NCBI GenBank assembly: GCA_021158105.1 | Contig: JAGGVH010000042.1 | Location: 1 to 38,361 of the forward strand | Source: Microcaldota archaeon | GTDB lineage: Archaea > Micrarchaeota > Micrarchaeia > Anstonellales > JAGGVH01 | Direction of reading: 5' to 3' | DNA: 38,361 nucleotides | Shown here: positions 1-38,361 of the stretch, piece after piece | Layout: every line of letters starts with the position of its first letter | Position numbering within the stretch: the stretch's first letter is position 1 | Translations under genes and position numbers: made by a program | Notes under the pieces: model-generated | Told to the model about the DNA's origin: nothing | Database searches by the model: none | Seen by the model: only the letters and a program-made list of their open reading frames with translations

Positions 1-2
1 AA

Positions 3-95
3 AAATATCTTATAAGTGAGTTTATAAAGTCCATGCATAAGCGAGGATTTGGACGAGTGAAGTTTTGGAGAAGTTTGAAACCTTTGTTTTAAAGA
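3..95 (+). CDS. possible C-terminal fragment of a gene cut by the left edge
   Basis: Reading frame 3 is open from the window edge to a TAA at 93-95 and gives about 30 basic residues ending KPLF. The other two plus frames stop within the first 20 bases. I do not recognise the family, and the fragment is too short to prove coding. It is listed because it is the only open frame entering from the left. It could equally be chance. Confidence 0.22.
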
Positions 96-149
96 TGAGC
101 ATAATTTTGATAAATACTCTATAAGCATTTAATAAACGATACATTTAAA

Positions 150-193
150 TATTAATATGGTATTAATATAATATTAATACAACACTAATATAA
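150..193 (+). promoter_or_regulatory. four tandem 11-bp repeats upstream of the toxin-antitoxin operon (putative operator)
   Basis: Four adjacent 11-mers follow one another without gaps: TATTAATATGG (150-160), TATTAATATAA (161-171), TATTAATACAA (172-182) and CACTAATATAA (183-193). They lie between a TATA-like ACATTTAAAT (141-150) and the antitoxin start at 220. An 11-bp period places each copy on about the same face of the helix. This is what is expected where an antitoxin, alone or with its toxin, binds cooperatively to repress its own operon. The function is inferred; the repeats themselves are plain in the sequence. Confidence 0.55.
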
Positions 194-219
194 AATATAT
201 AAGTGTTTGGGGTGATAGG

Positions 220-453
220 ATGGTGAAATCATTTGTGGATATTGATGAACACACAAATTGGATATTAAATATAATCAAAGCAAAATATAATTTGAAGAAT
301 AAATCAGAAGCGGTAGAAATAATGGCTCAAAAATATGAAGAAGAAATACTAGAGCCCGAATTAAGACCTGAATACATCAAAAGACTCAAAAAATATGAAA
401 AAGAAAAAACAATTAAAGTTAAAAACATAAAAGAATTTTTTGAACTTGAGTGA
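220..453 (+). CDS. DUF2683-family antitoxin
   Basis: This 77-residue protein is probably the antitoxin of a type II toxin-antitoxin pair. The N-terminal half (VDIDEHTNWILNIIKAKYNL, then KNKSEAVE) resembles the archaeal DUF2683 family, whose N-terminus is thought to be a small DNA-binding dimerisation module. The C-terminal half is charged and helical (LRPEYIKRLKKYEKEK), as expected for a toxin-wrapping tail. The start ATG at 220 follows a strong GGGGTGAT at 209-216. The stop lies four bases ahead of the toxin start, so the two genes are translationally linked. Autoregulation through the upstream 11-bp repeats is likely. The family match is from memory of the motif pattern. Confidence 0.75.
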   Translation: MVKSFVDIDEHTNWILNIIKAKYNLKNKSEAVEIMAQKYEEEILEPELRPEYIKRLKKYEKEKTIKVKNIKEFFELE

Positions 454-457
454 TAAG

Positions 458-724
458 ATGTATTCTTTAGAATTGGTAGGGCATGTTTCAAAATTATTTA
501 AAAAGATCAAAGTTAAAGATAAAAATCACTTTAAAGCAATCGGGAAAAAAATCTTACAAATATTAGATAATCCGTACCATTTCAAACGGCTAAAGAAACC
601 TATGCAACATTTAAGAAGAACACATATTATGAAATCATTTGTTTTGATTTATAAAATAGATGAGAAAAATAAAAAAGTGATAATTATTGATTATAACCAC
701 CATGACAAAATATATAATATATAA
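458..724 (+). CDS. RelE/ParE-family mRNA interferase-type toxin
   Basis: This 88-residue protein shows the usual small RelE/ParE layout: an N-terminal helix pair (HVSKLFKKIKVKDKNHFKAIGKKI), a middle HFKRLKKPMQHLRRTHI segment and a C-terminal beta strand ending IIDYNHHDKIY, which is typical of archaeal RelE homologues. Relatives cleave ribosome-bound mRNA. I chose the ATG at 458 rather than the in-frame TTG at 440, because GAGTGAT (448-454) is well placed and overlaps the antitoxin stop. Its position directly behind a DUF2683 gene supports the pairing. No truncation is visible. Catalytic residues in this family vary, so activity cannot be read from sequence alone. Confidence 0.8.
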   Translation: MYSLELVGHVSKLFKKIKVKDKNHFKAIGKKILQILDNPYHFKRLKKPMQHLRRTHIMKSFVLIYKIDEKNKKVIIIDYNHHDKIYNI

Positions 725-758
725 TTTTTCACCATACTCCAATGTCTTTTAAAATAGT

Positions 759-1346
759 TTAATTCTTCTGGTATCTTCCTCTTTTTAAAACGTCATAAGC
801 GCGTTCTATAATGTCTTTGTTCCCCCCATGTGTAAGATAACTCTTAATAACAATCCCTGTTTTTTTACTTCCAACGCCCAAATCCTGCATAAGTGTTACG
901 ATGTCGTTTGCTTTGTCTTCAATTCGTTTGCTTGTGTATGATAACCCAAAATCAATCACTGCTGTACCGCGGGTCGTCCGCATGACGTTTGCCCGCGTAT
1001 AGTCTGAGTGGATTATGTCAATAGAGTGCAACAGTGCCAACATCTTGCCCATGTCTTCAAGTTCGTCGTCTTTAATCTTTAATTTGTTTAATGTTTTACC
1101 TTTAAATTTTGAAATGTAAATTTCATACTTGTCAATAAAGTATACAACTGGGCATAACACCCCGACTTTTTTTGCTTTGTGAAGTATGCGTGCTTCAGTC
1201 TTAGTCCTGTTCATTCTAAGTTTACTGTCCAATGCTTGTTCACGATATCTTTTTTCTATTCGCTTTTTTTTCAACATATTGATATCACAAAATCTAACAC
1301 TTTCGACTATTGCTTCTGCGCCTCTTCCTATTATCTGATTTGTCAT
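759..1346 (-). CDS. bud32: Bud32 / KEOPS complex atypical kinase-ATPase
   Basis: This 195-residue protein is Bud32 (PRPK), the small atypical kinase that supports Kae1 in the KEOPS complex making t6A37 on ANN-decoding tRNAs. Visible motifs are GRGAEA at the N-terminus, IEKRYREQALDSKLR, the catalytic loop HSDYTRANVM (family form HGDLTTSN) and the metal-binding VIDFGLSY. In many archaea Bud32 is fused to Kae1; here it is a separate gene and no Kae1 lies in the window. The start ATG overlaps the stop of the upstream protease by ATGA (1343-1346) and has GGGTGA six bases upstream. It is the last gene of the cdc48 operon. Confidence 0.93.
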   Translation of the reverse strand: MTNQIIGRGAEAIVESVRFCDINMLKKKRIEKRYREQALDSKLRMNRTKTEARILHKAKKVGVLCPVVYFIDKYEIYISKFKGKTLNKLKIKDDELEDMGKMLALLHSIDIIHSDYTRANVMRTTRGTAVIDFGLSYTSKRIEDKANDIVTLMQDLGVGSKKTGIVIKSYLTHGGNKDIIERAYDVLKRGRYQKN

Positions 1347-2059
1347 CTAATCTTCACCCGTCTGTTTATTGATGATAATAGTAATGAAAGCAGCACCAAG
1401 AAAAGTATAAATGTAAGCATTTCAGGTTTTATAATCACAAGTAAAATCAATGATATTCCAAACCACATACCCCACATTGGAAAACTGTATGGTAAAATTT
1501 TACTCCCATCCAACGGCCATATCGGGACAAGGTTAAACGTTGCAAGGAATGCGTTTATGAACGCTGAGTATGAAAATACAGTGCTTGCGATGTTATACAT
1601 GTTTTCTGAAATCATATCCTTTGCAAACGGCAGGCCGAGTAATAGAATAAGAAATATAATCGTTAGGATTATGTTCACTTTCGGGCCGGCCAATGATATC
1701 TCAGCATTTTCTTTTGGTGTGAGATACCTTGCAAATATTACAACTGCACCTGTAGCCGCAAACACAAAACCAAAAAGGATTGCCCCGATCAACATAAACA
1801 ATATCCACATTGGAAATCCTTGGTAATGTGCTTCTGCTCCATACTTCATTGCAGTAAACCTGTGTCCCATTTCATGAAGGACAAATGCTGGTGTTATAAT
1901 TATAAAAAATAAAATAAAGTTAGACATCACCATGACTGGCTGTCCAAACATCCCCATAAAACCGTTGGGCATTGAAGCAATTGTTAACGCTAAGCACAAT
2001 GCAAAAACTGATGTTGACAGGTCTATTGTTTCTCGTAATGTAAAATTGAACATTCCCAT
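1343..2059 (-). CDS. site-2-protease-like M50 membrane metallopeptidase
   Basis: This 238-residue integral membrane protein has the zinc-protease motif HEMGH followed by RFTAMKYGAEA in the first third, and a distal motif PIWPLDGSKI near residue 185. Together these define the M50/S2P family of intramembrane proteases, and about six hydrophobic segments are visible. Related archaeal enzymes cut membrane-bound regulators or proteins; the substrate is unknown. I prefer the ATG at 2059 to the upstream TTG at 2074, since GGGTGA at 2067-2072 sits seven bases ahead and overlaps the cdc48 stop. Coupling to Cdc48 upstream suggests shared membrane-protein quality control, but this is inference. Confidence 0.9.
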   Translation of the reverse strand: MGMFNFTLRETIDLSTSVFALCLALTIASMPNGFMGMFGQPVMVMSNFILFFIIITPAFVLHEMGHRFTAMKYGAEAHYQGFPMWILFMLIGAILFGFVFAATGAVVIFARYLTPKENAEISLAGPKVNIILTIIFLILLLGLPFAKDMISENMYNIASTVFSYSAFINAFLATFNLVPIWPLDGSKILPYSFPMWGMWFGISLILLVIIKPEMLTFILFLVLLSLLLSSINRRVKIR

Positions 2060-2066
2060 TATACGT

Positions 2067-4277
<2,211 letters not shown>

Positions 4278-4410
4278 TTATCATACATCTAATTTTTGAT
4301 TTTATATGAGTTCATGTATGATACATTTTAAACATTATCTTTGATATCTATCCAGACTGTTAATTAGTTATGAACACATTTATTTATAAATGTTTCGCCC
4401 ATTCTCCTCC

Positions 4411-4447
4411 GAGATAGATTTAAAAAACTATACGTCGATAGTATCTC
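4411..4447 (+). promoter_or_regulatory. promoter with nested inverted repeats ahead of the 78-aa protein
   Basis: A TATA-like TTTAAAAAA (4419-4427) lies about 45-53 nt before the start codon at 4472. It is wrapped by GAGATA (4411-4416) and TATCTC (4442-4447). A second inverted repeat, ACTAT (4428-4432) with ATAGT (4438-4442), sits where transcription should begin. The symmetry suggests an operator for a dimeric repressor, or a hairpin near the 5' end of the transcript. The gene then has its own GGAGGTG at 4459-4465. Confidence 0.45.
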
Positions 4448-4471
4448 GTTTATTTATAGGAGGTGTTATAA

Positions 4472-4708
4472 ATGGGTGAAAGAATAGGAAGAGAAAAAAT
4501 TGAGAGAGAAGATGGATATCTTTACTATGTAGGTAAAGATGGCTATGTTTGGAGAGCTCCAATGAAACATAACAAAAGAGGAAGAAAAAAGAAAGTTGGC
4601 ACTGAAAAGATCCAGAAAGAACCGGGTTATATGTATTATGTCGATAAGAGAGGTTACGTTGCCCGTGCAAAATTAAAAAACTGGTCTGCTAAAAAGAGAA
4701 GAAGATAA
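4472..4708 (+). CDS. small basic protein with an internal duplication (unknown function)
   Basis: This 78-residue protein consists of two copies of one motif. Copy 1 has IEREDGYLYYVGKDGYVWRAP and copy 2 has IQKEPGYMYYVDKRGYVARAK, each preceded by a GxEKI- or GREKI-like lead. Lys and Arg linkers (KHNKRGRKKK, KKRRR) join and end the copies, so it is strongly basic. The aromatic GY-x-YYV-x-K-x-GYV pattern looks like a small beta hairpin unit. Nucleic-acid binding is plausible but unproven. It has a strong GGAGGTG site, its own promoter and a T-rich stretch downstream, so it is probably a highly expressed single-gene transcript. I recall similar hypothetical proteins in DPANN-type archaea but no assigned function. 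Confidence 0.8.
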   Translation: MGERIGREKIEREDGYLYYVGKDGYVWRAPMKHNKRGRKKKVGTEKIQKEPGYMYYVDKRGYVARAKLKNWSAKKRRR

Positions 4709-4711
4709 ATC

Positions 4712-4735
4712 ATTTTCTTTTTTCTTTTTTGTTTT
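4712..4735 (+). terminator. T-rich terminator after the 78-aa gene
   Basis: Directly after the stop codon the plus strand runs through three stretches of T (CTTTTTTCTTTTTTG-like), with no strong hairpin. This matches the oligo-T archaeal terminator type. Confidence 0.5.
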
Positions 4736-4784
4736 ATATGTTTTTATTTAGTTTGATAGGAGTATCAAAGGAGATTGAGATTAT

Positions 4785-5171
4785 ATGTTAAATGTTTTTA
4801 TTGATACTAATTTTTTTTTATTATACTTGAAAGGGTTTGATATTTTTAAGAAAATTAAGGAGGTTATACCAGGGCAATCAATATTTATCACATCCACTGG
4901 GGTTTTACAAGAATTAAAATCTATAAATAAAAGAGAGATTGGTTTGGTTTTGAAGATAATTGATAATATGAAAAAAAAAGGTCTTCTTAAAATAATTGAT
5001 TCTTCAAGATATGTTGACAAATGGTTGGTTGATTATGTTGGTAACATGAATGATGTTGATAAGACCAATTTCATTGTCTGTACAAATGACCGGGAACTTA
5101 GGAGGAAATTAAAACATAATGGTATTAGAATCATTTCACTGAAAAATGAGAGTATTATCAGTTTTGTATAA
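4785..5171 (+). CDS. PIN-domain protein (FCF1/Nob1-like or VapC-like nuclease)
   Basis: This 128-residue protein is a single PIN domain. It begins with VFIDTNFF, holding the first metal-binding Asp. It then has the conserved Glu in VLQELKSI and the C-terminal acidic segment DVDKTNFIVCTNDRELRRKLKHNGIRII. PIN domains are Mg-dependent RNases. The ending (NDRELRRKL..GIRII) resembles the stand-alone archaeal FCF1/UTP24-like PIN proteins more than VapC toxins, and no antitoxin gene precedes it. The start ATG lies downstream of AGGAGATTGAG. Its role, rRNA processing or other RNA cleavage, cannot be settled here. Confidence 0.8.
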   Translation: MLNVFIDTNFFLLYLKGFDIFKKIKEVIPGQSIFITSTGVLQELKSINKREIGLVLKIIDNMKKKGLLKIIDSSRYVDKWLVDYVGNMNDVDKTNFIVCTNDRELRRKLKHNGIRIISLKNESIISFV

Positions 5172-5192
5172 GAAATAAAATAAGATAAAAAA

Positions 5193-7172
5193 TTAGTGTG
5201 TATACATTATTATGGCAAATATTAATGCGATGATAGTCATCAGTTTTATAAGTATGTTTAATGACGGTCCTGATGTATCTTTGAACGGGTCTCCAACAGT
5301 GTCACCAACAACAGCGGCTTTGTGTGCATAAGACCCTTTGCCTCCAAAATTGCCTGATTCTATGTATTTTTTAGCATTATCCCATGCACCGCCTGCGTTT
5401 GCCATCAATAATGCTAACAAGAATCCTGATGTGATTGCACCTGCTAACATGCCACCCAAAGCTTCAGGCCCGAGCAGCAGTCCGATGATTATAGGACTTA
5501 ACACTGCTATTGCTCCTGGGACAATCATTTCTTTCAATGCTGCTTCTGTACTAATTTCAATACATTTGTTATAATCAGGTTTTGCTTTACCAGTCATGAT
5601 CCCTTTAATGTTTTTAAATTGCCTTCTTATTTCATCAATCATCTGGTTTGCCGCTTTGCCTACTGCATTCATAGTGAATGATGAGAATAAGAATGGCAAC
5701 AATGCGCCTATGAATAATCCGACTATCACTGTCGGTTCTGCCACGTTAATTCCTTTTAAGTTTGCTGCTATACTGTATGATGAAAACAGTGCAAGTGCGG
5801 TTAATGCTGCTGAACCTATTGCAAAACCCTTACCCATTGCAGCAGTAGTGTTGCCCACTGCATCCAATTTCTCGGCTCTTTCTCTAACCTTTTTTCCAAG
5901 ACCTGCCATCTCAGCTATCCCTGCTGCATTGTCAACAACTGGGCCATACGTGTCAGCGGCTAACGTAATCCCTAAAGTTGAAAGCATGCCTACTGCAGCA
6001 ATTGCAATGCCGTAAAGTCCTGCAAAATGGTATGATGCAATGATTGCTGCGCATACTGCAAGCACTGGGATTAATGTACTTTCCATGCCAAGTGCCAAGC
6101 CGGTTATTAGGTTAGTCGCCGCCCCTGTTTGCGACGCTGCTGCAATCGTCTGTGCAGGTTTATAGTTTTCTGATGTATAATACTCTGTTGCACCCCCTAT
6201 TATCACACCTGCAACTAATCCAGATATTGTAGCATACCATATGTTAATGTCATGAGTGTAATAATCTATGACAAAATAAGAGCCAATCAACATTATGATT
6301 GCTGCCGCCCAGATTCCTTTGTTTAACGCACCGCTCGGGTTGTCCCCATTAGTGCGAACAAAGAACATGCCTATTAATGAAGATAATATCCCAACAGATG
6401 CTATCATAAGAGGCAATATGACTGCATTTGACCCTGTTGCCCACGTTGCAACTAATCCGCTTCCTATCACCATTGTTGCGATTATCGAGTCAACATAAGA
6501 CTCAAAAAGGTCTGCGCCCATGCCCGCAACATCTCCAACATTATCACCAACCTGGTCAGCAATAACTCCCGGGTTTCGCGGGTCATCTTCGGGGATACCT
6601 TTTTCAATTTTACCTACTAAATCCGCGCCCACATCAGCGGCTTTTGTGTATATCCCTCCGCCTACTCTGGCAAACAATGCTATTGATGATGCACCAAAAC
6701 CAAATCCATAAATAATTTCAGGATCGCCAAATACATAGTATAATATTGCAATCCCTGCTAAGCCAAGACTGACAACAGTCAATCCCATTATTGCACCAGA
6801 TGAAAATGCTATGTCCAACCCAGAATTTAAACTTTTTTCACATGCATGTGCAGTTCGTCCGTTTGCAGCAGTTGCAATCCGCATACCGATGTTGCCGGTG
6901 ACTGCAGAGAACACCGCACCGATTACAAACGCGATTGCCATGTTTGGTTTGAACAAATATATCGCAATCGTTGCAATTATGACAAATATTATTAATATCT
7001 TATATTGTTTGTTGAGGTATGTTAATGCACCGTTATGGATAATTTCTGACAATTCTTTAACTTTTTCTGTTCCGAATTTCTTCTTGAGTATTTTAAGAAC
7101 CAGATAACTTACATATCCTAACGCTAATATTATAACCACAAATACTGGTGCTAATTCATTTAAGCTGACCAT
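5193..7172 (-). CDS. hppA: K+-dependent membrane-bound ion-pumping pyrophosphatase
   Basis: This 659-residue protein with about 16 membrane segments hydrolyses pyrophosphate and pumps H+ or Na+. The active-site stretch near residues 180-227 includes DVGADLVGKIE, DPRNPGVIADQVGDNVGD and GADLFESYVDS; the DLFES motif keeps the gate Asp and the semiconserved Glu. The segment GNTTAAMGKGF near residue 440 has Ala and Gly at the two positions that are Lys and Thr in K+-independent enzymes, which marks it as K+-dependent. Na+ or H+ specificity cannot be fixed from this. I use ATG 7172, because AGGAGGTG (7179-7186) lies six bases upstream; the GTG at 7181 is inside that site. Confidence 0.96.
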   Translation of the reverse strand: MVSLNELAPVFVVIILALGYVSYLVLKILKKKFGTEKVKELSEIIHNGALTYLNKQYKILIIFVIIATIAIYLFKPNMAIAFVIGAVFSAVTGNIGMRIATAANGRTAHACEKSLNSGLDIAFSSGAIMGLTVVSLGLAGIAILYYVFGDPEIIYGFGFGASSIALFARVGGGIYTKAADVGADLVGKIEKGIPEDDPRNPGVIADQVGDNVGDVAGMGADLFESYVDSIIATMVIGSGLVATWATGSNAVILPLMIASVGILSSLIGMFFVRTNGDNPSGALNKGIWAAAIIMLIGSYFVIDYYTHDINIWYATISGLVAGVIIGGATEYYTSENYKPAQTIAAASQTGAATNLITGLALGMESTLIPVLAVCAAIIASYHFAGLYGIAIAAVGMLSTLGITLAADTYGPVVDNAAGIAEMAGLGKKVRERAEKLDAVGNTTAAMGKGFAIGSAALTALALFSSYSIAANLKGINVAEPTVIVGLFIGALLPFLFSSFTMNAVGKAANQMIDEIRRQFKNIKGIMTGKAKPDYNKCIEISTEAALKEMIVPGAIAVLSPIIIGLLLGPEALGGMLAGAITSGFLLALLMANAGGAWDNAKKYIESGNFGGKGSYAHKAAVVGDTVGDPFKDTSGPSLNILIKLMTIIALIFAIIMYTH

Positions 7173-7333
7173 TAAATACACCTCCTAATTTTTGATTTTA
7201 ATTAATACGATTGTGATTCAACACATACACTTTTTAGTTTTTAGTATACTATACATTTAAATATTTTATGCCTGATTGTATCATCTATTGTAAAGCTATT
7301 AATAATGAAGTTGATTGTTATTGGGGTGTTGGT

Positions 7334-7930
7334 ATGTTTTATGAATATTCAATAAATGATAAAGTTAGGGTTCCCCCCGAATTTTTCGGGTTGGACATCA
7401 ATTCTGCAGTAAGGAATATCTTAATAGAAAATTATGAAGGCAAGGTGTTTAGGGATTATGGTTTGGTTGTAGCAGTCACTGACGTTGAAATAACAGGCGA
7501 CGGAATAATCATACCCGGTGATGGTGCGGCGCATTATCCTATAAAATTTAAGGTGTTGGGATATAACCCCCAAGTCAATAATGTTGTTCGTGGTGAGATC
7601 ACAGAAATAGTAAACTTCGGTGCATTTATAGGGATAGGTCCTGTTGAGGGCCTGGTTCATCTGTCTCAGATTACCAATGAATTTATATCATACAACAAAA
7701 AGACAAGTAACCTTGTCACCAAGGATTCAAAAAAGGTTCTTAAGAAGGGCGATAAAGTCATTTCAAAGGTTTCAACAGTTAGCATGAAGAACACAATAAG
7801 GGATATTAAGATAGGTTTGACGATGCGGCCCAAAGGATTGGGCAAGGAGGAATGGATTGAAAAAGAGGAGAATGATGATGAAGAAAAAGCAAAAGCAAAG
7901 GCAAGCGATAAGAAAAAAGGTAAGAAGTAA
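7334..7930 (+). CDS. rpo7: DNA-directed RNA polymerase subunit Rpo7 (E')
   Basis: This 198-residue protein has the Rpo7 tip domain (YEYSINDKVRVPPEFFGLD), then an OB-fold S1 domain (VNNVVRGEITEIVNFGAFIGIGPVEGLVHLSQI) over about residues 75-160. A long Lys/Glu-rich tail follows. Rpo7 pairs with Rpo4 in the stalk of archaeal RNA polymerase and contacts exiting RNA. I chose ATG 7334 with GGGGTG at 7323-7328 upstream; the longer frame from 7268 adds residues foreign to the family. spt4 follows after 48 bases, the usual archaeal order. Confidence 0.95.
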   Translation: MFYEYSINDKVRVPPEFFGLDINSAVRNILIENYEGKVFRDYGLVVAVTDVEITGDGIIIPGDGAAHYPIKFKVLGYNPQVNNVVRGEITEIVNFGAFIGIGPVEGLVHLSQITNEFISYNKKTSNLVTKDSKKVLKKGDKVISKVSTVSMKNTIRDIKIGLTMRPKGLGKEEWIEKEENDDEEKAKAKASDKKKGKK

Positions 7931-7978
7931 CTTGAAGATTTAACTTACGAAAGGTTAAAGTAAAGTAAGGTGATATTT

Positions 7979-8161
7979 ATGAAAGCGTGTAGAAAATGTA
8001 ATTATATTTTTGAGGAAGGAGACGTATGTCCTGTTTGCGGTTCTGATGACATTACTGAGAAGTTTGGCGGGAGGATATACCTGCTTGACCCTGACAATTC
8101 TGAGATTGCCAAACTTATTAATGCAAAGGTTAAAGGGACATATGCGGTGCGTGTGAAGTGA
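7979..8161 (+). CDS. spt4: transcription elongation factor Spt4 (RpoE2)
   Basis: This 60-residue zinc protein has two CxxC pairs (CRKCNYIFEEGDVCPVCGS), then the conserved GGRIYLLDPDNSEIAKLINAKVKGTYAVRVK. Spt4 binds Spt5 to make the processivity clamp on RNA polymerase. The ATG at 7979 has AAGGTGAT at 7967-7974. The in-frame GTG at 7970 lies within that site and is rejected. The stop overlaps the next gene by GTGA (8158-8161), so translation is coupled. Confidence 0.95.
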   Translation: MKACRKCNYIFEEGDVCPVCGSDDITEKFGGRIYLLDPDNSEIAKLINAKVKGTYAVRVK

Positions 8162-8883
8162 AATTCATAGTTGGTAAGCCTGCATTGATTTTTAATGATA
8201 ATCTTGTTATTAGTGATTTGCACATTGGTAACAATACTGGTTTAAGTGATAACCATCTTAACAATATATTCTATGAGAACCTTGCCGATGAAATCAAAAA
8301 CATTTTCAATTCATATAATTGCAAACGTTTGATCATTCTTGGCGATGTTAAAGAAAACATAACTTCACTCCCATTGATTGTCAACCGTTTTTTTGAAAGG
8401 TTGTCTTTGGATAATATTACTATTGTAAAGGGCAACCATGATGGTAACATTGAAAGATTGTGCAGGGATTTTGGTTATGACTTATGTCCGTCTACTGGAT
8501 GTGTGATAGGTAATGTTGGTCTTGTCCACGGCCATTGTTGGCCTGATAAAGAAATTATGAAACAAGATTATGTCATCATGGGCCATATCCATCCCTCGCT
8601 TGTATTCACAGACAAATTTAATAAGTCTTATAACACTCCTGTTTGGGTTAAATGTGGCAATGGTGGTGTAAACATTATTAAGTTTAAAGAATATGTTATA
8701 AATCCAAATTTAAAACTTGTTATATCTCCAGCATACAATCCGCTTTTAGGTTATAATCTTAATAAAAAAAGTTTAGACCTGTCACCCATTTTAAAAAATA
8801 ATGTATTTAAACTTAACCTATGTTATATATACAACTTAAACGGTGGCCTATTAGGCAGGTTAACAGATTTTTTGGAGGGATAG
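8158..8883 (+). CDS. SbcD-related archaeal metallophosphoesterase
   Basis: This 241-residue calcineurin-fold phosphoesterase shows the family metal-binding series in order: ISDLHIG near residue 20, ILGDVKE, VKGNHDGN, LVHGHCWP and MGHIHPS. Proteins of this type form the archaeal SbcD-related family often found next to RNA-polymerase or helicase genes; their physiological substrate is unclear. The start is a GTG at 8158 overlapping the spt4 stop. No alternative ATG would keep the first beta strand. It is followed after one base by the eS26-like gene. Confidence 0.85.
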   Translation: MKFIVGKPALIFNDNLVISDLHIGNNTGLSDNHLNNIFYENLADEIKNIFNSYNCKRLIILGDVKENITSLPLIVNRFFERLSLDNITIVKGNHDGNIERLCRDFGYDLCPSTGCVIGNVGLVHGHCWPDKEIMKQDYVIMGHIHPSLVFTDKFNKSYNTPVWVKCGNGGVNIIKFKEYVINPNLKLVISPAYNPLLGYNLNKKSLDLSPILKNNVFKLNLCYIYNLNGGLLGRLTDFLEG

Positions 8884-8884
8884 T

Positions 8885-9139
8885 ATGGCTAAAAAAAAGA
8901 GAAGAGGCAAAGAAACAATTGTGCAATGTGTTGCATGTGGTGCGCGTGTTCCCCGTAATAAAGCAGTTCTTTATGAAGCTCCTGTAACGTATAGTGCTGA
9001 AAATCCTGAAGATTCAAATGATGTTATTAAGTCTACAATTTTTCAGAAGAGGTGGTATTGTATAAGTTGTGCCAAACATCGCGGCATCTTTGAGAAGAAA
9101 AAAAAGATGTTAGAACGTAAACGTTCTCATAGAAGATGA
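8885..9139 (+). CDS. rps26e: ribosomal protein eS26-like
   Basis: This 84-residue basic protein has two zinc-binding pairs, CVACGARVPRNKAV and YCISCAKHRGIF, in the spacing and context of eS26. eS26 contacts mRNA near the 30S exit channel. Between the pairs is a segment (YEAPVTYSAENPEDSNDVIKS) that fits the variable region of archaeal members. The tail is Lys/Arg-rich. eS26 is patchily distributed in archaea and missing from most Euryarchaeota, so its presence has taxonomic value. The ATG lies one base after the phosphoesterase stop, with GGAGG inside the end of that gene. Confidence 0.75.
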   Translation: MAKKKRRGKETIVQCVACGARVPRNKAVLYEAPVTYSAENPEDSNDVIKSTIFQKRWYCISCAKHRGIFEKKKKMLERKRSHRR

Positions 9140-9157
9140 TCTGCAGGTGGTGGTGGG

Positions 9158-9487
9158 ATGAGTATAAAGTTGGTTAAAGAAGATTTTTTTGTTGATGAGG
9201 ATACAGTAATTGTAGGTAATAATGAATATCCCATTGTTAAGATTTCGTTTGAGAATGCCCCCCTGATTGTAATTAAAGCGTCAAAAGGTTATGTTGCCAC
9301 AACTCATCTTGACAAGAAAAAGATTGAATCGCTTGGTGAGATTGCATGTTTTATTTCACCAGTAATGTCGCTTAACTCTTTAAAAAAGGCAAAGATTAAA
9401 GATACCACATCATGGGCAGAAGAACTTGGGATAAAACAAGGGATGACATTAAAAAGGGCACTCGAAATACTTAACGGTGAACAATAA
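9158..9487 (+). CDS. DUF1805 (YunC-like) protein
   Basis: This 109-residue soluble protein matches the DUF1805/YunC pattern: a central APLIVIKASKGYVATTHLDKK, where homologues have a GYL- or GYV-type strand, then LGEIACFISPVMSLNSL and a C-terminal GIKQGMTLKRALEILN. The family has a known fold but no established function. The ATG follows a purine- and G-rich GGTGGTGGG. The stop at 9485-9487 is followed directly by the next start. The two are probably co-transcribed with the eS26-like gene. Confidence 0.65.
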   Translation: MSIKLVKEDFFVDEDTVIVGNNEYPIVKISFENAPLIVIKASKGYVATTHLDKKKIESLGEIACFISPVMSLNSLKKAKIKDTTSWAEELGIKQGMTLKRALEILNGEQ

Positions 9488-9488
9488 C

Positions 9489-9935
9489 ATGTCCAACATC
9501 GAAACATACATGAATAAGCAATTTAAACAGGTTAAAAAGTTTAATTATATGGTTGACTTACCACAGCATGTTAATCTCTCTTTGTTTATAAGCAGTTTAT
9601 GTTTTGGAATAGTGGGGTTGTACTATTTTATCCTTTTTCTCCCTCATGTTAACACAATCCTGAACAATCCGTTCATGTTTATTCACCATGAAATATTAAT
9701 TTCTTTTCTCCACAGTGGGGTGTTCCTGTTGGAGGTATTACTAATCCTTCTAACAAACGGGTTTGCCCTTCCTTTAGGATTAATTTTAGGTGTTGCAGGG
9801 ATAGCTTCATTTTTTATTGAACCATCGTCGGATGTTATTATTCTATTTTTTAATCTTTTTATGCCATTATTGGCCCTTATAACTTTAATCATGGGCCATA
9901 AGGGATTGAGTTCAGAATATATTGACACTTTTTAA
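9489..9935 (+). CDS. four-segment membrane protein of unknown function
   Basis: This 148-residue protein has a polar N-terminus of about 35 residues and then four hydrophobic segments (LFISSLCFGIVGLYYFILFL; an ILISFLHSGVFLLEVLLILL region; ALPLGLILGVAGIASFFI; ILFFNLFMPLLALITLIMG). I recognise no family motif. ATG 9489 is preferred over GTG 9477, because GGTGA at 9476-9480 precedes it by eight bases and the gene then begins directly after the DUF1805 stop. It ends convergent with orc1/cdc6, about 20 bases away. Confidence 0.7.
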   Translation: MSNIETYMNKQFKQVKKFNYMVDLPQHVNLSLFISSLCFGIVGLYYFILFLPHVNTILNNPFMFIHHEILISFLHSGVFLLEVLLILLTNGFALPLGLILGVAGIASFFIEPSSDVIILFFNLFMPLLALITLIMGHKGLSSEYIDTF

Positions 9936-9954
9936 TTTTTGATAATTTTAATTT

Positions 9955-11214
9955 CTAATCCCCCTCAGTATTGGATATGAGTCCAAGCTCAAAATTTTTG
10001 TCAATAACCTTGATTACTACTTCGGGTGAATATCCTATCTTTATAAGTTTAGTATGCCCCCTGACTCCTTTACCAGAATATATCATTGTTATCAAACCAA
10101 GGCTTTCCAGGTCGTTTAAATATTCTTGATGCCACCTTGCACTCCGGGGTTTTCTCCCAAACTTTTCACATGCATTAATATACTCCTCATAAACTTCACC
10201 AGAAAAAAAGAATCCTTGTGTTTCACCCAATTTTCTATACTTGCTTCCTGTCAACGACAATTTTGCTATCCCATACAATGTAATCTGTTGATGGTCTGGT
10301 AATGTCGAGATTGTTTCTTTAATAATGTCCTCCTCAACATTCTTCCTTGCAATCTGGACTTCCTTATCAGTTATCTTTTTGATGCCCATTTCTTCTGCAA
10401 CATACCCTGCTCTTGCTAATAATTTCAATGCATACCTTGCATCACCGTTTTCTGAAGATGTTATTGCTGCAGTCAGGTTTATTGCTGATTCGTCAACTAC
10501 ACCTTTTGCAAATGCTAGTTTTACTCTTTGGGTAAGTATGCTTTTAATCTGTTCAGCATTATATGGTGGGAATATCATTTCATTATCATTTAAACTGCTA
10601 AGGCTACGTTGTTCTAAATGTTTCTTAAAATCAGTCTTGTTTGCAATGCCTATTATTGAAATCCCACCATTTTCAGCTTCATCATTCAACCTTGTAAGAG
10701 TGTACAACAAATCGTCTAAATCTTTCACCATGTCAATTTCATCTAAAACTATTATGATTATCGTTTTTTGATTTAGTGTATTGACAAGTTTTTCATAAAG
10801 ATATGTTAATCCAAAACCGCCTTTTACTACTTCAGGATTGGTCCTCTGGACAATCCTCTGGATTATTCTATATCGTGAATTGTACGTTCTGCAGTTGATA
10901 TATTCAATCTTTCCTTTGTTATTTTCTACTTCTCTGAATTTTTGTATGACCTTCTTTATCGAGCAAGTTTTTCCAGTTCCGGGTTTTCCATATATAAACA
11001 GGTTTTGTGGCCTGAAACCTTTTATTGCAGGTGCAACATGTTTCATAATCTTGGTGATATATTCTTCCCTGTGAGGCAGGATGTCAGGAACAAAATGTGG
11101 TGATAATGTGTTTAAGTTATTAAAAATAGTTTCATATGATAATATCTCTTTAAATGAAGGTGATGATTTTGTCTCTTCATCAGAATATGAATCGTTTGGT
11201 TTTGAAGGCTTCAT
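9955..11214 (-). CDS. cdc6: Orc1/Cdc6 replication initiator
   Basis: This 419-residue AAA+ protein has Walker A GKPGTGKTCSIKK near residue 95, Walker B IIIVLDEIDMV near 155 and sensor-1 IIGIANKTDF. It ends in a winged-helix domain (TISTLPDHQQITLYGIAKL...) that binds origin DNA. Length is normal for archaeal Orc1/Cdc6, which load MCM at origins. An origin may lie next to the gene in archaea, but the 66-bp gap to sepF shows no clear ORB-like G-rich repeat. The gene is divergent from sepF, which pairs a replication initiator with a division gene. Confidence 0.95.
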   Translation of the reverse strand: MKPSKPNDSYSDEETKSSPSFKEILSYETIFNNLNTLSPHFVPDILPHREEYITKIMKHVAPAIKGFRPQNLFIYGKPGTGKTCSIKKVIQKFREVENNKGKIEYINCRTYNSRYRIIQRIVQRTNPEVVKGGFGLTYLYEKLVNTLNQKTIIIIVLDEIDMVKDLDDLLYTLTRLNDEAENGGISIIGIANKTDFKKHLEQRSLSSLNDNEMIFPPYNAEQIKSILTQRVKLAFAKGVVDESAINLTAAITSSENGDARYALKLLARAGYVAEEMGIKKITDKEVQIARKNVEEDIIKETISTLPDHQQITLYGIAKLSLTGSKYRKLGETQGFFFSGEVYEEYINACEKFGRKPRSARWHQEYLNDLESLGLITMIYSGKGVRGHTKLIKIGYSPEVVIKVIDKNFELGLISNTEGD

Positions 11215-11280
11215 AGAAAGGTTTATAATATGAAAGGCTTTTTAAGTCTTTAGGATTAATATTACTGCGAGGTGACATGT

Positions 11281-11643
11281 ATGGGATTTTTAGATTCAAT
11301 ATTTGGAGGAAGTTCGAAGGAAGGTAACATTGAAGAATACCTTGACGAGCTTGAGATGGAGGACGTGGACGTTTTACATGAACCTGCTGACATGTACATT
11401 GTTCTGTTGCCTTTGAAATATGAAAGGGATATCAATGCAATATTTGACCAGCTTAAAAAGAAGAACATAATCTTGGTCAACTTTAAAGACCTTGAAGAGA
11501 GGAACAAGGATTTGCTCAAGAAATACCTTGACAAAATTCAAGAACATATCAAGAAGATTAATGGCGATATTGCAAGGATAAAAGGCACACATTATGCAAT
11601 AATCACGCCAAGGAAGATTAAGATTGCAAAAAGAGTCAGATGA
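11281..11643 (+). CDS. sepF: archaeal SepF, FtsZ membrane anchor
   Basis: This 120-residue protein begins with the short amphipathic membrane-targeting helix MGFLDSIFGG. An acidic linker (EEYLDELEMEDVDVLHEPADMYIV) and the SepF core with LKYERDINAIFDQLKKKNIILVNF follow. It ends with GTHYAIITPRKIKIAKR. Archaeal SepF tethers FtsZ to the membrane. ATG 11281 is the right start, since GAGGTGA (11269-11275) precedes it and the membrane helix then lies at the extreme N-terminus; the in-frame GTG at 11272 is inside that site. No ftsZ is in the window. Confidence 0.92.
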   Translation: MGFLDSIFGGSSKEGNIEEYLDELEMEDVDVLHEPADMYIVLLPLKYERDINAIFDQLKKKNIILVNFKDLEERNKDLLKKYLDKIQEHIKKINGDIARIKGTHYAIITPRKIKIAKRVR

Positions 11644-11717
11644 TTTTAACTTTATTTTCATTTTAAATTTTTGTGTTTGTATCGTTTGAATTCCTGGTTA
11701 GTTATTATTAATCTGAT

Positions 11718-12473
11718 TTATAAATAACTACCTTTTTGCAACTTTCGCGGAGTAATCCCACCACTCATTTTTTTAAGTTCGTTTTCAAGTTCTTTGATGA
11801 ACTTGTCGGTCATTTTAATCTGTTTATTAAAATCTTTTAAGTCAATATTGATGTTTAGAATCTTGTCCAGTGCTTTTAGGACTGCCTTTGCAGCATGAGC
11901 ATCAACATAACTCCCATGAGTTGCGCCCATAAGACATATTCCTTCAATGTTTCTTAACATTCCAAATGATAATAATTGTCCTGCTGCACCATAGATATGC
12001 CCCGGCGATTTTCCAAATATTATAATGTCTTTATATTTTTGAACAAGTTTATCATTAGTTGCTGCGCCGTAAACAACATCATTCTTTTTGATTTTGCCGG
12101 TTGCATAACCACCCAATGTTAATATCATTTTGGGTTTATATTTTGAAATATGATCTATCAAGAATTTGTTTAAGATGTATTGGCCTCTTGGGTCAGAAGG
12201 TTGTGCGTCACCTGTTAATATTATATAATTAACATTATTCTTCCTTTTATGGTATAACTCATACCTGACCGGTTCTATGACCCCTGACTCTTTCATGTCA
12301 ACTTCTGGAGGAAGGCTGGAAGAATATATGTCTATGATCTTCTCCATTTTATTACTCTTGATTAAATAATCTGCTGCGAGTTTGCCGACAAATCCTATGC
12401 CCGGCAACCCTTCTATAAAAATTGGATTTTTAATGCTGACGTTTTTTATTTTTTTCAGTATTATTTCATCCAT
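11718..12473 (-). CDS. PAC2-family proteasome assembly chaperone-like protein
   Basis: This 251-residue protein belongs to the PAC2 family (archaeal PbaB/PbaA type). Diagnostic segments are PIFIEGLPGIGFVGKLAADYLI at the N-terminus, TGDAQPSDPRGQY, LTLGGYATG, and GICLMGATHGSYVDAHAAKAVLKAL near residue 205. Archaeal members include proteasome assembly-factor homologues. ATG 12473 follows AAGGAGTGAT; the longer frame starting at 12578 runs through nop10 and is not used. The nop10 stop lies within its ribosome site. It is last in the eL42-eS27-aIF2alpha-Nop10 cluster, a conserved archaeal arrangement. Confidence 0.88.
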   Translation of the reverse strand: MDEIILKKIKNVSIKNPIFIEGLPGIGFVGKLAADYLIKSNKMEKIIDIYSSSLPPEVDMKESGVIEPVRYELYHKRKNNVNYIILTGDAQPSDPRGQYILNKFLIDHISKYKPKMILTLGGYATGKIKKNDVVYGAATNDKLVQKYKDIIIFGKSPGHIYGAAGQLLSFGMLRNIEGICLMGATHGSYVDAHAAKAVLKALDKILNINIDLKDFNKQIKMTDKFIKELENELKKMSGGITPRKLQKGSYL

Positions 12474-12477
12474 CTTA

Positions 12478-12627
12478 TCACTCCTTATTCCTTGCCATCC
12501 TTCTATACTTTCCATACACATCATTAATCTTAAACTTTGGAGGATGCGCGACAATAGTTGGTTTGTTACAATGAACATCTTCCAATGTGTATTTTTTACA
12601 TACTACACATTTTTTCATCCTGAACAT
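12478..12627 (-). CDS. nop10: Nop10, H/ACA ribonucleoprotein subunit
   Basis: Translation of the minus strand between aIF2-alpha and PAC2 gives a 49-residue Nop10: a KKCVVCKKYTL start, then TIVAHPPKFKINDVYGKYRR, the signature C-terminal segment. Nop10 binds Cbf5 in the pseudouridylation guide complex. Archaeal Nop10 normally binds zinc through two CxxC pairs; here the second pair is reduced to one Cys (DVHCNKPT), so only three Cys and one His are available. The start may be ATG 12627 (GTGAG three bases upstream) or the in-frame ATG at 12618. Its order between aIF2-alpha and PAC2 is the conserved one. Confidence 0.93.
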   Translation of the reverse strand: MFRMKKCVVCKKYTLEDVHCNKPTIVAHPPKFKINDVYGKYRRMARNKE

Positions 12628-12636
12628 GTTCTCACA

Positions 12637-13416
12637 TTACTTTTTAATCTGTTCATAACTGAATTCATGTTTATACTTTGAAATCTTTTTCTCCAACTGG
12701 CTAAAGAATTCTGTGGCGGTCTTGTCAACTGACTTATAATCTTGTCCTATGAATGATATTTTATATTTTGGCGCTCCAAAATATGTTATTTTTGATTTGA
12801 ATCCTTTTGGCAGTCCCTTACCTTCTGTTAAAAGTTTTTTTATGTATTCAACACCGTTTGGTTCATAAATCTTTATATAACAGAAATAATCAATCTTGAC
12901 TTCTGGTCTCTTCATGTTTTCAGAAGCGATCTTAATCAGTTCATCACATAGTTTTTTTGGGAAATGCAAATCATCAAACACTTTTTCTTTTTTTTCTGAT
13001 ATTTCAACCATGCCCGAATAAATGTCGCCATATTTTGTTACGATTCTGTCAATATATTTTATTACATCTTCCTCTGGAACATTTGCATTCTTTGCAGCCA
13101 CGTCAAACAGTTTCATTGCCCTCGTATTCTTCCTTACTTCTTCCATCTTTCTTTTTTTATCACTTTCACTGACCCTTTTAAGTGACAGATCAATCTGCTG
13201 CTTTCTCAAATCAATCCTGTAGACTCTTGCAACTTTTCTCTGGCCGACTGATATAAACTCGTGAATATTCTTAATCCACCTAGATGCAACTTCACCTATG
13301 GGTATATACCCTTCTAGGTCTGGATATTCTTCAAGCTCTGCAAATGCGCCATATTTAAAGACTTTTTTTATTTTTATTATAACAAGTTCTCCAACTTCTG
13401 GATAGTCATCTTCCAA
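12637..13416 (-). CDS. eif2a: translation initiation factor aIF2 subunit alpha
   Basis: This 259-residue protein has an S1 domain (VGELVIIKIKKVFKYGAFAEL...GYIPIGEVASRWIKNI), a helical middle domain and the alpha-beta C-terminal domain that joins aIF2-gamma (KYKISFIGQDYKSVDKTATEFF). aIF2 brings initiator tRNA to the ribosome. The eukaryotic Ser51 loop corresponds to EVASRWIKNI. The start must be TTG at 13416, because MEDDYPEVGEL aligns with the family N-terminus and the nearest upstream ATG (13427) is out of frame; GGTGG at 13422-13426 supports it. TTG is unusual among the starts here. Confidence 0.95.
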   Translation of the reverse strand: MEDDYPEVGELVIIKIKKVFKYGAFAELEEYPDLEGYIPIGEVASRWIKNIHEFISVGQRKVARVYRIDLRKQQIDLSLKRVSESDKKRKMEEVRKNTRAMKLFDVAAKNANVPEEDVIKYIDRIVTKYGDIYSGMVEISEKKEKVFDDLHFPKKLCDELIKIASENMKRPEVKIDYFCYIKIYEPNGVEYIKKLLTEGKGLPKGFKSKITYFGAPKYKISFIGQDYKSVDKTATEFFSQLEKKISKYKHEFSYEQIKK

Positions 13417-13428
13417 AAAACCACCATT

Positions 13429-13605
13429 TTATACAATGGGCAATACTTCTTTGTATGACACATTGGTTATGACTGCTCGTCCACCTGTGGGTTTTGTTAA
13501 TTGTGCACCGCAAACATTACACTTGATTGGTATTGTTGCATTGCCATATATTATTTGTTCATTACCGCATGCAGAACATTTAACCTTGATAAATCTCCCT
13601 GCCAT
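13429..13605 (-). CDS. rps27e: ribosomal protein eS27
   Basis: Minus-strand translation gives a 58-residue zinc-ribbon protein. It begins MAGRFIKVKCSACGNEQIIY and continues with IKCNVCGAQLTKPTGGRA. The two CxxC pairs, the RFIKVKC start and the LTKPTGG motif identify eS27 of the small ribosomal subunit. ATG 13605 follows GAGGTGGTAAC, and the gene lies between eL42 and aIF2-alpha as in many archaea. Length is normal. Confidence 0.96.
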   Translation of the reverse strand: MAGRFIKVKCSACGNEQIIYGNATIPIKCNVCGAQLTKPTGGRAVITNVSYKEVLPIV

Positions 13606-13614
13606 GTTACCACC

Positions 13615-13905
13615 TCATGATTTTGCAACAAGCTCAATTTTCTTTTTGGTTCTGGAACCGACTATCTTCTCATGCTTCTTCTTACAGTTGGAACATATTA
13701 ATATTACCTTTTGCGGTTTAGCTTGTTTCCTAGGAGTTTTTTTGCCTCTCCTTTTTCCGCCATAACCTTTAAGTTTTCGTTCATGTTTTCTGTTGCCTTT
13801 TGCTAATGTCCTATCTCTTGAACCTCTTGTTGCAATCTTTACTTTGTGTACTGTGTACTTCTTACAAAACGGACAATATGTCCTAACCTCTTTTGGATAT
13901 TCCAT
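13615..13905 (-). CDS. rpl44e: ribosomal protein eL42 (L44e)
   Basis: This 96-residue basic zinc protein has YPKEVRTYCPFCKKYTVHKV at the N-terminus and ILICSNCKKKHEKIVGSRTKK at the C-terminus, giving two CxxC pairs. The middle is rich in Gly, Lys and Arg (KGYGGKRRGKKTPRKQ). This is eL42, which lies at the 50S E site. The gene follows GINS by 11 bases and precedes eS27 by nine, so the replication and translation genes share a transcript. Confidence 0.96.
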   Translation of the reverse strand: MEYPKEVRTYCPFCKKYTVHKVKIATRGSRDRTLAKGNRKHERKLKGYGGKRRGKKTPRKQAKPQKVILICSNCKKKHEKIVGSRTKKKIELVAKS

Positions 13906-13916
13906 AACATTACCCC

Positions 13917-14471
13917 CTATTCCATTTTTTCAGCCATTTTGTTTGATATTAAAAAATCTGCTTCATCAGCAGGAATTGATGTGCTTGTACCGGCCTGGTA
14001 CGGTCCGTACATGTTTCCATCAGAACCTCTATACTGAGGAATATCTTTTAGTATTTTAACCTTTTTAAACCCTTCTGTTTTCTGTTCATTTTCTATAATT
14101 TCTGTTTTTGCTGTTTCTTCTGTGTTTTTGGTGTGACTAAAAAGTTCATTCTTAAACCTCAAAATCTCATTTTTTATTGATTCATAAACTTTTACCTCTT
14201 CGGGTAACGCATTCTTTGGTAGTGTTGAAAGTTGTAACACGTCAAGCACAATCTTTTTAATCCTTGTATTTACAATCTCTTCAAAGATCTTTCGTGTGTT
14301 TTCATATTCTCTGATGCTTACTAATGACGGGTTTTTTTCGTTGTTTTCTTTAAGAGTTGTTATGTATGCTTGTGATTCTGTATAAAAATTTTCTGGGAGT
14401 TTTGTCAGTTCCATGCTCATCTTTTCATTGGTCTGAACATTCCTAAGGTAAGCATAATCAATCTTTTCCAT
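13917..14471 (-). CDS. GINS replisome complex subunit (Gins51/Gins15-like)
   Basis: This 184-residue protein has the GINS domain order: an N-terminal helical A domain (about residues 1-120), a charged linker and a small C-terminal beta B domain. The B domain reads VKILKDIPQYRGSDGNMYGPY, then the stretch to PADEADFLISNKMAEKM, a pattern typical of archaeal GINS. GINS joins MCM and the Cdc45/RecJ-like protein in the replicative helicase. B domain at the C-terminus is the Gins51 (Sld5/Psf1) order. The start ATG 14471 lies about 25 nt from a TATA-like box, so the mRNA may be leaderless. It begins the eL42 cluster. Confidence 0.88.
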   Translation of the reverse strand: MEKIDYAYLRNVQTNEKMSMELTKLPENFYTESQAYITTLKENNEKNPSLVSIREYENTRKIFEEIVNTRIKKIVLDVLQLSTLPKNALPEEVKVYESIKNEILRFKNELFSHTKNTEETAKTEIIENEQKTEGFKKVKILKDIPQYRGSDGNMYGPYQAGTSTSIPADEADFLISNKMAEKME

Positions 14472-14492
14472 GGTTCTATGCTTGTTAGGAAA

Positions 14493-14503
14493 AGTTTAAA
14501 AGG
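14493..14503. promoter_or_regulatory. shared bidirectional TATA-like box between GINS and the terpene synthase
   Basis: The 47-bp gap between the divergent starts (14471 and 14519) holds a single near-symmetric AT core, AGTTTAAAAGG. Read right it is TTTAAAAG about 20-25 nt before ATG 14519. Read left it is CTTTTAAAC about 25 nt before ATG 14471. Neither gene has a good ribosome site, so both mRNAs are probably leaderless and may compete for one promoter core. Confidence 0.5.
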
Positions 14504-14518
14504 TTTGCATAAATAAAG

Positions 14519-15550
14519 ATGCCCATGGCTTCTAAAATTTCTAAAATTTTGAAAACTGTTAACAATAGGATTGTAAACATGAGCAATAATGCATACAAAA
14601 AGGTTGATGCCCTTTATAATGAGTGGCTTAATAAGGACAATTACATCTTAAACAAACCGTATGATGAAATGAGTTTAAATGATTGTCATACTTATTGTGA
14701 AGTGCTGACTCGTAAGAAAGGAACAAATTTTTATTTAGGGTTTACAATGCTTCCAAAGGATAAGAAGAATGCCATTTTTGCATCGTATGCTTTTTGCAGG
14801 TTTGTTGATGATATTGTAGATGAGAATGATGGTGATGGCAAGGATAAACTCAAAACAATGCTGTTAAAATGGGAGAATGCACTTGAGGAATGTTATAAGG
14901 GCAACGGTGGCAGACATCCCATAACTCGCGCACTTGCAGATGCTGTCCAGAAATATCCAATACCCAAGCATGCCTTCCAGAGATTGATTGATGGTGCACG
15001 TCTTGACATAATAAAAAATAGGTATGAAACGTTCAATGAATTGTTAGTTTATTGCGATCTGGTGGCAGCCACGATAAGCGAGATTTCGTTAGGGATTTTT
15101 GGTTATCAGAATGATAAGGCGGTTGAATATGGAAAGTATTTAGCCATTGCTTTGCAGTTGACTAATATTATAAGGGATGTCGGCGAAGATGCGAAGAGGG
15201 GACGAATTTACCTTCCGCTTGAAGACCTTAGACGTTTTGGGTATTCTGAGGCTGAACTGTTGAGGGGCGAGTTTAATGATAAATTTTTTGCGCTCATCGA
15301 GTTCCAGATCGCACGTGCTAAGAAGTATTATGCTATGGCAAATCCCCTGTTGACAGTTATAAACAAGGATTCGCGCATTGGCATTTATCTTATGGGCAGT
15401 GTTTATGTTTATCTTCTTAATAAGATTGAAAAAATGAACCTCCCCATCCTTAAGAAAAGAGTAGGGTTGTCATTCTTTGAAAAACAAATCCTTTTGATTA
15501 AAGGCGTTGTCAATCCCAATGTCTATTTAGACCTAAATGATGGAGATTAG
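14519..15550 (+). CDS. squalene/phytoene synthase family head-to-head prenyl synthase
   Basis: This 343-residue protein condenses two prenyl diphosphates head to head. Motifs in order are SLNDCHTYCEVLTRKKGTNF with FYLGFTMLP, the first Asp-rich FCRFVDDIVDEND near residue 100, and the second NIIRDVGEDAKRGRIYLP near 220. All catalytic Asp residues are kept. Product type (squalene, diapophytoene or phytoene) cannot be told from sequence here, and no desaturase is nearby. The start may be ATG 14519 or ATG 14525. A TATA-like box lies about 25 nt upstream. The enzyme fits a lipid role along with the geranylgeranyl reductase at 24914. Confidence 0.88.
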   Translation: MPMASKISKILKTVNNRIVNMSNNAYKKVDALYNEWLNKDNYILNKPYDEMSLNDCHTYCEVLTRKKGTNFYLGFTMLPKDKKNAIFASYAFCRFVDDIVDENDGDGKDKLKTMLLKWENALEECYKGNGGRHPITRALADAVQKYPIPKHAFQRLIDGARLDIIKNRYETFNELLVYCDLVAATISEISLGIFGYQNDKAVEYGKYLAIALQLTNIIRDVGEDAKRGRIYLPLEDLRRFGYSEAELLRGEFNDKFFALIEFQIARAKKYYAMANPLLTVINKDSRIGIYLMGSVYVYLLNKIEKMNLPILKKRVGLSFFEKQILLIKGVVNPNVYLDLNDGD

Positions 15551-15554
15551 TTTT

Positions 15555-16208
15555 TTATAATAATACATGTGACAGGTGGCCGGGGCAGTTTTTTATTCGT
15601 TGTATTGAAAGGGCAATCATTTCTTTTGAAAGTTTATCGCTTTCAGTATCATCGAGCAGTTTGGTTAAATGATTTTTAAAATTCTCAACGCTCAGTATTG
15701 TAAGCTCGCGAAATCCCTGTTTGACGTAATATCTCTCGTTAATTTCTGGGAAGTCTACATTGCACCTTTTAACAGTTGAATTGACATCATCAAGAAGTAG
15801 TTTAAAATGTGTGGTTAAAGTCAATGGTTTATACTGCATTCTCAAGAATTTTATAAGTTGTGATAGGCTGTATCTCATTGCAAGTGTTGGCGGTTTGAGC
15901 GGCATTAGGTTTAATAGAGCAATACCTATCGAGTCAGAATTATGATTTTTCACATGTGCCCCTGTCATGTTTAATGTTAAGGTTTGGTATATGTTTCCCG
16001 CGTTGTCGATTATATAATGATAACTCGGTTGGCCAAACCTTTCAATACCCATACGATATGTTTCATATAACGTTTTAAAACTGTTGCCGGTATGGTGTAT
16101 TACTATTTTTGTCGGGCGTTTCAATGGTTTAGGTTCCCATTTGAAATCAGTGTATATGAATTTACCATCGTTTATCCCAATGTTAATGTCAAAACTGTTG
16201 ATTTTCAT
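15555..16208 (-). CDS. type-2 amidase / PGRP-fold protein without signal peptide
   Basis: This 217-residue protein has the T7-lysozyme/PGRP fold pattern. IVIHHTG near residue 36 carries the first zinc His. SYHYIIDNAGNIYQ has the active-site Tyr context. GAHVKNHNSDSIGIALL follows, and then a His in TTHFKLLLDD. Last is VKRC, matching the catalytic Lys and zinc Cys of active N-acetylmuramoyl-L-alanine amidases. The spacing between the second His and the Cys is longer than in T7 lysozyme. I see no signal peptide or membrane segment. ATG 16208 overlaps the FKBP stop by ATGA. Archaea lack murein, so the substrate is unknown: it could be a bacterial wall, pseudomurein-like material or another amide. 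Confidence 0.8.
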   Translation of the reverse strand: MKINSFDINIGINDGKFIYTDFKWEPKPLKRPTKIVIHHTGNSFKTLYETYRMGIERFGQPSYHYIIDNAGNIYQTLTLNMTGAHVKNHNSDSIGIALLNLMPLKPPTLAMRYSLSQLIKFLRMQYKPLTLTTHFKLLLDDVNSTVKRCNVDFPEINERYYVKQGFRELTILSVENFKNHLTKLLDDTESDKLSKEMIALSIQRIKNCPGHLSHVLL

Positions 16209-16972
16209 TCCACATCTCTTATCCATATCTCAAAATATAATGTTTTTCCTTTCATTTCTGAATTGAAGTCAATCATAAATGTTGTTTCGTTTAATAATGT
16301 AACCTTTGCCTTTCGCAGGTTCTCATTACCAGTCTTTGGGTTTTTTAACAGGTAAGTCGTTCCGTTTTCAATGATGAATTTTATTGTTGCGTTGTCATCA
16401 TTAACATCAATCACTTTTTGCTCAAAGTTGTTCCATATAAATGTCTGATTCTTTATGAGGTTTAGTTTTACCCATACCAATTTATCTGTCACGTTGAGTA
16501 TCGTAGCATTCACTGATGGGGTATACGGGAAAGTTGTATTTTTACTGATTGTAAAATTATATCTTTTTAATGCGTTTTCAATCTCGTTCATAGGAATCCA
16601 TTGGACTAATGGCAAGGTATATTTAAGGGGCATGATTATGATTTCGTCAGGGTCTTTTTGGCCGTAACCCAATTCAGGTGGCACAGTAACATTGTAATGA
16701 TCGCCCACCTTATGGCCCATTAATGAATATGTAAACCCTTTTATGAACCCATTATTGTCTGAGACTTTAACTGTTAAAGGGGCTTTTGACTGGTCTAAAA
16801 CGGTCCCGTTCTCATCTCTGAGTATATAATCAACCTTTACAGTATCCCCCATTCCTATAATTCTGGTAGTGTTTGTTGTCTGGTTATGGGCTGGGGGGTT
16901 GAATGTACAACCTGGCATGAGAAGTATAGCTATCATTAACACCACTACAAATATCCATATGCTCTTTTTCAT
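16205..16972 (-). CDS. FKBP-type peptidyl-prolyl isomerase lipoprotein
   Basis: This 255-residue protein starts MKKSIWIFVVVLMIAILLMP followed by GC, an apparent lipobox that would anchor it outside the membrane. An FKBP domain follows (GDTVKVDYILRDENGTVLDQ ... FTYSLMGHKVGDHYNVTVPPELGYG). It belongs to the archaeal long type, with a second domain and the terminal GKTLYFEIWIRDV strand. Such proteins speed proline isomerisation of secreted proteins. ATG 16972 follows GGTGATAGGT; GTG 16981 is inside that site. It overlaps the MFS stop region and the amidase start, so the genes are coupled. Confidence 0.88.
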   Translation of the reverse strand: MKKSIWIFVVVLMIAILLMPGCTFNPPAHNQTTNTTRIIGMGDTVKVDYILRDENGTVLDQSKAPLTVKVSDNNGFIKGFTYSLMGHKVGDHYNVTVPPELGYGQKDPDEIIIMPLKYTLPLVQWIPMNEIENALKRYNFTISKNTTFPYTPSVNATILNVTDKLVWVKLNLIKNQTFIWNNFEQKVIDVNDDNATIKFIIENGTTYLLKNPKTGNENLRKAKVTLLNETTFMIDFNSEMKGKTLYFEIWIRDVE

Positions 16973-16977
16973 ACCTA

Positions 16978-18252
16978 TCACCTGTATGTTTTTGCAAAAT
17001 TGTTTGTGTTATTAGAAAACTTATAATATATAAATGTTAACATTGTGATCAATGCCAGTGCAATACTGAAAACAATAAAGTTCAAGTCATAAGAAAATGC
17101 ATCACACAAATATCCTGAGATTGCTGCGCCGAACAATGCGCCCGTTTTATTGAACAGTGTTAGACCGCCAGTAACTTCGCCATAATGCTTTTTTGATATG
17201 TTTGTTGTTACAATGTTGTTGATGATCGGCGAAGAAAGTAGTATGCCTCCAGAGCATATTGTGTAAAATATGAGAAATGATATTATGCTGTCAGAAAATG
17301 CGATACAAATACCCGCCATAGATGAAATCAATATTAATGTCAATAATAACGGCCAATCACCATATTTGTCTGCGAGGTTTGGTATTTTTGGGAGGAATAT
17401 GAAAAATGTTTGCGGGACCAATGAAATCAAAACAATTTCCCATAATGAGAAGTTCATTTTGTATATCATTATCGGGAAGAATAGTGATATTGCAGTGAAA
17501 AACATTGTCATTGCAAAACGTATTATTAACATTGAATGGACATCTTTTCCAAATTTCATAATATCTTTGATTTCAGTAACAACAAACCCGTCTTCTTCTA
17601 TCACGTTATAAACCCCTTTAAACAGGTTGTCTTTTGATAAGTTTGAGATCCCTAAAACGATCGGTGTCAGTATTGAGACGAGCAGGATAAAAAAGAATAG
17701 TATGATAAAAATACTGTAAAGGTTATCAAGAGTTATTATGTTTAGGTAGAGTAGTGTGATTAGTAGTAAACCCCCTATGACATACATGACTTTCTGAATA
17801 AAAAAATATGATGAAAATGCAGTTTCAATCTTTTTTGTTGAACTTCTGAGTAATGCCTCGGCAGATATCCATACTACCAACATCAGCAGGCCGTGAATGA
17901 CGCGTGTGATTACTACGATTGTATGGTTCAACCAACTGTACAGGTATCCGATTACAACAAACATGTATCCAGCAAACCCTAACGTCAACAGTTTCACTTT
18001 GTTAACTCTGTCAGCAAGTTTGCCCATGGGCAACGCAAATATGATCCCCAACAAGGGCAGTATTGAGAATATTAGCCCCACTGCAGTGTTTGATTCTGTT
18101 ATTAAGCTTAGATAAATGCCAAAAAGTGGGTTTATAAAACTCCATCCCATAATATAAATCCCAATAAGGAGTGATATGTTAACGGCTCGTTTTTCTACAC
18201 CTTTTGCAAACAGGTTTTTAATCTGGATAAGATGGCAACGGTAATTGTGCAT
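16978..18252 (-). CDS. MFS transporter
   Basis: This 424-residue protein has about 12 hydrophobic segments split into two groups by a loop near residues 205-235. The first half carries FALPMGKLADRVNKVKLLTLGF, the MFS motif-A pattern (GxLaDrxxxkxxl), and the second a related LADKYGDWPLLLTL. Substrate cannot be deduced. The ATG at 18252 has AGGTGA upstream, and the gene lies seven bases after the DUF6328-like gene and overlaps the FKBP leader. Co-transcription with an FKBP lipoprotein and an amidase-fold protein suggests a shared envelope task. Confidence 0.88.
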   Translation of the reverse strand: MHNYRCHLIQIKNLFAKGVEKRAVNISLLIGIYIMGWSFINPLFGIYLSLITESNTAVGLIFSILPLLGIIFALPMGKLADRVNKVKLLTLGFAGYMFVVIGYLYSWLNHTIVVITRVIHGLLMLVVWISAEALLRSSTKKIETAFSSYFFIQKVMYVIGGLLLITLLYLNIITLDNLYSIFIILFFFILLVSILTPIVLGISNLSKDNLFKGVYNVIEEDGFVVTEIKDIMKFGKDVHSMLIIRFAMTMFFTAISLFFPIMIYKMNFSLWEIVLISLVPQTFFIFLPKIPNLADKYGDWPLLLTLILISSMAGICIAFSDSIISFLIFYTICSGGILLSSPIINNIVTTNISKKHYGEVTGGLTLFNKTGALFGAAISGYLCDAFSYDLNFIVFSIALALITMLTFIYYKFSNNTNNFAKTYR

Positions 18253-18259
18253 GTATTAT

Positions 18260-18724
18260 TCACCTGGTTTTGTTGTTTTCATAGAGTTTTTTGCTCATGT
18301 ACCTATTATGGTAAATTAAGAATATTATCAAAAATATTAATAGTGATATTGCAAAAGAATAGAATTGGAATAATTTATACAGTGCCAATGTTATGCTTGT
18401 GTAGAACATGATTATCGCAGGCACAAAACCAGTAGTTATAAACCAATGCGACCGTTCAACAAACTTATGTTTATTTTTGTATGGAAACTGAAGGTGATGG
18501 TATAACACAGGCATTGAAAACAGTCCCAGTGCCATCACTGCTGAAACGATTGAGATTTCAAGGAGCCACAGTTCTACCTGTTGGAACGATGTTCCGGAAT
18601 ATATCACATTCAATAAGAAACCGAATATGATTCCTAACAATCCTGTCAACGTCCTAGATTCTGCTAACACATCTGACAAGTCAGTCGCAATGTCTTTTAT
18701 GTTGCTGTAATTTTCAGGTTTCAT
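18260..18724 (-). CDS. DUF6328-like four-segment membrane protein
   Basis: This 154-residue protein has a polar N-terminus and four hydrophobic segments: LTGLLGIIFGFLLNVI, ISIVSAVMALGLFSMPVLYH, FITTGFVPAIIMFYTSITLA and SFAISLLIFLIIFLIYH. The LLGIIFGFLL...A...L..MPVLYHHLQF arrangement resembles DUF6328 membrane proteins, but that is a pattern impression only. It is the first gene of the four-gene MFS-FKBP-amidase operon, divergent from the pilin-like gene 52 bases away. No catalytic motif is visible. Confidence 0.65.
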   Translation of the reverse strand: MKPENYSNIKDIATDLSDVLAESRTLTGLLGIIFGFLLNVIYSGTSFQQVELWLLEISIVSAVMALGLFSMPVLYHHLQFPYKNKHKFVERSHWFITTGFVPAIIMFYTSITLALYKLFQFYSFAISLLIFLIIFLIYHNRYMSKKLYENNKTR

Positions 18725-18776
18725 TGATTATTCATCTTCCGTAAACATTATAAAACTTGATACTTAAATAAAATCC

Positions 18777-19190
18777 ATGCGAGCACAAGTAAGTGTAGAA
18801 TTTTTAATAATAATAGGAATGATAATGGTTCTGATACTGCCTGTTATAATATATGCGTTTTCAGTGCTCAATGTTGAGAATCAGGACAGGATTGATTCTG
18901 TAAAAGCCGAGGCCGCGATTGATAGGATTGCGTACACTGTTGATTCGGTAGGGTCGGCAGGCACAGGTTCGGCGTTGTATACAAACATATTTGTATCGTC
19001 AGTTGAAAATGTCAGTGTTGAAAAGAATGAGGTTAAGTTTATGATTAATACTGCTGACGGGCCTGTTGAATTGTATAGGGTGACACAGTATAACTTGACA
19101 TCTGACGGTCTTGACAAGATTAAAGTTGGTGAGTATAAGCTTTTAATAAACGCAACCAATTCTACTACTGTCAACATAAAAGTAGTTTAA
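18777..19190 (+). CDS. class III signal peptide (type IV pilin-like) secreted protein
   Basis: This 137-residue protein has an archaellin/pilin-type N-terminus: MRA followed by QVSVEFLIIIGMIMVLILPV. Cleavage by an archaeal prepilin peptidase is expected just before QVSVEF, leaving a hydrophobic helix for assembly. The rest is a Val/Ser/Asn-rich beta-type ectodomain with several N-x-S/T sequons (NVSVE, NLTSD, NATNSTT). No Shine-Dalgarno is visible. TTATAAAA at 18748-18755 lies about 22-29 nt upstream, so the mRNA is probably leaderless. It may be a minor pilin or surface subunit. Confidence 0.78.
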   Translation: MRAQVSVEFLIIIGMIMVLILPVIIYAFSVLNVENQDRIDSVKAEAAIDRIAYTVDSVGSAGTGSALYTNIFVSSVENVSVEKNEVKFMINTADGPVELYRVTQYNLTSDGLDKIKVGEYKLLINATNSTTVNIKVV

Positions 19191-19198
19191 ATTATAGT

Positions 19199-19573
19199 TT
19201 ACTTTTGTACTTTAGAGAATTTTGGAAGTTCTTTGCCTATCCAGTCACACCCCACAACAATTTTTCTGTTCTTTGCATCATAATTGATATTGTTTATTGT
19301 GACTTTAAAGAATTGCTCCTTGTTATTAAAATATTTTAATGATTTGTTGATATGATTTATCACTTCTGCAAAATCGTCAACGTTAACGTTACTGAGCGTT
19401 ATTGTACTGATGTTTGAACCGAACTTTGGGTCAATAAATTGGTATGGCGGATAAATAACAAGATTAAACTCTTTGATGATGTCTCCACCGAACACAGTTT
19501 CCCATTGATTCTTAAACGTTTCAATCTCTTCTTTCCCCACTTTTTTGTTTTCCACAGTATCCATAGTATGCAT
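19199..19573 (-). CDS. conserved-looking protein of unknown function
   Basis: This 124-residue soluble protein is not one I recognise. It has an acidic, helical N-terminus (VENKKVGKEEIETFKNQWETVF), alternating beta-like stretches (EFNLVIYPPYQFIDPKFG, STITLSNVNVDDF), and a final IVVGCDWIGKELPKF. There is no signal peptide or membrane segment, and no metal motif beyond a single Cys. ATG 19573 has AGGTGAAAAT upstream. It ends a few bases from the convergent pilin-like gene. Codon use matches its neighbours, which supports it being real. Confidence 0.6.
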   Translation of the reverse strand: MHTMDTVENKKVGKEEIETFKNQWETVFGGDIIKEFNLVIYPPYQFIDPKFGSNISTITLSNVNVDDFAEVINHINKSLKYFNNKEQFFKVTINNINYDAKNRKIVVGCDWIGKELPKFSKVQK

Positions 19574-19630
19574 ATTTTCACCTGATTATATTATGTCTTT
19601 CAAAGTTTAAAAACATTACCTTTTCCTAAT

Positions 19631-19642
19631 AAAATAAAAAAA
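19631..19642 (-). terminator. oligo-T terminator after radA
   Basis: Read on the minus strand, CCC is followed by seven T, then ATTTT, starting five bases after the radA stop. No hairpin is evident, consistent with an archaeal T-tract terminator. Confidence 0.42.
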
Positions 19643-19647
19643 GGGTA

Positions 19648-20574
19648 TTAATCTCTTATGCCTTCTGGCTTGACACGGAAAACAGTTTCGTTGTCTGGGA
19701 GGCATGGACTGTCAACGAGCCTTGCAACCCTTTTATCATCCCTGCTTTTCCTTAGGTAAATTCTGTATGTTGCAGCATGGCCCAACACGTTCCCGCCGAT
19801 TGGCGTGGTCGGGTCGCCGAACAGTATGCCAGGATTATCCATGACCTGATTAGTTATCACAACTGCAAGGTTATGTTTGTCTGCCAATTTCTGTAAGATA
19901 TGGATATGCTTGTTAAGCTTTTGTTGTCTTTCGCCCAGTGCGCCTCTCCCTGCGTAATCTGACCTGAAATGTGCAGTCAACGAATCTACTACTATGAGTT
20001 TAATATTTTTTTCTTTTATCATCTCGTCAGCCTTCTCAGCAAGTACGATTTGGTGGTCTGAATTGATTGCCTTTGCTACGAATATGTTTTCTAAAATCTG
20101 GTTTGGGTCAAGGTCTACTGCTTCTGCCATCTGTGCAACCCTGTCAGGCCTGAAAGTGCTTTCAGTATCAATCCATAATACGTTTCCCTCAAGTCCGCCG
20201 TCATCTTTTGGTCTTTGAACGTTTACTGCCAATTGAAAACATACCTGTGATTTGCCAGAACCGAACCTCCCATAAAATTCTGTGATTGACATGGTTTCAA
20301 TACCGCCACCTAACAGTTCGTCAAGTTTTTTTGATCCTGTTGTGATCCGTCCGATGTTTTTCCTCTTTTCTAATATATCGCTTGCCTTTTCAAACCCCAT
20401 TTCTAAGGAATCTCTTGACGCATTGATAATTTTCTTAGCAGTCTCAACACCCATGCCTGCTACTTCTGACAGTTCATGGGGCGATGATGCAGCAATCTTT
20501 TGAATGTCATATCCAGCAGTCTTTAATTTCTCAGCAGTTGCCGGGCCTACTCCTGGGAGATCTTCTAATTCCAT
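19648..20574 (-). CDS. radA: RadA recombinase
   Basis: This 308-residue protein is archaeal RadA (Rad51/RecA family), which forms strand-exchange filaments on ssDNA. It has an N-terminal helix-hairpin-helix (LEDLPGVGPATAEKLKTAGYD), the IGRITTGSKKLDELLGGGIET lead, Walker A GRFGSGKSQ near residue 106, Walker B LIVVDSLTAHFRSDY, and L1/L2 regions with GERQQKLNKH and TNQVMDNPG. Walker A has Arg where most archaeal RadA have Glu (GEFGSGKT) and Ser as last residue; both keep the P-loop core. It lacks an intein and follows the 89-aa partner by nine bases. Confidence 0.97.
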   Translation of the reverse strand: MELEDLPGVGPATAEKLKTAGYDIQKIAASSPHELSEVAGMGVETAKKIINASRDSLEMGFEKASDILEKRKNIGRITTGSKKLDELLGGGIETMSITEFYGRFGSGKSQVCFQLAVNVQRPKDDGGLEGNVLWIDTESTFRPDRVAQMAEAVDLDPNQILENIFVAKAINSDHQIVLAEKADEMIKEKNIKLIVVDSLTAHFRSDYAGRGALGERQQKLNKHIHILQKLADKHNLAVVITNQVMDNPGILFGDPTTPIGGNVLGHAATYRIYLRKSRDDKRVARLVDSPCLPDNETVFRVKPEGIRD

Positions 20575-20583
20575 TCAACCACC

Positions 20584-20853
20584 TCATTTGTTTGGGAAAA
20601 CCAATAATTTTAGATCTCCTATCTTAAGCGTATAGAATACGTTTCCGTTCTTTGAGACATTCCTCCACATTGCACCGACACTGACAAGCTTTTGTTTCCC
20701 GTCTAAATCAATAGACGGTTGGACTATCCTAAAATCAGGACGGTTGCCCTTTGTTGCTTTGTTTTCCTCAACAGCCTTTTCCAGTTCTTCATAAGATTCA
20801 GAAAGTCCGTTGTCTGAAGACAGTTCTTCGACATCAACTAATTTTTCTTCCAT
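20584..20853 (-). CDS. small protein co-transcribed ahead of radA
   Basis: This 89-residue protein has an acidic N-terminal half (VDVEELSSDNGLSESYEELE) and a basic or beta C-terminal half (KLVSVGAMWRNVSKNGNVFY then TLKIGDLKLLVFPNK). The ending faintly resembles DUF736-like small proteins, which also have an IG..W.N.SK.G pattern; I do not assign it. ATG 20853 follows a strong GGGGAGGTG; GTG 20862 lies in that site. It precedes radA by nine bases, so it may be a RadA accessory factor. The TTTTTAAAC near 20911-20919 is a likely promoter for both. Confidence 0.65.
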   Translation of the reverse strand: MEEKLVDVEELSSDNGLSESYEELEKAVEENKATKGNRPDFRIVQPSIDLDGKQKLVSVGAMWRNVSKNGNVFYTLKIGDLKLLVFPNK

Positions 20854-20954
20854 TTTATACACCTCCCCTCGGTGTTTCCACTAAGGTATACTACCAATTA
20901 ATGAGCAAAGTTTAAAAAGGATTGGAGACCTGTTTTCCAGTAGTTAAGTATATT

Positions 20955-21000
20955 ATAAAAATAAATAAATAAATGAAAAATAAGTAAAAATAAACATCAT
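20955..21000 (-). terminator. T-rich region downstream of the cold-shock gene
   Basis: On the minus strand the sequence after the csp gene becomes a run of TTTATTTTTA, TTATTTTTC and repeated TTTATTTA units before the radA promoter. It is a plausible diffuse T-tract terminator. Function is inferred from position only. Confidence 0.3.
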
Positions 21001-21031
21001 TCACTGTCATTCATTTTCCAGAGAATTAAAC

Positions 21032-21223
21032 TTAAATCTTTTCCACGTTTACAGCTTTGAGTCCTTTTTCTCCTTCTTCAGGGTCAAACTTTACCCTGTC
21101 ACCTTCGTTGATTTTAACTCCTGGTTTTATTCCTGACAAGTGGACAAAATAATCCTTGCCGTCATCACCAGAGATAAAACCAAACCTTTTCACAAAGTTG
21201 TAGAATTTTACTGTTCCTTCCAT
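21032..21223 (-). CDS. cold-shock-domain protein (CspA family)
   Basis: This 63-residue protein is a single cold-shock OB fold. MEGTVKFYNFVKRFGFI carries the RNP1-like KRFGFI, and DYFVHLSGI is the RNP2 position; the bacterial consensus DVFVHFS is altered to DYFVHLS. It ends GLKAVNVEKI. CspA proteins bind single-stranded RNA or DNA and melt secondary structure. They are widespread in bacteria and patchy in archaea, so transfer from bacteria is likely in origin. ATG 21223 follows AGAGGTAGTAAA. It is a single-gene unit between radA and the giant surface protein. Confidence 0.93.
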   Translation of the reverse strand: MEGTVKFYNFVKRFGFISGDDGKDYFVHLSGIKPGVKINEGDRVKFDPEEGEKGLKAVNVEKI

Positions 21224-21379
21224 TTTACTACCTCTTATATCCCATCACGGTCCTGTGGTTTCTGTAATAGTTATATGATTATGTTGTTTGTACTTCTTAG
21301 AACCCAATGGGTTTTTGTATAATTGATGACCATATGGATTTAAAAACATGTGTTTTTAGATTTTTAGTAGGGTGGTATT

Positions 21380-24300
21380 GTGTTGGGTTCAAATAAGAAG
21401 GCGCAGTCTGCAATGGAGTATTTACAAACTTATGGTTGGGCAATATTAGTCATCATAGTCGTTTTAGCTATAATATTCACTATACTGTCAACGATCCATG
21501 CACCACAATATTGTCTTTTTGATGATGCTGGGATGGTGTGTTCAGACCCTGTCCTGCCAGCAATAACAAGAAATGCATACTTATACGGCAAGATAACAAA
21601 TGTTTTAGGTAAGGGGATAATACTTAAAGGAACATTGTGTGTTGATCAGCCCCCTGACCCTTTGAGTTATGATGACAACAGGACAAATACTGATATGTAT
21701 GGAAAGGAATTGAAGTATGGTGAAGGTTTTTTTGTTAATGAGTTTGATTTGCAGTGTTATACTGGTAATAAAGTTGTTAATCTTACTCAGGACAGTTTTC
21801 ATGGTCATCTTTATGTATGGTATAATTATAAGACCGACCCTCCTGATTACCCGCCAAGGTATTTGCATGCATTGTTTAATGTTGAAGTTGCACAGAATGG
21901 TACTGGCGACCTTATAGAAGATTATGGTGTTTGCGGTGATGACATAATTCAAAAGCCAAACTCTGAAGGACAATATGAGCAATGCGAATATGATGCAAAC
22001 TGTACTGGTGAGCACATGGTTTGTAAAGGTTGTAAGTGTGTTGAGGGAACGTATTGTGGCGACGGGATCTGGCAGCCAGAAAATGACGAGGGCGTTGCTG
22101 AGGAGTGTGATGGTAATGATTTTGGGATAAGTAACAGGAGTCATGATGAATATTCGTGCAGTATAGATTGTAAGTTTGTTGAAAATCCTGCAAACTGTAA
22201 TGATGACCGTTTACAGATCGGTGAAACGTGTGACGGTGACAACTATCGTTTTGGAGAACCTGTTCTCCCTTGCCGTTCACCGGGTGATTGCCATTACTGT
22301 GGCGATGGAACCGTTCAAGATGCGTATGAAGAATGTGAAAGGGATTCAGATTGTAATGTTTCAGCAGGTGAAATATGTGTGAACTGTACTTGCGTTTCAA
22401 CAGTTCATACATATTGCGGTGATGACAGAGTTCAAAATCCTAATGATGACGGGATAAGCGAGGAATGTGATTGGGGTGAAGATAATTCTGATTCGTGCAG
22501 TCCTGAATATGGTGTTGATGGCGGGTGCACATACTGTGATGATACAACATGCAAACTGATTCATGTTCCTTCTTTGGGCTGGTGCGGTGATGGCACATTT
22601 CAACCATCGTATGAAAACTGCGAGCCAGGTATATTTAGTTTAGATCCTGAACATTGTGGGATCGCGCCATGTATAGATTGTCATTGTCTGTTTACTCCAG
22701 AACCTGTTTGTAATAATACTAAATGGGAAAGTGGTGAAGTATGTGATTTTTCAGATCCAGTAAACACTGGTTGTGAAGAAGGGTATGAATGCAATTCAGA
22801 TTGTACAGCCTGTGTTCCTAAACATGAACCAATCTTTCTTATAGTTCAAGTTGCGGGGCCTGGTGGTTTGGTAAGCAGTTCACCTCCTGGCATCTATTGT
22901 CCTTCCAATTGTATAAAAGAATATAACTATAATGACTATGTTCTTTTGATTCCTCACCCGCATGAAGGTTATGTATTTTCTGGTTGGCATGGTATGAGTG
23001 GCACAGAAATTAATTGTCCGGGTACAGCTCCATGTTCAATAACTATGGACAGTAATAAGACAGTGCTTGCACAGTTTAATGCTACAGATATTGTTCTTTG
23101 TGTTGATAAAACTGGTTCAGGCAAAGGTACTGTTACCAGTTCACCATCTGGAATTAGCTGCGGTCCGGGATGTTCTCATGATAATGGTCGGTATTCTATA
23201 GGGTCAACAGTTACGTTATATGCTACTCCTGATGATGATTCAGTGTTTTCAGGTTGGATAACAGAACCAGGTGTAACTTGTCCTGGCACAGGTGCATGTT
23301 CTGTAATAATGAATGATGAGCATACTGTTACTGCAATCTTTAACAAGAAAAAGTTTTGCGGTGATGGAACAATTCAAACTCCTAATGATGATGGGATAAG
23401 CGAGGAATGTGATACTGGCACGCAAAATGGTGTGGTTTGCACCCCGCCACCTGGTGGCAGTTGCACCTATTGTGATTCCACTTGCCATAATGTTACTGTG
23501 CAATCACAACCTATAACTTGGACGTTTAAGGTTGGTATGGAAGACCGTGCTAATGATAGTAGAGTTATTGGTTATATTGGTTCTGATAAAGTTATTGATT
23601 GCTATAGGGAAAATCGTTATGGGTGTAGTGCAATATTTGATCATACTGTAACTGTTACTTTAACAGCTAATCCTGGGCCTAAATCTGTTTTTGTTAGGTG
23701 GGAAGGATGCTCTGAGCCCCCTCATCCTGGATCACCCCAAACATATGTAACACCAGATGGAAAATGTGTTTATTATGTGAACGGACCTAGAAATGTTAAA
23801 GCCGTTTTTAAAACAGCGAAATTAACAGTTGTTAAACCTGTGCATGGAACTGTTGTTAGTGATCTTCCTGGGATAAACTGTGGTGGTGATGAGAATGAAT
23901 GTGAAGCATTCTATCATCCTAATACTTTAGTTACTCTTAACACAATTCCTTCTGTAGGATATTCATTTACAGGATGGGGTGGAAGTTGTGGTTTTCCTAA
24001 TCTTAATCCAACATGTAGTCTAATCATGAATGAGGATAAGAGAGTTTATGCACATTTTGGTCTAAAGCTTCATGTTTGTGGAAATGCGATCAAAGAAAAT
24101 GGATATGGTGAAGAAGATAGTGAAGAATGTGATTGGGGTGATGAAAGCATATTTGGTATTGGTAATTGTATGGGGCCTAATGGTGCTTGTAATTCTGATA
24201 CAGAACCTGATGCTTGCAGAACAGATTGTAAATTACATTATTGTGGTGATGGTGTAAAAGATTCTGATGAGGAGTGTGATGATGGAAATGATAATAACGA

Positions 24301-24895
24301 AGATAGTTGCACCAATGATTGCAAACGTGCTGGTCCTATTTATAAATGTGATGAAGATGATGATGGAATGAATCCAACACTGGCAGGGTGGACATGGTTA
24401 ACTACTGAAAGTGGTAGTGGCCGTATTAACCCTTCTGGTGATTCTTGTGACGGCAACATTCTTAAAGAAAAGTATTGTGGTAGAATGAGTGAATGCTTTA
24501 ATATTTTCCCATGTAGTGGAGACACCTGTTGTCATAAATTTTCAGATAACCCTGAAAGTGCAACAATATTCGAAAAAAGGATAGATTGTACACAACTGGG
24601 CAGAGTGTGTTATTTAGACCCAATAGTTGGGAACAATGCAGCAGCATGCGTTGTTCCATGTTCTGAAACAGACGGTGGGGTTGATTTAATTAATAAAGGA
24701 GAAGTTAGTGGAAGATATAATGGTCCTCCAGGTTCTGTGTATGAAACAAAAACTGATGAATGTGTTGATTCAGCTAATCTTAAGGAGTATTTCTGTATTG
24801 ATGATGGTGGCGATAGATATTCTTATATTATAAGAAATTGCACAGATCTCGGACCGAATTATAAGTGTGTTGACGGTGCATGCGTTGAAAGTTAA
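21380..24895 (+). CDS. giant Cys-rich surface protein with class III signal peptide
   Basis: This 1171-residue protein begins MLGSNKKAQSAMEYLQTYGW, an archaellin/pilin-type leader with hydrophobic AILVIIVVLAIIFTIL, so it should be cut before QSAMEYL and stay membrane-anchored. From about residue 183 it carries Cys-rich CGDG...EECD units of the DUF4215/Myxococcus type: nine or ten copies, some degenerate, many Asp-rich. Four InlB-like beta repeats with GW and C..IM..D...A.F endings lie between about 23100 and 24060, the first at about 22846. The C-terminal 180 residues are also Cys-rich. GTG 21380 follows GGTGG. Disulfide or Ca2+ stabilisation and adhesion are inferred. Confidence 0.85.
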   Translation: MLGSNKKAQSAMEYLQTYGWAILVIIVVLAIIFTILSTIHAPQYCLFDDAGMVCSDPVLPAITRNAYLYGKITNVLGKGIILKGTLCVDQPPDPLSYDDNRTNTDMYGKELKYGEGFFVNEFDLQCYTGNKVVNLTQDSFHGHLYVWYNYKTDPPDYPPRYLHALFNVEVAQNGTGDLIEDYGVCGDDIIQKPNSEGQYEQCEYDANCTGEHMVCKGCKCVEGTYCGDGIWQPENDEGVAEECDGNDFGISNRSHDEYSCSIDCKFVENPANCNDDRLQIGETCDGDNYRFGEPVLPCRSPGDCHYCGDGTVQDAYEECERDSDCNVSAGEICVNCTCVSTVHTYCGDDRVQNPNDDGISEECDWGEDNSDSCSPEYGVDGGCTYCDDTTCKLIHVPSLGWCGDGTFQPSYENCEPGIFSLDPEHCGIAPCIDCHCLFTPEPVCNNTKWESGEVCDFSDPVNTGCEEGYECNSDCTACVPKHEPIFLIVQVAGPGGLVSSSPPGIYCPSNCIKEYNYNDYVLLIPHPHEGYVFSGWHGMSGTEINCPGTAPCSITMDSNKTVLAQFNATDIVLCVDKTGSGKGTVTSSPSGISCGPGCSHDNGRYSIGSTVTLYATPDDDSVFSGWITEPGVTCPGTGACSVIMNDEHTVTAIFNKKKFCGDGTIQTPNDDGISEECDTGTQNGVVCTPPPGGSCTYCDSTCHNVTVQSQPITWTFKVGMEDRANDSRVIGYIGSDKVIDCYRENRYGCSAIFDHTVTVTLTANPGPKSVFVRWEGCSEPPHPGSPQTYVTPDGKCVYYVNGPRNVKAVFKTAKLTVVKPVHGTVVSDLPGINCGGDENECEAFYHPNTLVTLNTIPSVGYSFTGWGGSCGFPNLNPTCSLIMNEDKRVYAHFGLKLHVCGNAIKENGYGEEDSEECDWGDESIFGIGNCMGPNGACNSDTEPDACRTDCKLHYCGDGVKDSDEECDDGNDNNEDSCTNDCKRAGPIYKCDEDDDGMNPTLAGWTWLTTESGSGRINPSGDSCDGNILKEKYCGRMSECFNIFPCSGDTCCHKFSDNPESATIFEKRIDCTQLGRVCYLDPIVGNNAAACVVPCSETDGGVDLINKGEVSGRYNGPPGSVYETKTDECVDSANLKEYFCIDDGGDRYSYIIRNCTDLGPNYKCVDGACVES

Positions 24896-24913
24896 ATAAA
24901 AAAAGAAGTAAAT

Positions 24914-26149
24914 TTACATAAACAACAGTTTAAGATAGAACAGTGGATTGAAATACTGTTCTTTTGCTTCAGAACTTGCTATTGTATGCGCAATGTAATC
25001 CCTGACCATCTTACTCTTAGCCGCGCGGCCTATTATATAATTGACAAGCCATTTATGTTTGCCCCATCTCTGCATCTTATAACTCTGCTGAAGTTCAGGG
25101 TCAAGTTTTTCTCTTAGTTCTTTCTCATATTCACTTAAGAAACTTGTATCCCAATCATGTTGTTTAACCTTTGCGATAGCCAGTGCAGCAAGTTTGCCCG
25201 AATACATCGCATTGCCCATGCCTTCTCCAGAGAACGGGTCGACAAGTCCTGCTGCGTCGCCTACCAACATCCACCCGTCACCAAACGACTTCCTGCGTTT
25301 TGACCCGAACGGCAATTTCCATCCCACAATGGGCGTAACCTGTTCTGCATCTTTGAATCTGTCTTTGAATTTGGGATCATTCTTTAACACGTCTTCCATC
25401 AATTCTTTAAGATTGATCTTCCTTTTCATAACTTCTTCATCAACAATGCCCAGTCCTACGTTGGCCAGTCCGTCGTCACAAGGAAATATCCAGAAATAAC
25501 CCGGTATGACTTTATCAACAAAGTGGAGTTCTATTGCACTTGTTACATCTTTAACATTCTTATAATATGCTCTTACTGCACTGCACGTGTGTTTAGGGTC
25601 AGTATTAAAAGCGCCAACCTTTCGTGCGATCATTGAATACATCCCGTCTGCACCGACAACGACCTTGGCCCTTATTTCTTTTTCTTTACCTTTATGTTTA
25701 CCTTTGACGCCTACAACTTTATCGTTTTCTGTCATTACTTCTGTAACTTCAAACTCTTCTAATGTATCAACATGTTTCTTTGCTTCTTGGAATAATAAAT
25801 TGTCTAATATTTCTCTTCTGCATATGAACCCTGGTTCGATTTCACCTTTATCGTTTTTGAACGGTATTGTAACACTGTCCCCTTTGGGTGATGAGAATAA
25901 AACTGAATCAGTTATCTTGTGCGGCACTTCCTTAATCTTTTTATCCAAACCTAATTCTTTCAATACATTACGCGACTTGCCAGACAATGCGTCACCACAC
26001 GTCTTATCCCTTGGGAATTTTGCTTTGTCAACCAATAATGTTTTAATACCGTATCTTGCTAAGAATTGTGCAGTTGTACTGCCACCGGGTCCTGCGCCCA
26101 CTACCACCACATCATAATCTTTGTTTTCTTTTGCTTCTTTGTTTGTCAT
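24914..26149 (-). CDS. geranylgeranyl reductase family flavoprotein
   Basis: This 411-residue protein is a GGR-type FAD enzyme. It has the dinucleotide fold YDVVVVGAGPGGSTTAQFLA with KTLLVDKAKFPRDKTCGDALS, the VVGADGMYSMIARKVGA segment, and GDAAGLVDPFSGEGMGNAMYSG near residue 290. Archaeal members reduce the double bonds of digeranylgeranyl lipids to phytanyl chains; others act on menaquinone or chlorophyll side chains. Membrane lipid saturation is the best guess. ATG 26149 follows GGAGGTAGATAAC. It is the next gene after the tandem AAA protein, 25 bases downstream, and probably in one transcript. Confidence 0.9.
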   Translation of the reverse strand: MTNKEAKENKDYDVVVVGAGPGGSTTAQFLARYGIKTLLVDKAKFPRDKTCGDALSGKSRNVLKELGLDKKIKEVPHKITDSVLFSSPKGDSVTIPFKNDKGEIEPGFICRREILDNLLFQEAKKHVDTLEEFEVTEVMTENDKVVGVKGKHKGKEKEIRAKVVVGADGMYSMIARKVGAFNTDPKHTCSAVRAYYKNVKDVTSAIELHFVDKVIPGYFWIFPCDDGLANVGLGIVDEEVMKRKINLKELMEDVLKNDPKFKDRFKDAEQVTPIVGWKLPFGSKRRKSFGDGWMLVGDAAGLVDPFSGEGMGNAMYSGKLAALAIAKVKQHDWDTSFLSEYEKELREKLDPELQQSYKMQRWGKHKWLVNYIIGRAAKSKMVRDYIAHTIASSEAKEQYFNPLFYLKLLFM

Positions 26150-26174
26150 GTTATCTACCTCCGTTTTTGATTAT

Positions 26175-28667
26175 TTATTTTTTGATGTTATCCATAAACT
26201 CCTTATACAACTTAATATCTTCCTGCGTGACTTTGTTGGCTTTTGACAGTATTATATGGATTTCATCATCAAGGTTAATGTTTTTAATATTTCCTTTCAT
26301 TTTTAATGTTTGTATCCAATGCCCAATCTTTATCACTTCTGAATATGTACAACCTGCTAACCCCTTTATAAGATATTCGTCATCAACTCCAAACTGGTTT
26401 AATATCATCCTCCTAGAATTTGTGTTGGGTAACCCAACAAGGACAAAGATGTTAAACAGCCTGAGCATGTTTTTTGGTAATAACCATGGCGCCACACTGG
26501 TTGCAAATAACTTTTTATTCTTCATAATGTTTATAAACTTTTTAATAAGTTTTGGCGGAAGTTCTTCAATCTTCTCCACTAAGATTATCTCTTTTTGTCC
26601 TTTCCTTTTTGATAATGATTTAATACTTTCTAATGTAATGTCATCAGAACAATCTAAGACTGAAACGTTTAACCCTTGTTTTTTTGCAAAATATTTTACT
26701 ACCAACGATTTTCCATTGCCTGACGGTCCGAACAATAACAGGTTTTGTTTGTGGGCATATGCATCTTCAACGGCCATCAGAACCTTTTCCATGTTGATGA
26801 TTCCTTTCTTTGTCCCTTCAATTTCCTTTTCACCGGCTGATTTGAAGAATTTCCTTTCAAACATGCTCCTAAACATCTCATACTTTTTCAGTTCTGATGG
26901 TGTGACCGAAGGGGTCATATTTTTAATTACATTAATAAAGTCGCCTGTTGTGATGTTGATAATCTTATTTTTCTTTATTGCTTTTTTTGCAATCTTCCTG
27001 TTGACCTCTTCACAGACGACTTTAATGTCAGCACCTGTAAACCCTTCAGTTAATTCTGCTAGTTTATCATAATCAATGTTTCCTTTCCTAAGCTTTCTTG
27101 AAAGAATCTTAAATATTGCTTTTCTTCCTTCCTTGTCAGGAGGTGGCATGTATATTATCTTGTCAATCCTGCCGGGCCTCATCAGTGCAGGGTCTAACAC
27201 TTCTGGTTTGTTTGTTGCGCCCACTACTATAACTTTATCATTGGTTTTAAACCCGTCAAGTTCTTGCAATAATGAGGTTAACATCTGCGACCCAAACTCG
27301 CTCAACAGTTCACGTTTCTTGCCGATCGCGTCAATCTCGTCAAAGAATAGTATGCACGGCTGATTTTTACGTGCAACTTTAAACAGTCGTGTTATGTTTT
27401 TTGCACTGACACCGAATGCTGGCGACGTTAAACTGCTCGAACGGACATAGAAAAATCCATAATTGATTTCCTTTGACAGTGCAGTCATTATCAATGTTTT
27501 ACCTGTCCCCGGCGGGCCAAAAAGTAAAAGTCCACGTGTGGGTTTTATGCCATACGCTGCTACTAAATCCTTATGGATCAAAGGCAGGAGCACACTTTCT
27601 TTTAATTCGTTCTTTATACTGTCATAATTCCCAACATCGTTCAATGAATTAACTTCAGAGGTTGATGTTAACTCTTTCAGTCCAAACTGCATAAACTTCT
27701 TTTCCCTTTCTCTTAATACGACTTCTTCTTCTCTTGATATTTTTATCCCTAACGATTCCAAGATGAAAATTATTATGACGCTTAACACTGCCGACAACCA
27801 TACAAAGAAGTTACTTGTCCCAAGACTTAACATCTCCAAAGGTATGAGGAATATGAGCAGTGAACTTAACGTCTGTTCATACTTCATTCTGACATGACCC
27901 GGGATGTATGATATTAAGAACAGGGGCAACGTCCACAGGATTATTACTATTAAATAAGTATCATTGAACACAAGTTCTATGAAATTGTTTAACAATATCC
28001 CTCCTACATCATTTAATGAGTAGGATTCTATGAACATGTTGCTAAGTGAATTGATCGCAGATTGTAGCAGGTTAAAACTACTTTCCAGCATTGGTTTGTT
28101 GGTGTTAATCATTTCATAATTACCTGACAATGGTATTACTTCTGTAACATTTCCAAGAGATGACAACAACATTGTAACTGTTAGTATTATTATCATCACT
28201 GGGATAACACGTTTTGAACTCAAATAGAATGATGAAATGGTAAACAGTGGCAATATCAATAATACTCCGTATGATGTTAAGAAGGAGACTGAAACCAATA
28301 ATTGGATTATCGCTGCAACCCTCCAGTTCCTTTCAGAGTATTCGCTCTTGTTAACATAATCTTTTATAACGATTACTAATATTGCTGATGCAGATAACAT
28401 ATAAAACCATGCCAACCCCGGAGATTGATAACTTACTGCTGGGAGTGACAAAATCAATTCTAATACCATTGCAAGTTGTGGTATGTTATACCCTATGATT
28501 ATAACAAGGATGGTCAGTCCTATCAGTGCAGGCCACGAATAAAAAGGAAACAGAAGATTAAAAAATAAAAATGCCGTGCCTGCCAGCATACCATTCCATA
28601 ATCTTTTGTTTTTAAGTAGTGATATCGTGATCGCAATGAATTCATAATTCAACATCGATTCCTGCAT
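26175..28667 (-). CDS. membrane-anchored tandem AAA ATPase, second domain degenerate
   Basis: This 830-residue protein has an N-terminal membrane part with several (about eight to ten) hydrophobic segments in residues 1-310. A complete FtsH/Cdc48-type AAA domain follows: Walker A GPPGTGKT near 381, Walker B ILFFDEIDAI near 438, then GATNKPEVLDPALMRPGR. A second P-loop, GPSGNGKS, lies near 645. Its Walker B position reads IILVEKIEEL, without the DE pair, so hydrolysis there is doubtful. There is no M41 zinc-protease motif (HEXXH). It resembles a Cdc48-like unfoldase fused to a membrane anchor. ATG 28667 follows GTGATATTGGT. It lies between aIF5B and a geranylgeranyl reductase. Confidence 0.88.
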   Translation of the reverse strand: MQESMLNYEFIAITISLLKNKRLWNGMLAGTAFLFFNLLFPFYSWPALIGLTILVIIIGYNIPQLAMVLELILSLPAVSYQSPGLAWFYMLSASAILVIVIKDYVNKSEYSERNWRVAAIIQLLVSVSFLTSYGVLLILPLFTISSFYLSSKRVIPVMIIILTVTMLLSSLGNVTEVIPLSGNYEMINTNKPMLESSFNLLQSAINSLSNMFIESYSLNDVGGILLNNFIELVFNDTYLIVIILWTLPLFLISYIPGHVRMKYEQTLSSLLIFLIPLEMLSLGTSNFFVWLSAVLSVIIIFILESLGIKISREEEVVLREREKKFMQFGLKELTSTSEVNSLNDVGNYDSIKNELKESVLLPLIHKDLVAAYGIKPTRGLLLFGPPGTGKTLIMTALSKEINYGFFYVRSSSLTSPAFGVSAKNITRLFKVARKNQPCILFFDEIDAIGKKRELLSEFGSQMLTSLLQELDGFKTNDKVIVVGATNKPEVLDPALMRPGRIDKIIYMPPPDKEGRKAIFKILSRKLRKGNIDYDKLAELTEGFTGADIKVVCEEVNRKIAKKAIKKNKIINITTGDFINVIKNMTPSVTPSELKKYEMFRSMFERKFFKSAGEKEIEGTKKGIINMEKVLMAVEDAYAHKQNLLLFGPSGNGKSLVVKYFAKKQGLNVSVLDCSDDITLESIKSLSKRKGQKEIILVEKIEELPPKLIKKFINIMKNKKLFATSVAPWLLPKNMLRLFNIFVLVGLPNTNSRRMILNQFGVDDEYLIKGLAGCTYSEVIKIGHWIQTLKMKGNIKNINLDDEIHIILSKANKVTQEDIKLYKEFMDNIKK

Positions 28668-28722
28668 ACCAATATCACAAAATAAAATTTTTTAAATCCC
28701 ACTGTTTCACTGTATTCTCTTA

Positions 28723-30468
28723 TTATTCAAATTTTTGTTTGGTTTTACTGGTTATTATATGCAAAACTTCTTTTTCTTCATCACTCAATTCATCCCCAAA
28801 CTTTTTCATGAAACTGTCTGCCATTGGTTTGTTTATGTATGGGTATAGTTTCATATTTTCTGACAACTGTTTGCTGAATACTGTGTTGTCTATGGACATG
28901 GCAACTTTCATACCTTTTACTGCTTCATCAATTGATTCTTTGTTGGATTGTATATTTTTTATTTCGCCTAACAATTCACCGTTCTCAGAGATGAGTTTTA
29001 TGCCTTTCTTTATCTTACCAACTGTTACCTCCACACCTATTATGCACGGTTTGCTATCCCTGAACATGTGCCCGGGAAGGATTCGAATCTCAGCAGGCCA
29101 CGGCACTGATTTCATCATCTCTTCGATATCTTTTCTTTTTTCTGTGTCCCTCCATTCTATGTATTTGTCTATTAAGTCATAAATCACATTGCTTGTGATT
29201 ATTGGTATGTTGTTCTTTTTTGCAATCTCTTTTGCATCATCGTTTACCCTGACATTGAACCCTAATATTACTCCCAAATATTTGTTGTCTTCTTTTACCA
29301 CTTCAGTGTCTAATACGTCTGTCTTGTTGACAGTGCCAATCCTGACACTTCTAACAGGGATTTCTTTTTCTTTTAACATTTTGATTACTGCTTCAGCAGA
29401 TCCTAAGGCGTCAGTCTTTACTGTAATGCCTTTATTGTTAGAATCGAAAAGAATGTTTTTTATTTGTTCTGAGATATGTTCAATTAATGCGTCGTCATCA
29501 CCGCTTGCTACCATGACTGGTGACCCTGATACTGCATCTTCTAGGTTTGGTGCAAAGATCTTGACGCCTACTGCAGCATATACCTCATTTATATACTTAT
29601 ACTTGCCTTCGCCTTTTTCACCGGGCAGTCTGGGCTTCATAATCGCCCTGACCTTTGTTTTCTTTGGACCGTTGGTTGTTCCGAATATGATTTCATCACC
29701 CGTCTTTAACATTCCGTCGTATAAGATGATGTCAATAGTGGTCCCCAATCCTTTCTCTTCTTTCACCTCTAATATTGAACCCTTACCAGGGCCTTTGACT
29801 TCTATTTTTAGGTTGTCTTCTAAGAATTTCTGGGACAACCCTACTAAATACAATAATATTTCTGCAATGCCTTCGCCTGTCTTTGCACTTGCCGGGATTA
29901 TCATGATACTCTTTGTGAAATCGGTTATCCTGTCAAATCGTTCTGAATCAAAACCGTATTCTGCTAATGATCCTACTATTTCGTATAATTTATTGTCTAA
30001 TTCTTCTGTCATGTTGTATTTCATACTTTCAGTTATTGAGTATGTGTTGATACTTTTCCATCCTGGGAGTTTGTCAATCTTGTTTGCAACAACTATGAAT
30101 GGTGTTTTGTGTTCGCGCAATATCTTTATTGATTCAACAGTTTGTGGCTGGATACCTTGTGTGATGTCAATGACCAGTAATGCGATGTCTGCAATTGAAC
30201 CGCCCCTGTCCCGTAATGATGTGAATGCTTCATGACCGGGAGTGTCAATGAATAATAATCCGGGGATCTCCATCTTTATCTTGGTGTTTTTAATTATTGA
30301 TCTGCACACTTCTTTTACAGCACTGCTCCTGATTTCTGATGCGCCAACCTGCTGAGTTATCGCGCCGGGTTCTCGTGATGCAACTGCTGTGCCCCTTATT
30401 TTGTCTAACAATGTTGTCTTGCCATGGTCAACGTGGCCCAATACTGCAACTATTGGCTGGCGTATCAT
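28723..30468 (-). CDS. infB: translation initiation factor aIF5B (IF-2)
   Basis: This 581-residue GTPase promotes subunit joining at initiation. G-domain motifs are GHVDHGKTTLLDKIRGT near residue 11, AITQQVGA in switch I, FIDTPGHEAFTSLRDRG in switch II, and NKIDKLPGW. Domain II, the DALGSAEAVI domain III and the C-terminal tRNA-binding domain all follow. Length is normal for archaea. Many archaeal infB genes carry inteins; none is present here. ATG 30468 has AGGTGATTGA upstream. It follows the ACT-domain gene by 36 bases. Confidence 0.97.
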   Translation of the reverse strand: MIRQPIVAVLGHVDHGKTTLLDKIRGTAVASREPGAITQQVGASEIRSSAVKEVCRSIIKNTKIKMEIPGLLFIDTPGHEAFTSLRDRGGSIADIALLVIDITQGIQPQTVESIKILREHKTPFIVVANKIDKLPGWKSINTYSITESMKYNMTEELDNKLYEIVGSLAEYGFDSERFDRITDFTKSIMIIPASAKTGEGIAEILLYLVGLSQKFLEDNLKIEVKGPGKGSILEVKEEKGLGTTIDIILYDGMLKTGDEIIFGTTNGPKKTKVRAIMKPRLPGEKGEGKYKYINEVYAAVGVKIFAPNLEDAVSGSPVMVASGDDDALIEHISEQIKNILFDSNNKGITVKTDALGSAEAVIKMLKEKEIPVRSVRIGTVNKTDVLDTEVVKEDNKYLGVILGFNVRVNDDAKEIAKKNNIPIITSNVIYDLIDKYIEWRDTEKRKDIEEMMKSVPWPAEIRILPGHMFRDSKPCIIGVEVTVGKIKKGIKLISENGELLGEIKNIQSNKESIDEAVKGMKVAMSIDNTVFSKQLSENMKLYPYINKPMADSFMKKFGDELSDEEKEVLHIITSKTKQKFE

Positions 30469-30504
30469 TCAATCACCTTTTGGTTTTATATAAAAAATAA
30501 AAAA

Positions 30505-30906
30505 TTAGATAATGTTTTCTTTGCCGATCGCTTCAATTATAGTGTCTTTGGTTTCTGGCTTTTCAGGAACAAGTGCAAGTTCAACATAACCGTTAGAGTG
30601 GTTTAACAAGTAAACAGCTTCTAAATTTGCACCTGCACGGGCTACACGTTTTGTAATCTTGCCAAGTTCACCCGGCCTGTCCATAATCTTTACAACGATG
30701 ACATCATTGGTTTTAGTCTGAAAACCTTGTTTTTTTAGAAAGTTCTCTGTTGAAGTAGGGTCACTGGTCACAATCTTTATTATGCCCTTGTCACCTACCC
30801 CGTGGGCTGAGATGCCATATAGATTTATCCCAGTATTCCCAAGGGATTCGCAAACCTTTGCTAACACACCAACCTCGTTTGGTGTGATTACAGTTATCTC
30901 TTTCAT
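30505..30906 (-). CDS. tandem ACT-domain regulatory protein
   Basis: This 133-residue protein consists of two ACT domains. The first begins KEITVITPNEVGVLAKVCES and contains INLYGISAHGVGDKGIIKIVT; the second begins VIVVKIMDRPGELGKITKRVARAGANLEAVYLL. ACT domains bind small ligands, usually amino acids, at dimer interfaces. The stand-alone form is known in archaea and bacteria, with variable ligands. ATG 30906 follows GGAGGTGGTAAC; the longer frame to 30954 runs into the tRNA-Ser 3' end and is rejected. It is first in a probable transcript with infB. Confidence 0.9.
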   Translation of the reverse strand: MKEITVITPNEVGVLAKVCESLGNTGINLYGISAHGVGDKGIIKIVTSDPTSTENFLKKQGFQTKTNDVIVVKIMDRPGELGKITKRVARAGANLEAVYLLNHSNGYVELALVPEKPETKDTIIEAIGKENII

Positions 30907-30933
30907 GTTACCACCTCCAGTGGTTTGTGGATA

Positions 30934-31147
30934 CGTCGGGGGAGGGATACTCAAAAAATCCCTTTTTCTTTTAAAAGAAAAAGGTCTTTCTTTGGGATTG
31001 AAAGACCCTTTTTCTTAGTGGAGGTTCTTTAGGATGTCCGAAGGACACCGAAAGAAAGTCCAAGGAAAGGGATTTCATTTGAACCCTCGAATGCTTACGC
31101 AAACTGGATTAGCAGTCCAGCGCCCTACCAGGCTAGGCGACCCCGAC
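30934..31147 (-). tRNA. tRNA-Ser(GCT) interrupted by a T-loop intron
   Basis: On the minus strand the 5' exon runs 31147-31077: acceptor GTCGGGG, D-arm with CTAGCCTGGTAG, anticodon stem CTGGA/TCCAG with GCT at 31113-31111, long variable arm TTTGCGTAAGCATTC, and T-arm GAGGG TTCAAAT. The sequence then breaks off for 130 nt. It resumes at 30946 with CCCTC, then CCCCGAC, and discriminator G at 30934. The joined product is 84 nt with full acceptor and T-stem pairing, a normal type II Ser tRNA. CCA is not encoded. Exact junctions can slide a few bases around the repeated AT. Confidence 0.88.
30947..31076 (-). other. 130-nt intron in the T-loop of tRNA-Ser
   Basis: The intron splits the T-loop at its 3' side. 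Its ends form a stem, AAATCCCTTT at the 5' end with AAAGGGATTT at the 3' end. Exon CAAA can pair with intron TTTG next to it, giving a relaxed bulge-helix-bulge. The inside is rich in AAAGAAAG and CTTTCTTT, forming strong hairpins (for example GGTCTTTC...GAAAGACC). No open reading frame for an endonuclease is visible. Confidence 0.82.
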
Positions 31148-31296
31148 GTCAGTCCCCCACATGTAGATTATTGTTTGAAAAGATTTTTAAACTCTTATTA
31201 AGCTTTTTGGTATGTTGCCACAGGCTACAAATATATTTTTAAACACTATATACTATAATTGGTGATGTGTTTGAGTTACGGGCCCGTAGCTCAGCT

Positions 31297-31338
31297 AGCC
31301 TTGGACTGAAGTCCAAGATTTTCAGACAAGGCCTGAAA
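31297..31338 (+). other. tRNA-Lys intron 1, 42 nt, in the D-loop
   Basis: The bulge-helix-bulge is clear. The central helix is TCAG (31291-31294) with CTGA (31333-31336). One bulge is CTA (31295-31297) and the other AAT (31337-31339). The inner stem is GCCTTG (31298-31303) with CAAGGC (31327-31332), enclosing a CTTGGAC/GTCCAAG hairpin. Cutting each bulge after its second base gives the D-loop AGCTTGGTA, a normal form. Confidence 0.85.
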
Positions 31339-31359
31339 TGGTAGAGCGGTTGGCTCTTA

Positions 31360-31532
31360 TGAATCCCTTTCTTTCTGTAGAAAGAAAGGTCTTCACCCCA
31401 AAGAAAGACAGTTTGTGAATGTTCACGAAAAAGAACATTTTGTGAATGTTCACGAAAAAGAATATTTTGTGAATGTTTTTTAATCCAAAGAAAATAAGTT
31501 TCTTTGGGGTAATGTATAGGGATTCAAGAGCA
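31360..31532 (+). other. tRNA-Lys intron 2, 173 nt, at canonical position 37/38
   Basis: The intron follows A37 (31359) and ends before A38 (31533). The inner stem GAATCCCT (31361-31368) pairs with AGGGATTC (31518-31525). The exon CTCTT, holding the anticodon, pairs with AAGAG (31526-31530), making the helix of a bulge-helix-bulge. Inside are a CTTTCTTTCTG/AGAAAGAAAG hairpin and a 27-nt tandem repeat. Confidence 0.85.
31412..31477 (+). repeat. 27-nt tandem repeat inside tRNA-Lys intron 2
   Basis: Units start at 31412, 31439 and 31466, a constant 27-nt period, with about 2.4 copies. Each unit holds TTTGTGAATGTTCACG followed by AAAAAGAA and a variable CAT or TAT. GTGAA and TTCAC inside each unit can form a small hairpin. 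The copies differ at only one position, so the expansion is recent or under conversion. Confidence 0.85.
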
Positions 31533-31551
31533 ACCAATAGGTCTAGGGTTC

Positions 31552-31611
31552 TGTCCTTTTCTTTCTTTGAAAGAAAGAAAACGACACCGAAAAGAAAGAA
31601 AGGATGCCTAA
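31552..31611 (+). other. tRNA-Lys intron 3, 60 nt, in the T-loop
   Basis: The intron splits TTC from AAAT in the T-loop. It contains the perfect hairpin TTTTCTTTCTTT / AAAGAAAGAAAA, then GACACCGAAAAGAAAG and AAAGGATGCC. The bulge-helix-bulge is weak: GTCC near the 5' end can pair with GGAT near the 3' end, and AGG with CCT. The junction choice is set by restoring the T-arm. Confidence 0.78.
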
Positions 31612-31660
31612 AAATCCCTACGGGCCCGTTTTATTAACTAATTTTGGTTATTTAATTTTT

Positions 31661-31946
31661 AGGAGGAGATCAAAAGTCCAAATGAATCGTTCAGATTCAT
31701 GTGTGCATTGAACGTTAGTTCAATAGCATGTTCCCCCGCGGTTCCGCATTATTATCCCATACATTCAGGGGGGATCAGGAATCCAAATGAATCAGGGATT
31801 CATTGGTCCTGTGAACGTTACGACGTTCACATGGAACGTAGAACTGAGGGGGATGTTCCCCCGCGGTTCCGTATTATTATTCTACAAATTCAGGGGGATC
31901 AGGAGTAACGTAGAACTGAGGGGGATGTTCCCCCGCGGTTCCGAGT
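31661..31946 (+). repeat. GC-rich hairpin repeat array (possible structured RNA)
   Basis: This gene-free stretch between tRNA-Lys and the CBS gene is built of repeated blocks. TGTTCCCCCGCGGTTCCG occurs at 31729-31746, 31854-31871 and 31926-31943. ATTATTAT..., then CAGGGGGATCAGGA, occurs at 31748-31780 and 31873-31904. AACGTAGAACTGAGGGGG occurs at 31835-31852 and 31907-31924. Two hairpin types are kept with changed sequence: ATGAATC/GATTCAT (31682-31700; 31786-31804) and ATTGAAC/GTTCAAT (31707-31724) against GTGAACGT/ACGTTCAC (31811-31830). GGGGGA-TGT-TCCCCC hairpins lie at 31848-31862 and 31920-31934. No coding signal is seen. Confidence 0.75.
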
Positions 31947-31955
31947 TCCGCAACC

Positions 31956-31963
31956 TTTAAAAA
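31956..31963 (+). promoter_or_regulatory. TATA-like box for the CBS gene
   Basis: TTTAAAAA lies 23-30 nt before ATG 31986, and no ribosome site precedes the ATG. This fits a leaderless transcript starting at or next to the start codon. Confidence 0.5.
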
Positions 31964-31985
31964 CTATGAAGATAAAATAATAACC

Positions 31986-32459
31986 ATGGAAACAGAGATT
32001 CGAGTAGGAGATTGCATGCGAAAAGGCGTGATTGCGCTCAAATCAACTAATAGTGTTTATGATGCTGCCAGACTCATGAGTGATTCTGAGGTTGGCAGTG
32101 TTATTGTGATTAAAGATAATAAAGCAGTCGGTATTGTGACTGAGAGAGACCTTGTAAGAAAAGTCATTGCAAAGAAGAAGAATCCTATCAAGACCAAGCT
32201 TAACAAGATTATGAGCCACCCATTAAGGGTTATAAAGATTGACGCACCAATCAGGGATGCAGCGATTGCAATGAGAAAGTATAATATTAAGAAGTTACCA
32301 GTCATGGTCAAGAAGAAGATAATAGGTATGATTACTGAGACAGACGTATTGAGAGCATATCCTTCACTGGTTGACCTTTTGATTGAAGAGGAAATCATAA
32401 AACGGTATAATCCAAACCTTGCAGATCTCTCACAGTATAATGCTGAAATTAAAAAATAA
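31986..32459 (+). CDS. paired CBS-domain protein
   Basis: This 157-residue protein consists of two CBS domains (a Bateman module). Domain 1 has VGDCMRKGVIALKSTNSVYDAARLMSD...VGIVTERDLVRKVI; domain 2 has LNKIMSHPLRVIKIDAPIRDAAIAMRKYNIKKLPVM...GMITETDVLRAYPSL. CBS pairs bind adenosine nucleotides such as AMP, ATP or SAM and act as sensors. No effector domain is fused. The mRNA looks leaderless (TATA-like box 23-30 nt upstream). It lies between the hairpin repeat array and a GC-rich intergenic segment. Confidence 0.92.
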   Translation: METEIRVGDCMRKGVIALKSTNSVYDAARLMSDSEVGSVIVIKDNKAVGIVTERDLVRKVIAKKKNPIKTKLNKIMSHPLRVIKIDAPIRDAAIAMRKYNIKKLPVMVKKKIIGMITETDVLRAYPSLVDLLIEEEIIKRYNPNLADLSQYNAEIKK

Positions 32460-32461
32460 AT

Positions 32462-32534
32462 GCTCATGCTGTGCACGGATGGCGGCCCGAGTTTGTGCTA
32501 TGAAGGTGCAGTCAACAGTGCACGGCTCATCCTA
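32462..32534 (+). ncRNA. GC-rich intergenic segment, candidate structured RNA
   Basis: About 73 nt between the CBS and DUF167 genes are clearly GC-richer than the AT-rich surroundings. GTGCACGG occurs twice (near 32471 and 32518). GTGCA (32505-32509) can pair with TGCAC (32519-32523), and GCAC (near 32473) with GTGC (near 32495). GGATG and CATCC lie at its two sides. This is the profile of a small structured RNA in an AT-rich archaeon. I could not fit it to a box C/D or H/ACA guide with certainty. Strand is a guess. Confidence 0.4.
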
Positions 32535-32563
32535 CTCTTTTTCTGTTTCCTAGAGGTATAAGT

Positions 32564-32773
32564 ATGAAACTCTGGGTCAAAGTGTTTCCAAAGTCAAGAG
32601 AAGATAAAGTTATTGTAAAAGATAATATAATCGAGGTTAGAGTTAAAGAGCCTGCTGACAAGAACAAGGCGAACATTGCAGTGGTTAAACTGCTTAAGAA
32701 ACACTTTGGTGCAGACGTGAGGTTGGTTAGCGGTGCGACCTCACGAAGAAAACTTGTTGAAGTGATGTACTAA
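32564..32773 (+). CDS. DUF167 (YggU-like) protein
   Basis: This 69-residue protein matches the DUF167 family: VKVFPKSREDKV, a core EVRVKEPADKNKANIAVVKL, and VRLVSGATSRRKLVEV. Members are small alpha-beta proteins of unknown function, often single domain. Length is slightly short of the usual 80-100. The ATG is preceded by AGAGGTATAAGT. The next gene, dnaG, begins 38 bases downstream and is probably in the same transcript. Confidence 0.9.
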   Translation: MKLWVKVFPKSREDKVIVKDNIIEVRVKEPADKNKANIAVVKLLKKHFGADVRLVSGATSRRKLVEVMY

Positions 32774-32811
32774 AGTACAATGAAATTATTAGAAAACAAA
32801 GAGGTGATGTT

Positions 32812-34077
32812 ATGGGAAAAACGTACATTGACACGTTAAAATATATGATTTATGCAGACGTTTTTGTTGAGGGCATTGTTGAAAAGCCCGACATTGTTGG
32901 TGCAGTGTTTGGGCAGACAGAAGGGTTGTTAGGCGATGACCTTGATCTGAGGGAACTGCAAAAGAATGGACGAATAGGAAGGATAGAGGTTACTCTTGAA
33001 GTTAAGAATGGAAAGACTTATGGTAAATTGTATATGCCTTCAAGTTTAGACATGGTTGAAACGAGCATACTTGCAGCAGCATTGGAATCTGTTGACAGGA
33101 TTGGACCGTGTGAAGGTCATATTACTGTTAAGAAGATTGAGGATACCAGAAATGCCAAGCGCAAACTGATAATTGACAGGGCTAAGACATTATTAAAGAA
33201 CATGTTAGATACTGTTATTCCTGATTCCAGAGAATTGTCAGAGATCGTGCGGGGTGAGGTCAAGACTGCAGAAGTAGTTAGTTACGGTCCAGACAAGTTG
33301 CCGGCAGGGCCCAACATTGACAAGTATGATTCAGTAATAGTAGTAGAAGGCAGGGCTGACGTTTTAAATCTGTTAAGGAATGATATACAGAACGTTATCG
33401 CAGTAGGCGGCGCGTCAGTACCCAAGTCAATCGGTGAACTTAGCAAGAGGAAAGAAATAACCGTTTTTATTGATGGTGACAGGGGTGGCAATATCATTCT
33501 GACACAGCTTTCAAAGATAGCAGAAATCGATTATGTTGCCCGTGCACCGACAGGTAAAGAGGTTGAAGAATTGACTAGGAAAGAACTGATTAAATGTTTA
33601 AGGAACAAGGTTCCTTTTGCACAGGCTATTGAGCATTTAGAGAACATACGAAAAACTCACAAGTCTCGTGCTTGGTTGTACCAGGAGCGTAAGAAATCTC
33701 ACCATGGTAAAGAAGAGATTAGTGAGCATGATGAAGGCATAGAAAACCCTCCTTCAGAACATGAACAACAAAGAGAACCTGAGCCTGAGCCTGTGATTGA
33801 AGAGAATCCCTATCTTGCAGTATTGAAAGAAATTGAAAATACATTGCAAGCTAGGTTCTATGACAAGAAATTTAAACTGATAAAAGAGGTTCCAATACGA
33901 AGTATGTTAAAGATCTTGGAGAATGAGAAGAATGTTGACACAGTAATTTTTGACGGGATTATAACACAGAGGTTGATAGATGTCAGCAGTTCAGTCGGTG
34001 TCAAAAGAATAGTTGGATTGAGAGTGGGCAATGTGTATAAACCCTCAGACAAAATCGAAATGTTAGTCCCAAAATAA
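32812..34077 (+). CDS. dnaG: archaeal DnaG-like primase / exosome subunit
   Basis: This 421-residue protein is archaeal DnaG. The N-terminal region reads KYMIYADVFVEGIVEKPDIVGAVFGQTEGLLGD. The TOPRIM domain (about residues 168-250) has SVIVVEGRADVLNLL with the catalytic Glu and VFIDGDRGGNII with the DxD pair. An acidic linker (about 300-345, HEQQREPEPEPVIEE) and a C-terminal domain follow. In archaea this protein is found with the RNA exosome as a poly(A)-binding subunit, and primase activity has also been reported. ATG 32812 follows GAGGTGATGTT. Confidence 0.96.
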   Translation: MGKTYIDTLKYMIYADVFVEGIVEKPDIVGAVFGQTEGLLGDDLDLRELQKNGRIGRIEVTLEVKNGKTYGKLYMPSSLDMVETSILAAALESVDRIGPCEGHITVKKIEDTRNAKRKLIIDRAKTLLKNMLDTVIPDSRELSEIVRGEVKTAEVVSYGPDKLPAGPNIDKYDSVIVVEGRADVLNLLRNDIQNVIAVGGASVPKSIGELSKRKEITVFIDGDRGGNIILTQLSKIAEIDYVARAPTGKEVEELTRKELIKCLRNKVPFAQAIEHLENIRKTHKSRAWLYQERKKSHHGKEEISEHDEGIENPPSEHEQQREPEPEPVIEENPYLAVLKEIENTLQARFYDKKFKLIKEVPIRSMLKILENEKNVDTVIFDGIITQRLIDVSSSVGVKRIVGLRVGNVYKPSDKIEMLVPK

Positions 34078-34081
34078 ACTT

Positions 34082-35740
34082 TTATTTTTTGTTATTTTGT
34101 ATTCCTTTTACTTTTTTTCTTATTATAAATATCGCGGCAAACAATAATGCTCCTATTGTAATGTTTATCATAGCATTTGACGTGTCCGCCCTGGTCATCT
34201 TAAACGGTCCAATTGTTTCATATCCATCTGCTTCAATGGTAACACGGTTTTCACCATAATCAAGTTTAGCGTTAATTGTCCCGTCACCATAATATGTTTT
34301 ATCATTGATCTTTATTTCAACATTGTCAACTGGTTCGCCGTATTCGTCATATACTTTAAACACAACATTTTCTCCAGGCTGTGATGGGTATGTAACATAT
34401 AACTTTCTTTTAATCTTGTTCAGGATTATATCTTTATATGTTTCTTTTCCTCTTGTGGTGCATACTACTCTTATGTATCCTGTGCTGATATTGGTAGAGT
34501 CTGCCATTACCCACCACATGTTTCCTTTTATGTTTGGTGTGTATTCTTCACCGTTAATTGTTACTGTTATGTCACCACTAGGATAAACCTTCCCTCTTAT
34601 GATGTCTTTTGTCTGTGAAACACCATTTGTTTCAATTGCACACGTTGGCGTTTCATCCCATATTTGTATAATGTAAGTGGGGTTATCCTTTTCAGTTTTT
34701 AAGAGTGCGATAACTTTAATTTTGCCTGTTGACGTGTCCATGTCAGACTCGACATCTATTGGTATCATCTGCATAGAAGGTGCCAAGTTTTCAATAGATT
34801 GCAGGCTGGTAATTTCTCCTGATGAATAATCTAACGTTCCGATTGTGTATGTGTTCCTGTCAGCAAATACTAAGTTGTAGTCATTATACTTATACAAATA
34901 ATTTGCAACAGACGTTTTCCAATTTTCTTTTATTATGCCGTCAGAACCTATACTGTATGATGAAAGTGTTCCTTTCTTAGTCATTATTATGAGGTTATCA
35001 TTGATAACGTGCAAATCAATTATTGGCGAATCAGAATAGATTGAATACATGACAGTGCCGTCTGTAATCTTTATAAAATTTATACTGCCTTCAACAGAAC
35101 CTTCACACACTGGAACATTTTTATAAATCACACAGTCGCCTGTAATATGTGGTTCAAATTCCCATAATTTATCAGTACTTTTTCCTGTAAAATATTTGCT
35201 GTAACTTAACAAACTATTCTTTGTTTTCACATAAACAGAGTTTGTGCCAATTAGAAGCTTTTCACAATTGTCCGGAAGAGTAGTTTGATATTTTAATAAT
35301 ATATCAGATTTAGTATTGTTATGTTGGACAGTTCCCCTGTATAATACGTTATCTTTGCACCAGATGGCAGTATCACCTTCAAATATTACTCTGTCTGGAT
35401 CAACATCTTCTACTGGAAAATGTGTGATTTCAAACGAGTCGTCTCTGATGTTATAATAATAAATCGTAGTGCTACTGGTTTCATGCTTTACTCTACCGAA
35501 TTTGTTGCCTATCTTAGTTAGAGTGAAATCAAGTTGTTTGTTTACTACTGGTTCTCCACCGCCAAATGTATACCCAACAATCTTGTTTGGGTAGACGACA
35601 TATATTAAATTATTAATAACCTTGATACCTATTGCGCTATTTTCAATGTTTATGTTAGTTTGAGAGCCTGTAGAGTTTGACATGAATAACAGGGAGAATA
35701 TGATTATTATTAAAAAGGATTCCCTAAATCTTATCATCAT
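34082..35740 (-). CDS. secreted beta-propeller-like surface protein with C-terminal anchor
   Basis: This 552-residue protein has a signal peptide ([20 protein letters not shown]). A beta-rich ectodomain follows, with loosely repeated strands such as [20 protein letters not shown] and [20 protein letters not shown], a PQQ- or WD-propeller style. After about residue 365 come Ig-like segments, with [21 protein letters not shown] near the start and a carboxypeptidase-regulatory-like end ([20 protein letters not shown]). A final membrane helix precedes a basic tail. The ATG at 35740 follows AGGGG and overlaps the uL11 end by 17 bases. Function is unknown. Confidence 0.75.
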
Positions 35741-36197
35741 ATATCCCCTTGTCAATATCTTTAATAACCTCCCTAGGGTCTTTTCCTTCTACTGTTATGC
35801 CCATTGATAAGCAGGTTCCTACTACTTCTTTTACAGCCATCTTAATATCTTTTGCCAATGAACTTTCCATTTTCTTCTTTGCGATTTCCACTGCCTGTTC
35901 AATCGTAAGGTTGCCCACAATGGCACCTTTTTCTTTTCTTCCTTTGTCAACACCCACGGCTTTTTTGATGAGCTGCGATGTTGGTGGGGTTTTAACTTCA
36001 ATCTCAAACTTTTTTGTATTTGGATCTACAGTGACAACTACGGGCACAGTCATATTCTTGAATTCTTTTGTCTTGTCATTTATTGTGTCAACAATTTCTT
36101 TGATGTTTACGCCCAACGGTGCAAGCGTTGGACCGAGTGGCGGTCCTGAGTTTGCTTTTCCGCCTTCCACCATGAGATTAACTTTTATGTTATCCAT
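35724..36197 (-). CDS. rpl11: ribosomal protein uL11
   Basis: This 157-residue protein is uL11 of the GTPase-associated centre. The N-terminal [20 protein letters not shown] is the family signature, and the C-terminal domain has [12 protein letters not shown]-like [16 protein letters not shown] and [18 protein letters not shown]. Length is normal for archaea. ATG 36197 follows GGTGAT four bases upstream; the GTG at 36206 overlaps that site. Archaeal uL11 often sits with uL1, uL10 and L12; here it stands apart, upstream of the surface protein. Confidence 0.97.
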
Positions 36198-36274
36198 AAT
36201 AATCACCTTCTTTAGTATTCTTTTATGTTATGCCATTTGACCATCAACACTTTTAAACTTATTCTGTGCGTCTG

Positions 36275-36396
36275 TGCGGGGGGCCGGATTTGAACCGGCG
36301 CAGGCCTAAACCACTGGATGGCTTATTATGCATACATTATATGTAGCATGTTTAATCTTGAGTCCAGCGCGTTTGACCAGACTCCGCCACCCCCGC
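36275..36396 (-). tRNA. tRNA-Leu(CAA) with an anticodon-loop intron
   Basis: On the minus strand the 5' exon (36396-36357) has acceptor GCGGGGG, the D-arm GGCGGAGTCTGGTCAAACGC and anticodon stem-loop CTGGA CTCAAG. The 3' exon (36319-36275) starts ATCCAG, continues with the long variable arm and GCCGG TTCAAAT CCGGC, and ends CCCCCGC plus discriminator A. The joined product is 85 nt with complete acceptor and T-stems. The anticodon is CAA (36360-36358). CCA is not encoded. Confidence 0.9.
36320..36356 (-). other. 37-nt intron of tRNA-Leu at position 37/38
   Basis: The intron lies between G37 and A38. It folds as ATGC/GCAT with TACAT/ATGTA inside, closing an ATA loop. The central helix of a bulge-helix-bulge is weak here, so the splice form is likely relaxed. 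An ambiguous A at each end lets the junction slide by one base. Confidence 0.72.
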
Positions 36397-36414
36397 AGTG
36401 AGCGAAGCGAACAA

Positions 36415-36446
36415 GGGGGGTTATGAACGAACTGTCGTTCATCCCC
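36415..36446 (-). promoter_or_regulatory. hairpin in the leader of tRNA-Leu
   Basis: ATGAACGA (36423-36430) and TCGTTCAT (36435-36442) form a perfect 8-bp stem with loop ACTG. The outer arms GGGGGG (36415-36420) and CCCC (36443-36446) extend it. It lies 20-50 nt upstream of the mature tRNA-Leu 5' end, and a TATATA-like box is farther upstream near 36452-36458. It may be a leader removed by RNase P, or a copy of the hairpins near 31707-31830. Confidence 0.45.
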
Positions 36447-36505
36447 TAAATAAAGGTATATATTATCCATTCACATTTTTAAATCTTTATATAAGTATAA
36501 AGAGT

Positions 36506-37009
36506 TTAAATTATTTCATCTTCGTATGCTAATGCCTTGTAAAAATCTTTCATTTTGTCACATATCTTTTTTTCACCCTTTGCCCATGCGCCTATCTCAT
36601 CATTTCTCTCAGATAACTTATCAATAAGTTTGCTGAATTGATGTTTATCTTTTAATGTATGCAATATTTTTATTTGTCTTATGTCATGTATCTTCGGAAG
36701 TGCTTTTATGATTAATTCTATACATTTGTCCTTCTCATAATACCTTCCAAAGTTATGTAAAATGATTGCATCTTCTAATACGTGATATGCATTTCTTTCA
36801 TTGATAAATTTGTCATAATTCCATACATTGTTCATCCATTCCCTTGCTTGTGATAGAAATAATTTTTTCATCTTGTGGTATATTATTGGATGGAGCATGC
36901 GAAATGAAAATGTTGAATGTTCTGTTAAAAATATATCTGCCCCTATAATCCTTATAGAACTTGATTCTTTTTTATTTTTGATAATATTTCCTGTGAGTGC
37001 CATTGTCAT
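36506..37009 (-). CDS. protein of unknown function
   Basis: This 167-residue protein is mostly alpha-helical and charged. Visible segments are MLHPIIYHKMKKLFLSQARE, AYHVLEDAIILHNFGRYYEK, ELIIKALPKIHDIRQIKILHTL and FSKLIDKLSERNDEIG. There is no signal peptide, membrane segment or metal motif. The paired-helix pattern could be HEAT-like, but no consensus is clear. It starts MTMAL at 37009 with no ribosome site; a TTTAAAT-like box about 25-30 nt upstream suggests a leaderless mRNA. I do not recognise the family. Confidence 0.6.
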   Translation of the reverse strand: MTMALTGNIIKNKKESSSIRIIGADIFLTEHSTFSFRMLHPIIYHKMKKLFLSQAREWMNNVWNYDKFINERNAYHVLEDAIILHNFGRYYEKDKCIELIIKALPKIHDIRQIKILHTLKDKHQFSKLIDKLSERNDEIGAWAKGEKKICDKMKDFYKALAYEDEII

Positions 37010-37194
37010 GTTATATATTTATGTAAAATAAGTATTTAAATCTTTGTTTTTGACCGTGTGCCGTCATGAATTAATGTCCTCTCGATAATTTAAGTTCATA
37101 TTTTTATTTTTCAATAGGGTTACCTTTTAATTTTTTCCTATGAATATCTGGCAAGACATTTGGCAAATGGAAGGAAAAAAGATGAAACAAAAGA

Positions 37195-37965
37195 TTAACC
37201 ACCCAAACTTTCATAATGTTTCAAGCCAATCAACCACAAAAGATATTCAATAAAACCAAAGATTAAAATAACCAATGATATCTTTATAATAAATGGGATG
37301 TCCAGTCCTATTTGTCCAGTTAAGGCCTTAACTGGATAAACAGCTACAAACAAAAGGGGGAAAATTGCCATATTTAATACTCTATTACCTATTTTTATTT
37401 TATCTAATGGGTTGCGGGAAACGTATAATAGGTTCCATATAATACTTTTAGCATCTTCACCGGTATCATACCAGAAGAGAGATATTATGTAAGGTATAAA
37501 GAACAATAGTACCTGCACAAGCATTGAGAATAAGAAAAATATCATGAAAGCCACAATATGGACTGTAACACTATAATGGGATATGATTAAAGTTGCTGAA
37601 ATAGCATAAATAGATATCTCAAACAACATAGGATACCACAGATTAACTAAAAACAGGTATGATAATGTGTTGAATGGTTTAGTCATATAAAGCGTTAATT
37701 TTCTTTTTATGTCTCCTTGAGCGATGAAAAGGCCAAAAAAACCGATACAAGAATTGGCAGTTAGATAAATTATAGATAGTAGAGCCAATTCCATGAATGT
37801 CCACCCATTAAACTCTCTGCCACCAGTTAAAAGAAACCAGAATATAGGAGAAAAGATAACCGCTGTTAAGGAAAACAAGAAAACAAAAACCCAATCCATT
37901 TTATATTCAAAATTGTGTTTAAATCTCATTTTAAAAAATCTGCTTATTATCTTAACCATACTCAT
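37195..37965 (-). CDS. ABC-2 / DUF990-type transporter permease
   Basis: This 256-residue protein has six hydrophobic segments. An N-terminal basic ISRFFKMRFKHNFEYKMDWV precedes the first, and it ends LWLIGLKHYESLGG, the usual C-terminus of DUF990/ABC-2 permeases. Middle segments include IAQGDIKRKLTLYMTKPFNTLSY, where homologues have an R-G-x-L-x-L-T-KP motif. Such proteins pair with an ATPase subunit and export drugs or polysaccharides. ATG 37965 follows AAGGTGGTT, whose overlap with the upstream stop shows coupling. The ATPase gene is not in the window. Confidence 0.8.
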   Translation of the reverse strand: MSMVKIISRFFKMRFKHNFEYKMDWVFVFLFSLTAVIFSPIFWFLLTGGREFNGWTFMELALLSIIYLTANSCIGFFGLFIAQGDIKRKLTLYMTKPFNTLSYLFLVNLWYPMLFEISIYAISATLIISHYSVTVHIVAFMIFFLFSMLVQVLLFFIPYIISLFWYDTGEDAKSIIWNLLYVSRNPLDKIKIGNRVLNMAIFPLLFVAVYPVKALTGQIGLDIPFIIKISLVILIFGFIEYLLWLIGLKHYESLGG

Positions 37966-37968
37966 ATC

Positions 37969-38361
37969 TTAACCACCTTGTGATTCAAATTTTCTCATTC
38001 CTAATCTGTTTATTATATATCCTATTATTCCAAATACTACTATCCATGTTATTAATCCTAAAACAGCAGTAATAAAATAACTTGTTTTACCGGTTAATAA
38101 GAATTGTGCTGGGTAAAATACTTTGTAAGAGAAGGGGAGAAAACTTAACACCCCTAAGGCCCAAGCTGGAAATATCCATAATGGTGCCATTCCACCACCG
38201 AAGAGGTTTTCTATACTATTGTAAAGATTTTGGAATCCCCAAATATGATACGTAAAGAAAGCCAACCCACCTAATAAATACCCCACAATTGAATCATATA
38301 CTATGATAAGCATAAACAACAAAGAAAACATAACAATTGTCAATAGTGAAGTTGTAAATCC
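37969..38361 (-). CDS. second ABC-2 / DUF990-type permease, 5' part beyond the window
   Basis: At least 131 residues of a membrane protein remain, and the frame is open through 38361, so the start lies outside. It holds about four hydrophobic segments and ends LGMRKFESQGG, parallel to the neighbour's KHYESLGG. The region with PFSYKVFYPAQFLLTGKTSYF corresponds to the permease core. It is a paralogue of the following gene, so the two probably form a heterodimeric channel with an ATPase encoded further upstream. Confidence 0.75.
   Translation of the reverse strand, partial: GFTTSLLTIVMFSLLFMLIIVYDSIVGYLLGGLAFFTYHIWGFQNLYNSIENLFGGGMAPLWIFPAWALGVLSFLPFSYKVFYPAQFLLTGKTSYFITAVLGLITWIVVFGIIGYIINRLGMRKFESQGG

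Follow-up and report, generated by a model that had tools for sequence, protein, structure and literature searches.

The segment at 31280-31628 of the window (the whole 38,361-nt stretch of DNA analysed here, from a Microcaldota archaeon) raises the question of whether it is one working tRNA-Lys(CTT) gene interrupted in three different loops and, if so, how a single gene came to carry three introns. Upon splicing, the segment yields a complete 74-nt tRNA-Lys(CTT) whose acceptor stem is perfect and which carries the signature bases usual for a tRNA. The unspliced gene is 349 nt long and consists of four exons (17 + 21 + 19 + 17 nt) and three introns (Table 1). The exon coordinates proposed in an earlier note proved exact, and its assignment of the introns to the D-loop, the 37/38 site and the T-loop, with a 4-bp helix and 3-nt bulges at the D-loop junction (4/4 pairs), holds. 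The spliced 74-mer is identified by ARAGORN as tRNA-Lys(ctt), and none of 2000 base-shuffled versions is called a tRNA. On the raw window, ARAGORN calls nothing for the unspliced gene, and Rfam, at its cut-off, reports only a Leu tRNA; routine annotation may therefore overlook the gene. On this sequence evidence, the locus is most likely a working gene.

Table 1. Coordinates of the tRNA-Lys(CTT) gene, of other tRNA genes in the window and of the tRNA-linked repeat; entries with a contig prefix lie elsewhere in the same genome (G000).
Feature	Location	Strand	Remarks
tRNA-Lys(CTT) exon 1 (positions 1-17)	31280..31296	+	acceptor stem, D-stem 5' strand
Lys(CTT) intron 1, D-loop 17/17a, 42 nt	31297..31338	+	central helix TCAG/CTGA, inner helix GCCTTG/CAAGGC
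tRNA-Lys(CTT) exon 2 (17a-37), anticodon CTT	31339..31359	+	ARAGORN, spliced form
Lys(CTT) intron 2, canonical site 37/38, 173 nt	31360..31532	+	internal hairpin repeats
tRNA-Lys(CTT) exon 3 (38-56)	31533..31551	+	
Lys(CTT) intron 3, T-loop 56/57, 60 nt	31552..31611	+	dispersed family
tRNA-Lys(CTT) exon 4 (57-73)	31612..31628	+	discriminator G included
tRNA-Ser(GCT), divergent neighbour	30934..31147	-	exons 31147-31078, 30947-30934; 130-nt T-loop intron (59/60)
tRNA-Leu(CAA)	36275..36396	-	single 37-nt canonical intron
Interspersed repeat just 3' of Lys(CTT)	31678..31943	+	other copies beside or inside tRNA genes
Further repeat copies	C13:2257-2560, C30:20071-20177, C8:36584-36650, C31:4404-4511		

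Under the bulge-helix-bulge (BHB) rule applied here, the central helix forms between the four exon bases that precede the first bulge and the four intron bases that precede the second bulge. All three Lys(CTT) junctions display 4/4 central pairs, with the cuts after the second base of the 3-base bulge: TCAG-CT^A ... CTGA-AA^T in the D-loop, CTCT-TA^T ... AGAG-CA^A in the anticodon loop and GGGT-TC^T ... GCCT-AA^A in the T-loop. Across the genome, the annotated register gives 4/4 pairs in 40/55 introns, against 10 at most in shifted registers, some D- and T-arm junctions having themselves been placed by the BHB rule; a random intron 4-mer taken as partner pairs fully in 2.8% of cases. In the unbiased subset, consisting of the anticodon-arm and 56/57 introns, full pairing is observed for 18/32 of the former (vs no more than 7 in shifted registers) and for all 11 of the latter, whose positions are set by the tRNA fold. 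The minimum-energy fold of the whole Lys(CTT) precursor contains the D-loop and anticodon BHB structures; the T-loop BHB, a site lacking an outer helix (HBh' form), is absent from it. Placement of T-loop junctions by minimum-energy folding alone was rejected, the fold preferring other hairpins; the T-loop junction was instead positioned according to the tRNA structure and afterwards checked for pairing and covariation. Among the 8 distinct 56/57 junctions, 97% of cells pair, with both sides changed in 3 of 8 pairs, and the covariation exceeds nearly all shuffles and every shifted register, the sequences being related and the shuffle counts not being probabilities. Splicing of the Lys(CTT) precursor at all three sites is inferred from these patterns.

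Regarding the enzyme, the earlier note had anticipated a splicing endonuclease of broad specificity, and the genome encodes a 379-aa EndA that can be aligned along its entire length with the ARMAN-2 epsilon2 EndA (4FZ2/9W2K; E 1.5e-98; residues 2-379 vs 5-387 of 4FZ2). The protein is a single chain of three units with two PF01974 stretches. Its Tyr226, His241 and Lys272 coincide with the catalytic Y236/H251/K282 of ARMAN-2, and Tyr151-Lys152 with the specificity-loop residues Y160/K161, which are tied to broad specificity; replacement of either loop residue by alanine leaves the ARMAN-2 enzyme with no detectable cleavage (PMC12397907). An epsilon2-type EndA with predicted broad cleavage is thus supported by the alignment. 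All 8 EndA relatives are Micrarchaeota records, in agreement with the lineage that the earlier note had pointed to. The genome also encodes RtcB (C30:14051-16735), split by a long in-frame insert within one 940-aa ORF; the insert is probably an intein. A single Lys(CTT) precursor would accordingly be cut at three BHB sites by the epsilon2-type EndA, and its exons would be joined by RtcB.

The interruption of Lys(CTT) is far from isolated. Searches and selected stretches of the 89%-complete MAG, in 50 contigs, allowed 41 tRNA genes to be resolved by hand, with ARAGORN agreeing on the anticodon in 40/41 spliced forms. Of these genes, 38 are interrupted. Their 55 introns lie mostly in the anticodon arm (32), with 18 in the T-arm and 5 in the D-loop. 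Gln(TTG) (C31:4389-4718) carries inserts in all three loops, its T-loop junction not fitting the BHB rule; with this gene added, the totals rise to 39/42 interrupted genes (about nine in ten) and 58 introns, and four genes possess three introns, namely Lys(CTT), Lys(TTT), Gly(CCC) and Gln(TTG). The BHB fit also failed for the Arg(TCT) anticodon-stem intron and one Arg(CCG) T-arm intron, which, like the Gln(TTG) T-loop insert, are uncertain. Val GAC, Pro GGG and Gln CTG are among the genes not found in the survey and may be missing or more disrupted. At its cut-off, Rfam returns 15 tRNA matches in the genome vs the 42 resolved genes, so that the tRNA-based completeness of such genomes will be underestimated. 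The three-intron Lys(CTT) gene of the earlier note stands; its relation to many other genes with apparently mobile introns had escaped that first reading. A 140-nt insert that fits the BHB rule, with hairpins like those of the tRNA introns, is also seen in the 23S rRNA gene (C46:6531-6670).

The second lysine tRNA, Lys(TTT), lies on another contig and has three introns at the same sites as Lys(CTT). Both genes have the unusual T-stem TAGGG/CCCTA, and in the Lys(TTT) D-loop intron the inner helix is preserved through a change on both of its strands (GTCTTG/CAAGAC). No Lys tRNA without introns was found by the genome search of the 89%-complete assembly. Since both Lys tRNAs are interrupted, lysine codons would be unreadable without splicing, barring a gene missing from this assembly.

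Comparison of the introns indicates where they may have come from. The 56/57 T-loop family comprises 11 genes for six amino acids (Lys x2, Arg x3, Ala x2, Glu x2, Trp and eMet), with common ends, mostly common bodies and copies up to 96-100% identity; eMet is the most divergent member, included by site and pairing. Over 86 nt, the introns of Lys(TTT), Trp and Arg(TCT) show 95-97% identity. The first 50 nt of Lys(CTT) intron 3 show 100% identity with the introns of Ala(TGC) and Ala(GGC), and its remaining end also matches the Ala copies, so that the Lys(CTT) and Ala introns appear to differ by a single internal 31-nt length change. A second family (94-98%) occupies the T-loops of Ser(GCT), Leu(TAA) and Cys as well as the anticodon loop of Gly(CCC). 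Furthermore, Lys(CTT) intron 2 begins with a 64-nt part that shares 94% identity with the Thr(GGT) intron, and another part of it shares 85-91% with the Val introns. Such near-identical introns in tRNA genes with unrelated bodies, as in the intron transposition of Thermoproteales, suggest that introns have recently spread in a microbe whose splicing enzyme would accept unusual sites.

It is therefore highly probable that Lys(CTT) is a working gene, spliced by epsilon2-type EndA and RtcB, whose three introns stem from a lineage-specific spread of BHB introns. Such movement would have taken place among the tRNA genes of this Micrarchaeota genome, with the Lys(CTT) triple as a local result. At least 11 tRNA genes would have received an intact, splice-ready copy of the T-loop family in their conserved GGGTTC^AAATCCC T-arms, whether by precise DNA insertion, T-arm recombination or reverse splicing followed by reverse transcription, all of which are possible. 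A more specific version, to which only tentative credence is given, regards the short, non-coding hairpin elements as self-spreading introns of this order. They would move between T-loops and anticodon loops and enter 23S rRNA, with the last few bases adapting to a new BHB partner, perhaps via EndA/RtcB reverse splicing or insertion of a tRNA-targeting repeat.

The relatives bear directly on the age of the introns. In the genome of the same genus (G001), the same divergent Ser(GCT)/Lys(CTT) pair is present, with a single intron of ~49 nt at the canonical 37/38 site of Lys(CTT); its Lys(TTT), followed by the same downstream gene start, has no intron. The 56/57 intron occurs in 0/10 of the G001 genes matching the eleven carriers, in a genome 87% complete with ~6% contamination; the T-loop is uninterrupted in six of the ten, and four have other introns at other T-loop sites. 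The Lys genes of G002, G003, G032 and G033 are without introns. In another family of the order (G009), Lys(TTT) contains D-loop and T-loop introns, the former at the same site, and Ser(GCT) contains a related 56/57 intron, so this intron family may predate the genus. Among 84 genomes of the order, this one alone yielded a full-length family A intron, all matches elsewhere being partial.

These G009 introns lend some weight to the alternative that the introns date back to an ancestor and disappeared from relatives, with the similarity across tRNAs due to gene conversion rather than intron movement. The T-stem common to the two Lys genes makes conversion between them plausible, and the incompleteness of G001 (87%) leaves absence there uncertain. 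Conversion is opposed, however, by introns that are near-identical across isotypes with differing exons (Lys vs Ala, Trp vs Arg). Glu(TTC) also keeps G57 right after the intron, as in its G001 ortholog, whereas most other carriers have A57; the downstream exon base was therefore not replaced. Ancestry, in turn, is at odds with intronless Lys genes in several other families. This alternative is thus considered unlikely, and gain in this lineage is inferred as the simplest reading for the Lys introns, although the intron type may predate the genus.

The interspersed repeat just 3' of Lys(CTT) offers a different source. Each of the five places where it was found is a tRNA locus. Three copies lie 3' of a gene (Lys(CTT), Phe and Val(TAC)), and two lie within inserts: one in the Arg(CCT) anticodon intron, with 99% identity over 67 nt, and one in the T-loop insert of Gln(TTG). 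This distribution is consistent with a source element that inserts beside or inside tRNA genes and turns into an intron where it can be spliced. Nevertheless, the sequence of the repeat differs from that of the main T-loop family, no transposase was linked to it, its copies are few and the Gln T-loop junction departs from the BHB rule; an origin from this element is therefore doubtful. As a separate observation, hairpin elements like those in the intron bodies also occur on their own, immediately 3' of tRNA genes, in other genera of the order (G038, G015, G012).

That the Lys(CTT) locus is a decayed pseudogene, with another Lys tRNA doing the work, might be suspected from its length of 349 nt, from its being missed by standard gene finders and from an assembly only ~89% complete. 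The perfect acceptor stem, the signature bases and the intactness of each BHB speak against decay. An intronless Lys(CTT) elsewhere, which the earlier note had named as refuting evidence, was sought in the 89%-complete genome without a second Lys(CTT) being found, and Lys(TTT) is disrupted likewise; a pseudogene is very improbable. An assembly artefact joining unrelated pieces, conceivable for a MAG in 50 contigs, is practically dismissed by the exact exons, the BHB at each junction, the syntenic sister locus and the identical arrangement of Lys(TTT) on another contig.

The favoured reading, a working gene shaped by intron spread, has its closest counterpart in Thermoproteales. According to reviews, it is established there that a tRNA can hold as many as three introns and that tRNA introns have transposed on a large scale (PMC4033280, PMC4090602), by a copying mechanism described as unknown (PMC4090602). 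The likeness includes many interrupted tRNA genes, similar introns across tRNAs and both canonical and non-canonical sites, and Pyrobaculum islandicum tRNA-Pro(UGG) has introns at 25/26, 37/38 and 56/57. The present system differs in belonging to another phylum, in its epsilon2 rather than (alpha-beta)2 EndA, in the D-loop site 17/17a and in intron bodies formed by purine/pyrimidine-tract hairpins. ARMAN-1 and -2 have the same kind of enzyme, an epsilon2 EndA, and are listed with multi-intron tRNAs (PMC4033280, PMC12397907). In Cyanidioschyzon merolae, tRNA-Ile(UAU) has a D/anticodon/T intron triple removed in order, the anticodon intron last; this red alga differs in its eukaryotic endonuclease and in the sites 12/13, 37/38 and 53/54 (PMC9602550). 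Caldiarchaeum tRNA-Thr provides a further case in which a tRNA gene associated with mobile DNA has recently gained or lost an intron, there with an integrase-bearing element at one locus (PMC3293823).

In the literature searched, no Micrarchaeota genome was found to be reported with dispersed intron families or with four genes of three introns each, which is not proof of absence. Three-intron tRNAs are already known; such intron spread in Micrarchaeota with an epsilon2 enzyme appears to be new. If this is correct, two or more distant archaeal lineages have undergone heavy tRNA intron spread, each equipped with its own EndA of broad specificity bearing a lysine loop, and the link between enzyme specificity and intron invasion would be testable with a sister pair differing at defined loci.

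Two minor observations concern further tRNA-related sequences of this genome. A tRNA-Ile with anticodon TAT and one intron is located at C41:815-926, and one of the same kind is present in G001. Repeated 5' tRNA-like fragments (GCGGGGGTGGCGG...), followed by short palindromes, precede true Leu and Cys tRNA genes; they are located at C12:5654-5735 and, upstream of Leu and Cys tRNAs, on C30 and C11.

Follow-up and report, generated by a model that had tools for sequence, protein, structure and literature searches.

A hairpin array in a Micrarchaeota contig: a probable cluster of short non-autonomous mobile elements with a triplex-type fold

The hairpin array at positions 31660–31943 of a 38,361-nucleotide stretch of archaeal DNA (GenBank contig JAGGVH010000042.1, which is contig 1 of a 0.96-Mb, 89%-complete assembly and is here called the window) represents a dispersed element family at this locus. 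We regard it as probable, with good though not full confidence, that a short non-autonomous mobile DNA element with a triplex-type fold and long target duplications stands here as a cluster of several copies. This reading draws on sequence comparison: on the family itself, on Watson–Crick and mirror covariation among its members, on their 3′ end, on flanking duplications and one empty site, and on an association with tRNA genes. More tentatively, and short of expecting it to hold in full, we suggest a new class of mobile DNA that would move as a triplex-ended single strand, leave long variable duplications beside tRNA genes in DPANN and a few other archaea, and supply some archaeal tRNA introns. 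There is a substantial chance that the element’s way of moving is a new class.

So far, the debate about a role of DNA triplexes in living cells has drawn mainly on repeat tracts and on folding in vitro. If this more tentative reading is true, the element would provide a comparative-genomic demonstration, via three-way covariation, of a DNA triplex kept by natural selection; three strands that covary over many lineages by triplex rules make such selection directly testable.

Layout of the array and spread of the family

The features of the region are as follows (all on the + strand, with the evidence for each in parentheses).

31281..31632, +: probable intron-containing tRNA-Lys, anticodon CTT (read by eye; similar tRNA at locus L004)
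31660..31746, +: unit A, decayed core unit (direct repeats, folding, intact equivalents at loci L004 and L002)
31747..31766, +: spacer CATTATTATCCCATACATTC, resembling the spacer that precedes unit C (direct repeat)
31767..31871, +: unit B, core unit whose TCAGGA and P1 stem are set apart by a two-hairpin domain (sequence, repeats, covariance hit)
31767..31774, +: first purine run of unit B, proposed triplex third strand (mirror covariation among copies)
31783..31835, +: accessory two-hairpin domain of unit B, CC-hairpin-GG and TCC-hairpin-TGGA (sequence comparison)
31842..31871, +: core hairpin of unit B: AACTG, purine arm AGGGGG, loop, CCCCC, GCGGTTCCG (folding, covariation)
31872..31891, +: spacer TATTATTATTCTACAAATTC, 5′ of unit C (direct repeat)
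31892..31943, +: unit C, complete minimal element (top covariance hit of the window, 70.4 bits)
31892..31898, +: first purine run of unit C, proposed reverse-Hoogsteen third strand (mirror covariation)
31919..31924, +: second purine run of unit C, mirroring the first; purine strand of the duplex (mirror and hairpin covariation)
31930..31934, +: pyrimidine run of unit C, Watson–Crick partner of the second purine run (covariation)
31986..32459, +: gene for a two-CBS-domain protein, downstream of the array (Pfam CBS, E = 1.1e-25, two stretches)

The initial annotation of this DNA described alternating hairpins and repeated blocks, and all the blocks that it named are present: TGTTCCCCCGCGGTTCCG occurs three times, ending at 31746, 31871 and 31943, and the ATTATTAT...CAGGGGGATCAGGA and AACGTAGAACTGAGGGGG blocks occur twice each. 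The structure is far above chance; folded as RNA, the array is far more stable than shuffled sequence (z = −6.05 for the + strand, −5.86 for the − strand). The hairpin blocks are thus real, but the actual layout consists of three core units, one of them decayed, with inserted two-hairpin domains. Unit C has the complete order of purine run AGGGGGA, TCAGGA, loop, P1 with the G/C hairpin, and the precise 3′ end GCGGTTCCG; as single-stranded DNA its hairpin alone folds with z = −2.28. In unit A, the first purine run is degenerate, the 5′ side of P1 is lost and the loop is replaced by a two-hairpin domain, and the unit ends in CCCCC-GCGGTTCCG. Similar spacers of 20 nt stand ahead of units B and C.

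The downstream CBS gene is an ordinary neighbour outside the element. The suggestion that the array might be a regulatory leader of this gene is rejected, because copies elsewhere adjoin unrelated genes and tRNAs in both orientations.

Upstream, about 28 nt separate the array from the 3′ end of the tRNA-Lys gene, for which introns in the D, anticodon and T loops are probable as read by eye. The CTT anticodon fits the label that the initial annotation had given, but neither ARAGORN nor Rfam detects the gene, so that its identity is only deduced. A second region, around 31060–31160, probably holds another tRNA with D-, anticodon- and T-loop introns that both programs likewise miss. The tRNA introns here consist of short repeats (e.g. 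27-nt TTTGTGAATGTTCACGAAAAAGAACA units at 31401–31481), which reappear in the tRNA intron of locus L003.

What had been taken for a local find recurs at several further places of the same genome. A 300-bp query gave six matching stretches, those beyond the window lying on contigs C13, C30, C8 and C31, and a covariance model, built from eight single-unit copies and holding the Watson–Crick hairpin as its only structure, added copies on C14 and C28. With this model, relatives were found to carry the element in 37 of the 84 genomes of the window’s order, at up to 30 copies per genome, and in 51 of 301 genomes of the phylum (E ≤ 1e-5). The distribution is patchy, even inside genera. An exact-pattern search of reference genomes returned 110 stretches; among the matches listed, nearly all are archaeal, from Micrarchaeota, Diapherotrites, Altiarchaeales, Aenigmatarchaeota, Woesearchaeota and other DPANN lineages, with single Thermoplasmatota and Euryarchaeota assemblies. 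The few bacterial matches read (L136, L177, L212) are without the hairpin, and the same search of viral contigs gave zero matches. Identical cores with different flanks occur both within one genome (G071) and across genera (L100, L102, L103, L104). In the window, Rfam at gathering score has no family for the element, its sole hit being an unrelated tRNA at 36275–36396.

Core anatomy and covariation of three strands

The core, about 55–75 bp long, comprises a purine run, TCAGGA and a loop, and then a hairpin with a G-rich and a C-rich arm. Its consensus reads purine run 1, TCAGGA, NNACSTNAAACTG, purine run 2, loop, pyrimidine run and a GCGGTTSG end; about 20 nt separate the two purine runs, and the 3′ terminus, ...CGGTTSG, is precise. 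In the P1 stem, C-N-(T)-N-(A)-AACTG, with T and A bulged, pairs with CGGTT-N-N′-G, the N/N′ variants being C/G, G/C and T/A (by eye). A T.G wobble in P1 is conserved in 80 of 81 copies.

The core hairpin was compared in 81 distinct copies, where standard pairs fill 99.3% of the cells of 11 tested pairs. Changes on both sides occur in eight of the 11 pairs, in 87 cells against a shuffled mean of 26.5, a number unmatched by any shuffle; the signal collapses when the partner is slid by one to three columns. Covariation in the core hairpin is therefore beyond background. Of the conditions that the initial annotation had set for its own refutation, the lack of a second occurrence in relatives and the lack of covariation both failed to apply. 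The accessory hairpins also differ from copy to copy with their pairing kept, as had been noticed at the outset in the paired changes of their stems.

Beyond this hairpin, run 1 is the mirror image of run 2 and varies together with it. The rule was examined in 99 distinct units that were picked by their hairpin alone to avoid circularity. At positions 1–5 of these units, a G-C pair is always matched by G in run 1, with zero exceptions, and an A-T pair is matched by A or, in three units, by T, never by G or C. At the first position, opposite the constant G, the two runs read A/A in 31 units and G/G in 68, with no mixed case. Only at positions 6–8 does the rule break, mostly where the duplex arm ceases to be purine (GGGGAACC and similar). 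In a larger set, pre-filtered at ≥3/5 mirror matches (138 of 151 units kept, 134 of the 151 matching at all five positions), 470 of 475 cells obey the rule, where permutations give a mean of 311 (sd 10.5). This set contains 25 distinct patterns, in which A or G at positions 1, 2, 4 and 5 switches jointly in all three strands; 121 of their 125 cells agree with the rule, and permutations reach 77 on average and 95 at most. Because this set was filtered on mirror matches, the 99-unit figure is the unbiased one.

The mirror relation finds no reason in a plain hairpin. Judged from the sequences, it is the rule of a purine-motif intrastrand triplex with an antiparallel third strand: over positions 1–5 of the 99 units, the three sequence blocks of one strand obey G.G-C, A.A-T and T.A-T. 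RNA reportedly does not form triple helices of the purine motif (PMC4666352), and the structure under selection is thus most likely DNA; in the cell, the strand would presumably fold into such a triplex. The initial annotation had proposed selection on RNA or DNA structure. The covariation bears this out, and the mirror relation, which that annotation overlooked together with the target duplications, points to DNA. Its suggestion of a new non-coding RNA is not favoured, given the reported failure of such triplexes to form in RNA (PMC4666352) and the lack of an Rfam match above threshold.

Several other lineages have an extra hairpin 4–6 nt upstream of run 1, with stems that vary yet always pair (copies including L155, L171, L178, L193, L176, L186 and L216). 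Four loci of genome G071 (L091, L094, L095, L109) carry a larger 5′ module with two nested stems of different sequence, a TTTATTTA-like linker and a conserved GAATAATATCC ahead of the element.

Duplications, tRNA genes and a proposed mode of insertion

At a score of at least 12, direct duplications flank 31% of 134 copies, compared with 0.9% of mismatched flank pairs used as control; a few of the duplications are tandem element arrays (e.g. L127, L030) and not simple target duplications, and in about two thirds of copies none was detected. They are 13–91 nt long (median 25), and the downstream duplicate mostly begins 0–2 nt past the element’s 3′ end (31 of 42). The 3′ junction has no target consensus past weak A/G preferences. 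We know of no such pattern of long variable target duplications among prokaryotic transposons, and in these very small archaeal genomes it points to a route of integration that is so far uncharacterised.

A single empty site could be read cleanly: at L108 (genome G050), two copies of ACAGCGTCCGAGGCCTTTGA flank the element, and the congener G012, lacking the element, has a single ACAGCGTCCGAGGCCTTTGA. At L107 (G056) and L319 (G050), the same gene carries the element precisely at its stop codon, and in G012 and G048 the element is lacking there. The palindromic mobile element array that was among the first suggestions is favoured by the dispersed copies, the target duplications, this empty site and the occurrence of the same core across genera.

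Copies are also associated with tRNA genes. Nine of 84 copies have their 3′ end no more than 3 nt from a tRNA edge called by ARAGORN, at 5′ and 3′ tRNA ends alike; from the element’s 5′ ends, the nearest tRNA is 16 nt off, with none within 15 nt. The upstream duplication at L072 equals the final 25 nt of the neighbouring tRNA-Leu. Read by eye, the element lies within the anticodon-loop intron of a tRNA-Arg at L004 (on contig C8 of the window’s own genome, G000) and at L105 (contig C5 of G047), and within a T-arm intron at L005, L096 and L097 of the own genome. Such copies suggest one source of tRNA introns. At L105, where the start of the intron coincides exactly with the element’s end, insertion may have created or enlarged the intron.

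In the mechanism that we propose, one strand of the minimal element (about 55–75 bp) would form a hairpin, with P1 (C-N..AACTG/CGGTT..N′-G) followed by the G-rich/C-rich stem. The upstream purine run would fold back into the major groove of this hairpin and lie there antiparallel, as the third strand; about 5–9 triads (G.G-C, A.A-T, T.A-T) would make up the resulting intrastrand purine-motif DNA triplex, and the end of P1 would be the element’s exact 3′ end. Movement would probably take place as a single strand, by means of a trans-acting enzyme or host repair; we infer both the single-stranded DNA intermediate and the trans-acting enzyme. Insertion at a staggered break, or at a pair of nicks about 13–90 nt apart, followed by fill-in, would yield the long, variable duplications. 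Since the duplication restores the end of the gene, copies could survive where they border tRNA or protein genes and within tRNA introns. Insertions of this kind would have left, in the window, two intact units and one decayed unit in tandem, with a hairpin-pair insert in units A and B.

Clustering of open reading frames at the reference-genome loci gave only unlinked housekeeping families, with no transposase travelling along. Reverse transcriptase (PF00078) is absent from G000 and from the high-copy genomes G050, G051, G014, G071 and G075; it is present in 20 of the 84 genomes of the order, and divergent enzymes or incomplete assemblies are possible. The Y1 transposase (PF01797) is absent from the window’s own genome, G014, G051, G071 and G075, and present in G050, G056 and G028. 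Most high-copy genomes are thus without either enzyme and neither is consistently present, so that neither is favoured as the partner. We propose a non-autonomous DNA element because no neighbouring gene recurs and both enzymes are mostly absent.

Alternative readings, related systems and accessory hairpins

The alternative that survives best, which we nevertheless consider unlikely, is an RNA-borne, SINE-like retroposon: the element would be transcribed, its 3′ hairpin read by a reverse transcriptase acting in trans, and its copies inserted by target-primed reverse transcription. That process leaves duplications of long and variable length, together with a 3′ end that is precise and a 5′ end that is less so; it accounts for the duplications as well as the DNA-element reading does, and the conserved T.G of P1 would be a normal G.U pair in RNA. 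Set against this are the mirror rule, which is that of a triplex reportedly not formed in RNA (PMC4666352), and the five high-copy genomes named above that lack reverse transcriptase genes.

Slightly less likely still is a domesticated structural element, scattered in the past and now serving the host, for instance in transcription termination, in RNA processing near tRNA genes or in replication-fork pausing. That P1 and the mirror rule are strongly conserved from phylum to phylum and that copies are frequent at tRNA edges and gene ends agrees with domestication; the patchiness among congeners and species, the placement in both orientations to genes, the relative’s empty site and the decay of one copy in the window speak against it.

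We also doubt, to about the same degree or a little more, that the triplex forms in the complementary strand as a pyrimidine motif (C+.G-C, T.A-T, with a parallel third strand), whether of DNA or RNA. This motif has the same mirror symmetry at every G and A position, and intrastrand triplexes of the pyrimidine type occur in RNA too (PMC4666352). The units whose sense third strand has T at an A-T pair (L118, L166, L120, L189, L196, L199) favour the sense purine motif, because that T is allowed only there and would be an A.A-T mismatch in the antisense motif; in addition, A-T pairs at positions 1–5 never have G or C in the third strand, and the conserved sense T.G would become a C.A mismatch in the antisense strand. 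Ordinary hairpin repeats, mirror-like only through G-rich composition and common descent, are very improbable: copies are indeed G-rich and many are closely related, but the fit over the 25 patterns of the pre-filtered set exceeds every permutation, and the zero exceptions in the 99 unfiltered units already contradict this reading.

The nearest described kin of the proposed DNA element are the bacterial Box C/PIT/TM intrastrand-triplex motifs (Holder et al. 2015, PMC4666352, citing Hoyne, Maher and colleagues). These too are short, dispersed, non-coding intergenic repeats with many copies per genome, in which a purine-motif triplex is possible within one DNA strand by double fold-back. The principle is the same; order and loops differ. 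The E. coli consensus runs pyrimidine–purine–purine with loops of 3–6 nt and 3 nt, whereas the element runs purine (third strand)–purine–pyrimidine with a loop of about 20 nt, and it does not fit the TM consensus CCCTCNCCC..GGGNGAGGG..GGGNGAGGG with loops ≤6 nt (PMC4666352). Unlike Box C/PIT, it has a conserved P1 stem, TCAGGA, a precise 3′ end, target duplications and a tRNA association. Holder et al. found no association of the E. coli motif with mobile elements; the motif folds in vitro, but footprinting in vivo gave no support for a stable triplex (PMC4666352).

Other systems share single traits. REP/RAYT (TnpA-REP) palindromes and IS200/IS605-derived elements are likewise short many-copy hairpin repeats, sometimes in tandem arrays, but most high-copy genomes of the present element are without Y1 transposase and 31% of its copies have duplications. 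Target duplication is not known for IS200/IS605 insertion. MITEs are also short, non-coding and dispersed, with target duplications at their flanks; those duplications are short and fixed, however, against 13–91 nt (median 25) here, and the element has no terminal inverted repeats, only one terminal hairpin and no recurring transposase family nearby. Eukaryotic SINE-like retroposons resemble it in their long variable duplications and precise 3′ end, and differ in that most high-copy genomes here show no reverse transcriptase partner and in the mirror rule, which points to DNA. Integron attC sites share the folded single-strand hairpin, a conserved AAC/GTT and bulged bases; an attC identity was rejected, since the element occurs as dispersed single copies with conserved primary sequence and long duplications, among unrelated flanking genes and with no gene cassettes. 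A search of the open-access literature yielded nothing on such elements in DPANN archaea.

The stems ATTGAAC/GTTCAAT and GTGAACGT/ACGTTCAC, whose differences had first drawn attention, belong to the two-hairpin domain. Near-identical copies of the unit B domain occur at three more places of the own genome, where its position is the P1 loop (unit B, L003, L005), the apical loop (L004) or both (L002). Comparable hairpin pairs lie elsewhere inside run 2 (L145, L192) or in the apical loop (L165, L184) and, at L173 (CAIXYX010000131.1), reversed in the pyrimidine arm. From its sequence, the domain looks like a second insert nested in the first, and it may itself be mobile. The like two-hairpin inserts of L173 and L192 stand in opposite orientations within the core hairpin, which suggests a second mobile hairpin parasitising the first element. 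At L203 (DAOUYQ010000062.1), a long-stem hairpin of ~85 nt, TCATACTGTGTAGCTC...GAGCTACACAGTATGA, is inserted in the pyrimidine side of the core hairpin.
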